From contig REBP01000096.1 of assembly GCA_007692665.1 (NCBI GenBank), forward strand, positions 1 through 48,917: a DNA stretch of 48,917 nucleotides, given 5' to 3'. Numbering within the stretch: position 1 is the stretch's first letter; each line of letters begins with the position of its first letter. The DNA comes from Gemmatimonadales bacterium (lineage in GTDB: Bacteria; Gemmatimonadota; Gemmatimonadetes; Longimicrobiales; Gaopeijiaceae). Shown piece by piece: positions 1 to 48,917 of this stretch. The notes below the pieces were generated by a model. The model was not told the origin of the DNA. It saw nothing but the letters and a program-made list of their open reading frames with translations, and did no database searches. The position numbers were made by a program, and so were the translations under genes.

Positions 1-190
1 GCGCAAGGAGGCGCGGCGCGGCCACCGGGGTCGGATCCACCGGGCTCCAGGCGGCCCCGAACACCTGCCGCGGGCGGGGCGAGGGGTCGGGGTCGCCGGG
101 GAGCTCGGCGACGAAGCGGTTGTCGAAGTCCAGGGTCGCGAGGGGGTCGCGGGCGTCCTGGGTGTCGGGGCTGGTCAGGGCGTCGTTCAT
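1..190 (-). CDS. selO: Protein adenylyltransferase SelO (YdiU/UPF0061), N-terminal fragment
   Basis: The reverse strand reads from an ATG at 190 down to the window edge without a stop, giving 63 residues; the rest lies outside. The fragment contains [12 protein letters not shown], then [20 protein letters not shown] and RLLA, the N-terminal signature of the SelO pseudokinase family. SelO transfers AMP from ATP to Ser, Thr or Tyr of target proteins and is linked to redox homeostasis. The catalytic residues lie further on, so activity cannot be judged. The next gene, at 344, runs the other way, so 191-343 carries divergent 5' regions. Confidence 0.85.
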
Positions 191-303
191 GCCCTTCGGT
201 TACCCGTCGAGGAGCTGGGCGATCCGGGTCCGCATCGAGCAGGCAAACCGTTGTCCTCGGAGTGCGGCCAACCCAGGCGCCCGCAGACATTCTCTCGGGA
301 TAG

Positions 304-334
304 TAACGCCGGACGTTAATGGCGCGCAGCGTTA
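304..334. promoter_or_regulatory. Putative operator dyad of the higBA-like pair
   Basis: A perfect inverted repeat TAACGC (304-309) / GCGTTA (329-334) ends ten bases before the toxin ATG at 344. A weak -10-like TATGCT (333-338) overlaps its right half, six bases before the ATG. HigA-type antitoxins commonly bind dyads over their own promoter, so autoregulation is plausible but inferred. Confidence 0.4.
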
Positions 335-343
335 TGCTCCGAC

Positions 344-850
344 ATGATCAAGAGCCTCAAGGACCGCGACGCCGAGCGCCTCTTCCGCCGGGCGCGAGTG
401 AAACGGCTGGGACCGGACGTCCAGCGCCTGGGTCTGCGGAAGCTTCGGATGCTGGATGCGGCAACGACCATCGGGGATCTGCGGATTCCACCGGCCAATC
501 GGTTGGAGAAGCTCGAGGGGGATCGGGCGGGGCAATACAGCAATCGAATCAACGAACAATGGCGGATCTGCTTCGTGTGGCGGTCCGGGGACGCGCACGA
601 CGTCGAGATCGTCGACTACCATCGGGGGCAAAAGCCATGGCCAGGACAGCCCTTCCGCCGGTGCATCCGGGCGAAGTACTGCTCGAGGAATTTCTCGAGC
701 CCATGGAGATCAGCCAGTACCGACTGGCGAAGGACACGAGCGTCTCGCCCCGCCGGATCAACGAGATCGTCCATGGAAAGCGGTCCATCACGGCCGATAC
801 CGCGCTGCGACTCGCTCGATACTTCGGCACGTCGGACCGGTTCTGGATGA
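344..850 (+). CDS. HigB/RelE-like toxin with a read-through C-terminal tail
   Basis: Residues 1-95 match the RelE/HigB mRNA-interferase family: an N-terminal MIKSLKDRDAERLF, the central NRLEKLEGDRAGQYS, then INEQWRICFVW and VEIVDYH, where this family normally ends. HigB toxins cleave mRNA on the ribosome and are neutralised by HigA, here the next gene. The frame does not stop after VDYH-RG. It continues for 73 more codons, through the antitoxin gene in another frame, to 850. At 629-631 the codon is CAA; one C-to-T change would give TAA right after the usual end and just before the higA ATG. The tail looks like unselected sequence. Either this is a real stop-loss variant or a base error. Confidence 0.8.
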   Translation: MIKSLKDRDAERLFRRARVKRLGPDVQRLGLRKLRMLDAATTIGDLRIPPANRLEKLEGDRAGQYSNRINEQWRICFVWRSGDAHDVEIVDYHRGQKPWPGQPFRRCIRAKYCSRNFSSPWRSASTDWRRTRASRPAGSTRSSMESGPSRPIPRCDSLDTSARRTGSG

Positions 851-936
851 ATCTTCAGACCAGCTACGACCTGGACATCGGAAGGGACAGGATGGGTAGC
901 CGACTGGAGGAAGAGGTTTCGGTACGCGCCGGCTGA
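637..936 (+). CDS. HigA-family antitoxin (XRE-type helix-turn-helix)
   Basis: 99 residues starting at ATG 637, eight bases after a G-rich stretch. The sequence has the HigA hallmarks: PPVHPGEVLLEEFLEPM, then SQYRLAKDTSVSPRRINEIV as the helix-turn-helix, GKRSITADTALRLARYFGTS, and the closing FWMNLQTSYDLD. The family binds and inhibits the HigB toxin encoded just upstream and represses the shared promoter. The start lies inside the extended toxin frame, so the genes overlap by 214 bases in different frames. This gene is intact. Confidence 0.9.
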   Translation: MARTALPPVHPGEVLLEEFLEPMEISQYRLAKDTSVSPRRINEIVHGKRSITADTALRLARYFGTSDRFWMNLQTSYDLDIGRDRMGSRLEEEVSVRAG

Positions 937-954
937 CGGGGCGGCATGGGGGTT

Positions 955-1341
955 CTACCAGGTCGCCCGGTCGTAGTGATCGTGCAGCGTGCGATCCTTC
1001 GTGAGGAGCGGCGCCCGGGCCAGGGCGGCCTGGGCCACGATGATCCGGTCGAAGGGGTCCCGCGTCCAGCTTTCCCCTTCCGCGGCCCTGGCCACCACCG
1101 GAAAGGGGACGTCACACACGCGGAGGCCAAGGGAGGCCCGGAGCGCGTCGACCACGGGGCCGGCCGGCCCCGTCACCCGTCCGATCTCGTAGAGGTACTG
1201 GAGCTCGAGGCGGACCATGGGCGAGATGCGGATCTCCTCCGCCTCCTCGAGCTTTCGGCGTGCCCCGGGCGACAGGCGTTCCAGGGCCGACGCATGGATC
1301 CATGCAACCACGTGCGTGTCCAGGTAGATCAGGGCCGCCAT
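955..1341 (-). CDS. PIN-domain toxin (VapC-like ribonuclease)
   Basis: 128 residues. The acidic PIN-domain residues are present: D8 in IYLDTHVVAW, E46 in SPMVRLELQYL, D95/D98 in WTRDPFDRIIVAQA and D116 in LLTKDRTL. PIN toxins are Mg-dependent endoribonucleases, often cutting tRNA or rRNA. The gene follows and overlaps (by 13 bases) the Phd/YefM-type antitoxin at 1329-1559, a standard antitoxin-toxin arrangement. It is convergent with higBA, separated by only 18 bases, so two toxin-antitoxin modules sit back to back. Confidence 0.88.
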   Translation of the reverse strand: MAALIYLDTHVVAWIHASALERLSPGARRKLEEAEEIRISPMVRLELQYLYEIGRVTGPAGPVVDALRASLGLRVCDVPFPVVARAAEGESWTRDPFDRIIVAQAALARAPLLTKDRTLHDHYDRATW

Positions 1342-1559
1342 TCGCCCGACCAGTCCAGGTGCACGATGTCCTCCGGATCCCCCGGCAGGTAGTCCGGCTC
1401 GGGCGCCAGCGCAGCAAGACGGCTCGCCGACTCCACGGGCACGATCCGAAGGCGCCGCCCGTCCCGCTCGATCTCGATGGGAACGCCGGTCTCGAGCACC
1501 TCGTCGAGGAGTCGGTAGAGGTTGGCGCGAAGACGTGTGGGCGAAAGAACCCTGGCCAT
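1329..1559 (-). CDS. Phd/YefM-family antitoxin
   Basis: 76 residues, starting at ATG 1559. The N-terminal half (MARVLSPTRLRANLYRLLD, then EVLETGVPIEIERDGRRLRI and VPVE) is the fold of Phd/YefM antitoxins, which bind DNA as dimers. The C-terminal tail (from about residue 45, DYLPGDPEDIVHLDWSGEW) is the acidic, Trp-containing toxin-neutralising segment usual for these proteins. It precedes and overlaps its PIN toxin. A GTAC-rich dyad upstream (1575-1611) is the likely operator. Confidence 0.85.
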   Translation of the reverse strand: MARVLSPTRLRANLYRLLDEVLETGVPIEIERDGRRLRIVPVESASRLAALAPEPDYLPGDPEDIVHLDWSGEWRP

Positions 1560-1574
1560 GGCTGATCTCCGGTA

Positions 1575-1611
1575 GCGTACGGTACGTGATTGAACCTACG
1601 TACGCGTACGC
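1575..1611. promoter_or_regulatory. GTAC-rich dyad upstream of the Phd/PIN pair
   Basis: GCGTACGGTACGT (1575-1587) and ACGTACGCGTACGC (1598-1611) are near-perfect inverted copies (one inserted base) around a 10-base spacer. The dyad ends 16 bases from the antitoxin ATG, the expected place for an autoregulatory operator. Confidence 0.6.
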
Positions 1612-1632
1612 CAGACGGCAACCGTCGGCCCG

Positions 1633-4083
1633 TCACCCGTCCAGCAGCTGGTCGATCCGGGCCGCGATGTCCTCCAGGTGGAGCCGGCTGGCGGCGTGGT
1701 TCGTCCGCCCCACCGCCTGCTGCACCTCGCGCTGGAGGGTCCGGAGCTGCCCCCGGGCCTGGGGGGCGATGTCGGTCCGCATGGCCTCGTCGTCCTCCAT
1801 GAGGGTGGCCATGCGCTCCACGTAGGCGCGCTGCAGGTTCCGCCGGTACGGGTCGATGGTGCTCCCGCCCGCACGCAGTTCCCGCCAGATCGCCCCGCGC
1901 AGGTCGTCCAGCATGACCGGGAGCGCGTACGCCTCGTCGCCCAGCAGCGCCTCCTGCTCGATGAGCCGCTTCATCCGCGCCACCTGGAGCACGTTGTTCA
2001 GCGCCCCCACCTGGAGCCCCCGGATCTGGTCCGGCGTCCCCTCGTTCCGGATGCGGAAGATGATGTCGGGGTCGATCATCCACTCCGGCGTCGTGAAGAC
2101 CTGGCGGTCCAGGTAGTCCATGGCCCGCACCTGCCGGTCGCGCTCGATGACCGAGTAGGGGCGCTCGGGCTGCCCCTGCGCCCGCCGCGTCCAGTCCACC
2201 CCGCCGATGTTCGCCATGACGTGACCCACGTACCGGCTCCACTGCCCCGCCACCTGCCCGTAGAGCTCGGCCAGCTGCGAATAGTCCTCCCCCTCCTGGA
2301 ACGTCCACTCCTGCAGGCTCCCCATGATCCGCTTCAGGTTCTCCACCCCGTAGTCCGAGGCCCGCATGGCGTCGTCGCCCAGCGCCTCGGTGAGGGAGCC
2401 GGGGTCGGTCTGCGTCGGGTCGCCGAAGCGGTAGAGGGGATCATCGGCCCGCTCCACGATCCAGGCGTTCAGTGTCGGGCGCTCCTCGGCGGGAGTGCGG
2501 GCATCGGGGATCCACCGGTGCCCCCACTCGATGGACCACCGGTCGTAGGGCCCGATCCTGGCGTAGAAGCAGGTGTCGTCGCCGGGCTGGGCCACGTAGT
2601 TGAAGCGCGCGTAGTCCATGATCGAGGCCGAGGTCCCGTGCTCGCAGACCCAGCGGGTCCGGAGCGAGTCCACCGGCACCCCGGAATGCGCCTTCATGTT
2701 GTGCGGAAGCCCCAGCGTGTGCCCCACCTCGTGGGCCGACACGAAGCGGATCAGCTCGCCCATCACCTCGTCCTCGAACTCCACCCCCCGGGCATCGGGG
2801 TTCACGGCGGCGGTCTGCACGAAGAACCAGTTCCGGAGCAGGTTCATGACGTTGTGATGCCACTGGATGTGCGTCCCCAGGATCTCGCCGGTCCGGGGAT
2901 CGAAGAAGCGCGGCCCCGAGGCGTTCTGCACCCCGGACGCCAGGTACCGGATGATGTTGATGCGCGCGTCGGCCGGGTCCCAGTCCGGGTCCTCCTCCGG
3001 GGTCGGGGGCATGCGCGCCACGATGGCGTTCGAGAACCCCGCCGCCTCGTACGCCTCCTGCCAGTCCTCCACCCCCTGCGCCAGCCAGGGGCGCCACTTC
3101 TCGGGGGTGGCCGGGTCGATGTAGAAGACGATGGGCTCCACCGGGTCCACCAGCTCGCCCCTCAGGTACGCCGCCGTGTCCGAGGGGACCAGCCGGAACC
3201 GCTGGATGAAGCGCCGCGACAGGAGGCGCTGCGTGTCGGCCCCGAAGTCGTTGATCTGCGTCGAGAAGTACCCCACCCGCTCGTCCCAGTACCGGGGCAT
3301 CATGGGCTCGGCGGGGAGCACCATGAGGGAGTGCCCGAACTCCACCGACAGCGCCTCGCCGGCAGCCAGCGAGGGCGGCGTGCGGGCCTCGTACGTCACC
3401 ACGCGGCGGACCTCCAGGTTCTCCGGAAAGCTGCGCATGGACTCGATGAAGGTCCGGCTCCCGTCCATCCGCTGCACCCCGTACTGGGTGCGCCGCGCCC
3501 GGGTGAGGCCGATGATCGTCGCATCCGACCTGAAGAAGTCCGACACGTCCACCACCACCCCGCTTCCGGCCCCGTCCGGCCCCTCGGACCGGATGTCGAA
3601 GGCCACCAGCACGGGCTCGAAGTTCGAGTCCCGCACCGCCTGGAAGATGGGCAGCTCCGGGTCCGCCATGTTGTCGAAGCTCACCTGCCGCATCAGGAGC
3701 TGGTTCGCTCGCCGCTCGAAGCGCACCACCTCGGTGGTCTGCCGGTGTCCGCCGAAGCCCAGCCCCGCCGCCGTCCGCGTGACTCGCGTGATCAGGATCA
3801 TCTCCCGCCCCAGCATGGCCTCGGGGATCTCCCAGAGCCACTGGTCGTCCACCCGGTGCACGGTGAAGAGGCCCTCGTCCGAGCGCGCCGAGGCAGGCAC
3901 GACATCGGTGTAGGGGCGGAGTGCCCCGGGGGATGCGGCGCGGTCGGCGGCCGGGCGGGCCGCTTCCTGGGCCTGCGCCGCCGGAGGTGGCGACGTTTCC
4001 GCTTCCCGGGCCGCGCAGGCCCCCGTCGAGAGGGAAAGCGCGATTCCCAGCAGGGCGACAGGCATCAGCGGACGACGTGGCAT
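1633..4083 (-). CDS. Secreted zinc-dependent metalloprotease, DUF5117/DUF4953 type
   Basis: 816 residues. A signal peptide with a lipobox-like SLSTGACA near residues 17-24 predicts export, perhaps as a lipoprotein. Residues about 60-400 correspond to the DUF5118/DUF5117 N-terminal region (LFTVHRVDDQWLWEIPEAML, MILITRVTRTAAGLGF). The catalytic motif HEVGHTLGLPHN is at residues 451-462, with the downstream SASIMDYARFNY Met-turn region. This places it in the metzincin-like zinc proteases abundant in Bacteroidota and Gemmatimonadota. Its substrate is unknown. The ATG at 4083 has a GGAG-like site upstream; the leader holds three 14-bp tandem repeats. It is followed at 1632 by the toxin-antitoxin region. 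Confidence 0.9.
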   Translation of the reverse strand: MPRRPLMPVALLGIALSLSTGACAAREAETSPPPAAQAQEAARPAADRAASPGALRPYTDVVPASARSDEGLFTVHRVDDQWLWEIPEAMLGREMILITRVTRTAAGLGFGGHRQTTEVVRFERRANQLLMRQVSFDNMADPELPIFQAVRDSNFEPVLVAFDIRSEGPDGAGSGVVVDVSDFFRSDATIIGLTRARRTQYGVQRMDGSRTFIESMRSFPENLEVRRVVTYEARTPPSLAAGEALSVEFGHSLMVLPAEPMMPRYWDERVGYFSTQINDFGADTQRLLSRRFIQRFRLVPSDTAAYLRGELVDPVEPIVFYIDPATPEKWRPWLAQGVEDWQEAYEAAGFSNAIVARMPPTPEEDPDWDPADARINIIRYLASGVQNASGPRFFDPRTGEILGTHIQWHHNVMNLLRNWFFVQTAAVNPDARGVEFEDEVMGELIRFVSAHEVGHTLGLPHNMKAHSGVPVDSLRTRWVCEHGTSASIMDYARFNYVAQPGDDTCFYARIGPYDRWSIEWGHRWIPDARTPAEERPTLNAWIVERADDPLYRFGDPTQTDPGSLTEALGDDAMRASDYGVENLKRIMGSLQEWTFQEGEDYSQLAELYGQVAGQWSRYVGHVMANIGGVDWTRRAQGQPERPYSVIERDRQVRAMDYLDRQVFTTPEWMIDPDIIFRIRNEGTPDQIRGLQVGALNNVLQVARMKRLIEQEALLGDEAYALPVMLDDLRGAIWRELRAGGSTIDPYRRNLQRAYVERMATLMEDDEAMRTDIAPQARGQLRTLQREVQQAVGRTNHAASRLHLEDIAARIDQLLDG

Positions 4084-4100
4084 GCTCCGTACTCTCCGGA

Positions 4101-4142
4101 TCAGGGTGTTGCGGTCAGGGTGTTACGGTCAGGGTATTGCAG
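4101..4142. repeat. Three 14-bp tandem repeats in the protease leader
   Basis: Units TCAGGGTGTTGCGG (4101-4114), TCAGGGTGTTACGG (4115-4128) and TCAGGGTATTGCAG (4129-4142), with a more decayed copy following. They begin 18 bases upstream of the protease ATG on its 5' side, so they could sit in the promoter or 5' UTR. The rest of 4084-4300 shows no gene. Confidence 0.75.
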
Positions 4143-4300
4143 TCGGGTTGAATCGGGCGGCCTGTCTCGGCCGGCTCCGATCGGGCGGCTCGAGACCGGC
4201 GGGGTGGTGCGCCCTGGCCTCGCCTCCGGGCCACCGCTCAGACTACGCGGGCTGCGGCGTCAGGACAACCCGGGCTCGCCCACTGCGCCGGGCCGGGGCG

Positions 4301-5059
4301 TCAGCCTCCCGTCGGACCCGGACCGCCGCCCGAGCCTTGCTCCCCGGTCGGACCTGCGCCATCCGCCGGACCCGGCCCGTCCGCTGCCCCCGGGGGCGCC
4401 GGGGCGTCTGACCCGGCGGTCGGCCCCGGCGCATCCCGGAGCGAGAGCACCGGAAGGGACCACCCCAGGAGGATCGCGCCGAATCGGAGGGCGACGATGA
4501 TCGCCATGCCGAGGAGTGCCGCCACGCGCTCCCCCACCCCGCTCTCCAGCAGGAGGAGGTAGGCGCCGGCCCCGGCGATGGCTGCGGTGGCGTAGAGTTC
4601 GCCGCGGCGAAGGATCATGGGGATCTGCGCCGAGAGGACGTCCCGGATCGCGCCCCCGGCCACGCCGGTGATCGTGCCCATGAGGATCACGATGGCCCAC
4701 GAATGATCGAGGCGCTGCGTGACCTGGGCGCCGGCAATGACGAAGAAGGCGAGGCCCAGCGCGTCGGCCATGGCCAGGGAGTTCTGCGGGGGGCGCCGGA
4801 TGCGGGTCCAGCCCAGCGTGAAGGCGGCGGCGGCCAGGATCACCATGAGGTAGGTCGGGTCCTCGATCCAGAAGACCGGGTGGCGGTCCAGGAGGACGTC
4901 GCGGGTCGTGCCCCCGCCAATGGCCGTGACGGCGGCCACCACGACGACGCCCAGCAGGTCCATGCGGGCCCGGAGCGCCGCCAGCGCACCGCTGATGGCG
5001 AAGACGGCGACCCCGGCCAGGTCGATGAACTTGATCATGTCGGGCGGGAAGAAATCCAT
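4301..5059 (-). CDS. TRIC-family cation channel (UPF0126/YadS-like)
   Basis: 252 residues with seven hydrophobic helices between about residues 8 and 205. Two family motifs are visible: AIGGGTTRDVLLDRHPVFWI (about 47-66) and GVAGGAIRDVLSAQIPMILR (about 133-152), the two pseudo-repeats of the trimeric intracellular cation (TRIC) channel fold in the inner membrane. Prokaryotic TRICs are trimers that pass K+ and other monovalent cations. The last 45 residues are a low-complexity Pro/Gly/Ala tail not needed by the family. Divergent from infC, with about 135 bases between the starts. Confidence 0.85.
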   Translation of the reverse strand: MDFFPPDMIKFIDLAGVAVFAISGALAALRARMDLLGVVVVAAVTAIGGGTTRDVLLDRHPVFWIEDPTYLMVILAAAAFTLGWTRIRRPPQNSLAMADALGLAFFVIAGAQVTQRLDHSWAIVILMGTITGVAGGAIRDVLSAQIPMILRRGELYATAAIAGAGAYLLLLESGVGERVAALLGMAIIVALRFGAILLGWSLPVLSLRDAPGPTAGSDAPAPPGAADGPGPADGAGPTGEQGSGGGPGPTGG

Positions 5060-5182
5060 GAACGCGTCCCCGCGACCCGGGCGGCGGCACTCGCGTGGTG
5101 CCCCCGGGTATGATAAAATGTAAAACTGCGAGCGTCCGCACCGTGGGCGCCCGCGCTTCGCCCAGACTCATTGTTTCGACCC

Positions 5183-5198
5183 GGGAGGTCCCACGATT
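5183..5198 (+). promoter_or_regulatory. Shine-Dalgarno and probable AUU start of infC
   Basis: GGGAGG at 5183-5188 is followed after seven bases by ATT at 5196-5198. No comparable ribosome site precedes the GTG at 5211. AUU is the well-known infC initiation codon in E. coli, where IF3 discriminates against it and so represses its own synthesis. Confidence 0.75.
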
Positions 5199-5708
5199 TC
5201 CAGCACACGCGTGAACGAACAGATCCGAATCAGCCCCGTCCGCCTCATCGGCGCCGACGGCGAACAGGTGGGTATTGTCGCCCTCGACGCCGCCCGTGAA
5301 AAGGCCGAGGACGCCGGACTCGACCTGGTGGAGGTGGCGGCGCAGGCCCGCCCCCCGGTCGTCAAGATCATGGACTGGGGCAGGAAGCTCTACGAAGAGC
5401 AGAAGCAGGCGCGCCTGGCGCGGAAGAACCAGCACCAGGTGTCGGTGAAGGAAGTGCAGCTCCGACCGCGCACCGAGGACCACGACTTCCAGACCAAGCT
5501 CAAGCGCGCCCGGAAGTTTCTCGAGGACGGCGACATGGTGAAGGTGGTGCTCCGGTTCCGCGGCCGCGAGATGCGCCGCCCCGAGGTGGGGATCGAGACG
5601 CTGGACCGCATGATCGAGAGCACCGAGGACCTCGCCCGGGTCGAGCAGCGCACACACCGGATCGAGGGACGCCGCCTCATCGCCCTGCTGGCGCCGCAGG
5701 CGAGCTGA
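5196..5708 (+). CDS. infC: Translation initiation factor IF-3
   Basis: 170 residues if started at ATT 5196. The order is IF3-N (VNEQIRISPVRLIGADGEQV and DLVEVAAQARPPVVKIMDWG), the charged linker (KLYEEQKQARLARKNQHQ) and IF3-C (VKEVQLRPRTEDHDFQTKL, VLRFRGREMRRPEVGIETL, IEGRRLIALLAP). IF3 binds the 30S subunit, blocks premature 50S joining and enforces start-codon fidelity. The next available start, GTG 5211, would cut into the conserved N-terminus and lacks an SD. The usual downstream partners rpmI and rplT are absent: a terminator follows at 5763 and the next gene is convergent. A -10-like TATGAT (5109-5114) lies about 80 bases upstream. Confidence 0.95.
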   Translation: MSSTRVNEQIRISPVRLIGADGEQVGIVALDAAREKAEDAGLDLVEVAAQARPPVVKIMDWGRKLYEEQKQARLARKNQHQVSVKEVQLRPRTEDHDFQTKLKRARKFLEDGDMVKVVLRFRGREMRRPEVGIETLDRMIESTEDLARVEQRTHRIEGRRLIALLAPQAS

Positions 5709-5762
5709 CGACTCGGGATCGACGACGCAGGAGCGGACCCCTGACGGGTCCGTGACAAACGG

Positions 5763-5802
5763 AAGGGCCCGGGCCGGTGGTGATCACCTGGCCCGGGCCC
5801 TT
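5763..5802. terminator. Strong bidirectional terminator hairpin between infC and the propeller gene
   Basis: AAGGGCCCGGGCC (5763-5775) pairs perfectly with GGCCCGGGCCCTT (5790-5802), and an inner palindrome GGTGATCACC (5779-5788) extends the fold. There is no long T-run, but it sits exactly between two convergent genes. Confidence 0.8.
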
Positions 5803-5821
5803 GTGTCATCCGGCCAGGGGG

Positions 5822-7198
5822 TCATCCGCCCCGGTTCACGCGGAGGCGCACGGCCCGCTGGATCCTCAGGTCGTCGGAGTGAATGCCGTAGAGGCGGTCG
5901 CCCACGAAACGGAGGGGCTGGACCCCCTCGGGCATGTTCACGGCACCCATGTAGGTGCCCTCGGAGTCGAAGACGTCCCAGCGGCGGCTTCCGAACTCGC
6001 CGGCCTGGAGCGCCTCGATGGTGAGTTCCTCGAGGCGCGCGCCCGCCTCCACGCGCTGAACCCAGAGCGTTCCGTCCGGTCCCGGCAGGACCGCCGCGAG
6101 AACCGGCCAGTGCGACTCGAACTCCATGCTTCCCACCAGTTGCTCGACGACCTCCTGGGGAATGGGCTGGCCGCTGTCCTCGAAGCTCTGACGGAAGAGA
6201 TTTCGCATCTGGGTCTGCTGCCGATCCGTGACGGGAATCCGGTCCACGGTCCTCCGCACGATGGTCCGCCCGCTTCCCGCCCGGGCATCGGGTCCGGCCG
6301 CGGCACCGCCGGTGGGATGCAGTGTCAGGGAGTACTCGTTGTTCGTGCCCGTCACCACGCGGCCGTCGGAGAGGATGGCCCAGACGGGCTCGGGTGCGAA
6401 GATCCGGAACTGGGGCATGCCCCCGGCGCCCATGGAGAACGTCTCGCCGGCGGGGACCTCCACGAGGGCATCACCCTCCGCCGACGCGGGGGCGAGACGA
6501 ACGATGCGGTCACCGGAAGGATCGTCGCCTCCCATCGCGCCCGCTCCCGGGATGGCCATCTGGCGGTACTGCACGACCAGGTCCCGGTCCGCGGTCCGCG
6601 AGAAGAGGATCGGGATCCCTGTGGCCTCGATGGCGAGCCGCGGCGAATCGAGGGACTGACCCGTGGGGGAGAAGCGGGCGAGCCGCAGGTTCCCCATGTC
6701 GGGTATGGCAATGGAACCATCGGCCTCGTAGAAGACGCCGGTGGCCGGCGAGAGCGCCTGGGAAAGCTCGCCCGGCCCCCCGCCGGCCCGGCCGAAGGCA
6801 TGGAGGAGTTCTCCGTCTGCGCCGAAGACCCGGACCCTGGCCCCCTGCTGATCCAGCGTCACGATGCGCCCCTCCGCATCCGCGTCGACGCCCACGAGCA
6901 TGCCGAACTGGAGTTCCGGGTCCCCCTCGGCGACCCCGATCCGCAGCTCTTCCTCGATGTTCCAGGCCTCGTCCGCGGACCAGGCCCCGGCTCCCGGGTT
7001 CGTGATGATCTGCACACCGGCCGAGTCCTGCACCATGACGGCGGAGGCCGAGGAAGCGCCGTCCCCGCCACAGGCAGAGAGGGCGAGGAGAAGTGCCGTG
7101 GCGAGGAGCCCCACGGCGATGGGGGCGGAAGGTGTGGTTGAGGAAGGGGCCCGGGTTTCGGCCCGCGCGGCGGAACTGGAGCTGCTGGCGTGGCGCAT
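5822..7198 (-). CDS. 6-bladed beta-propeller lipoprotein
   Basis: 458 residues. A long Ser/Ala-rich start leads into a hydrophobic stretch and the lipobox LSAC near residues 40-43, so it is probably lipid-anchored. The rest contains NHL/propeller-like blades, such as GVDADAEGRIVTLDQQGARV, FGADGELLHAFGRAGGGPGE and ADGSIAIPDMGNLRLARFSP. Closing strands carry the repeated [V/I]FDSEG pattern. Such proteins are abundant and of unknown role in this kind of genome; a relative sits at 29259-30533 in the same window. It ends convergently with infC. Confidence 0.8.
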   Translation of the reverse strand: MRHASSSSSAARAETRAPSSTTPSAPIAVGLLATALLLALSACGGDGASSASAVMVQDSAGVQIITNPGAGAWSADEAWNIEEELRIGVAEGDPELQFGMLVGVDADAEGRIVTLDQQGARVRVFGADGELLHAFGRAGGGPGELSQALSPATGVFYEADGSIAIPDMGNLRLARFSPTGQSLDSPRLAIEATGIPILFSRTADRDLVVQYRQMAIPGAGAMGGDDPSGDRIVRLAPASAEGDALVEVPAGETFSMGAGGMPQFRIFAPEPVWAILSDGRVVTGTNNEYSLTLHPTGGAAAGPDARAGSGRTIVRRTVDRIPVTDRQQTQMRNLFRQSFEDSGQPIPQEVVEQLVGSMEFESHWPVLAAVLPGPDGTLWVQRVEAGARLEELTIEALQAGEFGSRRWDVFDSEGTYMGAVNMPEGVQPLRFVGDRLYGIHSDDLRIQRAVRLRVNRGG

Positions 7199-7283
7199 GG
7201 TTCAGACTCCGATGAAGTGCGGGTCGGCAGGGACAGAAATTCAGGGGGCGGCGGCGGCGGCCGTTCGCCCTACGGCCTGCCGA

Positions 7284-7348
7284 CTGAAAGAAGGCGGGAC
7301 CCCCTGGCCGTACCATTCAGGTACGCGGGGGCCCCGCCTTTCCTTCAG
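7284..7348 (-). terminator. Long stem-loop downstream of the DUF1328 gene
   Basis: Arms CTGAAAGAAGGCGGGACCCC (7284-7303) and GGGGCCCCGCCTTTCCTTCAG (7328-7348, shown as two runs CGGGGGCCCCGCC then TTTCCTTCAG) pair with a few mismatches. It lies just past the stop of the minus-strand gene at 7372, so it is a likely terminator for it; it also separates it from the propeller gene. Confidence 0.65.
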
Positions 7349-7371
7349 TCGCACTGTCGACCGGGCAGCGA

Positions 7372-7545
7372 TCAGACCGCGGCCGTGCCGCCCAGGAACG
7401 ACATGATCAGCATGATCACGAAAATGACGAGGAAGAGAAAGAACAGGATCTTGGCGATCCCTGCTGCCGCGGAGGCGGCGCCGCCGAAGCCGAAGGCCCC
7501 GGCGATGATGGCGATTACCAGGAAGATCAGTGCCCAGGTAAGCAT
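7372..7545 (-). CDS. DUF1328 small membrane protein (YtjA-like)
   Basis: 57 residues, read on the reverse strand from ATG 7545 to TGA 7374-7372: [20 protein letters not shown], then [20 protein letters not shown] and [13 protein letters not shown]. This is the DUF1328 pattern, two hydrophobic helices around a [13 protein letters not shown] hinge. Family members are tiny inner-membrane proteins of unknown role, often stress-induced. It stands alone between two hairpins. Confidence 0.85.
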
Positions 7546-7655
7546 TTGCACGCATCCTTTCCGGTCACGGAGTCAGGTGCCCGTGTCGCGCGGGAGACCG
7601 TTGGCCCGGCAACGGGGCGGAGATATGCAGGACCGCAAAAAAGGTTCCAAACACC

Positions 7656-8198
7656 CTATTCGAGCGGTTCGAAGCGTCCCGTCTGCCGGTTCTTCCGCAC
7701 GTTGTCCCAGTCGAAGCAGCGTCCGTTCATGGCAACATAGATCCCCGGTGGAAGCACCTGTGCGAAGGAGAGCGCGCTCCCGAGGTTGAAGAGGCCGTCC
7801 GAACTCCCGAAGGCGTAGGGGATCATGGCACCGGTCAGGACCACGGTCTTGCCAACAGGGCCGCCTCCTTCGCCGCCTCCTTCGCCGCCTCCCTCGCCCG
7901 ACGAGCCCGGGAGCCGCTCCGCAAGCACGCGCGCCGTCTCCACCATCGTGTCCGTGCCATGGGTGATGACGATCCGGTCCTCGGGCACCCGGGCACAGTT
8001 GTCGGCAATGGTCGCCCGGTCTCCCTCGGTCAGGTCGAGGGAGTCCACCATCATGAGCGTGCGCACCTCCAGGTCCAGCTCGCACCGTCCCCGCCTGAGC
8101 ATTTCGAGGAGGTGCGTATCCCCGAAATCGAGTCGGCCGTTGATCTCGTCGTATTCCTTGTCGAAGGTGCCGCCGGTAACGAAAACGCGAAGGGTCAT
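7656..8198 (-). CDS. Asparaginase-like protein, N-terminal-domain only
   Basis: 180 residues from ATG 8198. It has the two L-asparaginase type I/II active-site signatures, TGGTFDK (residues 8-14) and HGTDTMVETA (from H80), plus KTVVLTGAMIP. Full asparaginases are about 320-350 residues; this one lacks the C-terminal domain and belongs to a known short asparaginase-like group whose substrate is unclear. A Gly-Glu-rich insert (about residues 98-112) comes from three 12-bp tandem repeats at 7861-7896. It is the third gene of a probable run DUF305, LVIVD, this gene, starting 14 bases after the LVIVD stop. Confidence 0.8.
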   Translation of the reverse strand: MTLRVFVTGGTFDKEYDEINGRLDFGDTHLLEMLRRGRCELDLEVRTLMMVDSLDLTEGDRATIADNCARVPEDRIVITHGTDTMVETARVLAERLPGSSGEGGGEGGGEGGGPVGKTVVLTGAMIPYAFGSSDGLFNLGSALSFAQVLPPGIYVAMNGRCFDWDNVRKNRQTGRFEPLE

Positions 8199-8212
8199 GG
8201 GATGGGTTCGGA

Positions 8213-10045
8213 TCAGCGCTGGGCGCCCGACAGCTGGTTGAGCGCGTCGGCGAGCATGCGAACCTTCGCGGCGTCCGACGAGCCACCGGCCTGACCGCCG
8301 ACCTGCGTGGCGAGCTGGGCCAGGGGGGCACCCCGCTGTGCCGCCGACATGCCTTCCACCCGGGTCAGCTCCGTCCGCACTTCGCCGATCCGTGACGCCG
8401 ACATCCCGCCCGACCGCTCGAGCTGGTCCACGAACGACCGCACGAGGGCGAAGCTGGGCGGCCAGACCATGCGGATCTGCTCCTGCGGGTTGTACTCGTC
8501 CCAGATCACGGTCTTCGCGGCGTCGATCTCGTTCTGCGAGATGAAGCCGCTGGGCACGATCTCGAGAACGTCGAGCCCGCGGGCGATCTCGGAGCTGTAG
8601 ATGTACCCGTTGTACCAGTATGTCGACCACGGTCCTGCACTGGTCAGACGCCCATCCTCCAGGGGACCGCGGTCGAAGAACGCGATCTCGAAGGGGTTGG
8701 CCGGGTCCGTCCAGTCGAAGATCGAGACGCCGCCCTGGTACCACGCCTGCACCTTGATCTCGCGACCCGGAATGGGAATCAGCGAGCCGTTGTGGGCCAC
8801 GCAGTTCTCCCACTCGGTCTGGGGCGCGGGCATCTTGTAGTAGCTCTGGTGGACCATCTCGCCATTCTCGATGGTGAAGATGGCGTTGGCTCCCCACTCG
8901 TACCGGTCGGTGGCCTGGCACCGTGCGCCGCGGCCCCCGCCCCACTCGTCGGTGAAGAGGACGCGGGTGCCGTCGTTCGAGAAGGTGGCCGAGTGCCAGT
9001 AGGCCATGTTGTGGTCCGCCGCCGCGTCGATGCGCCGGGGCTCCCGCACGTTCCTGATGTCCAGGAGCAGCCCGTAGCCGCCGCAGGCGCCGCCGGCGAG
9101 TCCCACCTCGGGGTAGACGGTGATGTCGTGGCACTGGTTCGGACCGGGGCGGTCGAGGTCCTGGACGGGGTTCCCGTCCTCGTCACGGCGAGGCGGCGCC
9201 GTGAGGCCCTCGAAGATCCGGGGGGACGTGACGATGCGGGCTGCCGAAGGGTTCGCCAGCGGCACCTGGATGACCTCGATGCGGAAGAGGGCCGAGTTCG
9301 GATCCTCGTCCGGGGCCAGGCGCGAGCACCCCTCGAGCTCTTCCTCCGGGCGGACGCCGGCGGAACCGGACACGTAGATGTAGACGTTGTCCCGGTCCGA
9401 GTGGTCCGTCACCACGGTGTGGGTGTGCGAGCCCCGGCAGGTCTGCACGTTGGCCACGTACCTCGGGTTCTCGACATCGCTGATGTCGAAGATGCGGATG
9501 CCGCGGAGGCGGTCGGCGCTCACCGGCTCGGGCACGCCCTGCGCGCCGCAGTCGAGCCGTCCGCTGGTCCCCTCGCCGGAAACGAAGGCCAGGTTCCGGT
9601 AGACCGAGATGTCGCTCTGCGAGGCCGGGCACAGGTAGCGGGTCCGGAGCACCGGGCTCGCCGGGTTGCTCACATCCCAGACCATGAAGCCGTTGTAGTT
9701 CCCCTGGAACACCATGTTTCCGCTGAACGCCAGGTCGGAGTTCGTCACCCCGGCAAAGCCCTCGGGCTGCGGCGTGTTGGAGACCATGCGCATGTTCCAG
9801 AAGGCCTCCCCCGCGTCATGGTGCCCCGCGGCCAGCCCCACCCGGGGGTCCGGGCTCGGCGGCGTCGTGGACATGTCGAAGCCGGACATGGTCGAGGCCT
9901 GCTGGAGCGTGCCGGCGGGCGTACCCGGCGACGAGGCGCAGGAGGCCAGCAGGGCGGCAGCCACCAGCGCGGCGGGGATCCGTCCCAGGTGGACGCGGAA
10001 GGTTCGAGCTGCGCTCGAGATCGTCGGTGGTACCATGGGGCTCAC
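8213..10045 (-). CDS. LVIVD-repeat lipoprotein
   Basis: 610 residues. A hydrophobic segment ends at a lipobox ALLASC near residue 36. The body is a propeller built of LVIVD-like blades: GNYNGFMVWDVSNPASPVLR, LRGIRIFDISDVENPRYVAN, YGLLLDIRNVREPRRIDAAA and GGVSIFDWTDPANPFEIAFF. These repeats are found in surface proteins of unknown activity. Conserved His and Cys residues (SHTHTV, PNQCHDITV, DHNMAYWHSATF, ENCVAHNGSL) could bind metal; this is inference. Its start is only four bases after the stop of the DUF305 gene, so the two are probably co-translated. The last about 60 residues are helical. Confidence 0.82.
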   Translation of the reverse strand: MSPMVPPTISSAARTFRVHLGRIPAALVAAALLASCASSPGTPAGTLQQASTMSGFDMSTTPPSPDPRVGLAAGHHDAGEAFWNMRMVSNTPQPEGFAGVTNSDLAFSGNMVFQGNYNGFMVWDVSNPASPVLRTRYLCPASQSDISVYRNLAFVSGEGTSGRLDCGAQGVPEPVSADRLRGIRIFDISDVENPRYVANVQTCRGSHTHTVVTDHSDRDNVYIYVSGSAGVRPEEELEGCSRLAPDEDPNSALFRIEVIQVPLANPSAARIVTSPRIFEGLTAPPRRDEDGNPVQDLDRPGPNQCHDITVYPEVGLAGGACGGYGLLLDIRNVREPRRIDAAADHNMAYWHSATFSNDGTRVLFTDEWGGGRGARCQATDRYEWGANAIFTIENGEMVHQSYYKMPAPQTEWENCVAHNGSLIPIPGREIKVQAWYQGGVSIFDWTDPANPFEIAFFDRGPLEDGRLTSAGPWSTYWYNGYIYSSEIARGLDVLEIVPSGFISQNEIDAAKTVIWDEYNPQEQIRMVWPPSFALVRSFVDQLERSGGMSASRIGEVRTELTRVEGMSAAQRGAPLAQLATQVGGQAGGSSDAAKVRMLADALNQLSGAQR

Positions 10046-10049
10046 TCCG

Positions 10050-10748
10050 TCAGGGGATACGGGACAGCATCTGGTTCATGTGGTGGATTTCCGTGGTCTG
10101 GTCGGCGTAGACGTCCGAGGCAAACATGTACACGAAGTCATCCTGGGCGGCGCCGGGCGATGCGAACAGCGCATCCACCATGACGAGGGCGCCCTCATGG
10201 TGTCGGATCATGAAGGTGAGGAAGAGCCGGTCGAAGGCATCGCCGCGGGTGTCGGCCAGCTGGGCGATCTCCTCGTCGGTGAGCATCCCGGGCATGAGCA
10301 CGGCGTGTCCGTCGGCAGCGCCGTGGTCGCCGTGTGCCCCGTGTCCCGCGTGGGCGCCGTGCATGGCGTGATCCATGCCCCCGTCGGACGGGGGAACGGG
10401 CGCCCCCACGTCGTCGAGCCACTGCCGCATCAGGGCGATTTCCCCGCGCTGGGAGATCGCCATCCGCTCGGCGAGCAGGTTGATCTCCCGCCGCTCGCTC
10501 CGCTCCGGGACCAGCGCCGCCATGACCAGGGCCTGGGCGTGGTGCGGGATCATGTCGATCATGAACTGCACGTCCGCCGCACTGTGCCCCGGCCGGACCG
10601 TGTCGGCGGCGGGCGCGCCAAGGAGGGGCGGCAGACCGGGGGACGACGCCGTCGATTCCTGCCCGGCGCCCGTGGCGCATCCGCCTGCCAGGACGAGGGC
10701 GAAACCCACGAGAACCGCTACCAGGCCTGAAGTTGCGGATCGGGACAT
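10050..10748 (-). CDS. DUF305 exported protein with His-rich insert
   Basis: 232 residues from ATG 10748, with CGGAG nine bases upstream. An N-terminal lipobox-like LAGGCATG predicts a lipoprotein. Two ferritin-like DUF305 motifs are present, FMIDMIPHHAQALVMA and TFMIRHHEGALVMVDALF. The HH pairs are the family's likely metal or redox site. Between them lies DHAMHGAHAGHGAHGDHGAA, a His-rich loop suited to binding Cu, Zn or Ni. It heads the run with the LVIVD lipoprotein, which suggests a shared envelope metal role. Divergent from the barrel gene at 11013. Confidence 0.88.
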   Translation of the reverse strand: MSRSATSGLVAVLVGFALVLAGGCATGAGQESTASSPGLPPLLGAPAADTVRPGHSAADVQFMIDMIPHHAQALVMAALVPERSERREINLLAERMAISQRGEIALMRQWLDDVGAPVPPSDGGMDHAMHGAHAGHGAHGDHGAADGHAVLMPGMLTDEEIAQLADTRGDAFDRLFLTFMIRHHEGALVMVDALFASPGAAQDDFVYMFASDVYADQTTEIHHMNQMLSRIP

Positions 10749-10932
10749 GGAATGAACTCCGGGATACCGGGTGAGAGGTGACAGGGAGAAATAAGCGCTC
10801 GGGGGCCCCCGCGAAAGGATGGGACCCCCTTCCGCCTCGGGAGGAGGTCCGGGAACCCTTTTCCCACCCCGCCGGGAAGGACTTTCCGCGGAGCCGCGGT
10901 GATCCGAGTGTAAATTTAACCGATACATGAAT

Positions 10933-10961
10933 TTAGCTGATGGCACGGTTCCTGTTAGAAT
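10933..10961 (+). promoter_or_regulatory. Probable promoter of the small barrel gene
   Basis: An extended -10 TG-T-TAGAAT (TAGAAT at 10956-10961) with a weak -35 TTAGCT (10933-10938) at 17-base spacing, about 50 bases before the ATG at 11013. The rest of 10749-11012 is a divergent intergenic region that is AT-richer near 10910-10935. Confidence 0.45.
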
Positions 10962-11012
10962 GGGGGATCGGCGTTGAAGCCGAATTCATCCCTGGATTGG
11001 AGCAATACCTTC

Positions 11013-11564
11013 ATGAATATTCGTATGCGCGGTTTTCTCGTGGCCCTCACGGGCGCGTTGCTGGTTGGAGCCCCCGCCGCGGCGGAGGCGCAGGTGCAGG
11101 TGTCGGGCGAGGGTCGGGTCGGCGTGGCGCTTCCCACCGGCGACCTCTCCAGCGAAGGCGCCGAGGCCGGGCTGGCGCTCGGTGCGGAGCTCATGTTCAA
11201 TTTCCAGCGGAACCTCACGGCCTACGTGGGGCTCAACCGCCACTCGTTCTCCTGTGACCGGGACTGCGACCTGGGCCGGAACCCCCGCAGCACGGGGCTC
11301 GGCGCGGGCCTCAAGTACATCATGCACGGCCCGTCGGATGCCCACTGGTGGGCGAGGGGCGGACTCGTCGCGCACCAGATCGTCACCGACGACCGGACCG
11401 GCTCGAGAAACCTCGGGTTCGAGGTCGGGACCGGCATCGACATGCCGGTGGCACCGCGGTTGCACCTGGTGCCCCACCTGTCGCTGATCTCGCATGAAGC
11501 GGGGCGCGTCGGCACCGCCACCTATCTGAACCTCGGAATCGGGTTTCATTACCACTTCAACTGA
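11013..11564 (+). CDS. Small outer-membrane beta-barrel protein
   Basis: 183 residues from ATG 11013, chosen because a clean signal peptide follows (MNIRMRGFLVALTGALLVGA, cleavage near AEAQ, about residue 27). An upstream TTG at 10974 would add 13 unhelpful residues. The mature part alternates polar and hydrophobic residues as expected for eight strands: VSGEGRVGVALPTGDLSSEG, LGAELMFNFQRNLTAYVGL, TGLGAGLKYIMHG, and it ends NLGIGFHYHFN with an aromatic C-terminus typical of outer-membrane barrels. A C-D-R-D-C loop (about residues 76-80) may form a disulfide. Specific role unknown. Confidence 0.75.
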   Translation: MNIRMRGFLVALTGALLVGAPAAAEAQVQVSGEGRVGVALPTGDLSSEGAEAGLALGAELMFNFQRNLTAYVGLNRHSFSCDRDCDLGRNPRSTGLGAGLKYIMHGPSDAHWWARGGLVAHQIVTDDRTGSRNLGFEVGTGIDMPVAPRLHLVPHLSLISHEAGRVGTATYLNLGIGFHYHFN

Positions 11565-11598
11565 TCCGAACGAGCCGCACACCTGGCTCCAGCTCTCG

Positions 11599-12501
11599 GT
11601 GGCAATGCCACCCCGGGGGCTGGAGCCTCTGCTGCTGGATGCGCTGCGCCGCAGCGGAGCCCGCGAGGCAAGGCGCGCCTCGAACCGGTCGAATGAAGGT
11701 GACGTCGGCCGGGTGGAGGCGGTGTTCCGGGTCTCGCCGGCGCCCCAGGGGAACGCCGGGTTCGAGGCAGGGACGGAGGCGACGCGAGCGGCGGCAACCG
11801 CAGCGGCCCTGCAGGCGGAGGTCGAGGCGCGGCTCCGCGCAGCCCTTCCCTCGGTGGACCCGGCCGATCTGGCCCCCCGCTGGCAGCCCTTCGACGGGGC
11901 TGCCTGGCTCGCCCGGCGGGGGGAGGCGCGGGTGCCCCTCCGTGGCGGCCGGGACCTACGCATCCTCCCGGGCGTGGCCTTCGGAGACGGCGAGCACCCC
12001 ACCACCCGGCGCTGTGTGGACGTCATCGAGTCGCTCGTTCGCCCCGGGGACCGCTGGGTCGACATCGGTGCCGGCTCGGGCATCCTCTCCATGGCCGCCG
12101 CGGCGAGTGGCGCGCGCGAAGTCCTGGCCGTGGAGATGGATGCCGCAGGATGCGACGAGATCCGCGAGAATTGCCGGCTGAACGCCGCCCTTCTGAACGC
12201 CGCCCCCCCGGGCGGCATCGCCGGCGTCTCTGTGGTGTGCCTCGAAGTCACCCCCACGCAACCCGGACCCGTGCGCGACGGCGCGCCCTGGGACGGAATC
12301 GTGGCCAACGTGGAGGCCGGGGTGCTTGAGCCCCTTCTCCCCGTCCTGGCCGGGTGCGTGGCGCCGGGGGGATGGGTCGTGACATCCGGAATCCTGACGC
12401 CCGAGCGGGAACGCCTCGAGGGCGCCGCCGAGGCCGGTGGACTCGGCCTCGACCGCGCCCTCGAGGACGACGGGTGGTGGACGCTGGTGTTCCGGGGCTG
12501 A
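11599..12501 (+). CDS. PrmA-like methyltransferase (ribosomal protein L11 methyltransferase family)
   Basis: 300 residues from GTG 11599 (or ATG 11605; no clear SD for either). The C-terminal half is a SAM-dependent methyltransferase of PrmA type: LPGVAFGDGEHPTTRRCVDV (GDGEHPTT at residues 129-136, the PrmA substrate loop), SAM motif I WVDIGAGSGILSMAAAASGA (D155) and IVANVEAGVLEPLLPVLAGC in place of the usual N-I-L-A. The N-terminal domain is short and diverged, so whether L11 is the true target is uncertain. Convergent with the M14 gene; 12502-12611 carries no gene. Confidence 0.75.
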   Translation: MAMPPRGLEPLLLDALRRSGAREARRASNRSNEGDVGRVEAVFRVSPAPQGNAGFEAGTEATRAAATAAALQAEVEARLRAALPSVDPADLAPRWQPFDGAAWLARRGEARVPLRGGRDLRILPGVAFGDGEHPTTRRCVDVIESLVRPGDRWVDIGAGSGILSMAAAASGAREVLAVEMDAAGCDEIRENCRLNAALLNAAPPGGIAGVSVVCLEVTPTQPGPVRDGAPWDGIVANVEAGVLEPLLPVLAGCVAPGGWVVTSGILTPERERLEGAAEAGGLGLDRALEDDGWWTLVFRG

Positions 12502-12611
12502 ACCCGGAGGGCCGAAGGGGCGGACCGCGCCAGGAGCGGGGCGGCATGCGTCGTCGAGCTCCACCCGGCCCCCGCAGCGTGGGGTCCGCTACCCGCCGCA
12601 CCCTCCCCGCG

Positions 12612-14546
12612 TCAGAACGCTCCCTCCACCACCCCGCCGCGGGTGGACATCACGCGGAAGGTCCCGGTGGGCGTGGTGCCCTCGGGCAGGGTAAACGACA
12701 CCGTGGCGTCCTTCGTCTCGCCGCCCTCGAGGTGGCCAAGCTCCACGCGCTGGACGCCCTGGCGGCCCTCCACCCGGAACTCGACCCAGTCGGGGCGCAC
12801 GATCTTTACCAGGCGGGCCTGGCGCAGCGACGTCGGGAGGCGCCCCTCGTTGGCCACCTGCACCCCGATCTCCCAGGTCACCCCGTCGTCGGTGGTGCCG
12901 GTCTGCCGGACGGTGGCCTCGCCGGCGCGGAGATGCGGCAGACTCTGCGCCATGTAGAGATTGAAGAGCGCCTGGTTCGCGGCCCAGGGCTCGAGCACCT
13001 CGGGAGGGCCGTTCTGCTGGAAGAACTTGGGGTGGAATCCGCCCACCTCCACCTCGCCAAGGGTCGGGTGCTGGGCAGGGGTCCAGTCCTGGAACGGTCT
13101 GCCCCCCGCCACCGAGTCCACCCAGATGAGCCGGTCCAGGTCGTCCTGGACGCCGTCGTTGTTCAGGTCGCCGACGGCGCCTCCGTCCCAGAGTTCGTCG
13201 CCGTACCAGATCGAGCCGTAGTAGAAGTAGCCGAAGTCGGGGCCGTGGCCGAAGAGCGGGCTCCCGCTTCCTTCCGGGTTGTTCCGGGTGGCGTAGGTGT
13301 GGTAGACGTCGCCGGCCCAGGGGTAGCCGGTGATGGTGAGCCCCACCGAATCGAAGTGGATGTAGTGGGCCAGGTCTTCCGGGTACATGCTCTCCTCGCT
13401 CTTGGACGTCGAGGGCGGCCGGAGGTGCATGGGAACCCGCGTGTCCATGGAGTTCACCACCTTGATGTTCGGGTTCTCCAGCAGGAAGAGCACCACGTTC
13501 ATCGTCTCGGGCTCGGAGAGGGGATGGGCCCCGGAGCCACCCTGCGTGAAGCCGCGCCCGGTGTGCTCACGGCCGGGCATGGGCCGCCAGTTCATCGGGT
13601 AGTTCCGGTGCAGGTCGAGGCCACCGATGCCGTCCTCGCCCATCCGGCCGTCGCCGTCATGGTCGATGCCCTCGCGGGCCACGGACCACTCGCCCTGGCC
13701 CGGCTCGACGCGCTGCATCAGGCGGCCCGAAGGGTCCCGGGGGTCCTGGATGAAGGCGCCCTCGGGGTCGCGCCACCGCATCTGACGGACCACCCCGTCG
13801 CCGTCCAGGTCGTGGAGCGGGTCCTCGTCGAACATGCCGTCGCCGTCCTGGTCCACGGGGCGCACCGAACTCCGGTTGGTCTGGGCCGTGTGGAGGTAGA
13901 GGTTCGAGCCGTCGGGGTTGTTCTGCGGGCGCAGGTAGATGGCGGCCCGGTCCAGGAGCGCGGTGATCTCGGGGTCGCTGCCATAGCCTTCGACGAGGTG
14001 CTGCATGAGCCAGAGCACGGACTCGGACGAGGTGACCTCGCCGGAGTGCCGGCCACCCTCGAAGAAGGCCGCGGGCTTGTCGGTGGCCGGGCCGGTGGCG
14101 GTGTTCGTGATCGTTGCCTGGAGGATGGGCCGCCCCTCGTAGCTCGTGCCCACCTGGTAGACCTCCACCAGGTCCGGGTATCGCTCCGCCCAGCGGCGCA
14201 GCCAGGTGTCCATGACGTCGACGGTGTGGTAGCGGTCCCACGTCAGCTCGTCGCCCGCCTCGTACTCCACCTCGGCGTGCCGCACCCGGGGGAAGTAGCT
14301 CGGGCCGTGCCGGCCGTCGGGGATCAGCGTGTAGATGTCGGGATTCCGCTCCGACTCCGGCGGCATCGTGGCCGGCGGGTGCACCGGCGGTGTGGTCTGG
14401 GCCTCGAGGAGGGCGGGTCCGGCCACCATGGAGAGGGGGCCCGCGCCCGGGAAGGCGAGGAGGAGGCTCAGCCCTGCCAGCGCAGCGAGCAGGGGGGTCC
14501 ACCGGGGCCTGTGGTCGGCGCGGCTCGAGGGTCGTCGGAAGGTCAT
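12612..14546 (-). CDS. Secreted M14 family zinc carboxypeptidase with calcium-loop-like repeats
   Basis: 644 residues from ATG 14546, with a signal peptide over about residues 15-50. The M14 domain begins with RYHTVDVMDTWLRRWAERYP and VGTSYEGRPILQATITN; the zinc pair is H167/E170 in GGRHSGEVTSSES, and the substrate region is LDLHRNYPMNW. Inserted in it are four DxDxDG-type loops, DQDGDGMFDED, DLDGDGVVRQM, DHDGDGRMGEDG and DLNNDGVQDDLD, as in dockerins and EF-hands, so calcium probably stabilises the enzyme. At the place where the third zinc ligand His is expected the sequence reads NSMDTRVPMHLRPP, with D368. A C-terminal beta-sandwich (about 530-644) ends the protein. Confidence 0.85.
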   Translation of the reverse strand: MTFRRPSSRADHRPRWTPLLAALAGLSLLLAFPGAGPLSMVAGPALLEAQTTPPVHPPATMPPESERNPDIYTLIPDGRHGPSYFPRVRHAEVEYEAGDELTWDRYHTVDVMDTWLRRWAERYPDLVEVYQVGTSYEGRPILQATITNTATGPATDKPAAFFEGGRHSGEVTSSESVLWLMQHLVEGYGSDPEITALLDRAAIYLRPQNNPDGSNLYLHTAQTNRSSVRPVDQDGDGMFDEDPLHDLDGDGVVRQMRWRDPEGAFIQDPRDPSGRLMQRVEPGQGEWSVAREGIDHDGDGRMGEDGIGGLDLHRNYPMNWRPMPGREHTGRGFTQGGSGAHPLSEPETMNVVLFLLENPNIKVVNSMDTRVPMHLRPPSTSKSEESMYPEDLAHYIHFDSVGLTITGYPWAGDVYHTYATRNNPEGSGSPLFGHGPDFGYFYYGSIWYGDELWDGGAVGDLNNDGVQDDLDRLIWVDSVAGGRPFQDWTPAQHPTLGEVEVGGFHPKFFQQNGPPEVLEPWAANQALFNLYMAQSLPHLRAGEATVRQTGTTDDGVTWEIGVQVANEGRLPTSLRQARLVKIVRPDWVEFRVEGRQGVQRVELGHLEGGETKDATVSFTLPEGTTPTGTFRVMSTRGGVVEGAF

Positions 14547-14653
14547 GGAGCTCTCGGAGTTCAGGGGGGGGCGTGGGATGGGGGCAACGATACGCCAAAA
14601 CGACGGCGGAGGCCAACCGGGTGATGTGGGGGTGGGGCCGGAGGAGGGCGGCG

Positions 14654-15841
14654 TCAACGCTGGTAGCGAGCCATGAAGCGGCGATCGATGCGGTCCTTGA
14701 GCCACCATGCCCAGCGGGAATGGGAGACGAGCCCCTTCCATCGCAGGAGGGCGCGCCCGTCGGCGGAGTTCAGGAGCGCCAGGAAGGAGCGCTGCGGGGA
14801 GTATCGCGCCGGCGCTGCGTCCGCATCCGGAGCCCCCAGCACGTTCCGGGCGAGGATGGGAGACTGGCGCACGGCGTAGACGCCGGCCCGGGGCATCCAC
14901 GGCGCCCCCTCGAGCGCGATGCAGTCCCCTGCTCCCCAGACCGGGGGGCGCCCTGCCCGATCCCGGGCCACGGCGCGAAGCTCCGCATCCACCAGGAAGA
15001 ACCCTTCAGGATCCAGCGGGAGATCGGAGCCACCGAGGAGGGGTGGGGGCGCCGCGCCGCCCAGCCAGACCGTGAGTTCGCTGGGCAGGGATTCACCGGA
15101 CTCGAGCGCGAGGGCATCGGGCGCGACGCGGGTCGCCCGGGTGCGGACGAGCACCGTGACCCCGGCTCGGTGGAGCACCCGGAGCGCGCGTCGGCGCACA
15201 CGTTCCGAGAATCCGGGGAGGACGTGCTCCCCCGCCTCCACCAGGGTGACCCGGGCGCCCCCACCGCCTGCGAGGATCCGGCGGTTCAGCGCCAGCGCCA
15301 CCTCCACGCCCCCGGCCCCCGCCCCCACGACACACACCCGGACCGGACCCTCGTGGTCCCGGGCGACGAGTGCGTCGAGGCGCTCCCTGAGCTCCACGGC
15401 CCGCGACATGGGGCGAACCGAGGCGGCGTGCTCCCGGACGCCGGGAAGCTCCAGTCCCACCGGGACGGAGCCCACGTCCAGCGATGCCCGGTCGAAGGAA
15501 ATGCGCTGCACCTCCGCGCTCGCCCCCCCCCTTGCCCCCACCCCCGCCCCCGCCCCCGCCGGGGACCGGGCCTCGACGTCGATCTCGCCGCGTGCGGCCG
15601 AGATGGAGGTTGCAAATCCCTCGACGAGCCGGGCCCCGGCCTCCCTGGCCAGGGCCCGGAGGTCGAAGGCCATGTCGGCCTCGGTGTAGGTGCCCGCCAG
15701 GTAGCCGGGCACCATGCCCGAGTAGTGATGCCATCCGGTGGGCGAGACCAGAACGAGGTCCGTGTCCTTCAGCGGGTTCGCCGCTGCCGCCGCGAGCAGG
15801 TGAACATGGGCGTGGCCACCTCCCACCAGGACGACGCGCAT
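14654..15841 (-). CDS. FAD-dependent oxidoreductase resembling the SelD N-terminal-associated family
   Basis: 395 residues from ATG 15841. FAD-binding start MRVVLVGGGHAHVHLLAAA, then WHHYSGMVPGYLAGTY, LSPTG-type loop, LDVGSVPVGLELPGV, a second Rossmann motif CVVGAGAGGVEVALAL and VWGAGDCIALEG. This combination is typical of the pyridine-nucleotide-disulfide oxidoreductases that are fused to SelD in some bacteria, related to NDH-2 and sulfide:quinone reductases. No SelD domain follows here. The start overlaps the TonB-receptor stop by one base (TGATG), so the two are translationally coupled, which is an odd pairing. Confidence 0.82.
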   Translation of the reverse strand: MRVVLVGGGHAHVHLLAAAAANPLKDTDLVLVSPTGWHHYSGMVPGYLAGTYTEADMAFDLRALAREAGARLVEGFATSISAARGEIDVEARSPAGAGAGVGARGGASAEVQRISFDRASLDVGSVPVGLELPGVREHAASVRPMSRAVELRERLDALVARDHEGPVRVCVVGAGAGGVEVALALNRRILAGGGGARVTLVEAGEHVLPGFSERVRRRALRVLHRAGVTVLVRTRATRVAPDALALESGESLPSELTVWLGGAAPPPLLGGSDLPLDPEGFFLVDAELRAVARDRAGRPPVWGAGDCIALEGAPWMPRAGVYAVRQSPILARNVLGAPDADAAPARYSPQRSFLALLNSADGRALLRWKGLVSHSRWAWWLKDRIDRRFMARYQR

Positions 15842-18800
15842 CACCCGTCGAGGCCACCCCCGCCGGCAGGCGGGCGACCACCGCCGGCACCCTGCTGTCC
15901 GCCGGCGGGAGCGCCCGGGCCGCCCGGGCCCCCGGCGGCGGGGGGCTGGCCGGCGTTCCGGACCGGCGCGGGGAGCCGCTGCCACTGGTCGGCCGTCAGG
16001 ATCTCCCGCACCTGGTTCATGGCGCCGAGGATCTCCTCGCGTCCCCGCTGGATCTGCGGCTGGATATCGCGGAAGAGCGCGGCCTGCTCGGCCGCGGGCA
16101 CGCCGTCGAAGCGGCGACCCAGTTCCTCGCGGCGCGCGGTGAGCGTGCGGTCGAGCTGGACCGAAACGGCCTCGATGGACTTCATCTGGGTGTCCGACAT
16201 CCCCACCTGGTCAGCGAGTTCGAGGACGACGGGGAGCGGGTTGACCAGCGTCCGATCGAGCATCCCCACCGCGTTGAACCCGGCTGCGCCACGCGCCCCG
16301 CCGGCGCCCCGCACGGCGGCTGCCACCCCTTCTCCCCGCAGCGCTTCCGGGACCTGCTCCCACTGGGCCTCGGTGAGGAGGAGGCGGACCGACGCCATGA
16401 CTTCGGTCGTCTCGGCCTGGCCGGCCTCGATGTGGGGCTGGGCGGACTGGAGCTGCCCCTGCACCCCCTGGAGCGCAGCCATGTTCGGCATCCCTCCACC
16501 CCCCAGGGCTCCGGTCAGCGCCGTCACGACAGGTTCGAGCGCGGCCCTGCGAGGTGCGAGGCGGGCATCCAGAGAGTCCGCGAGAGAGGCGAGGGCCGAG
16601 GACTGCTCCTCGGTGAGCGCGAGGGTTCCGCCGAGGGCGAGGATCCCGCGGGGGGGGTTCGGGAGGAACGCGTCGAGGAGGGCTGCGGGCTCCGGCGTTT
16701 CTCCGCGCATCACCATGCCGATGATCGGGCCCAGCGCACCCATCCCGGCGGCACCGCCCCCACCGGCGCCACCGCCCCATCCGCCACCACCACCACCACC
16801 GCCGCCCCAGCCACCGCCGCCGAAGCCGCCCATGCCCCCACGCCCACCCATGCCACCCATGCCGCCGAAGTCACCCATGCCGCCCATCATGCCGCCCTGG
16901 CCGAAGCCACGATTGGCCTGCGCCGGGTTGCCGCCCAGCGCGACCCGGGCCGAGAGGCGGATGGTGAAGGGTGCCCGGAGCGCGTTGACGCCGCGCCGAT
17001 CCTGGCCAAAGCCCTCGTTCACCTCGTAGCGGAAGGCCTGGGACGCCGCGTCGAACCCGCGCACGTAGAGGAGCGTCGGGTCCGCGCTGGCACCCGCACC
17101 CCACCCGCGCATGTCGTCGCGGCCGTTCACGAGCTGGTCGAACCCGGTGAGCAGGTTCGAGGCATCCACCGACACGGTCATCCTGCGATCGAGACGGGGG
17201 AGGTTCGGCCGGATCCCGAGGCGCATGTCGAGGGTCTGGGTCCAGCCGTTCCGACAGGAGTTCCGATCGGCAAAGCCCCCCATCTGCGATTCGATGCAGC
17301 TGGCTGCCCGGGAGGGCGCGGCCTCGAGGAGGCGGGTCATCCCCGCGGCCACCGCCGGGTCGGAGGCGGTCCGGGGATCGAAGATGAAGGCCACGTCGTT
17401 TCGCAGCCCGTCGCCGTTCACGTCGCGGTCCACGAGGGGCGTGAAGGGAGCACCGGACGAGGTGCGCGCGATGAGGGACACCTCGAACTCGGGCCGGATG
17501 ACCTGGTTCAGCACCAGGTTCAGCGTGTGCCGCCGGTCACCGCTGGAGGTGGCCCAGGTGACTTCGTTGGGGCTCCCCGCCGTGGGCGGGAACATGCCGC
17601 CTCCGCCCCCCCCGCCGAACTGGCCCATGCCGCCGCCGCCTGACCCCTGGTCGCGGGAGAAGCCCAGCGTGTAGTTGGCCATGAACGTGGTGGTGGGTCG
17701 AACCGCCCCCAGTACCTGCGTCGAGAACTGGTGCGTCGAGGAGCGACGGTCGCTGACCACGTCGAAGACGGACCCGAAGGCGGGGTTGATGCGGGATCCG
17801 GCAACGGTGGACGCTCCGGTCCGCTCCACGATGGCCCCGGGATCGCCGTAGAAGGTGCGACCCTCGTTCGCCAGCGTGAAGGTGCGGGTCTCGTCGAGGT
17901 TCAGGTCCTGGTAGCCCCAGAGCCCGACCCCGAGGGACCAGGAGTAGTTGAAGTTCACCGGGAGCCGGCCCATGAGCTGGGTCCGGTAGGCCAGGTCCGT
18001 CCGAAGCGACGAGGGAAGGCTCTGGTTCGGGTTCAGGAGCGTGACCCCGGGTGCCTGGCTGGAGAAGACCGGGGGTGCACCCATGCCGCCGTCGGCGCAG
18101 AGCATGGGAGCCGACATGGGGTCGCTGAAGTACAGGTCCCAGTCGGGGATGGGGACCGCCGAGCCGATGCAGACGAGACGCTGCTCCGACGAAGCGAGGC
18201 CGGTCTGGCGGTAGGCCTGCGAGAAGACCTGGGTCGGCGCCCGCCCGGCGAAGTACCCGATCCCTCCCGTGATGGAGCGCGCCATCCCCGGTCCGGCCGC
18301 GGGCGCGGCACCCTGGGGGAGCCGGTAGCTGAACCCGACACGCGGGCTCCATCCGGAGGCGGAGGGCTGGACATCGGTCCGCCTCCCGAAGGCTTCCTCG
18401 ACGGCCGGGTTGAAGTCCGGACGCTCCGCCAGGCCGGAGTAGTCCCACCGGAGGCCCAGGGTGACCTCGAACGGCTGGCTGATGCGCCAGGTGTCCCCGA
18501 CGAAGAGGCCGGCGTTCACGCGCGACGTGACGGACTCCCGCTCGGTGAGGGACCGCTCGTAGCGCTCCGGCCGGTTGGCCGCGAAATCGTCGAGGGAGGC
18601 GTAGGAGAACGACCCGAAGAGGTTGTCCGTGGACCGCTGGTCGCTCCGCTGGGTCTGGTAGCTGCCCCCGACCTTCAGACGGTGCAGGTGCGGCCCGATG
18701 GGCTGGAGGAACGAGAGTTCGTTGGAGAGCTGCAGGTCGACGGTCCGCGCCTCGGTGGGCATGTTCCGATTTCCGCCGAAGGTCAGGGTCCGGGAGCTCC

Positions 18801-20172
18801 GTGTCCCGTCCTCCCACTCGGAGTTGACCCGCACCCGGCCCTCGGGGAGCTCCACGAAGGGGACCGACTCGTTCCAGTTCTCGCTGAAGGAGGCCGTGAG
18901 CCTGTGGGTCCACGTGGTCCGGAGCCGAGAGTTCAGCGTGAAGGCCACGAGATGCGTGTTCCGCTCCGTGTCACCCCCGCGGTCGGACAGGTCCAGGGCG
19001 CTGATGCGGGTGCTGTCCTGCGCCGCCCGGTTCAGGTTCAGGCGGGTGGAGAGGGAGTGCGAGCTCGCGGAGCCCTGCGAGATGTTCCAGTCCATGCGGC
19101 CGGAGAGCCGCAGGTCGCCGGAGCCCTGGTTGTAGGAGCCGGTCTTGCCGACGGAGGGGATCCCGTACCCGTACTCGAGGATGTCGAGGAAGCGACCCAC
19201 CGAGTCCTGCGCCACCCCGGACCGCGTGGCGGCGAGGGGGTCGTCGGCGCTCAGCGCGAAGCGGTAGTTCGTGTTGTCCTGGAGCTGGAACGAGACGTTG
19301 TAGAAGAGCTTGTTCTGGATCACCGGCCCACCCCAGGAGCCTCCGACGTTCTGCCGACGGAAGCCGTTGGTGGTGGCCGAGGAGTTCATCTGCAGGGCGT
19401 CGTCGTCGAAGCGGTACGACAGCGAGCCGCCCGCCCGGTTGGAACCCCGGGCCGAGGTCATGGCCACGAGTCCGCCGGCGAAGCCTCCCTGGGAGACGTC
19501 GAAGGTGCTGGTGGTGACCTGGGTCCGCCGAACCCCTTCCTCCGGCACGCCCAGGTCGCCCCCGCCCAGCATGATCCCGTCCAGCGTCACCTCGTTGAGC
19601 AGGTCGCTCATCCCGCCCACCGAGAAGCCCATGCGGCCGCTCAGCGAGTCGAGACCGGTGGAGGTCACGCCCGCCGCCATCAGCGCCAGCGTGGCCGGGT
19701 CCATGTCGGGGAGGGGCAGCCGGTTCAGGAGCTCCTGCGAGAGTTCCGTGGTCTGCTCACCGGCCTGACCCTGTCCCGGGGTTCCGCCCCTCGCCGTGGC
19801 CGTGATCCCCTCCAGCGCGATCGCCTGCGATGCCATGACGAAGTCGCGGAGCAGGAGTTCCTCGCTCGCTTCGCGCATGATCGTCACAACCTGGTCCGCC
19901 ATCCCCAGGAAGGTCACCCGGACCAGGTAGACGCCGCCACCGTCGGGGAAGAGCAGCATGAAGCGGCCGTTCCCGTCGGTGAGGACGGAACGGGTCGTCT
20001 CGAGTTCCACCGACATGACCTCGACCCGGGCCCCGGAGATGGGGGCTCCGCTCTCGCGGGTGACTCGACCGGTCAGCACGTCCGCCGCCTGGGCAACGGC
20101 GGGGAGGGGAACGAGCGCCAGGAGGCCCGCGGTGGCCAGGGCAGCAAGGAGAGCGGGGAAGCGACGGCTCAT
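15841..20172 (-). CDS. Oar-like TonB-dependent receptor with Gly-rich and helical C-terminal extension
   Basis: 1443 residues from ATG 20172; an upstream ATG at 20202 is possible but the signal peptide starts at MSRRFPALLAALATAGLLAL. A carboxypeptidase-regulatory-like domain (about 27-105, LTGRVTRESGAPISGARVEV) and a plug (about 130-260, LDSLSGRMGFSVGGMSDLL and LDGIMLGGGDLGVPEEGV) precede a long barrel that ends near residue 1080 (FTIRLSARVALGGNP). Normal receptors stop there. This one continues with a Gly/Met-rich stretch (about 1083-1144) and about 300 helical residues holding two LTxxQ/Spy-like units (LALTEEQSSALASLADSLDA; LLTEAQWEQVPEALRG; ILTADQWQRLPAPVRNAG). Substrate unknown. Confidence 0.88.
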   Translation of the reverse strand: MSRRFPALLAALATAGLLALVPLPAVAQAADVLTGRVTRESGAPISGARVEVMSVELETTRSVLTDGNGRFMLLFPDGGGVYLVRVTFLGMADQVVTIMREASEELLLRDFVMASQAIALEGITATARGGTPGQGQAGEQTTELSQELLNRLPLPDMDPATLALMAAGVTSTGLDSLSGRMGFSVGGMSDLLNEVTLDGIMLGGGDLGVPEEGVRRTQVTTSTFDVSQGGFAGGLVAMTSARGSNRAGGSLSYRFDDDALQMNSSATTNGFRRQNVGGSWGGPVIQNKLFYNVSFQLQDNTNYRFALSADDPLAATRSGVAQDSVGRFLDILEYGYGIPSVGKTGSYNQGSGDLRLSGRMDWNISQGSASSHSLSTRLNLNRAAQDSTRISALDLSDRGGDTERNTHLVAFTLNSRLRTTWTHRLTASFSENWNESVPFVELPEGRVRVNSEWEDGTRSSRTLTFGGNRNMPTEARTVDLQLSNELSFLQPIGPHLHRLKVGGSYQTQRSDQRSTDNLFGSFSYASLDDFAANRPERYERSLTERESVTSRVNAGLFVGDTWRISQPFEVTLGLRWDYSGLAERPDFNPAVEEAFGRRTDVQPSASGWSPRVGFSYRLPQGAAPAAGPGMARSITGGIGYFAGRAPTQVFSQAYRQTGLASSEQRLVCIGSAVPIPDWDLYFSDPMSAPMLCADGGMGAPPVFSSQAPGVTLLNPNQSLPSSLRTDLAYRTQLMGRLPVNFNYSWSLGVGLWGYQDLNLDETRTFTLANEGRTFYGDPGAIVERTGASTVAGSRINPAFGSVFDVVSDRRSSTHQFSTQVLGAVRPTTTFMANYTLGFSRDQGSGGGGMGQFGGGGGGGMFPPTAGSPNEVTWATSSGDRRHTLNLVLNQVIRPEFEVSLIARTSSGAPFTPLVDRDVNGDGLRNDVAFIFDPRTASDPAVAAGMTRLLEAAPSRAASCIESQMGGFADRNSCRNGWTQTLDMRLGIRPNLPRLDRRMTVSVDASNLLTGFDQLVNGRDDMRGWGAGASADPTLLYVRGFDAASQAFRYEVNEGFGQDRRGVNALRAPFTIRLSARVALGGNPAQANRGFGQGGMMGGMGDFGGMGGMGGRGGMGGFGGGGWGGGGGGGGGWGGGAGGGGAAGMGALGPIIGMVMRGETPEPAALLDAFLPNPPRGILALGGTLALTEEQSSALASLADSLDARLAPRRAALEPVVTALTGALGGGGMPNMAALQGVQGQLQSAQPHIEAGQAETTEVMASVRLLLTEAQWEQVPEALRGEGVAAAVRGAGGARGAAGFNAVGMLDRTLVNPLPVVLELADQVGMSDTQMKSIEAVSVQLDRTLTARREELGRRFDGVPAAEQAALFRDIQPQIQRGREEILGAMNQVREILTADQWQRLPAPVRNAGQPPAAGGPGGPGAPAGGQQGAGGGRPPAGGGGLDG

Positions 20173-20293
20173 TGGAACACCGGGAAAACAGGGTGGATGC
20201 ACGTCGCAACCCGCCGGACCGAAAGGGCGACCTGTCCTTGACGCCCGGCTCCGCCCCTTCGTTAGCTCCCCTCCTGCCGGCTCCGGCCCTTGC

Positions 20294-20731
20294 TCAGGCC
20301 TTCTCCACCTGGAGGTAGACCCACCAGTCCTTCATGCGCTCGGGGTCGTTCGATCCCTCGTCGCCCGGCTGGTGGAGCCCGATCCACGACTCGGGATCCC
20401 CCTCGAAGATCCGACGGTACGGCGTCAGGTGATCGTTGGGGGTCAGCATGTCGAGTTCCTCGCCCAGGATCTCCACTTCCATGTGGTCGGCCACCTCGCC
20501 CTCGAAGAGGAGCTCGTCCAGCACGAGGCGGTTCCAGGCGGGGTTGTCGGAGATCCGGTAGAACTTCTTCTTGCGCGGGAGCTGGGTCTCCTCCCGGACG
20601 GCACCGTTCCCGGTGGTGACGGTGCACTTGAACCGGAACTCGCCCTCGTCGTCGCCCGGCGCCTCCAGGTTGTCGTGGATCTGAATCATCTTGAGAATCA
20701 CCCGGATCTTCATGCCGCCGGTCGTGCTCAT
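20294..20731 (-). CDS. Hypothetical protein, possibly a C2-like beta-sandwich
   Basis: 145 residues, with CAGGAG six bases before ATG 20731. No signal peptide, so cytoplasmic. Alternating strands (MKIRVILKMIQIHDNLEAPG, EFRFKCTVTTGN, ADHMEVEILGEELDML) and acidic turns recall C2-like sandwiches, but I do not recognise a family. It lies upstream of the TonB receptor on the same strand with 121 bases between them, so it may or may not be in the same transcript. Confidence 0.7.
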   Translation of the reverse strand: MSTTGGMKIRVILKMIQIHDNLEAPGDDEGEFRFKCTVTTGNGAVREETQLPRKKKFYRISDNPAWNRLVLDELLFEGEVADHMEVEILGEELDMLTPNDHLTPYRRIFEGDPESWIGLHQPGDEGSNDPERMKDWWVYLQVEKA

Positions 20732-20865
20732 CCGCTACTCCTGGTGGGGTGGGGTGGGGGGTACGCGAGGTCGGGACCCGCCGGGCTCCGAACCCGGGGG
20801 TGAACCGCAACATACGGACCCGGTCCGCGACTGTCCACAACCTTTGCCCGGCGTTACCATCGGGC

Positions 20866-22914
20866 ATGTCGCAGCCGCCTCCCGATCGCCTCTCCCGACT
20901 CCGCCCGGCCCTCGTCCGGATGACCCGGGCACCCGGCGCCGTACTCCGGCGGTTCCCCCTCCCCTCGGTCGCCGCGGCCGTGGGCATGGTGATCCTGCTC
21001 CGGGCCGTCCCGGACGGCACCGGCATCGACGCCTTCCCCCCGGTGGCGCTGGGCATCCCCCTCCTGCTGGCCCTCCGCCTCGCCGGAGAACGGGCGCTCT
21101 TTCCGCGAAAGGTGGAGATCGTCCTCTCGGGCGCGGTCATCGCGCTCCTCGCCGCCCTGCACGTGGCCTGGCCGGGGTGGAGCGAGCCGGTCCAGCTGCT
21201 TCGCTTCGGCATGCTCTTCGTGGCCGCCCATCTGCTTGTGGCCGTGCTGCCCTTTGCGCGAAACGCCCAGGGGTTCCGCCCCTTCAACCGCCACCTCTAC
21301 CTGCGGGTGCTGGAGGGCGCCTTCCAGGCCGGGGTTCTCATGATCGGGATCTCGGTTGCCCTGCTGGCGGTGGACCGACTTTTCGGGGTATCGGTTCCGG
21401 GCGACACCTACCTGCGCCTCGCCGTGGTCCTCCTCCTGGGTTTCCTCCCCCTCCACGTGCTGTCGGGGGTGACCTTCAGCCCGGAACGGGAAGACCCCCG
21501 CGCCCTCCACGTACTCGGCCGCTTCATCCTGGTCCCCCTCTCGTCGCTCTACCTCCTGATCCTCACCGCCTACCTGGTCCAGGTGCTCGTCACCCGGAGC
21601 TGGCCCAGCGGGTGGATCGGCTGGCTCGTGGCCTGGATGGGCGTGGTCGGCACGCTCTCGGTTCTCCTGGTGCGCCCCGCCGACCCGTCCCGGGACCGTT
21701 GGGCCTGGTGGTGGGAGCGGATCTTCTGGGTGCTCATGGTCCCCGCCGCCGGCATGTTCCTCGCGGCCCTGGGCAAGCGCATCGGACAGTACGGCGTCAC
21801 CGAACCCCGCTACCTGGGCGTGGTGCTGGGCGGCTGGCTCGCCGCCGTGGCGCTGGGCTACGGCCTTCTTCGCATGCGCGACCTCCGCATCCTGCCCGCA
21901 TCGCTCGCCCTGGTTCTGCTCCTGGCGTGGGCCGGCCCCTGGGGCATGGTGTCGGTGTCCAGGGAGAGCCAGGTCAACCGGCTGGCCATGCTCCTTGCCG
22001 CGCCGGACGCGGCGGCTCCGGAGTCGGGTGCAGTGCAGGCCCTCGCGGTGCAGGCCCTCGCGGCAGACGCCCTCGCGACCGGCGCCCTCGCGGAGGAGGC
22101 CGGTGCGATGGAGTCGAGTACGGGGCAGGATGCGTGGGAGTTCGCCGTGCCGGTTCGGCAGCGAGAGGTCCATGCCGTGCTCACGTACCTGTTCCGGACC
22201 CATCCCGACGTGGACCTCTCCGGGGTCATGGGGGCGGCCTGGGATGCGGAGGTCTCCACAGGCTCGGGACCCCCGGTGCGGGCCAGCACGGTGCCCGAGT
22301 CCGGGCACTGGAGTTCGGCCCGGGCCGACGCGGCCATGGTGGCGCTGGGATTCGATCCTTCGCTGACCTTTCCCGGCGGCGGGCCCGGCATGCGCTCCCT
22401 CGCCCGGCGCGACGCGGGCGGCCAGCTGCCGGTCTCAGGCTTCGACCGCCTCTATTCCGCATCGCTGGGCGAGCTGACCTTCGAGGGGATGCGCGTGGAG
22501 CTTCGCATGACCGCCGGACCGAACCCGACGCTGGAGATCGCCCGACCCGGAGGCGAGGCGATGGTGAGCTTCGACCTTTCGGAACTGCGTCTCCAGATGG
22601 CCGCGCTCGACGGGGACCAGAGCTCCCAGCCCACGCTCGAGCCACGGCAGCCCCGGGAGGTGGATTCAGACGCGCTCAGCTTCGAGGGCGAGTTCGTGGG
22701 CGACGCCCCCGGGGCCGGGCCGCTGCACGGACTCCGCATCCGGGTCGTCCTCGACCGGGTCTTCGTGGAGGCAGTCCCGGAGGGCCGCGGCACGGAGGAC
22801 GGAGGCACCGTGGGGGGCGCGGCAGGGGGCGCGGTGGAGGGCGCGAGGGGGGCCGGATTGATCCATGTGCAGGGTCCGATCTGGATCCTCGTTCGAGGGG
22901 ACGCTGGGGCGTAG
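20866..22914 (+). CDS. DUF4153 polytopic membrane protein
   Basis: 682 residues from ATG 20866. About ten to twelve hydrophobic helices fill residues 30-385, including FGMLFVAAHLLVAVLPFARN, HVLGRFILVPLSSLYLLILT and LGVVLGGWLAAVALGYGLLR, the DUF4153 core. A soluble C-terminal region (about 390-682) follows. It begins with four 15-bp tandem repeats encoding VQALA, VQALA, ADALA, TGALA (22033-22092), a small pentapeptide-like array. A TACCAT (20855-20860) six bases before the ATG and the lack of an SD suggest a leaderless mRNA. Function of the family is unknown. Confidence 0.8.
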   Translation: MSQPPPDRLSRLRPALVRMTRAPGAVLRRFPLPSVAAAVGMVILLRAVPDGTGIDAFPPVALGIPLLLALRLAGERALFPRKVEIVLSGAVIALLAALHVAWPGWSEPVQLLRFGMLFVAAHLLVAVLPFARNAQGFRPFNRHLYLRVLEGAFQAGVLMIGISVALLAVDRLFGVSVPGDTYLRLAVVLLLGFLPLHVLSGVTFSPEREDPRALHVLGRFILVPLSSLYLLILTAYLVQVLVTRSWPSGWIGWLVAWMGVVGTLSVLLVRPADPSRDRWAWWWERIFWVLMVPAAGMFLAALGKRIGQYGVTEPRYLGVVLGGWLAAVALGYGLLRMRDLRILPASLALVLLLAWAGPWGMVSVSRESQVNRLAMLLAAPDAAAPESGAVQALAVQALAADALATGALAEEAGAMESSTGQDAWEFAVPVRQREVHAVLTYLFRTHPDVDLSGVMGAAWDAEVSTGSGPPVRASTVPESGHWSSARADAAMVALGFDPSLTFPGGGPGMRSLARRDAGGQLPVSGFDRLYSASLGELTFEGMRVELRMTAGPNPTLEIARPGGEAMVSFDLSELRLQMAALDGDQSSQPTLEPRQPREVDSDALSFEGEFVGDAPGAGPLHGLRIRVVLDRVFVEAVPEGRGTEDGGTVGGAAGGAVEGARGAGLIHVQGPIWILVRGDAGA

Positions 22915-22948
22915 ACGTCGGTGCGGACCCCGTGTACACACCGACGTC
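22914..22948 (+). terminator. Hairpin at the stop codon of the DUF4153 gene
   Basis: GACGTCGGTG (22914-22923) and CACCGACGTC (22939-22948) form a perfect 10-bp stem with a 15-base loop, starting at the last base of the stop codon. It lacks a T-run, so it may stop transcription with help or protect the mRNA end. Confidence 0.55.
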
Positions 22949-23002
22949 CCGGCACCACCAGCGTCGTCGGCAGGCCGGGCCGCGCGCCAGGCATCCGAAG
23001 GG

Positions 23003-23184
23003 GGTGACGTACTCCCCAATCGATCGCTCCGCGCGGGACGATGGCATCCGTAGTCTCCCAATGGGAGACAAGCGCCGCAGGCGTCCTCTCAAGGAAGGAA
23101 CGCCTCCGGCGTACGTCTCCCATATGATGACCAGAAGCGGAAACGTCTCCGCAAGACCCGTCGGTTGGGGAGAAATACGTCACC
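23003..23184. repeat. Long imperfect palindrome in a convergent intergenic region
   Basis: Outer arms GGTGACGTA-CTCCCCAA (23003-23019) and TTGGGGAG-aaa-TACGTCACC (23165-23184) match in inverse orientation. Inner arms TGGGAGAC..CGCCGCAGGCGT (23062-23084) and ACGCCTCCGGCG..GTCTCCCA (23100-23122) match at 19 of 23 positions. The stretches between keep equal length and partial identity, so the whole 182 bases is one nested palindrome. A third GTCTCCCA (23053-23060) can pair with the same TGGGAGAC. No ORF with support lies in 22949-23245. It may be a MITE-like element or a structured RNA. Confidence 0.65.
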
Positions 23185-23245
23185 ACGATGGTCGGACTCC
23201 CGTCGAGGACGAGTGCGCACCCGTGCGAGGCGCTCCCCCGGCGTG

Positions 23246-24355
23246 TCAGGACCCGGGGAAGGGCCGGAGCTCCTCGGCCAGCGCCGCTGCGGCGGTTGCC
23301 CAGTCGTGGGGAGTGAACAGGGGCGCCGTCACGATGAAGATCACGCCTACCACCACCAGAGCCACTCCGATCCGGTCGCTGGTCTTCCACCTGATGGACC
23401 AGGCGTCGGGGAGAGGTCCGGTGTGCGCCGGGGCCAGGGGGGGCGGGGCGGCCTCCACCGGCGGGGCGGTGTCATCCTCCGCCTCCGCGCCCCCGGGATC
23501 GGCCCCGTCGGCCGGCACCGCCGGCGCCGGCGCCTCCGCATCCCCGTCCCCATCCCCGGCCTCGACTTCGGCCGCAACTTCGGTCGCAACTGCGGCCGCG
23601 TCCGCCGACGCAGCCCCGCGCGCATCCTCCGACTGAGCCCCGCGCGCCTCCCCGGACGGTCCTCCGGACGCTGCTTCGGGCGGAGACTCCGCCACCTCAC
23701 CGGACGCTGCGAGGGGCACCTCACCGGGCGGCGCCTCGCTCGGAGCCACGCCCGGTGCCTCGCTCGAAGCCATGTCCGATCGTTCGGCCGAAGCTCCGAC
23801 TGCCCCCACCGCCGCCCCGGCCGAAGCTTTTCCCCTCTTCCTGCGGCGATTCATCAGGATGCCGGCGTGGCCGATCCGGATCATCTCGTCGAAGGTGAGG
23901 AGGAAGGTGCGGAGGTTGCGCTCCCAGGCGGCGGCCCGGGTCCCGATGCGGGCGCCGGCCCGGGAGACGGCGGCGGCGCGAGCGGCGGACTGGACACCGA
24001 GGATGCCGAGCACGACCTCGATGTAGAGGACCAGCATCAGGGCCAGCAGGACAAGCCCGACGTCGAGCTTGACCTCCCAGAGGGCGTGGAGGAAGACGCT
24101 CCTGCCCCCCTTCCGGTAGTGGCGCTGCCGAAGCATCTCGAGGACGAAGTGGAGGAAGGCCACGACCACGAGCCAGAAGAGGCTCACGAACACGCTCAGG
24201 CCGACGGCCATGCCCAGGTAGAGGATCACGAAGATCCAGCTCTCGTCGTGGTTCCGCACCCACTCCCGGAGCGTCGGGGGACGTGCCTCCTCTACCGCCG
24301 CAGCTGCGGAGGTGGTGGTGGACGAGGATGACACGGGGGGCGAGACCTTGCTCAT
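23246..24355 (-). CDS. Membrane protein with acidic Ala/Pro-rich C-terminal region, unknown function
   Basis: 369 residues from ATG 24355. Hydrophobic helices follow a Ser/Thr-rich start: WIFVILYLGMAVGLSVFVSL, WLVVVAFLHFVLEML, and LDVGLVLLALMLVLYIEVVL. An amphipathic stretch ends in basic MNRRRKRGK, then about 150 low-complexity Ala/Glu/Pro residues and a last helix, RIGVALVVVGVIFIVTAPLF. I do not recognise a family. The ATGA overlap (four bases) with the DUF1232 gene upstream shows translational coupling. It ends facing the DUF4153 gene across the palindrome. Confidence 0.7.
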   Translation of the reverse strand: MSKVSPPVSSSSTTTSAAAAVEEARPPTLREWVRNHDESWIFVILYLGMAVGLSVFVSLFWLVVVAFLHFVLEMLRQRHYRKGGRSVFLHALWEVKLDVGLVLLALMLVLYIEVVLGILGVQSAARAAAVSRAGARIGTRAAAWERNLRTFLLTFDEMIRIGHAGILMNRRRKRGKASAGAAVGAVGASAERSDMASSEAPGVAPSEAPPGEVPLAASGEVAESPPEAASGGPSGEARGAQSEDARGAASADAAAVATEVAAEVEAGDGDGDAEAPAPAVPADGADPGGAEAEDDTAPPVEAAPPPLAPAHTGPLPDAWSIRWKTSDRIGVALVVVGVIFIVTAPLFTPHDWATAAAALAEELRPFPGS

Positions 24356-24777
24356 GGGACCAAACTGCCTCCCCCCGGCATGAGGCGCCAGAAACCCCAC
24401 AGCAGCGCGGCCCAGAGCAGGAGGAGCACGACCAGGAGCCAGGCCAGGAAGACGAGGGGTCTCCGGATCCTGCGCTCGATGAACCGGGTGGCCCGGGCCT
24501 CCGACGCTTCTCGCGCGGGCTCCGGGAGGGCGGCCACCACCCGCGACAGCCCCCAGGGGACGATGAGGAGGTCGTCGACAAGCCCCAGCACCGGCACGAA
24601 GATCGGGACCAGGTCGATGGGACTCGCCAGGTACGCCAGCAGGAGAAGTCCCGCCCCCCGCAGGTGCCACGGCGTGCCCGGGTCCCGGAGCGCATACGCC
24701 ACCACCAGGATCTCCCGCCGGAAGCGGAGGAAGCGGGCCTTCAGGAAGGTTCGGGGGGTCGCGCGGAGGCGGGGCAT
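24352..24777 (-). CDS. DUF1232 (YkvA-like) membrane protein
   Basis: 141 residues from ATG 24777. The DUF1232 core is clear: LLLLAYLASPIDLVPIFVPV followed by LGLVDDLLIVPWGLSRVV, where the ASPIDLVPI-x-VLGLVDD motif defines the family. A C-terminal helix LVFLAWLLVVLLLLWAALLW anchors it in the membrane. Function unknown. First gene of a two-gene unit with the 369-residue membrane protein and divergent from the amidohydrolase at 24860. Confidence 0.85.
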   Translation of the reverse strand: MPRLRATPRTFLKARFLRFRREILVVAYALRDPGTPWHLRGAGLLLLAYLASPIDLVPIFVPVLGLVDDLLIVPWGLSRVVAALPEPAREASEARATRFIERRIRRPLVFLAWLLVVLLLLWAALLWGFWRLMPGGGSLVP

Positions 24778-24859
24778 GGTACAAACCGGTGGTTCGGGGC
24801 AGATTGGGGGAAGGGTCCGGGCCGTCCGGACCCGACGTTTCCCCGACGAGCCTCGGCCC

Positions 24860-25744
24860 ATGATCATCGACTGTCACGTGCATCTGAACAACTACGACAA
24901 GGCGCACCCATCCACTCTACGGGAGCGGGTGGACAAACTCTTCAATGCCATGGACGAGGCCAAGGTCGATCACGCCATCGTGCTGAGCTCCTATACCGCC
25001 AACGCCGACCGCCCCCACATCGAGGAGCTGGCTGCCGAGGTGGGGGGCCACCCCCGGCTCTCGCTGGTGGAGGGGATCCGGTGGCGCTACGACGAACAGC
25101 GCACCGATCTCTTCCAGATGGAGGAGCGGATCCGGGACGGCGTGGTGAAGGGGATCAAGCTCTACCCCGGCTACGACCTCTACGCCATCAACGACCCCTC
25201 GCTGGAGTCGGTCTTCCGCATTGCCGCAAAGTACGATGTGCCGGTCATGATCCACACCGGCGACACCTACTCGGCCCACGCCAAGGTCCGCTACGCCCAC
25301 CCGCTCCTGGTGGACGACGTGGCGGTGGACTACCCCGACGTCCGGTTCGTCGCATGTCACCTCGGGAACCCCTGGTTCCAGGACTGCGCCGAGGTCCTCT
25401 ACAAGAACGACAACGTGTACGCCGACATCTCGGGGCTCACGCTGGGCGACTTCGAGTACGAGTTCGAGCGCTACATCATGCAGCGGGTGCGGGACATGAT
25501 CGTGTACATGGGTGAGCCCGGGCGGCAGCTCATGTACGGCACCGACTGGCCGCTGGCGGGCATGCCCAGCTACATCCGGTTCCTGGAGCAGATCGAGGTG
25601 ACGCCAGAGGACCGGGAGCACATCGCGTGGGAGACGGCGGCGAAGCTCTTCCGGCTGGAAATGCCCATGCTCGAGGAGGCGCAGGCGATGCGGCTCATGC
25701 GGTCGGCGCAGCGGGTGGAGGGGGCGACGCCACAGGGGGCCTAG
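24860..25744 (+). CDS. Amidohydrolase-2 family metal-dependent hydrolase
   Basis: 294 residues. The metal-binding pair H6xH8 is in MIIDCHVHLNNYDK. Further sites are MIHTGDTYS, VACHLGNPWFQDCAEVL and GTDWP with D229, the catalytic Asp of COG2159-type TIM-barrel hydrolases and decarboxylases. It is cytoplasmic (no signal). The substrate cannot be read from the sequence; relatives act on aromatic carboxylates or amides. It ends 380 bases before the aminotransferase, across a repeat-rich intergenic region. Confidence 0.85.
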   Translation: MIIDCHVHLNNYDKAHPSTLRERVDKLFNAMDEAKVDHAIVLSSYTANADRPHIEELAAEVGGHPRLSLVEGIRWRYDEQRTDLFQMEERIRDGVVKGIKLYPGYDLYAINDPSLESVFRIAAKYDVPVMIHTGDTYSAHAKVRYAHPLLVDDVAVDYPDVRFVACHLGNPWFQDCAEVLYKNDNVYADISGLTLGDFEYEFERYIMQRVRDMIVYMGEPGRQLMYGTDWPLAGMPSYIRFLEQIEVTPEDREHIAWETAAKLFRLEMPMLEEAQAMRLMRSAQRVEGATPQGA

Positions 25745-25857
25745 GCCGGTTGCGGGGGGGGGGAGCACTCCCGTGTCGGGCGCGGTCGGCGCGTTCCCCC
25801 AGGGGTCAGGCGGGAGCGCTCCCCACCGGAGACGGGCGCGACCCGGGGGGCGCGCTC

Positions 25858-26028
25858 CAATTCTGCCAACGGTGAGGTGCGCAGGGGCCGCTGGCAGAAA
25901 TCCGGTGCCCCACCGCACCCGACTTGCCAAGGGGGAAATCGGCCCGCTGGGAGGTTGGCGGGCGGACGACGTCATGACCCCGTCCGGCTGCCAACGGCGG
26001 AATCGGGTGGCACCATTGGCAGAATTCG
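25858..26028. repeat. TTGGCA-rich palindromic intergenic element
   Basis: The two ends, CAATTCTGCCAACGGTG (25858-25874) and CACCATTGGCAGAATTCG (26011-26028), are inverted copies. At equal distance inside each arm GCCGyTGGCAG recurs, so the arms match over about 40 bases. Further TGCCAA/TTGGCA motifs lie between (near 25923, 25955 and 25989), two of them as direct copies of TGCCAA..GGAAATCGG. The region 25745-26126 contains no supported gene. It resembles in layout, and partly in sequence (TGGnAGAAATnCG), the palindrome at 23003. Confidence 0.6.
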
Positions 26029-26126
26029 GCGCAGTCCTGCACATTGGCCTGAACCCGGGTGTCGGCGCGCGATCCCCACGCCGGCGCGCCCGGCACATCG
26101 TCCACACCTTCGGACGGAGGTCCGCC

Positions 26127-27470
26127 ATGCCCAGCCGCAAGTCCTTTCTTGCCACCCTGGCCGGCGCCGGGGTTGGAGCCGGCCTCGGGCGGGTGCTCCC
26201 CACGCCTCCCGGCGCCGATCTCGCTGCCTGGCTCGACCCGGCTGCGCTCCCCCGCATCCACGAGACCTTCAGCGACGCGCCCTCCGACCCGGACGCCGCC
26301 GCCCGCGACGAGGACCTGTGGCGCGAGGTGCAGCAGGCCTTTCGGGTCGACCGGACGCTGGTGAACCTGAACAACGGGGGGGTCAGCCCGGCCCCCGGCG
26401 TGGTCCAGGACGCCATGGCGCGCTACCTGGCCTACGCCAACGAGGCCCCGGTACAGACCATGTGGCGCACGCTGGAGCCCCAGAAGGAGGGGGTCCGCGC
26501 CCGCCTCGCGCGGCACTTCGGGTGCGACGCCGAGGAGATGGCCATCACGCGGAACGCCTCGGAGGGGCTCCAGATCTGCCAGTTCGGCTTCGACCTCGAG
26601 CCCGGTGACGAGGTCCTCGCCACCGACCAGGACTACCCCCGCATGCTCACCACCTTCGAGCAGCGGGCGCGGCGCGAGGGGATCCGCCTCGTGACCTTCC
26701 CGATCCCGGTGCCGGCGGAGGACCCCGCGGAGATCGTGCGGCGCTACGAGGCCCACATCACGGACCGGACGCGGCTCATTCTCGTGTCGCACATCGTGAA
26801 CATCACCGGGCAGATCCTCCCGGTGGCGGAGGTGGCCGAGCTGGGGCGGCGGCGGGGGATCCCGGTCATCGTGGACGGCGCCCACGCGTTTGCGCACTTC
26901 CCCTTCACGCTGGCGGAGCTGGGGTGCGACTACTACGCGACCTCGCTCCACAAGTGGCTCTTCGCCCCCTTCGGCACAGGGTTCCTGTACGTGCGGCGCG
27001 ACCGGATCCCGGGGCTCTGGCCCCTCATGGCGGCAGGCGAGGGGCAGGACGCGAACATCCGGAAGTTCGAGGAGATCGGCACGCACCCGGCCCCGAACTA
27101 CCTGGCCATCGGGGCGGCGCTGACCTTTCACGAGGGGATCGGCGGCGAGCGGAAGGCGGCGCGGCTCCGGTACCTGCGGGACCTGTGGGCAGGCGCCCTG
27201 CTGGACGCCCCCGGCGGCGCGGACCGGGTGAGCTTCAACACGAGTTTCGACCCGGCGCACTCGTGCGGGATCACGAACGTTGCGGTGGACGGGCTGGCCC
27301 CGGGAGAGCTCGCCGGCTGGCTCTGGCGCGAGCACCGCATCATTGTAACTCCCATCGGACACGCCGACTGCCCCGGACTCCGGATCACGCCGTCGGTCTA
27401 TACCACCACCGAGGAACTGGAGCGTTTCGTGGATGCGATGAAGCTGGCCATGCGGGAGGGCGTGACGTGA
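26127..27470 (+). CDS. Exported PLP-dependent class V aminotransferase-like protein
   Basis: 447 residues from ATG 26127, with GGAGG six bases upstream. A Tat-like leader MPSRKSFLATLAGAG predicts folded export to the periplasm, which suits a cofactor enzyme. The class V fold is clear: LNNGGVSPAPGVVQDAMARY, NASEGLQICQFGFDLEPGD, the PLP-contacting D250 and H253 in VIVDGAHAFAHF, and the Schiff-base lysine K276 in ATSLHKWLFAPFGTGFL. Closest in layout to isopenicillin-N-epimerase and cysteine-desulfurase-like families (COG0520). Substrate unknown. It is followed by the inverted-repeat element and the RidA lipoprotein. Confidence 0.88.
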   Translation: MPSRKSFLATLAGAGVGAGLGRVLPTPPGADLAAWLDPAALPRIHETFSDAPSDPDAAARDEDLWREVQQAFRVDRTLVNLNNGGVSPAPGVVQDAMARYLAYANEAPVQTMWRTLEPQKEGVRARLARHFGCDAEEMAITRNASEGLQICQFGFDLEPGDEVLATDQDYPRMLTTFEQRARREGIRLVTFPIPVPAEDPAEIVRRYEAHITDRTRLILVSHIVNITGQILPVAEVAELGRRRGIPVIVDGAHAFAHFPFTLAELGCDYYATSLHKWLFAPFGTGFLYVRRDRIPGLWPLMAAGEGQDANIRKFEEIGTHPAPNYLAIGAALTFHEGIGGERKAARLRYLRDLWAGALLDAPGGADRVSFNTSFDPAHSCGITNVAVDGLAPGELAGWLWREHRIIVTPIGHADCPGLRITPSVYTTTEELERFVDAMKLAMREGVT

Positions 27471-27481
27471 GGCGGGGGGCG

Positions 27482-27643
27482 AGTGTGGTGGAGCTGAAGT
27501 CATGCTGCCATTCGAGGCGCGATGCATCGGCGCCTGCGGCGTTGCTCCTCCTCGCCGTAGCGGTGCTACGCATCGTTGTCATGCCTTGCCGGCACCGCGC
27601 CTCCCGCCTCTCGGTGGCTACCAGACTTCAGCTCCACCACACT
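27482..27643. mobile_element. MITE-like element with perfect 20-bp terminal inverted repeats
   Basis: AGTGTGGTGGAGCTGAAGTC (27482-27501) and its exact inverse, GACTTCAGCTCCACCACACT (27624-27643), bound 162 bases. Inside are GATGCATC, a hairpin CGTAGC-ggt-GCTACG (27556-27570) and a partly matching inner arm pair (GAGGCGCG-ATGC / GCACCGCGCCTC). There is no transposase, which fits a non-autonomous element or a large repeat unit. Flanks share only short G-runs, so no clear target duplication is seen. The RidA start codon lies inside it. Confidence 0.7.
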
Positions 27644-28228
27644 GGGGCCTGGCTCCGCCGGGGGGGACTGGCGCTGGCGGCGGTGGTGGCGGTGGGGTGC
27701 GCGCCCGACACCCCGCCCGCGGAGGGCGACCCCGAGGGGCAGCCGGTGGAGCTCCCCGAGACCCTTCCCGGCGACGCGGCGGGGACGGGCGCGCTGGTGA
27801 CCGGCCCCGATGCGGAGGTGGGCCCCGACGGCCAGCGGCCCGCGACCACGCGCCTCCGCATCGACACGAACCGGGCACCGGCCGCCATCGGGCCCTACTC
27901 GCAGGCGGTGCTGGCCGGGAACACGCTCTACCTGGCGGGGCAGATCGCCCTCGATCCGGCCGGCGGCGAAATGGTGGGCGGCGGCGACATCCGGGCCGAG
28001 ACCCGGCAGGTCATGGAGAACCTGGGGGCGGTGCTGGAGGCGGCGGGGTTCGGCTTCGACCATGTCGTGCAGGCCCAGGTCTTCCTCGTGGAGCTGGACG
28101 ACTTCGGGGCCATGAACGAGGTCTACGCCGGGTACTTCGGCGACGTGCCCCCGGCCCGGGCCACGGTCGGGGTGGCCTCGCTCCCCCGGGGTGCCCGGGT
28201 GGAGATCATCATGACGGCGGTGCGGTAG
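27581..28228 (+). CDS. RidA/YjgF-family lipoprotein
   Basis: 215 residues from ATG 27581 (GTG 27614 also fits). A signal peptide with lipobox (LALAAVVAVGCAPD) is unusual, since RidA enzymes are normally cytosolic imine deaminases. The RidA domain starts near residue 95: RAPAAIGPYSQAVLAGNTLY, LAGQIALDP, VMENLGAVLEAAGFGFDHVV, and it ends PPARATVGVASLPRGARVEI with the catalytic Arg. The first about 20 residues (MPCRHRASRLSVATRLQLHH) are encoded by the right half of the inverted-repeat element, so the element replaced or lengthened the original start. It is followed after two bases by the barrel gene at 28231. Confidence 0.82.
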   Translation: MPCRHRASRLSVATRLQLHHTGAWLRRGGLALAAVVAVGCAPDTPPAEGDPEGQPVELPETLPGDAAGTGALVTGPDAEVGPDGQRPATTRLRIDTNRAPAAIGPYSQAVLAGNTLYLAGQIALDPAGGEMVGGGDIRAETRQVMENLGAVLEAAGFGFDHVVQAQVFLVELDDFGAMNEVYAGYFGDVPPARATVGVASLPRGARVEIIMTAVR

Positions 28229-28230
28229 GC

Positions 28231-29262
28231 GTGCGGGGGTTGGCGAGGAGGCCGCGGAAGACGTCGGCGCGCGCGTGGGCGGGAGCGGGCGCGGCCCTGC
28301 TCGCGGCGGGGGTCCTGCTGGCCGGGCCCCTCGCCCCGGCGCTGGCGGCCCAGGAAGAGGAGGGTCCGGAGCGCACCGGCCTCCGGGAGTCCAGCGTGGT
28401 CCTGACCCGTCTTCCGCTGTCGGTGCGGAGCCTCTCCTTCGCCGGCGCGCTCCCCCTCGTGAACCCCGACCCGGACCTCTTCCTCCGGAACCCTGCCAGC
28501 GCGGAGCGGGGGCGCGGGATGGGCGTGTCGGTGCAGGCGTGGGAGGCGGATGCGCGGCTCCTGGTCATGTCCGCGGGAACGGCGTGGTTCGGGGGCGGCG
28601 CGGCGCTGGGGGTGCGCCACGCGACCTACCTCGTGTCCGTGGAGCCGCCGGGTGGGGGCCTCCCCACGCGCCCCGCAGCCGCGGGGGACCGGATGCGGTT
28701 CGCTCCGGCCCCGGGCGAGCCGGCGGCCTCGGTGTCGGAGACCGCCGTCACGGTGGGATACGGCCGCCTCTTCAAGGGCTTCCGGGTGGGCGTCGCGGCG
28801 TCGGCGCTCGAGGTCCGCCGGGGGGCGGACGCCGGCAGTACCGGCTTCGTGGACCTGGGCGTGGCCCGCGACATCGGGCGTTTCGCCCTGGGACTGTCCG
28901 GCGGAAGCCTGGGTCCGTCGCCGGAGCTGGGAGACGATTTCCGGACGCTTCCCGCCTGGGCCACGCTGGGCGTGGGCTCGCAGGCGGCGCCGGTGGGACC
29001 GCTGGACATCACGGGAGCGTTTGCGCTGACCTGGCGCGAAGGGGGCGACCTGGAAGCCGGCGGCGGGCTCGAATTCGGGTGGTGGCCGGTGGTGGGGCGA
29101 ACCTTTGTCGGGCGGGTGGGCGTTGGTGGGCCGGCGGTGGACGGTGCCTCCCGCATCACGCTGGGCACCGCCTTCCTGGGTGACGCCTTCACGGTGGAAT
29201 ACGCCTGGCGCGGGGTGGACGGGGCCCGCGGGATCCACGGAGTGAGCCTGCGGTTCCGCTAG
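28231..29262 (+). CDS. Outer-membrane barrel-like protein, unknown
   Basis: 343 residues from GTG 28231, two bases after the RidA stop. A signal peptide (about residues 15-41, ending LAPALAAQ) leads into alternating strands with Gly and aromatic residues: LSFAGALPLVNPDPDLFLRN, ALGVRHATYLVSVEPPGGG, AVTVGYGRLFKGFRVGVAAS, RFALGLSGGSLGPSPEL, and a last strand GIHGVSLRFR ending in an aromatic-basic pair. The NPA motif (LRNPASAERG) recalls the PorV/PorQ-like UPF0164 family. Its stop overlaps that of the convergent propeller gene in a shared CTAG. Confidence 0.65.
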   Translation: MRGLARRPRKTSARAWAGAGAALLAAGVLLAGPLAPALAAQEEEGPERTGLRESSVVLTRLPLSVRSLSFAGALPLVNPDPDLFLRNPASAERGRGMGVSVQAWEADARLLVMSAGTAWFGGGAALGVRHATYLVSVEPPGGGLPTRPAAAGDRMRFAPAPGEPAASVSETAVTVGYGRLFKGFRVGVAASALEVRRGADAGSTGFVDLGVARDIGRFALGLSGGSLGPSPELGDDFRTLPAWATLGVGSQAAPVGPLDITGAFALTWREGGDLEAGGGLEFGWWPVVGRTFVGRVGVGGPAVDGASRITLGTAFLGDAFTVEYAWRGVDGARGIHGVSLRFR

Positions 29263-30533
29263 TCCGAAGCAGGGCCCCGCGCCGGCAGGTCGCCCAGCGG
29301 AACCCGCACGACGCTGGCCACCCCAAGCTCGCCCGCCACGAGGAAGTAGGCGTTCCCGTCGCGGATCGTGGGCACCCAGTACGCCATGGGCTCGAAGCCC
29401 AGCTCCAGGGTTATCAGGTGCTCCCCCTCCCGGTCGAACAGGTCATAGAGCGGACGCGCGTCGGGGTCCGCGACCCTCCGCACCCACAGGCGTCCTTCCA
29501 GGTCCGCGAAGGCCTGGTCGACGGCGGGCTTCCGGGCGGGCATGAGGCCGGCGAGTTCCCGGGCCGGTCGCTCCAGGTCGGGGTCCTGCCCGGTCATCTG
29601 CCCGATGAAGCGGTCCCGGTCCGATGCGGTCACGGGGATCCGGTCCAGGGCGACGTCCACCACCACCACCGTGTCCCCTGCCCCGTCGAGACGGGCAACG
29701 CGGTAGTCCCCGCTCCCATCCCCCCGCCAGAACCCCCCCAGGGGATCCATCCGGAGGAAGCTCGAGGGCGAATGGGGGATCCCCCGCACCATGAATCCGT
29801 TTCCCATGCGGATCCTGAACGAGCGAGAGGCCTGCTCTCCCACGAAGACGGAGTCCGCCGTGCCGGACCCGGGGTCGAAGGAGGTCATCCAGCGCCGGGC
29901 GGTGGACTCGTTCAGCCCGTCTTCCGGCATGGAGGCCGGGCCGGCGCGCTCCGTGAAGGCGTGCCAGAGGCGTCCCTCCCGGTCCATGGCCCCCTCCCAT
30001 ACAAACCCGAAGGAACGCACCGGGAACGGGACTCGCTCCAGTTCGGTTCCGTCGGCGGCGAGCACGAGGAGGTGCATCTTGCCATGGTCGTTCACCCAGA
30101 GCCGCCCGTCGGGATCGAACTGGATCCCGTTGGCGGCGCTGATCTCGCCCGGACCCTCGCCCGGGCCCCCGAGCGTCCGGAGGTAACCCCCCTCGGCATC
30201 GAAGACCCGGATGTCACGGGTCTGGAAGTCGAGAATGTGGATGTTGCCATCGGCATCGGCATCGATGCCGCGGACATCTCCGAACATCTCCCACGCCTCG
30301 CCCTCGAGCACCCCGATGGAAAGGTCGGGCTCGAGGGTGACCGTCGGCTCCGCGGGGAGGGCGGCATACCGCACGAGGGAGCCGCCGTTCGGGAGCGCCT
30401 CCCGGGTCGCCTCGGCCCCGGACCCGGCCTGCGCCCGGTCACAGCCGGGGAGCGCGGCGGCAGTGGCGACGGCGACGAACAGGGCCAGGAAGCCGACGGG
30501 TCCTGGGCAGGAACGGGGCCGGGCCGGCCTCAT
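29259..30533 (-). CDS. 6-bladed beta-propeller lipoprotein, second copy
   Basis: 424 residues from ATG 30533. A hydrophobic leader ends in the lipobox AALPGC (about residue 30). Propeller blades are evident: VRGIDADADGNIHILDFQTR, IRVFDAEGGYLRTLGGPGEG, IQFDPDGRLWVNDHGKMHLL, LEGRLWVRRVADPD and LYDLFDREGEHLITLEL. Same family as 5822-7198. The gene starts one base after the stop of the upstream lipoprotein gene (GAGTGAGATG), so the two are translationally coupled and probably act together in the envelope. Function unknown. Confidence 0.8.
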   Translation of the reverse strand: MRPARPRSCPGPVGFLALFVAVATAAALPGCDRAQAGSGAEATREALPNGGSLVRYAALPAEPTVTLEPDLSIGVLEGEAWEMFGDVRGIDADADGNIHILDFQTRDIRVFDAEGGYLRTLGGPGEGPGEISAANGIQFDPDGRLWVNDHGKMHLLVLAADGTELERVPFPVRSFGFVWEGAMDREGRLWHAFTERAGPASMPEDGLNESTARRWMTSFDPGSGTADSVFVGEQASRSFRIRMGNGFMVRGIPHSPSSFLRMDPLGGFWRGDGSGDYRVARLDGAGDTVVVVDVALDRIPVTASDRDRFIGQMTGQDPDLERPARELAGLMPARKPAVDQAFADLEGRLWVRRVADPDARPLYDLFDREGEHLITLELGFEPMAYWVPTIRDGNAYFLVAGELGVASVVRVPLGDLPARGPASD

Positions 30534-30534
30534 C

Positions 30535-31155
30535 TCACTCCCCTCCGGCCAGTTCCAGCACCTTCCGGCTCTGACCCATGTGGAAGACCAGGCGGTAGGC
30601 AGGCTCGAGGCCCCGGTCCAGGTAGTAGACGAACTGCCCGTTGTCCGGATCCAGCCGGAGGCGCCAGTGGCTCCTCCGGTCCTCGGGCACGCGGTCCGGG
30701 TCCCAGCGGTGGTCGGGGAAGTGCTGGAAGAGCGGCGTCCCGGTGTCCGTGGCCCACCCGCCCCAGCCGGAGTTGTCGTACAGCGTGCCGTCTTCCCGCT
30801 GGTGCTCGTGGGTGAAGAGGAGCCCCTCGTCGCTCCGCTCGATGATCCAGGTCCTGGATTCGTCGCCGTCGACGAGGAAGGCGATGCGGAGGACGTCGTC
30901 CGAACACTCGTCGATGCGCATTCCAAGGTAGGCCGGGTGGAAGACGTCGTCGGAGGCGGGCGCGACGATGGCCCGCCCGGGGTACTCCTGGCCACACCGC
31001 TCCGCCAGCGCGTCGAAGAAGGCGTTTCGGGGCGAATCGGGGGTGGCGTCCGAAGGCTCCACAGCGGCTTCGGTCTCCCCTCCGCATCCCGTGAACAGCG
31101 CGAGCGCGGCCACGAAGGCGGCACCCCTCCGGGCCCGTTGCAGGGTTCCGGTCAT
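30535..31155 (-). CDS. Hypothetical lipoprotein
   Basis: 206 residues from ATG 31155, about nine bases after GGAGG-like sequence. Lipobox ALFTGCGG at about residues 20-27. The mature part is acidic, with Trp/Tyr-rich strands (VLRIAFLVDGDESRTWIIER, WRLRLDPDNGQFVYYLDRGL, YRLVFHMGQSRKVLELAGG) and two Cys (CGQEYPGR and DECSDD) that could pair. I do not recognise a family. First gene of the two-gene unit with the propeller lipoprotein; 31156-31341 is the divergent 5' region to the fusion gene. Confidence 0.65.
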   Translation of the reverse strand: MTGTLQRARRGAAFVAALALFTGCGGETEAAVEPSDATPDSPRNAFFDALAERCGQEYPGRAIVAPASDDVFHPAYLGMRIDECSDDVLRIAFLVDGDESRTWIIERSDEGLLFTHEHQREDGTLYDNSGWGGWATDTGTPLFQHFPDHRWDPDRVPEDRRSHWRLRLDPDNGQFVYYLDRGLEPAYRLVFHMGQSRKVLELAGGE

Positions 31156-31329
31156 GAGCGGTTCCTCCCATCTGGACGTGGATTCGAACAGGGGAAGGAA
31201 GGTGGGGCGGCGGAACCGAACCCGCAAATTCGGGCTCTCGGAGGCCGGCTCCGGGCACATTCCCGCAACGCTCGAGTCACGATCGGGAAAACCGGTCGTT
31301 CAGGGGCTCCGGGTGGCCATCGGACCCCC

Positions 31330-31335
31330 TAGAAT
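31330..31335 (+). promoter_or_regulatory. -10 element immediately before the fusion gene (leaderless)
   Basis: TAGAAT at 31330-31335 ends six bases before ATG 31342, so transcription would begin at or next to the start codon. No good -35 is seen. The same TAGAAT-to-ATG spacing occurs at 33666. Confidence 0.5.
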
Positions 31336-31341
31336 TGGAGC

Positions 31342-33639
31342 ATGTCCGCGACCTCGACCTCCCCCGCCCCCCGGACTCACCGGGCCACGAAGCCTTCCGA
31401 GCCGGGGCTGGGCATGGTCCCGCACCTCCTGGGGACGGCCGTGGCGATTCATGCGCTTGCGACCTTCCTCATGGTCCACTCGGCGCGGCAGACCCAGTTC
31501 GGCAACCTCCTCTTCATGGTGCTGGAGCTGCCCCACGGCCAGGCGATGCAGGTGGAGAAGATCACGGTCTCGATCTTCCTGGCCCTCGCCGTGGTGAGCG
31601 CGCTCCGGCCTCGCCTCCTGACCCTCCTCCCGGTGGGTGCCTACGTCCTGCTGGAGGCCTGGTCGGCGTTCCACCAGGGAGGCGACCGTTTCAGCGAGTG
31701 GACGCCGGCGGCGCACGCGCTTCGGTGGGTGACGCCCTTCGCGCTGGCCCTGCTCGCCGCGCCCGTCCTGGCATCCCGGGTCCCCGCGTCGATCCGGCGT
31801 GCAGGTGCCGGATGGATGCTCCGCCTGGCCGTGGCCACGGTCTTCGTGATCCACGGTCTCGAGTGCCTGTGGGGATATCCGCGTTTCGCCGACCTCATCA
31901 TCGGGTCGGCCCGGGGGGTGCTGGACGTGCGGGTCTCCGAAGCCCTGGCCCTCCAGGTCATGCAGGTGATCGGGATCGTGGACCTGGCCGTGGCCGCCGC
32001 CATCGTGGTGCGCCCCTGGCGGACGGTCCTGGTCTGGGCGGCCTTCTGGGGCGGGATCACCGCCCTTTCCCGGGTTCTGGCGCTGGGGCCCGGCGCGTAC
32101 TTCGAAGTGCTGCTCCGGGCCTCCCACGTCCTCGCCCCCCTCGCCCTGATCCCACTCCTCCACCCCGGGACCGCCCGGATCCTCCCCCGGCTTCCCGGCC
32201 GGTTCTCTCCCTCCCGACCTCCCCCGGACTTCTCGACCATGACACCTCTTCCCGAATCCATGGTGGCCCGCGGCACCCGCGACAGCCGCAGCACCCGCAG
32301 CACCCCTGGCAGCGGCAGCACCCGCACTCGCCGCGCCCTCCCCCTGATCCTGCTGGCGCTTCTCCCCGCCCTGGCACTCCCGGGCGCAGCGCCGGCCTCG
32401 GCCCAGGAGACGATCCGCCCTCTCCCGGCCTCGGCAAAGCCCCAGCACCTCCGCATCCTCTTCGAGGAGAAGCCGGCGACGGAAGCCGTGGTTTCCTGGA
32501 CAACCACGGTCCCCGGGACCCACCACGTCGTCCATTTCGACACCGAGCCCAGGCACGGCGACACGGAAGCCTATGCCAGGCAGACGACCCGGATCGTGAG
32601 CGGCGCCTGGACCCTCCTTCCCACGGAGTCCGAGATGGCGGCCTGGTACCACCACGCCCCCCTCACCGGGCTCGAGCCCGCCACGACCTACTACCTCACG
32701 GTGGAAACCGATGGCGAAACGCTGGGAGAGTACCACTTCATCACGGCGCCGGATGACGACCGCGAGGTGGCGCTCCTGGTGGGCGGCGACTCCCGCGTGG
32801 GCGAGGACCGGGTGCACCCCGGGAACATGCGGCGGCGCATGAACGCCCGCATGCGCATGCTTCTCGAGACCAACCCCCACGTGCTGGCGCTGGCCCACAC
32901 CGCAGACTACACGAACCGGGCCTACTGGTCGGAGCTGTACCACTGGCTGAACGACCATTTCGAGATGACCACCACCGCCGACGGGCGCCTCCTCCCCATG
33001 CTTCCCTCCAGGGGGAACCACGACCTCGACGTGGGCTTCGAGGAGATGTTTCACTGGCCCGGCCGCGCGACCGATTTCTACTACGCCAGCCAGCTCAATG
33101 CCGGCAGCGTCTTCATCGCGCTGAACACCGAGATCAGCCGCAGCGGCGACCAGCAGGACTGGCTCGCCGCCACGCTCGAGCGGGTGCGCCCGGCGAACCG
33201 CTGGGTCGGCGCCTTCTTTCACCGGCCGGCCTATCCGAGCGTCCGGGCCTTCGACTCCGGCGAGCCGCAGCGGCGCGCCTGGGTGCCCCTCTTCGAACGC
33301 TACGGCCTGGACCTGGTGGCGGTGGGTCACGACCACGCACTCAAGCGGACCGTCCCGATCCTCGAGGGTCAGGCGAATCCCCGGGGGATCGTGTACATCG
33401 GCGACGGTGGGCTGGGCGTGCGTCCCCGCGAAGTCGCCACGGATCGCTGGTACATCAACGGGGGAGGGATCAGCCAGAGCGTGCACAATGTCCACCTGAT
33501 CGAGTTCGGTACCGATGCGCTCCATGTCCGGGCCTTCGGCATGGGAGGCGAAGTGCTGGACGAACTCCTGATCCCGGCAGACCGCGGCCTCCGGCTGCGG
33601 CAGTACGACGCCCTGCTCCGGCGGGCCGCGGACCGGTAG
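31342..33639 (+). CDS. Fusion of a DoxX-like membrane domain and an exported metallophosphatase
   Basis: 765 residues in one open frame. Residues 1-290 hold about eight hydrophobic helices (VPHLLGTAVAIHALATFLMV, FALALLAAPVLASRVP, DLAVAAAIVVRPWRTVLVWA), DoxX-like in feel but not firmly assigned. At residue 300 an internal Met (32239) begins a segment that looks like a second gene start, with its own signal peptide (ALPLILLALLPALALPGAAP) and ASAQ. Then a fibronectin-like domain and a purple-acid-phosphatase-like domain: GGDSR (D483), HTADY (D522), GNHD (N559, H560), FFHRP (H627) and GHDH (H663, H665). The metal site is intact. Either a fused protein or two tandem genes that lost a stop. Confidence 0.75.
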   Translation: MSATSTSPAPRTHRATKPSEPGLGMVPHLLGTAVAIHALATFLMVHSARQTQFGNLLFMVLELPHGQAMQVEKITVSIFLALAVVSALRPRLLTLLPVGAYVLLEAWSAFHQGGDRFSEWTPAAHALRWVTPFALALLAAPVLASRVPASIRRAGAGWMLRLAVATVFVIHGLECLWGYPRFADLIIGSARGVLDVRVSEALALQVMQVIGIVDLAVAAAIVVRPWRTVLVWAAFWGGITALSRVLALGPGAYFEVLLRASHVLAPLALIPLLHPGTARILPRLPGRFSPSRPPPDFSTMTPLPESMVARGTRDSRSTRSTPGSGSTRTRRALPLILLALLPALALPGAAPASAQETIRPLPASAKPQHLRILFEEKPATEAVVSWTTTVPGTHHVVHFDTEPRHGDTEAYARQTTRIVSGAWTLLPTESEMAAWYHHAPLTGLEPATTYYLTVETDGETLGEYHFITAPDDDREVALLVGGDSRVGEDRVHPGNMRRRMNARMRMLLETNPHVLALAHTADYTNRAYWSELYHWLNDHFEMTTTADGRLLPMLPSRGNHDLDVGFEEMFHWPGRATDFYYASQLNAGSVFIALNTEISRSGDQQDWLAATLERVRPANRWVGAFFHRPAYPSVRAFDSGEPQRRAWVPLFERYGLDLVAVGHDHALKRTVPILEGQANPRGIVYIGDGGLGVRPREVATDRWYINGGGISQSVHNVHLIEFGTDALHVRAFGMGGEVLDELLIPADRGLRLRQYDALLRRAADR

Positions 33640-33641
33640 TC

Positions 33642-33671
33642 TTGACGACTCCGACCTCTCTTCCCTAGAAT
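33642..33671 (+). promoter_or_regulatory. Near-consensus promoter driving the Cys leader
   Basis: TTGACG (33642-33647) and TAGAAT (33666-33671) are separated by 18 bases, the best match to a housekeeping promoter seen in the window. The start point would fall near 33678, the A of the leader ATG, implying a leaderless transcript. Confidence 0.8.
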
Positions 33672-33677
33672 CTGCGC

Positions 33678-33833
33678 ATGAACCGTCCGGACCACCCCCT
33701 CTCGCTCCGCAGCGCGCCCTCCGCCGGCGCCGCTGCCGGAGGCCACATGTGCATGTGCTGCTGCATGCCGATCTCCTGTTCCGGGAGAGAGGTGGCCGGA
33801 CGTTCCTGTGCCCGTGGCGGAGACCCCATGTAG
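33678..33833 (+). CDS. Cysteine-rich leader peptide of an attenuator
   Basis: 51 codons from ATG 33678 to TAG 33831-33833. Codons 23-31 read H-M-C-M-C-C-C-M-P, and further Cys codons are 34 and 44, six in all; four Cys and three Met fall within seven codons. The ORF starts at the predicted transcription start with no ribosome site, so it would be translated leaderless. A perfect terminator follows, then the ATP-grasp and monooxygenase genes. The layout is that of a ribosome-mediated attenuator that senses charged tRNA-Cys (perhaps also tRNA-Met). The peptide itself probably has no function. Polycysteine leaderless ORFs are known to regulate sulfur genes in actinobacteria. Confidence 0.75.
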   Translation: MNRPDHPLSLRSAPSAGAAAGGHMCMCCCMPISCSGREVAGRSCARGGDPM

Positions 33834-33905
33834 TCCTCCAGGCTCCCGACCCACGGTTCGCAGCGCCTCCAGCGGCCCCCTCTCCATCGACGAGAGGGGG
33901 CCGCT
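33741..33905 (+). promoter_or_regulatory. Four-segment transcription attenuator
   Basis: Segment 1, GGCCAC (33741-33746), just before the Cys codons, pairs with GTGGCC (33792-33797) in segment 2. Segment 2, GAGAGGTGGCCG (33787-33798), pairs at 11 of 12 positions with segment 3, CGGCCCCCTCTC (33873-33884). Segments 3 and 4 form the terminator. A ribosome stalled at codons 25-29 would cover segment 1, free segment 2 and allow the antiterminator. Confidence 0.7.
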
Positions 33906-33911
33906 TTTTTT
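33871..33911 (+). terminator. Perfect intrinsic terminator between leader and operon
   Basis: AGCGGCCCCCTCTC (33871-33884), loop CATCGAC, GAGAGGGGGCCGCT (33892-33905), then an uninterrupted run of seven T (33905-33911). It lies 26 bases before the ATP-grasp ATG at 33938, so it must be bypassed for the operon to be expressed. Confidence 0.92.
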
Positions 33912-33937
33912 CGTTCCCCGCACACCTCGAGAGACCC

Positions 33938-34906
33938 ATGGCACAGGACACCCCCACCCTCGGCATCTACTTCGAACACCCGGACTGGTTCAGGCCCCTC
34001 TTCGCGGAGCTGGACCGCAGGGGTCTTCCCTGGGATGCGATTCCCGCAGCGGGACACAGCTTCGATCCCGCGGAACGCACCCCGTCCCACCCCGTGGTGC
34101 TGAACCGCATGAGCCCGTCGGCGTGGCTCCGGGACGGACCGTCGCAGATCTTCCACACCACGCCCTGGCTGGAGCACCTCGAGGGGCTCGGGGCGCGCGT
34201 CATCAACGGGTCGCGGGCCTGGGGCTTCGAGGTGTCGAAGGCCGCCCAGCTCTCGCTGCTCCGGAAGCTCGGGCTCCCCTTTCCCCCGGCACGGGCGATC
34301 CACGACGCGAGCGCACTTCCCGCACGTGCGGCGGAGCTTCGGTTCCCGGTGGTCGTGAAACCCAACGTGGGCGGGAGCGGCGCGGGCGTCGTACGCTTCG
34401 ATTCGCCCGAGGCCCTGGCGGCCGCCGTGGCCCTCGGCGGAATCGATCTCGGGATCGACGGCACGGGACTGATCCAGGAGTTCATCCCGGCGCGGGACGG
34501 GCGCATCGTCCGGGTGGAAGTCCTGAACGGCCGCGTGCTCTATGCCATTCGCATCTACAGCTCGGGCGACGTCTTCAACCTCTGCCCCGCCGACGTCTGC
34601 CAGGGCGTCGACGGCGCGGCACTCGCACGGGCGGCGTGCCCTGCCGACGCGCCCGTGAACGACCTTCGGGTGGAGGCGTACACCCCCCCGGAGTCCGTGA
34701 CGCGGGACGTGGAACGCATCATGGCCGCCGCCGGCATCGAGGTGGGAGGGGTCGAGTACCTGGTCGATGACCGGGACGGACAGCTCTGCTACTACGACGT
34801 GAACGCGCTCTCGAACTTCGTGGCCGACGGTGAACGGGTCCTGGGCTTCGATCCCTTCGCGCGGCTGGTGGACTGGCTCGAGGCTGAACTCCGGGGGGTC
34901 GCATGA
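33938..34906 (+). CDS. ATP-grasp ligase, RimK/glutathione-synthase-like
   Basis: 322 residues from ATG 33938, with GAGAGA just upstream. An N-terminal pre-ATP-grasp domain (LGIYFEHPDWFRPLFAELDR) leads to the ATP-grasp fold: FEVSKAAQLSLLRKLGLPFP, FPVVVKPNVGGSGAGVVRFD with K141, LIQEFIPARDGRIVRVEVLN, and the metal-binding YYDVNALSNF (D287, N289). Such enzymes join an amine or thiol to a carboxylate using ATP, as in RimK and glutathione synthase. Its substrate is unknown. It overlaps the flavin monooxygenase by four bases (ATGA) and is controlled by the Cys attenuator, which suggests a role in thiol or organosulfur metabolism. Confidence 0.82.
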   Translation: MAQDTPTLGIYFEHPDWFRPLFAELDRRGLPWDAIPAAGHSFDPAERTPSHPVVLNRMSPSAWLRDGPSQIFHTTPWLEHLEGLGARVINGSRAWGFEVSKAAQLSLLRKLGLPFPPARAIHDASALPARAAELRFPVVVKPNVGGSGAGVVRFDSPEALAAAVALGGIDLGIDGTGLIQEFIPARDGRIVRVEVLNGRVLYAIRIYSSGDVFNLCPADVCQGVDGAALARAACPADAPVNDLRVEAYTPPESVTRDVERIMAAAGIEVGGVEYLVDDRDGQLCYYDVNALSNFVADGERVLGFDPFARLVDWLEAELRGVA

Positions 34907-35958
34907 GATACGGCTACTGGCTCCCCATGTTCGGCGGCTGGCTCCGGAACGTGGAGGACGAGGGAATGGAGGCCTCGTGGGACTACGTGAGCCGCCTGGC
35001 CCGCCGGAGCGAGGAGATCGGGTTCGACCTGACCCTCCTGGCCGAACTGAACCTGAACGACATCAAGGGGATGGAAGCGCCCTCCCTCGATGCGTGGAGC
35101 ACCGCCGCGGCGCTGGCCGCGGTGACGAAGCGCCTGGAACTCATGGTTGCGGTCCGCCCGACCTTTCACGAGCCGGCGCTGCTGGCCAAGCAGGCGGCGA
35201 ACATCGACCGTATCAGCGGCGGGAGGCTCTCGCTGAACGTGGTTTCGTCCTGGTGGGCCACCGAGGCGAAGAAGTACGGGATCGGGTTCGACACCCACGA
35301 CGCGCGCTACGACCGCACGGCGGAGTGGCTCCAGGTGGTCAAGGGCATGTGGACCCAGCCGGAGTTCTCCTTCGAGGGCCGGTTCTACCAGGTCGACGGG
35401 GGAATCCTGGAACCCAAGCCCCTTCAGCGGCCGCACCCCACCCTGTACGCCGGGGGCGAGTCACCGGCAGGCCGCGCGGTGATCGCCGAACACTGCGACG
35501 CCTGGCTCACCCACGGGGATCCGCCCGACCTCATCCTTCCGAAGGTGGCCGACATGGCGGCGCGGCGGCGGGACCTCGGGCTGCCGCCGCTCCGGTTCGG
35601 CGCCGCCGGCTACGTGGTGGTGCGCTCCACCGACGCCGAGGTGCGGCGCGAGGTCGAGCGCATCACCGACGTACGCCAGAACGCCCGCGGCTTCGCCAAC
35701 TACCAGGACTGGGTCCAGAACACGAAGATGGACCGCGCCGTGAGTCTCAAGGACTACTCCGTGTCGAACCGGGGCCTCCGGTCGGGGCTCATGGGCACGC
35801 CCGACGAGGTGGCAGACCGGATCCGCAGCTTCGAGGAGATCGGCCTGGACCTGCTGCTCCTCCAGTTCAGCCCCCAGCACGAGGAGATGGAGCGGTTCGC
35901 CGAGGAGGTGATGCCGCTGGTCGGAACCTCCGCTCCCCGGCTGGGGGCCACGGGCTGA
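34903..35958 (+). CDS. Luciferase-like flavin-dependent monooxygenase (SsuD/SfnG-like)
   Basis: 351 residues. Bacterial-luciferase fold: MRYGYWLPMFGGWLRNVEDE, IGFDLTLLAELNLNDI, LAAVTKRLELMVAVRPTFHE, PALLAKQAANIDRISGGRLS, LNVVSSWWATEAKKYGIGFD, HDARYDRTAEWLQVVKGMW and SPAGRAVIAEHCDAWLTHGD. These match the FMNH2-dependent sulfonate and sulfone monooxygenase branch (SsuD, SfnG), though a strict assignment needs a tree. Those enzymes release sulfite or sulfinate as a sulfur source. Translational coupling to the ATP-grasp gene and Cys-leader control fit a sulfur-scavenging role. The TGA lies in a hairpin shared with the next, convergent gene. Confidence 0.85.
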   Translation: MRYGYWLPMFGGWLRNVEDEGMEASWDYVSRLARRSEEIGFDLTLLAELNLNDIKGMEAPSLDAWSTAAALAAVTKRLELMVAVRPTFHEPALLAKQAANIDRISGGRLSLNVVSSWWATEAKKYGIGFDTHDARYDRTAEWLQVVKGMWTQPEFSFEGRFYQVDGGILEPKPLQRPHPTLYAGGESPAGRAVIAEHCDAWLTHGDPPDLILPKVADMAARRRDLGLPPLRFGAAGYVVVRSTDAEVRREVERITDVRQNARGFANYQDWVQNTKMDRAVSLKDYSVSNRGLRSGLMGTPDEVADRIRSFEEIGLDLLLLQFSPQHEEMERFAEEVMPLVGTSAPRLGATG

Positions 35959-35992
35959 GCGCCGGTGCAGGTGGCTTCGGCCAGGCTCAGCC
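35953..35992. terminator. Hairpin holding both convergent stop codons
   Basis: GGCTGAGC (35953-35960) and GCTCAGCC (35985-35992) form a perfect 8-bp stem. The left arm contains the TGA of the monooxygenase, the right arm the stop of the minus-strand gene at 35987. It probably serves both directions. Confidence 0.6.
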
Positions 35993-36253
35993 GGGCTGCC
36001 TCACCGGAAGCCCGATGGCGTGCGCCTCGGCAACCGGGAAGTAGCGCTGGGTGCTGGCATCCTTCAGCGTCCCGTCGATGTACGCCTGCAGGTCGTCGAC
36101 GGACGGGGCCTCGTAGAGGCAGACGGCCTGGGCGAGGTCCGACGCCGGGAAGAAATGGTGGACGTGGAGGTCGGCCGGAAGCGGGAAGACCTCCTCGGCG
36201 CACGCCTGGAACTTCTCCGGGTCGTGGATCTCGTGCGTGATGGCGATGAACAT
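35987..36253 (-). CDS. Small hypothetical protein, ferredoxin-like alpha/beta pattern
   Basis: 88 residues from ATG 36253. MFIAITHEIHDPEKFQACAE, then EVFPLPADLHVHHFFPASDL, AQAVCLYEAPSVDDLQAYID and GTLKDASTQRYFPVAEAHAI. The strand-helix-strand order and length suit a dimeric alpha-beta barrel fold, such as small monooxygenase- or muconolactone-isomerase-like proteins, and the HVHH could bind metal. Family not recognised. It ends convergently with the sulfur-type monooxygenase. Confidence 0.65.
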   Translation of the reverse strand: MFIAITHEIHDPEKFQACAEEVFPLPADLHVHHFFPASDLAQAVCLYEAPSVDDLQAYIDGTLKDASTQRYFPVAEAHAIGLPVRQPG

Positions 36254-36368
36254 GTTCAGCCTCCAGTCGGGAGAAACGCTTGTGAGGCAGAACCATGGGG
36301 CCGCCGCGTTGCATGGGCCGATGCACGCAGCGTTGTGATGGCGGCGCGCGCACGCAGGCTCCCTCCGC

Positions 36369-36431
36369 TTCGCCGACCTGGTCATCGGGGCGGCCCGGGG
36401 GTGCTGGGGCCCGCGTGTCCGAAGCCAGGGT
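36369..36431 (+). pseudogene. Decayed fragment of a gene like the 31342 membrane domain
   Basis: The stretch encodes RFADLVIGAARG in the best frame, matching RFADLIIGSARG of the 31342 gene (DNA near 31890-31950). About 50 of 62 bases agree, including the following TGCTGG and GTnTCCGAAGCC, but one G is missing in the G-run near 36404, which breaks the frame. Nothing else in 36254-36614 reads as a gene, so the rest of that copy has been lost. Confidence 0.6.
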
Positions 36432-36614
36432 GGACGATGGAGGGCGGGATGACAGAAAGACAATCCTTTCCTCGCCACCACTGGCAGAGCAAGGGGAACC
36501 ACCTCGTGACGCGGACCCAAGCTGGGACGAAAGAGGCTGGCCAGGCGGATTGCCTCCGGCTCAGGAAATCGGCGCGATGTTTGCATTTCCGGAGCAGTCC
36601 CGCTAACGATCTTT

Positions 36615-36683
36615 CGGGGTTCACACCGCTCCGGGGTTCACACCGCTCCGGGGTTCACACCGCTCCGGGGTATTCACCACTCT
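36615..36683. repeat. 17-bp tandem repeat array
   Basis: Three exact copies of CGGGGTTCACACCGCTC (36615-36631, 36632-36648, 36649-36665) and a fourth, degenerate copy from 36666. It precedes a lower-GC gene pair by about 115 bases. There are no spacers, so it is not a CRISPR array. Confidence 0.9.
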
Positions 36684-36798
36684 GGAGCCGCCTATGCTTG
36701 CAAATGCTAGCACGGTTTGCCCTTCCCGTCCTTCCTCATCGGGCCTGAGTCGACTCTCGCGCAGAAACAGTGGCTCCAAGGATGTGGCCGGATCAAGG

Positions 36799-37305
36799 AT
36801 GTCATGGCGGTTTTCTGTCGTGCTTGTCATCCTTGCCGCGGTTTCCGGTTGTGACCAGACCGAAAGCAGCCCGCTGGCGCCTCTCGCGGCCGAAGATGGA
36901 GCTCTCTTGAGTCTCGTTGGCGATCCCTGCCCCGCCGCATCCTGGCAAGACTGCACGGAGCTGGATTACGATACGGCTCAGCGCATCCGAGATGCAATCG
37001 ACGCCTACTTCTTCTTCGGGTCGATGGATCAGCGATGCCACGACGCCCGTAGCGCAATGCTCGCAGTCGTGGACAACGCGGGCAACGGCAACCTCTGGCT
37101 ATTTGACTCCCACTCAGCTGATGGCCCAGGTGGGTTCGTCGCGGGGGAGGTCATCGGAGGATTCCTTGTCGGGTTCAACGGCCCGATTACGTGGAACAGT
37201 CTCTCCAGTCTCGGAAGAATCGGAATTCACGAGGGCGCGCACCTGATGGGATGGGGCGAGCCCGTTGCTGAGGAACTTGAAAATGCCTGTCTCGTTCTTT
37301 CCTGA
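36799..37305 (+). CDS. Small lipoprotein with an HExxH motif
   Basis: 168 residues from ATG 36799, chosen because a lipoprotein signal follows at once (MSWRFSVVLVILAAVSGCDQ). After an acidic linker come CPAASWQDCTELDYDTAQRI and IDAYFFFGSMDQRCHDARSA. Near the end, LGRIGIHEGAHLMGWGEPV carries H144-E145-x-x-H148, the zincin motif, so it may be a small zinc peptidase; alternatively the site binds metal without catalysis. Four Cys suggest disulfides. Base use is less GC-rich than its neighbours, hinting at transfer. It overlaps the next gene by 23 bases. Confidence 0.7.
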   Translation: MSWRFSVVLVILAAVSGCDQTESSPLAPLAAEDGALLSLVGDPCPAASWQDCTELDYDTAQRIRDAIDAYFFFGSMDQRCHDARSAMLAVVDNAGNGNLWLFDSHSADGPGGFVAGEVIGGFLVGFNGPITWNSLSSLGRIGIHEGAHLMGWGEPVAEELENACLVLS

Positions 37306-37855
37306 CGGCCCTGCGCGGCGGTTCCTGAGCTTTGGGCTTGTGCTCGTCGCCTGCGTCCCGACTACCTCTCTCGCCGCCCAGACCACGGAACCGGACCTTG
37401 GCATGATGGCCGCGGCGATACAGCATGCAGAGACCACGTTCGCGGCCGCTCCCGTGTTCGAGGAACGTGCCCGACGCGGCACAACCGTACTGGTCCCCAC
37501 CGCCCGCCATGCACGACTTGCCGGGCTGCTCGAGGCCGCCACAGGCGCCAAGGTGCTCCCTGAGGGCACCGAGGTCATCGATTGCACGGACGCCGGGTGT
37601 GCGCCGGCCTTCGATGGACTGACGATCACCCGCGTTGGCTTCGAATCAGATCCGGGGATCGCCGACGGACGCCCGCTCTTCTGGGTGCGATGGCTCGAAC
37701 CTTCAGGGGGCCGCTCGGTGGCCACACGGAGCCAATCCCTTGACCTGCGCCTTGAGGGCTCGACATGGGTTGTGGGTGCGGTGCTCTCGGAGGGGTGGGC
37801 CACCATGATTCCACGACCGGCGGCCACCGGAGCCAGGGACGGCGCGGTCAGGTAG
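37283..37855 (+). CDS. Exported hypothetical protein
   Basis: 190 residues from ATG 37283, with GAGGA about nine bases upstream. The signal peptide MPVSFFPDGPARRFLSFGLV continues to LVACVPTTSLAAQ (cleavage about residue 33). The mature part has EERARRGTTVLVPTARHARL, EVIDCTDAGCAPAFDGLTI with two Cys that could pair, and TRSQSLDLRLEGSTWVVGAV. No family recognised. Coupled to the HEGAH lipoprotein by overlap and sharing its lower GC. Its stop overlaps the convergent hydrolase gene by eight bases. Confidence 0.65.
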   Translation: MPVSFFPDGPARRFLSFGLVLVACVPTTSLAAQTTEPDLGMMAAAIQHAETTFAAAPVFEERARRGTTVLVPTARHARLAGLLEAATGAKVLPEGTEVIDCTDAGCAPAFDGLTITRVGFESDPGIADGRPLFWVRWLEPSGGRSVATRSQSLDLRLEGSTWVVGAVLSEGWATMIPRPAATGARDGAVR

Positions 37856-40139
37856 GTCCGGGAACGCGCCCGAGTTCTACGCACGGAGCTTCAGGGTTGC
37901 CGGGACGGCATCCGAGGTTTGAGCCCGGCGGTGCGGCGTCGGTCTCTGACGGAGCTCCAGTCCCCCCGTTCACCCTCGGCGCCAGGAACGCGTCGCCCGG
38001 CTGCGCCAGCCCCACCCCGCTCACGATGATCTCGCCCACCCGGGTGCGGTCGAAGACGAGGTGGATCTCCCGGAGCGTCGAGAGATCGAGTTCCGGGTTC
38101 ACCGAAGTGAACTCGTCCAGCGGCACGGAGAACCCGTGCCCCACCACCTCGTGCAACGTCGGGAAGCGGCTGTTCTCCAGGTCCGACCGCCGGAGTACGC
38201 GGATGTCGAGGGGTGCCCGGAGCGGCCCGAACTGGCTGATCGGCAGCGTCGCCCGCGCGCCCGACGCGTCCACGAGCTCCAACGAGAAGTCCATGGGCTC
38301 GGATTCTTCGGGGTCGTCCTCGTCGTCGGGGTCCGTCGAAGGGGCCGTCGGCGGGTTCGCGTCCTGCTCCTGGACGCCCGCCCGGTTTGCCGAGGGATCG
38401 TTCGCCGCGTCGTCCGGGCCATCGGCCTGGGTCGGCTCGGGCGTTGGCGGCGGCGGCGGAGGCGGCTTGCGCTCGGTGGGGGCGACCTCGAGTTCGAGGG
38501 TGGTCCCGGTGCCGGCACCCCACTCAGCGGCCAGTCCCTCGGGAAGGGCGATGGAGTAGCGGGGCGGGCCCATGGGGTCGCACCCGAGGTCATCGGTGGT
38601 CGCGACCTCACACGCCGCGTCACTGGCGTCCGGGTCCCCGGCACTCGCCGCCTTTTCGGCCGCCGCCGGCTCGGCTTCGGCCGTCCGGTGCCATCCGAGC
38701 CACACGCCCTGCCGCTGCTGGGACACCTGTCGCTGCGGGGTGATGCGGGAGCGGAGGACCATTTCGCCCTCGCGCCAGGTGGAGAGGCCCACGCCCTGGA
38801 GCGTCACGCCGGGCACGGTGCCGGTGGTCAGGTCGATGTCCTCGCTGAAGTCGGCAAGGGGCCGGAAGGAGGCGTGCTGGAACCGGGTCTTGTACATGGT
38901 GGGCGGAAGCCAGCCGCCGGCGGTGCGGTGGTCCCGGAAGAGGGGGAGGAAGCGGGGGTCCTCCCGGAGCGTGGCCTCGAGAAACGCGGCAATGTAGACC
39001 CGGGCAAACTCGAGCTGGTCCTCCATGGGCATGAGGCCGTCCAGCGCCAGGATGCGGGGGCTGCGCGGGCCGTTGTCGAAGGCGCCCCACTCCTCGTTCC
39101 ACTGCCCGTGGTTCGCACGGTACACGTAGACGGCCGACTTGAAGGCGGGTACCCGGCCGCTGAAGCCGACCCGGGCGTACTGGCGGAGCCCGGCGAAGCT
39201 CGTCACGTCGCCGTCGTGGGATCCGTGGAAGACGAGGTAGTTCACGTCTTCGAGGGGCACGGCCCGGTTCGAGGGCTCGTACTGCCCGTCCACCGGGGCG
39301 ATGGCCACGAGGGAGCGGATGTCGAAGCCGAAGTCGAAGGTCAGGGACGCGTCGTCCGGGTAGTGCGTGAGCCGGTTGAAGGCCGCGGCATGGGCCACCG
39401 CCTCGCCTCCGCGGGAGTGTCCCATCAGCGCAATCCGCTCCCAGTCGACAGTCCCGTGGAAGGGGTTGTCCTCGTCCGCATCGAATCCCTGCCACGCCTT
39501 CAGGTGCTGGAGCAGCATCCAGCCGCGGGCGTCGTTTTCTCCCCGGATGGCGCCGTTCAGGAAGTTCATGTCCACCGAGACCAGGATGAACCCGCGGCTT
39601 GCCAGGAGTTCTCCCAGGTAGGCGTAGCCGGGATCCGAGAACTCGCGGGGATTGTGGTTGCCGTGGACGATGAGAACGAGCGGGAAGGGCCCGTCGGCGG
39701 CGCCCTCCGGGCGCACGGGGTACCAGACCCGGCCGTTCCGGGGGAACTCGTCGGGGCCGAAGCCCCAGAAGCGCTTCCGGGAAGCGGCCTCCCCTCCGAG
39801 GCTCACGAGTTTCGAGGCGTCCACCGCGGTGGTGGTGAAGGCCACGCTGTCGCCGTATTCGATGCGGTTCCGGTCCGTACCGCTCCCGTACGTGAGAAAC
39901 CCGACCTCGAAGACGCCGGGGCTCGACGGCGATTCGCCCTCGATGGCCTGGTGGGCCAGGACCCTGGCGTGGTCACTCTCGACGAGGTGGAGGGAGGTGC
40001 CACAGCCGGGGAGGAGGAGCACCACCACGGGGACAAGCGCGGCCGTGACCCTCGCCCGGACGCCGCGGCACCGGGGTACGGGACACAGCGGGGGCGCCGG
40101 GGGCTGGGGGATGGACCGAAGAAAATCAGCTGGAAGCAT
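37848..40139 (-). CDS. Alpha/beta-hydrolase lipoprotein with a long C-terminal extension
   Basis: 763 residues from ATG 40139. Lipobox VVLLLPGCGT near residue 45. The hydrolase core has LVLIVHGNHNPREFSDPGY (oxyanion region), the nucleophile elbow LMGHSRGGEAVAH with S242, and VNYLVFHGSHDGDVTSF, giving the probable acid and His partners. It is similar in layout to secreted esterases and dienelactone-hydrolase-type enzymes. From about residue 520 comes an extension with a Pro-rich, then Asp/Glu-rich stretch (RKPPPPPPPTPEPTQ; DPDDEDDPEESEP) and a C-terminal beta domain (LREIHLVFDRTRVGEIIVSG). Divergent from the TPR gene. Confidence 0.8.
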   Translation of the reverse strand: MLPADFLRSIPQPPAPPLCPVPRCRGVRARVTAALVPVVVLLLPGCGTSLHLVESDHARVLAHQAIEGESPSSPGVFEVGFLTYGSGTDRNRIEYGDSVAFTTTAVDASKLVSLGGEAASRKRFWGFGPDEFPRNGRVWYPVRPEGAADGPFPLVLIVHGNHNPREFSDPGYAYLGELLASRGFILVSVDMNFLNGAIRGENDARGWMLLQHLKAWQGFDADEDNPFHGTVDWERIALMGHSRGGEAVAHAAAFNRLTHYPDDASLTFDFGFDIRSLVAIAPVDGQYEPSNRAVPLEDVNYLVFHGSHDGDVTSFAGLRQYARVGFSGRVPAFKSAVYVYRANHGQWNEEWGAFDNGPRSPRILALDGLMPMEDQLEFARVYIAAFLEATLREDPRFLPLFRDHRTAGGWLPPTMYKTRFQHASFRPLADFSEDIDLTTGTVPGVTLQGVGLSTWREGEMVLRSRITPQRQVSQQRQGVWLGWHRTAEAEPAAAEKAASAGDPDASDAACEVATTDDLGCDPMGPPRYSIALPEGLAAEWGAGTGTTLELEVAPTERKPPPPPPPTPEPTQADGPDDAANDPSANRAGVQEQDANPPTAPSTDPDDEDDPEESEPMDFSLELVDASGARATLPISQFGPLRAPLDIRVLRRSDLENSRFPTLHEVVGHGFSVPLDEFTSVNPELDLSTLREIHLVFDRTRVGEIIVSGVGLAQPGDAFLAPRVNGGTGAPSETDAAPPGSNLGCRPGNPEAPCVELGRVPGPT

Positions 40140-40400
40140 GGGAAAGCTTTGGAGGATCCGGGGATACCGGGACGAACACCGACCAGAAATTCGAGAAAAT
40201 GCCTGGCTCAAAACGCTCCTGCCACGCTGCATGAGCGGAAACCGGGCCTTTCGTTGGAACTTTCGGCCGCCTCGGCTGTCGTTTATCAAAAGGAGGAACC
40301 TCGTTCGATCCGGCAAGGGGCATGGGGTCTGCGGCGTGCTTCCCGGCGCCCGCCCCCGTTCCGGCCCCCGATGTCTACCGCGGGAAGCGGAGGATTCATC

Positions 40401-42089
40401 ATGCGACGCCATCCCGATTCAGGACCCGTTCCCGCCGTCCTGCTGGCCCTTCTTGCCATGCTGGTCGGGTGGCCGGCCCCCTCGCCGGCCCCCGCATGGG
40501 CCCAGGGGGTGGACCACGCTGCTCACGACTCCCACCTGGCCCCGGGCGCCGACGACCTCGGAAACGTGGACTTCCAGGCGAGCTGCGCGCCCGCCGTCCA
40601 GGAGGACTTCGACCGCGCCGTGGCGCTCCTCCACCACATGATGTACGAGCAGTCACGTTCCGCCTTCGAGGCCATCGTGGAGGCAGACCCCGGGTGCGCC
40701 ATGGCCCACTGGGGCGTGGCCACGACGCTCTTCCAGCCGCTCTGGCCTGCGCGTCCGGACGCCGAGACCCGCAAGCGCGGATGGAGCGCCGTGGAAACTG
40801 CCCGGGAGCTGGGCCCTGAAACCGACCGGGAGCGTGCACTCCTGGATGCCACGTCGGCGTTCTTCGAGGATCCGGATGCGGACGCATGGTGGCCGCGCAT
40901 CGAGCGGTGGGCGGAATCCATGGAGGCCGCCTACCGGACCCACCCCGATGACCTCGAGATCGCGGCCTTCCACGGGCTCGCGCTGCTCGCCGCCGGGCAG
41001 GTGGCCGACGACCAGCTCGCCGAGAACGCCCGCGCCGCCGAGGTGCTGAGCGCGGTGCACGAGCGTGAACCTCACCACCCGGGCGCGATCCACTACACGA
41101 TCCACGCGGATGATGCCACCGGTCGGGCCGACCGGCATCTTCACATGGTCGAGCAGTACGGCGAGATCGCGCCGATGGTGCCGCACGCCCTTCACATGCC
41201 GAGCCACATCTACGTGCGCCTCGGGGAATGGCCCGAGGTGATCGAGTGGAACCGGAAGTCCGCCGACGCCGCCGTCGAGCATCCCGTCGGGGACCGCGTC
41301 TCGTTCCACCACGTGCATGCGCTGGACTACATGCTGTACGGGCATCTCCAGCGCGGCGACGACGAACAGGCCGCCGCCGTCCTCGACGAGGCCTGGGCGG
41401 TGGGCACCTACCAGGAAGACTTCATCACGGCCTATCACCTGGCCGTGATGCCCGCCCGGATGGCGGTGGAGCGACGGGCCTGGGAGGAGGCGGCCCGCAT
41501 CGAGCCCGGGGTGCCCGACTACCTGTCGTGGGACGGGTACCTCTGGCCGAAGGCCATCTCCCTGTTCGCCCGGGGGCTCGGCGGAGCGCACACCGGTGAC
41601 CTCGCGAAAGCCCGTGAAGCCGAGTCAACCATGGCGGAACTGGAGCGCCAGGCCCGGGAGGCCGGGGAGCGGGCGTTCGCCTCCTACATCGGGATCGACC
41701 GGCTGATCCTGGCCGGGTGGATCGCCCACGCAGAGGGCGACCCCGAGGCCGCCGAACGCCACATGAAGGAGGCCGCCGACCTCGAGGACGGGGTCGAGAA
41801 GCATCCGGTGAGCCCCGGCTCCCTCCTCCCACCCCGGGAAGCCCTCGGTGACCTGCTGATGGCGCAGGAACGCCACGCGGAAGCGCGGCACGCCTACGAG
41901 GCATCGCTGGACGTCTGGCCGGGGCGCTACAACTCCCTGCTGGGAGCCGCCCGTGCGGCGCGGGCCGCGGGTGACGAAGAAGGGGCCCGGGCGCACTACC
42001 AGGCTCTCATGAATGTCGTCGAGGATGCCCGGCGGGATCGTCCCGGAGTGCAGGAGGCGGCAAGCATGGTGGGAGTCGGCGGGAGCTGA
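40401..42089 (+). CDS. Exported TPR-repeat protein
   Basis: 562 residues from ATG 40401, with GCGGAGGA seven bases upstream. Signal peptide over residues 1-35 (PAVLLALLAMLVGWPAPSPA, PAWAQ). The mature part is a chain of helix pairs: YEQSRSAFEAIVEADPGCAM, WGVATTLFQPLWPARPDA, HPGAIHYTIHADDATGRADR, HALHMPSHIYVRLGEWPEVI, and LDVWPGRYNSLLGAARAARA as TPR units. His-rich patches (HHPGAIHYTIH; PHALHMPSHIY; SFHHVHALDY) are typical of this family and may bind metal. Partner unknown. The divergent gap 40140-40400 has no gene. Confidence 0.82.
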   Translation: MRRHPDSGPVPAVLLALLAMLVGWPAPSPAPAWAQGVDHAAHDSHLAPGADDLGNVDFQASCAPAVQEDFDRAVALLHHMMYEQSRSAFEAIVEADPGCAMAHWGVATTLFQPLWPARPDAETRKRGWSAVETARELGPETDRERALLDATSAFFEDPDADAWWPRIERWAESMEAAYRTHPDDLEIAAFHGLALLAAGQVADDQLAENARAAEVLSAVHEREPHHPGAIHYTIHADDATGRADRHLHMVEQYGEIAPMVPHALHMPSHIYVRLGEWPEVIEWNRKSADAAVEHPVGDRVSFHHVHALDYMLYGHLQRGDDEQAAAVLDEAWAVGTYQEDFITAYHLAVMPARMAVERRAWEEAARIEPGVPDYLSWDGYLWPKAISLFARGLGGAHTGDLAKAREAESTMAELERQAREAGERAFASYIGIDRLILAGWIAHAEGDPEAAERHMKEAADLEDGVEKHPVSPGSLLPPREALGDLLMAQERHAEARHAYEASLDVWPGRYNSLLGAARAARAAGDEEGARAHYQALMNVVEDARRDRPGVQEAASMVGVGGS

Positions 42090-42217
42090 CGTCGTGGTGC
42101 ATCGCCGGGCGCGGGACCTATATTGGCGTGAGCATCGAGCCTGGACGGGGCACCCGACCCGGACAGGTCACCCATCCCGGGCAGCACGCCTGGCCGGCAC
42201 CGATCGGAGGCACAAGC

Positions 42218-42844
42218 ATGACACCCTGGTCCCGCAACCTCCCGGCACTCGTCCTTGCCCTGAGCCTCGCCGCCTGCGACGGGGCGCCCACCGAGCCGGT
42301 GGCACCCCCCTTCGACACCGACGTCGAGTTCTTCCTGGCGGAGGCGGGAACGTCGGAGCGGGCCTCCCGCGGGGAGCGGGCCACCGCCGCCGTGGCCCAT
42401 GCCCATGCACTTCTCGAGCGGGCGTCCGCGTTCGTGAGCGAGCATCCTTCCGAGGAAGCCGAGCGCATCCTCGCGCTCGCCCGGTCGGCCTGCGAGTCGG
42501 CGGACGAGGCTCTCCAGGCCGGGCGCTGGGTGGCCGCAGCGCAGGGGTCCCTCCGCTGCGCAACCGGCGCGCGCATGGCCGTGCTGCAGGCCCGGGCCGA
42601 TGGGACGGGGCATCTCGAGGTACGGGCAGAGCAGGCTGTGGAGCGGGCCGGAGAACTCGTGGCCAGGGCGGCCGCCCTGGTGCACTCCTCCACGCCCCCG
42701 CGGGCGGCGCAGCTCCTGGCAGACGCCGAGGGCCACCTCGCCGAGGCCCGGCGCGCGCTGGGGGCCGGGCAGTTCGGGGACGCCATTGCCCGGGCGGTGC
42801 GCGCGGGGATGCTCGCGCAGCGCATCATCCAGGTGCTCGGATGA
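42218..42844 (+). CDS. Helical lipoprotein, unknown
   Basis: 208 residues from ATG 42218, with CGGAGG seven bases upstream. Lipobox ALSLAAC (about residue 19). The rest is Ala/Glu-rich and helical: RATAAVAHAHALLERASAFV, EEAERILALARSACESADEA, VRAEQAVERAGELVARAAAL and AAQLLADAEGHLAEARRALG. The pattern suits a three- or four-helix bundle. No family recognised. Same strand as the TPR gene, 128 bases behind it; a TATATT (42119-42124) could be its own -10. Confidence 0.7.
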   Translation: MTPWSRNLPALVLALSLAACDGAPTEPVAPPFDTDVEFFLAEAGTSERASRGERATAAVAHAHALLERASAFVSEHPSEEAERILALARSACESADEALQAGRWVAAAQGSLRCATGARMAVLQARADGTGHLEVRAEQAVERAGELVARAAALVHSSTPPRAAQLLADAEGHLAEARRALGAGQFGDAIARAVRAGMLAQRIIQVLG

Positions 42845-42902
42845 GGCCCCGTCCGGGTGGCTGACCCGGGACCCCCGAGGCAGCGCCGGATCCACGTCAG
42901 TG

Positions 42903-44021
42903 TCAACGCCCCGGGAGGTCCCGCCGTCCGAGCTTCAGAACCACCTCGCTCAGTCCGTCCTTCACTTCGGCAAGGTTGGCGGTGGTGGGAACGACGATAC
43001 CCCCATCCTCAGCCGAAATACCGGCGAAGCCCACCTTGAGCCGGATTTCACTCTCCCGGATGTCGAACCCCGCGAGATTGCGTCCCACGTCCTGGTAGAG
43101 GCGGTCCAGAAGCCCCGAAACCTGCGCGGGCGACAGGAAGGGCGTCTTCCCCTCGGCCTCGAGCTGCCGGACGAGCGAGGCGTTGTCTTCCCCCCGCTGC
43201 GCCAGGGCTTTCTCGAGTTTCTGCTTCTCGGCAGACAGGCGCTTCTCGACCTTCGCCACCTCTGAAGCAACGCGGCCGTCGGCTTCGTCCGCCCTGCGCC
43301 GGTGCGTCTGGAGATCGTCTCTGGCGCCGTCCAGTTCTTCCTGGAGACCCCGGTTGAGCTGGAGAAGGGCGGCGAACTTCTCGTCCAGATCCTGGGCCTC
43401 TGCAAGCTGGGCCATCCCTTCCTCCAGCCTGGCGTTGAGGGACTCGACCTCCTTCAGCCGAGCCTGCTCTTCCGCCAGGAGTCGCTTGACCTCGGCCTTC
43501 TCCTCCTGGAGCGCCCTCTTTGCTGCCTGAACCGCGGCGACCTCCGCCTTCCGAGCCTTCACTTCCTCGGCGAGTCTTGCCTCCATCGCCACCGAGGCCT
43601 CACGGACGGCCTTTGCTTCGGCCTCCAGCGTCTCGCGATCCGCCAGGAGCCTGAGCTGTTCAGCCTGGGTCTGTTTCTTCGTGGTCGCCAGCTCCTCCTT
43701 CGACTCGTCCAGACTCTTCCTGGTCTCGGCGAGGTCCTTCTCCATCTCGGCCAGATCCTTCCTGTTCTGCGCGAGATCCTTCCTGTTCTGCGTGAGATCC
43801 TTCTTGTTCTGCGCGAGATCCTTCCTGTTCTGCGCGAGTTCCTCTTTCGCCTGCTCGAGTTCCCGGCTGGACTCCGTTACCTCCGCCTTGACGCGGGACA
43901 TTTCCTTTTCGGCGCCTTCGAGCTTGTTCCGGAGGTCCTCGTTCTCCTTGCGGAGGCGCTGGAGAGCCTCGGGGGTCACATCGTTGTTCTGGGGAGAGTT
44001 TCCCGGCCTCGATCTCGGCAT
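42903..44021 (-). CDS. Long coiled-coil protein, last gene of the five-gene operon
   Basis: 372 residues. Residues about 15-270 are almost unbroken coiled coil, including four 21-bp DNA repeats (43753-43836) that encode LAQNRKD heptads (LAQNRKDLAQNKKDLTQNRK). From residue 285 a small domain follows: LSPAQVSGLLDRLYQDVGRN, FDIRESEIRLKVGFAGIS. This closing domain resembles residues 30-60 of the protein at 44033 (VISEAELDLKVGF), so the operon proteins share a building block. No signal or membrane segment, so probably cytoplasmic. Its role may be structural, inferred from the coil. Confidence 0.75.
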   Translation of the reverse strand: MPRSRPGNSPQNNDVTPEALQRLRKENEDLRNKLEGAEKEMSRVKAEVTESSRELEQAKEELAQNRKDLAQNKKDLTQNRKDLAQNRKDLAEMEKDLAETRKSLDESKEELATTKKQTQAEQLRLLADRETLEAEAKAVREASVAMEARLAEEVKARKAEVAAVQAAKRALQEEKAEVKRLLAEEQARLKEVESLNARLEEGMAQLAEAQDLDEKFAALLQLNRGLQEELDGARDDLQTHRRRADEADGRVASEVAKVEKRLSAEKQKLEKALAQRGEDNASLVRQLEAEGKTPFLSPAQVSGLLDRLYQDVGRNLAGFDIRESEIRLKVGFAGISAEDGGIVVPTTANLAEVKDGLSEVVLKLGRRDLPGR

Positions 44022-44032
44022 GGTTCAGGCCT

Positions 44033-44506
44033 TTAGAGTCGGTCCTGGATATTGAGGGAGCGGATGATCCGCCCCCTGTCGTCCTCCACGCGCGTCGCCC
44101 ACAGCCCCAGGTCCGGCACGTAGCGGGCGTTCACCTGCAACGAGCCGAGAACGCCGGCAAGCTCGGTCACATCCTTTCTGGCCCTGACCTCGCGGACCAC
44201 GTCGTCCTCGGAGCGCGTCGGCTTCTTCTCGGGAGGAAGCTCGCTGCGGGTGGCGACGTAGCGCACCTTGATGGTGGAGAGGGCCTCGGAGGAGACTCCG
44301 CCCCGGGTCACCGCAGCCGCAGAGACGGGCTCCACGGCCAGCCGGCCTCCCTCGAACCGAAAGCCGACCTTCAGATCCAGCTCGGCCTCGGAAATCACCA
44401 TTCCCGTGCTCATTCCGTCAGGGAGCCCCATGTCTTCCTGGGCCTTTCCGAACGATCGACCCGCGGCCTCGATGAGGTGGTCCAGATCCACTTCCTGTTC
44501 GCTCAC
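44033..44506 (-). CDS. Operon protein with helix plus ISExELxLKV beta motif
   Basis: 157 residues from GTG 44506, with GGGAG five bases upstream. N-terminal helix LDHLIEAAGRSFGKAQEDMG, then GMVISEAELDLKVGFRFEGG, LSTIKVRYVATRSE and a C-terminal alpha/beta part (LQVNARYVPDLGLWATRVED, DRGRIIRSLNIQD). The N-terminal helix is like those of the proteins at 44520 and 45515, and the beta motif recurs at the end of the coiled-coil protein. No known family is assigned. Twelve bases separate it from the coiled-coil start. Confidence 0.7.
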   Translation of the reverse strand: MSEQEVDLDHLIEAAGRSFGKAQEDMGLPDGMSTGMVISEAELDLKVGFRFEGGRLAVEPVSAAAVTRGGVSSEALSTIKVRYVATRSELPPEKKPTRSEDDVVREVRARKDVTELAGVLGSLQVNARYVPDLGLWATRVEDDRGRIIRSLNIQDRL

Positions 44507-44519
44507 AACATCTCCCGTT

Positions 44520-45080
44520 TCAGGATTCGTCTGCGTTGCCCGACGGCGACCCTTCGGTACTTCTCACCGGTTCCAGTCGAAGGGGCATGGGGACCGGCAC
44601 CAGTGTCGCGGTAACTCTCGAGGTCACCGACATGTCCCGGTTGAGCTTTCGCTCGAACCGGATCGAGCCGGTGTCCGCCAGGAGGGCGAAGCGTCCGGTT
44701 CGCTTTCCCGATTCGTCGGACGACTCCGTGATCTTGAGGTCCATCTGGACATCGATCACCGTCTGCGAGAACTGGTAGAAGGTGGGCATCACCCCCAGAT
44801 CCAGGAGTGAGACCTTCCTGAGCGGCCCATGCTCGAAGGAGATCCCCCCGTCCTCCGCGATGACCTCCCGAATCGTCGGCACGATCTCGACTTCGGTCTC
44901 GGCCAGTTCCCGAACAAGGCCTGCGGAAGCGCGGTCCAGCGCGCCCTGGGCGTCGGCCACACTCTCCGCCACCATCCGGATCAGGTCGCCGAGCGACGCC
45001 TCCTGGGTCTCCCGGACCGGGATCTCCGGCGAAAGCAGTGGCTTTCGGAGGACCTGGTGGGCCTTGGAAATGGGTGACAT
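44520..45080 (-). CDS. DUF2589-like protein, paralogue of the 45515 protein
   Basis: 186 residues from ATG 45080, with ACGGAGC upstream. N-terminal amphipathic helix (LGDLIRMVAESVADAQGALD), then the signature VSLLDLGVMPTFYQFSQTVI, DVQMDLKITESS, and a long strand pair ending SVTSRVTATLVPVPMPLRLE. The order (helix, LL-x-I-x-MPTFYQF, I-D-V-x-M-D-L-K, Arg-rich end) follows that of DUF2589 proteins (LLTIVPIPxxxIDExTIDF), but this is pattern memory, not a search result. Function unknown. Confidence 0.7.
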   Translation of the reverse strand: MSPISKAHQVLRKPLLSPEIPVRETQEASLGDLIRMVAESVADAQGALDRASAGLVRELAETEVEIVPTIREVIAEDGGISFEHGPLRKVSLLDLGVMPTFYQFSQTVIDVQMDLKITESSDESGKRTGRFALLADTGSIRFERKLNRDMSVTSRVTATLVPVPMPLRLEPVRSTEGSPSGNADES

Positions 45081-45194
45081 GGACTCAAGCTCCGTCTGAT
45101 GACATGGGAGTGGGGAAATCCAGGGCGGCGCGGAAACAACAGGCGCTCCGGGGCAGCGCGTCGAAAGGGGGACCCCGCCGAGTGTCGTGCAGGA

Positions 45195-45515
45195 TCATTC
45201 CTGGTTGATCCCCACGGCTCCCAGGGACGCCAGGAGCGCCTGGTATCGCCCCAGGTTCATGTGAATCCCCCCCACCATGCGGATGCCGCGCTCCCGCTGA
45301 AGCGAGAGGGCCTGGGTCAGCGTCATGCGAGCGACGACGACGGCTCCGCTCCCGTTGAGCCGAAGCGCCACCTGTCCTCCGTGGACCACCACCAGGGCGG
45401 AGGGGTCGCCGTTGGCAGAGACCACCAGGAAGAGCCCGGGGGGCCCGTCCTGGAATTCGACCGTCGCTCCGAACTTTCCGTAGATGCCGGCGGGGCCTCC
45501 CGGCGAGGCCCTCAT
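45195..45515 (-). CDS. Small hypothetical protein of the five-gene operon
   Basis: 106 residues from ATG 45515; the start overlaps the stop of the gene before it by one base (TGATG). Strands in the first two thirds (GATVEFQDGPPGLFLVVSAN, ALVVVHGGQVALRLNGSGAV) and helices in the rest (MTLTQALSLQRERGIRMVGG, RYQALLASLGAVGI). Not recognised. Tight coupling to the DUF2589-like gene points to a shared role; a 114-base gap then precedes the next gene. Confidence 0.65.
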   Translation of the reverse strand: MRASPGGPAGIYGKFGATVEFQDGPPGLFLVVSANGDPSALVVVHGGQVALRLNGSGAVVVARMTLTQALSLQRERGIRMVGGIHMNLGRYQALLASLGAVGINQE

Positions 45516-46036
45516 CAGCCGGCAGGAGCAGGCCGGTTGTCCACCACGTTGAGGACGGGTTCAAGACGTGCCGGGGGAGGCACCGGGACCATGCGGGTGA
45601 TCATCCGGCTCGTACCCCGGACCTCCTTCCCGAATTTCCGGTTGTGAGAGACATCGGTCTTGACCGACGCACTCCACATCGCAAAGCCCACCTTGGCCTT
45701 GGCGCTGACCTTGATGTTCGTCTCCCTGGACATGGTGGTCTTGATGTCCATGGTCACCTCGATGGTGGCCTCGGCAAACTGGTAGAAGGTGGGCATGAGG
45801 CCGATCTGCAGGAGGGAGACATCCACCGGCGGCGCCTGGGTGAAGGAAACCGAGCCATCGGCGGCGATGGTCTGGGTGATCGCCAGGACCAGGGGTACCT
45901 CGGTGTCGGCGAGCAGTTTCGCCGTTTCCACGGAGTTCTCGTCGAGGGCGCGCTGCGCTTCCGCTACGCCGAGTCCCAGCTTCATCACCATTTCCGGGAG
46001 AGGTACGTCAAGGAGTTCCTGTCCGACACTGGCCAT
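45515..46036 (-). CDS. DUF2589-like protein, first gene of the operon
   Basis: 173 residues from ATG 46036, with CGAGGT eight bases upstream. N-terminal helix PLPEMVMKLGLGVAEAQRAL, then the shared VDVSLLQIGLMPTFYQFAEA and TIEVTMDIKTTMSRETNIKV, AKVGFAMWSASVKTDVSHNR, and a closing RMITRMVPVPPPARLEPVLN. The middle and end follow the layout of DUF2589 proteins (strand, W-x-x-SVK, Ser-His turn, final P-x-x-LAR). Paralogue of the protein at 44520. A possible promoter lies upstream on the minus strand around 46105-46140. Confidence 0.7.
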   Translation of the reverse strand: MASVGQELLDVPLPEMVMKLGLGVAEAQRALDENSVETAKLLADTEVPLVLAITQTIAADGSVSFTQAPPVDVSLLQIGLMPTFYQFAEATIEVTMDIKTTMSRETNIKVSAKAKVGFAMWSASVKTDVSHNRKFGKEVRGTSRMITRMVPVPPPARLEPVLNVVDNRPAPAG

Positions 46037-46342
46037 GTTTTGTACCTCGTGAGTTCAGGGGGACTTCGTGGAGAAAAAGGCGGAACGCCGCTGCTCCCGG
46101 ACCCAGAGTAGGATATCCGGGGCCGATATACAAGGAAAATCTTCGCGGCATCCGTTCTGCGCCGAAACCGGGGTGATCATGACGCGAGCCCGAGTTTCTG
46201 ACGGGCCCATCGTCGACGCCGGCCTGCATTCCGAGCAGCGGCAGATCCGGGTTGCCGATGGCGAAATCTGCTTGAAAACTTGGGGTCACGGAGTCATGCC
46301 GGGGCAGGCCCCAAGGCGGCGGGGGGCTTCTGACCGGACCGA
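46037..46342. other. Intergenic region without a supported gene
   Basis: 306 bases between the first operon gene and the amidohydrolase stop. The part nearest the operon is AT-richer (46100-46145) and could hold its minus-strand promoter, for example TTGTAT and TACTCT with a 17-base gap read on that strand. TTGGGG..CCCCAA near 46282-46316 may be part of a terminator for neither or either gene. I see nothing else. Confidence 0.5.
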
Positions 46343-47686
46343 TTACCACGCGTGAGCCGTGGGCGCTCCGTTTTCCTTGTAGATGCGTCCGCCCTTCATG
46401 ACGAAGCCGACGTCCATGAGGATGCCGACATCCTCCAGCGGATTGCCGCGCACGGCCACGAGGTCCGCATACTTCCCGACCTCCAGGGTGCCGAAGGCGT
46501 CGAGCTGCCCCAGGAGGTCGGCGGCGTCGCGGGTGGCGGAGCGCAGCGCCCGGGCAGGAGACATCCCTGCTTCCACCAGCAGGCGGAACTCGTCGGCATT
46601 GGTACCGTGGGGGAAGACGCCGGCGTCGGTGCCGAAGGCGATGGGCACCCCGGAGCGGATGGCACGCCGGTGCGACTCCCGGGCGATGGGGGTGATCTCC
46701 CTCGCCTTGATGGCGGACCAGGGGGCGAGGGTCCCGGCCTGCGCAGCCTCGTAGACATACTCGAAGGCCATCATGGTGGGCACCAGGTACGTACCCCGGC
46801 GGGACATCTCGGCGAGGATCTCGTCGTCCAGAACGGCCCCGTGGTCGATGGAGGCCACCCCGGCATGGACCGCGTTCCGGATTCCCTCGATGCCGTGGGC
46901 ATGGGCCATGACCCGGCGGTTCAGCATGGTGGCCGTCTCCACCAACGCCTCGAATTCGGCGGGGGTCACCTGGGCGGGGCCGATCTCCGTTCCCACCGAC
47001 AGCACCCCGGCGGTGGCGCAGGTCTTGATGAGATCCGATCCGTACTTGATCTGGTACCGGACCGCCGCCCGCGCCTCGTCCGGGGAGTTGAAGATCCCCT
47101 GCTCCACTCCGGTCTCGGGGAAGGCGTCGGGGCGAAAGCCCCCGGAGTCGCAGTGCCCGCCGCTGATCCCCAGCCCCTTTCCGGCGGTGAAGATGCGCGG
47201 CCCGGGGACAAGGCCGTCGTTCACTGCATTCCGGAGCGCGATGTCGGCGAACTCCGAGGCTCCGGCGTTCCGCACCGCGGTGAAGCCCGCCAGGAGGGTG
47301 ATCCGGGCGTTCTTCGCGCCCACCAGTGCCGCGGCCCCCGGATACTGGCTCAGGAACCCGCCCCTGAACCCGTCGGAGGGGTCCGAGGTGATATGGGTGT
47401 GCATGTCGATGAGTCCCGGGAGAACCGTCCACCCGGAGAGGTCCACTTCCCTGGCCCCTGCCGGAGCCTGCACATCCTCTCCCACCTCGGCGATCCGCCC
47501 GTCCCGGATGACCAGGGTGACGTTCTGACGCAGGGTTTCGCCGGTGCCGTCGAAGAGGGCGCCGGCCCGGACCACCACCACCTCTTCCGACTGGGCCGAA
47601 AGGCCCGGGGCAAGCGCGAGGGAGAGGGCGCAGAGGAAGCCGAGGGCTGTGGCGACGAAGCGGGCGGAGCGGGATCGGGTTCTCAT
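46343..47686 (-). CDS. Exported amidohydrolase (imidazolonepropionase/prolidase-like)
   Basis: 447 residues with a signal peptide (residues 1-31, ending LAPGLSAQ). The TIM-barrel metal site is complete: H96 and H98 in LPGLIDMHTHITSD, a likely carboxylated Lys in YGSDLIKTCATAG, MAHAHGIEGIRNAVHAGVAS, SIDHGAVLDD and the catalytic Asp in IAFGTDAGVFPHG. The composite beta-domain strands flank it (VVVRAGALFDGTGETL; YADLVAVRGNPLEDVGILMD). Related enzymes hydrolyse imidazolonepropionate, Xaa-Pro or other dipeptides. Periplasmic export argues for peptide or xenobiotic hydrolysis. It lies divergent from the GntR gene. Confidence 0.87.
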   Translation of the reverse strand: MRTRSRSARFVATALGFLCALSLALAPGLSAQSEEVVVVRAGALFDGTGETLRQNVTLVIRDGRIAEVGEDVQAPAGAREVDLSGWTVLPGLIDMHTHITSDPSDGFRGGFLSQYPGAAALVGAKNARITLLAGFTAVRNAGASEFADIALRNAVNDGLVPGPRIFTAGKGLGISGGHCDSGGFRPDAFPETGVEQGIFNSPDEARAAVRYQIKYGSDLIKTCATAGVLSVGTEIGPAQVTPAEFEALVETATMLNRRVMAHAHGIEGIRNAVHAGVASIDHGAVLDDEILAEMSRRGTYLVPTMMAFEYVYEAAQAGTLAPWSAIKAREITPIARESHRRAIRSGVPIAFGTDAGVFPHGTNADEFRLLVEAGMSPARALRSATRDAADLLGQLDAFGTLEVGKYADLVAVRGNPLEDVGILMDVGFVMKGGRIYKENGAPTAHAW

Positions 47687-47822
47687 GGCGTGCTCAATCG
47701 GAGGATGGTGAGCGTGGCATCCGGGGTCGATGGAGAGCGGAAGCCAAGGTAGGACGGGGTTTAGGGGCGTGCAAGCCGCCCGACGGAGCCCTCGGGCGAG
47801 CGGGGCTCACGGAGGCGCAGGC

Positions 47823-47855
47823 TTGACTTATAGCTGTACTAGCACACATGGTACA
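47823..47855 (+). promoter_or_regulatory. Promoter and probable GntR operator dyad
   Basis: TTGACT (47823-47828) is a good -35. TGTAC (47835-47839) and GTACA (47851-47855) form a dyad over the place of the -10, just before the regulator ATG at 47858. YtrA-type GntR proteins repress their own operons from such sites. Confidence 0.55.
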
Positions 47856-47857
47856 CC

Positions 47858-48247
47858 ATGCTTCCCTTCCGCGTCTCCCTCGACCCGGGCGAATCGCCCT
47901 TCCGGCAGACGGTCTTTGCCGCCACCCGGGCCATCGTGTCGGGGGAGCTGGGCGAGGGGGACGCCTTCCCGTCGGTGCGCGACCTGAGCCAGGCCCTGCG
48001 CATCAACCCCAACACCGCCCACAAGGTGGTGGCCGAGCTGATCCGGCAGGGGCTCCTCGAGGCCCGCCCGGGGATCGGGACCGTCGTCGCTGCAGGCCGC
48101 CCGCCCACACCCGAGGAACGGGACGCCCTCCTCGCAAACCAGGTGGAGGCGCTCGTCGTGGAAGCCCGGCGGCTGCGCCTCACCCGCGACCAGCTCCACG
48201 AGGCCGTGGACACCCACTGGAACGACCTTTCCCGGAGCGTGCGATGA
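47858..48247 (+). CDS. YtrA-subfamily GntR transcriptional regulator
   Basis: 129 residues. A winged helix-turn-helix fills residues 10-78: SPFRQTVFAATRAIVSGELG, then EGDAFPSVRDLSQALRINPN, TAHKVVAELIRQGLLEARPG and IGTVV. The PSVRDLS-x-L-x-I-N-P-N-T motif is the GntR signature. The short C-terminal helical tail (EERDALLANQVEALVVEARR) and small size define the YtrA branch, which controls ABC-transporter operons. The next gene is indeed an ABC ATPase, overlapping by four bases (ATGA). Confidence 0.9.
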   Translation: MLPFRVSLDPGESPFRQTVFAATRAIVSGELGEGDAFPSVRDLSQALRINPNTAHKVVAELIRQGLLEARPGIGTVVAAGRPPTPEERDALLANQVEALVVEARRLRLTRDQLHEAVDTHWNDLSRSVR

Positions 48248-48917
48248 CCCTGCATGACCCCCGATCCACCGATCTCGTCGCACCCGCCGGCCCCGGCGCA
48301 ACCCCGGCACCCCCCGCGCTGGAACTCGCCTCGCTGGGTCATCGCTACGGCGGCTGGCGCGGGGGTCATACCGCGCTGGAGGACCTGACCCTTCGCATCC
48401 CCGAAGGGAGCCTCGTCGCGCTCCTCGGGCCGAACGGCGCCGGCAAGAGCACCCTCCTCCGCATCGTGGCCGGCCTCCAGCACCCGACATCGGGCACCGT
48501 GCGCGTCCTGGGGCACGACCCCCAGCGACTCCCCCGCGACCTCCGGGCGCAGGTGGGTTTCGTGGCCGAGGGACTCCGGCTCCCCGGGTGGATGCGGCTG
48601 GGGCAGCTCGAGCGCTGGCTTGCGCCCCTGTACGATTCCTGGGATGCGACGCTGGCCGACGAACTCCGGGCCCGGTTCCGCCTGGAGCCGGGTCGCCGGA
48701 TCGACACGCTCTCCCGGGGGGAGCACATGAAGGCCGCGCTTCTCTGCGCCCTGGCACCTCGCCCCCGGCTCCTCGTGCTGGACGAACCCTTTGCCGGGAT
48801 GGACGTGGCCGTCCGGGACGAGCTCGTGCGGGGGATCCTCGAGACCTCGGAGGCGGAAGGGTGGACCGTGCTGCTGGCCTCCCACGAGGTGGCGGAGATG
48901 GAGGCGCTGGTGGACCG
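48244..48917 (+). CDS. ABC transporter ATP-binding protein, 3' end outside the window
   Basis: 224 codons visible from ATG 48244. Walker A GPNGAGKST with K68, signature LSRGEHMKAAL (a variant of LSGGQ), Walker B LLVLDEPFAGMD with D180 and E181, and the H-loop SHEVAEME. The length and the YtrA-type regulator in front point to a YtrB-like exporter ATPase of the kind induced by cell-wall antibiotics; the permease would follow beyond the window. The first about 25 residues are Pro/Ala-rich and extra to the fold. Confidence 0.88.
   Translation, partial: MTLHDPRSTDLVAPAGPGATPAPPALELASLGHRYGGWRGGHTALEDLTLRIPEGSLVALLGPNGAGKSTLLRIVAGLQHPTSGTVRVLGHDPQRLPRDLRAQVGFVAEGLRLPGWMRLGQLERWLAPLYDSWDATLADELRARFRLEPGRRIDTLSRGEHMKAALLCALAPRPRLLVLDEPFAGMDVAVRDELVRGILETSEAEGWTVLLASHEVAEMEALVD

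Follow-up and report, generated by a model that had tools for sequence, protein, structure and literature searches.

Attenuators of the trp/his type are built from a leader ORF with regulatory codons, a shared segment 2, a 2:3 antiterminator and a 3:4 terminator, and they precede genes of matching metabolism; likely counterparts of all of these elements are present at the locus described here. Leaders with Cys codons have been reported from two other groups of bacteria. In the Rhodobacterales (Alphaproteobacteria) the short ORF uORFC-8-2, which lies before cysS and whose two tandem Cys codons form part of the first stem, was proposed in 2021 to act as a transcription attenuator with a U run (PMC8632094). 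The first-pass annotation of the present sequence considered Cys-leader transcription attenuation outside the actinobacteria to be new, but it had already been predicted for this cysS leader (PMC8632094). The actinobacterial Cys leaders contain no terminators and their Cys codons lie near the stop codon (PMC1262725); according to Canestrari 2020, as cited in PMC13236596, they act via translation.

The locus presented here, located on the forward strand of a 48,917-nt stretch of DNA of a Gemmatimonadales bacterium (contig REBP01000096.1, referred to below as the window), in all likelihood encodes a ribosome-mediated transcription attenuator sensing charged Cys-tRNA, which very probably switches a sulfur-related operon on at cysteine shortage. 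Its host belongs to the Gemmatimonadota, a phylum dwelling in soil and lakes. The promoter TTGACG-N18-TAGAAT (33642-33671), already noted in the first-pass annotation, was found with TTGACG at 33642-33647, TAGAAT at 33666-33671 and a spacer of 18 nt; this sigma-70-like sequence is the sole match in 4 kb, for which 0.3 matches are expected from shuffles. The gap from the end of the -10 box to the leader ATG at 33678 is 6 nt, so the transcript probably starts at or beside the ATG, i.e., it is leaderless. Most of the relatives have a TANNNT box 4-10 nt upstream of the leader start together with a properly spaced TTG box, and in the window's own genome the pattern TTGAC-N18-20-TANNNT-N4-9-ATG has 17 matches versus one in the reversed control. 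Both the placement of the promoter and this genome-wide pattern support the putative leaderless initiation.

The leader ORF of 51 codons (33678-33833; MNRPDHPLSLRSAPSAGAAAGGHMCMCCCMPISCSGREVAGRSCARGGDPM) occupies the place where Cys leaders are found in relatives. As the first-pass annotation had it, codons 24-30 (33747-33767) form the run Met-Cys-Met-Cys-Cys-Cys-Met, the presumed regulatory codons, with Cys codons at 33750, 33756, 33759 and 33762. The run is located in the middle of the ORF, 22 codons from its end, and the ORF spans segment 2, ending 37 nt upstream of the terminator. The sequence ATGTGYTGYTGY is present in three copies in the window's own genome, only this one being in a leader-like setting. 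The stability of the leader RNA exceeds that of dinucleotide shuffles by 5.4 sd, and an Rfam search of the leader returned no family above threshold.

The terminator is an intrinsic one, comprising 14 perfect pairs between segment 3 (33871-33884) and segment 4 (33892-33905), with a stability of -31.4 kcal/mol; the seven T of the U tract occupy 33905-33911, segment 4 and the tract together extending over 33892-33911. Segment 3 is not only the 5' arm of the terminator, it is also the partner of segment 2, the antiterminator strand (33787-33798; GAGAGGTGGCCG), with 11 of 12 positions matching 33873-33884, a match equalled by about 7 in 1000 shuffles (p=0.007). Both the 11/12 pairing and the perfect 14-bp terminator with seven T agree with the first-pass annotation. 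Its segment 1 fared less well: GGCCAC (33741-33746) and GTGGCC (33792-33797) are both present in the window, but the former has zero probability of pairing with segment 2 in every modelled state. This assignment of segment 1 is doubtful, and the modelled folds show stronger binding of segment 2 by the initial codons of the leader. The candidate segment 1, or anti-antiterminator, is the 5' segment at 33680-33696, predicted to pair with 33790-33804 unless covered by a ribosome. A local hairpin (33772-33788) follows directly 3' of the Cys codons, formed by TCTCC at 33772-33776 and GGAGA at 33784-33788, and a ribosome stalled on the Cys run covers its 5' arm; when single sequences are considered, the local hairpin is no better than shuffles at 70% GC. 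According to the models, segment 2 has strong competitors for its pairing in the 5' end of the ORF and in this conserved hairpin.

Folding of the window sequence gives about 16.6 expected pairs between the 5' segment and the segment-2 region in ribosome-free RNA and 0.08 once the 5' segment is covered. In RNA extending to 33885 with a ribosome on the Cys codons, the 2:3 pairing reaches 11.9 expected pairs. For the 2:3 pairing to form in the window, the first ~17 nt of the ORF have to be covered in addition to the stalled ribosome; at equilibrium with a single stalled ribosome the uncovered 5' segment keeps segment 2. A ribosome positioned on segment 2, or one at the stop codon, allows the terminator to form 13.9 of its 14 pairs.

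The comparison of homologous 5' regions, suggested as a check in the first-pass annotation, was carried out on upstream regions taken from the genomes of relatives and read in operon orientation, and it found the Cys run, antiterminator and terminator to recur across many relatives, the stems carrying compensatory changes. A strict Cys leader was required to have either at least four Cys in eight codons with a -10 box located 4-10 nt upstream of the start, or at least three Cys in eight codons with both promoter boxes. Such leaders stand at the head of the operon in 39 of the 107 oriented loci of Gemmatimonadota; the remaining 68 have no Cys leader by these strict criteria, and in five loci (L012, L014, L018, L021, and L023) weaker ones were recognised by eye. 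A terminator is present in 33/39 strict-leader loci versus 19/68 loci in which no leader was detected (Fisher p=2e-8, uncorrected for relatedness). The full set of elements is absent from the six strict-leader loci without a terminator, from L067 and from the Bacteroidota loci, the latter two having Cys leaders with no obvious terminator. Both strands were scanned at 80 loci, each covering up to 11 kb, and the combination of a Cys-rich short ORF, a promoter at its ATG and a terminator matched the operon head only. The same triple was sought in 189 kb around cysH/cysK-type loci and none was found, and a wider regulon with Cys leaders before cysH/cysK-type genes was rejected for the sequence scanned.

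The upstream phosphoesterase gene ends at 33639, close to the leader, and the terminator might in principle serve its transcript, the Cys ORF being incidental. The leader, antiterminator and terminator recur beside different or divergent upstream genes, however, and this explanation, extremely improbable in our estimation, is already contradicted by conservation as far as sequence comparison goes.

Since the full-leader alignment by MAFFT/RNAalifold misplaced the stems, these were assessed through their positions, through comparison with shuffles and within sub-families. In 34/35 loci the antiterminator strand, taken as the best partner of segment 3, starts at -6 to +28 nt relative to the last Cys codon; in shuffles about 40% of such partners fall within this range. 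The difference between a locus's own and foreign segment 3 is modest (mean rank fraction 0.30, with 0.5 expected by chance). When the stalled ribosome and all sequence upstream of it are masked, 31/35 loci form six or more 2:3 pairs, compared with 10/35 when no ribosome is present; the masked folds have on average 9.0 2:3 pairs versus a mean of 4.3 for shuffled spacers. In the folds of 22/35 loci a lone stalled ribosome is enough. In the sub-family f7 (nine loci) the local hairpin contains the last Cys codon, and the codon, TGC or TGT, varies jointly with its partner, G or A. The covariation of hairpin and terminator in f7 amounts to 0.380 versus 0.211 (sd 0.024) in shuffles, none of 500 reaching it, and to at most 0.13 when slid; that of the antiterminator is weaker, 0.288 versus 0.222 (sd 0.028), with 4/500 shuffles. 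In sub-families f1-f3, 94% of the cells of the local hairpin are paired versus 76% with shuffled arms, in a hand-anchored comparison, which favours this result.

These data bear on the possibility that control is exerted in mycobacterial style, by translational attenuation or Rho-dependent termination, with the hairpin at 33871-33911 not being the control point. Mycobacterial leaderless polycysteine ORFs do work without terminators (PMC1262725; Canestrari 2020 as cited in PMC13236596), and the leaders of L067 and the Bacteroidota, devoid of an obvious terminator, also speak for such control. Against it stand the strong, covarying U-tract terminator in 33/39 strict-leader loci and the position of the antiterminator strand adjoining the Cys codons, and we regard this mode of control as quite improbable here. 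Transcription attenuation is the preferred reading.

The operon controlled by the putative attenuator consists of two genes, encoding an ATP-grasp protein of 322 aa with a RimK-type domain (33938-34906) and a luciferase-like monooxygenase (LLM) of 351 aa (34903-35958); they overlap by ATGA and are translationally coupled, in agreement with the two coupled genes of the first-pass annotation. The ATP-grasp protein, with three Cys invariant in its family (LCPADxC...C), matches PF08443 with 29.7 bits, above the Pfam gathering cut-off of 21, and is below the cut-off of every NCBIfam model; solved structures exist only among remote relatives of this family. The monooxygenase, likened to SsuD and SfnG in the first-pass annotation, is indeed an LLM and has SfnG (TIGR04021) as its nearest curated model, but its scores of 245.4 bits against SfnG (cut-off 382.95) and 183.7 bits against SsuD (TIGR03565, cut-off 518.2) are far below both equivalog cut-offs, and its identification as either of them was rejected. 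The closest PDB chain, 3rao, is uncharacterised.

The ATP-grasp/LLM pair is kept together in Gemmatimonadota, Acidobacteria, Bacteroidota and single MAGs of other phyla, and an operon gene is present in 119 of 395 genomes of Gemmatimonadota. The operon contains or adjoins a gene for cysteine synthase in four loci (L033, L036, L099, and L109); in L033 cysK overlaps the LLM gene, and its product scores 428.6 bits as CysK, above the cut-off of 350.95. At other loci a gene for an SsuE-like FMN reductase (148.6 bits, cut-off 164.05) is located directly 5' of the ATP-grasp gene, and the Cys leader then precedes the FMN reductase gene. A divergent metH is found in L033, L034, L104, and L109.

Other relatives of the operon are preceded by SAM riboswitches. 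SAM-II aptamers, all in operon orientation, are present at 23 loci without a Cys leader, some scoring above the Rfam gathering threshold of 36 bits and the rest down to 27 bits; a search of 20 Cys-leader loci for SAM-II found none. A SAM-I aptamer is present in three Bacteroidota loci. That Cys leader and SAM-II exclude each other (0/22 versus 23/57) is not independent evidence, because just two transitions between these states account for it on the tree. A tree of 89 ATP-grasp proteins requires 9 changes for the Cys leader (30 when shuffled) and 3 for SAM-II (20.5 when shuffled), SAM-II being confined to a single clade in which one group with Cys leaders is nested. By this reconstruction the controls have descended along with the operon, having been exchanged about twice on the best tree. 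One operon is accompanied in relatives by at least three RNA controls, the putative Cys attenuator, SAM-II, and SAM-I with a polycysteine ORF. The neighbouring genes and the alternative riboswitches point to a link between the operon and sulfur metabolism, and its enzymes may act on sulfur compounds.

The Cys-rich ORF might instead encode a RiPP precursor or a metal-binding peptide to be modified by the ATP-grasp protein and the LLM, as enzymes of both kinds are known from peptide natural-product clusters and the ATP-grasp protein weakly matches TIGR04187, a model of ATP-grasp ribosomal peptide maturases (18.4 bits, cut-off 350). Yet the peptides are unconserved outside the Cys run, what they share following the RNA pairing; a terminator lies between the ORF and the enzyme genes in 33/39 loci, SAM riboswitches replace the ORF in relatives retaining the ATP-grasp gene, and the enzymes are paired with cysK and FMN reductase. 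The peptide function was rejected on these grounds as very improbable.

In the mechanism proposed for the attenuator, transcription would begin at the leader ATG or beside it, and therefore a 70S ribosome would start on the extreme 5' end of the RNA. With ample cysteine the ribosome would translate past the Cys codons and on through segment 2; alternatively, the 5' end and the local hairpin would hold segment 2 paired. In either case the 3:4 terminator would form and RNA polymerase would halt ahead of the operon genes. Under a shortage of Cys-tRNA, the ribosome is expected to stall on MCMCCCM, hiding the 5' arm of the local hairpin, and following ribosomes would occupy the 80 nt behind the stalled one, covering the 5' segment. 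The freed segment 2 would then bind segment 3, the terminator therefore could not form, and the operon would be transcribed. The ATP-grasp protein and the LLM, joined in relatives by the SsuE-like FMN reductase and cysteine synthase, would in this way be expressed to acquire sulfur.

A more elaborate version, which we consider rather unlikely, makes the attenuator a two-input switch in which the first codons of the leader are the anti-antiterminator and both a stalled ribosome and one or more ribosomes at the 5' end, queued or newly bound, are required. The two inputs would arise because the mRNA is leaderless. If true, such a device would respond to Cys-tRNA and, at the same time, to initiation or to the queueing of ribosomes on a leaderless mRNA, and it would remain off under globally weak translation.

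In the literature outside subscription papers nothing was found on such leaders in Gemmatimonadota or on the ATP-grasp/LLM pair in sulfur metabolism. This operon, this phylum and the combination of a leaderless start with an intrinsic terminator look undescribed. The attenuator would make the sulfur supply of a large, almost unstudied phylum readable, would tie an uncharacterised but widely conserved ATP-grasp/LLM pair to cysteine limitation, and would offer a natural test of attenuation on an mRNA without a 5' untranslated region.

When compared with the attenuators of the trp/his type, the present locus differs in its Cys codons, in a promoter placed at the ATG with no room for a Shine-Dalgarno sequence, in an ORF running through segment 2 to end 37 nt before the terminator, and in the strongest rival partner of segment 2 being, by the folding models, the 5' end of the ORF itself. 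Its LLM shares the fold of the SfnG, SsuD and MsuD monooxygenases and, in some relatives, an FMN reductase partner, while scoring far below the equivalog cut-offs of SfnG and SsuD. With the leaderless polycysteine ORFs of mycobacteria and other actinobacteria it has in common a Cys run in a short ORF 5' of probable sulfur genes and a putative leaderless start, but here a terminator is present and the run lies mid-ORF, 22 codons before the stop. It resembles uORFC-8-2 in the Cys codons within a short ORF, the terminator with a U run and the proposed transcription attenuation (PMC8632094); in place of two tandem Cys codons and cysS in an alphaproteobacterium, it has four clustered Cys codons, an ATP-grasp/LLM operon and a probably leaderless promoter in a member of the Gemmatimonadota.

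A Cys leader (a short Cys-codon ORF at the head of a transcription unit, acting as a putative cysteine-responsive attenuator) followed by a terminator also accompanies a distant ATP-grasp paralogue (28–31% identity) with no adjoining luciferase-like monooxygenase (LLM) gene, found in loci L031 (reverse strand) and L032 (positions 1270–2394; locus coordinates here refer to each locus's own sequence). The putative attenuator therefore tracks the ATP-grasp family and not just the LLM pair. Three cysteines of the family, C216, C221, and C234 (LCPADxCQ...C; window 33938–34906), are invariant and possibly form a metal or catalytic site. Upstream of the operon, window positions 31342–33639 encode a 765-aa protein in which a purple-acid-phosphatase-like metallophosphoesterase part is fused to a long hydrophobic N-terminal part, the latter having no Pfam match.

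Promoter-on-ATG sites number 17 in the window's own genome versus one in the control, a hint from sequence that leaderless mRNAs may be common in this lineage. Several of these sites precede plausible genes.

Other Gemmatimonadota loci carry a SAM-II (SAM_alpha) aptamer 5' of the ATP-grasp gene and are devoid of the Cys leader: L137 (641–715), L158 (390–464), and L176 (568–641), as well as L143, L165, L177, L191, and others. A strong second SAM-II aptamer (60.6 bits) in L159 (278–353, minus strand) lies on the opposite strand and points toward the operon's divergent neighbour.

In Bacteroidota, the same ATP-grasp/LLM operon as in the window is preceded by a SAM-I riboswitch combined with a short Cys-rich ORF, the riboswitch being matched in Rfam in L063 (4499–4720), L071 (4442–4657), and L075 (4544–4754) and recognized as SAM-I-like by eye in L087 (4490–4703). 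The cysteine run of these ORFs is C-terminal, e.g., CCCCCCC-stop, and their start codons lie at most about 10 nt 3' of the riboswitch, the Cys-codon ORF being directly preceded by a SAM sensor.
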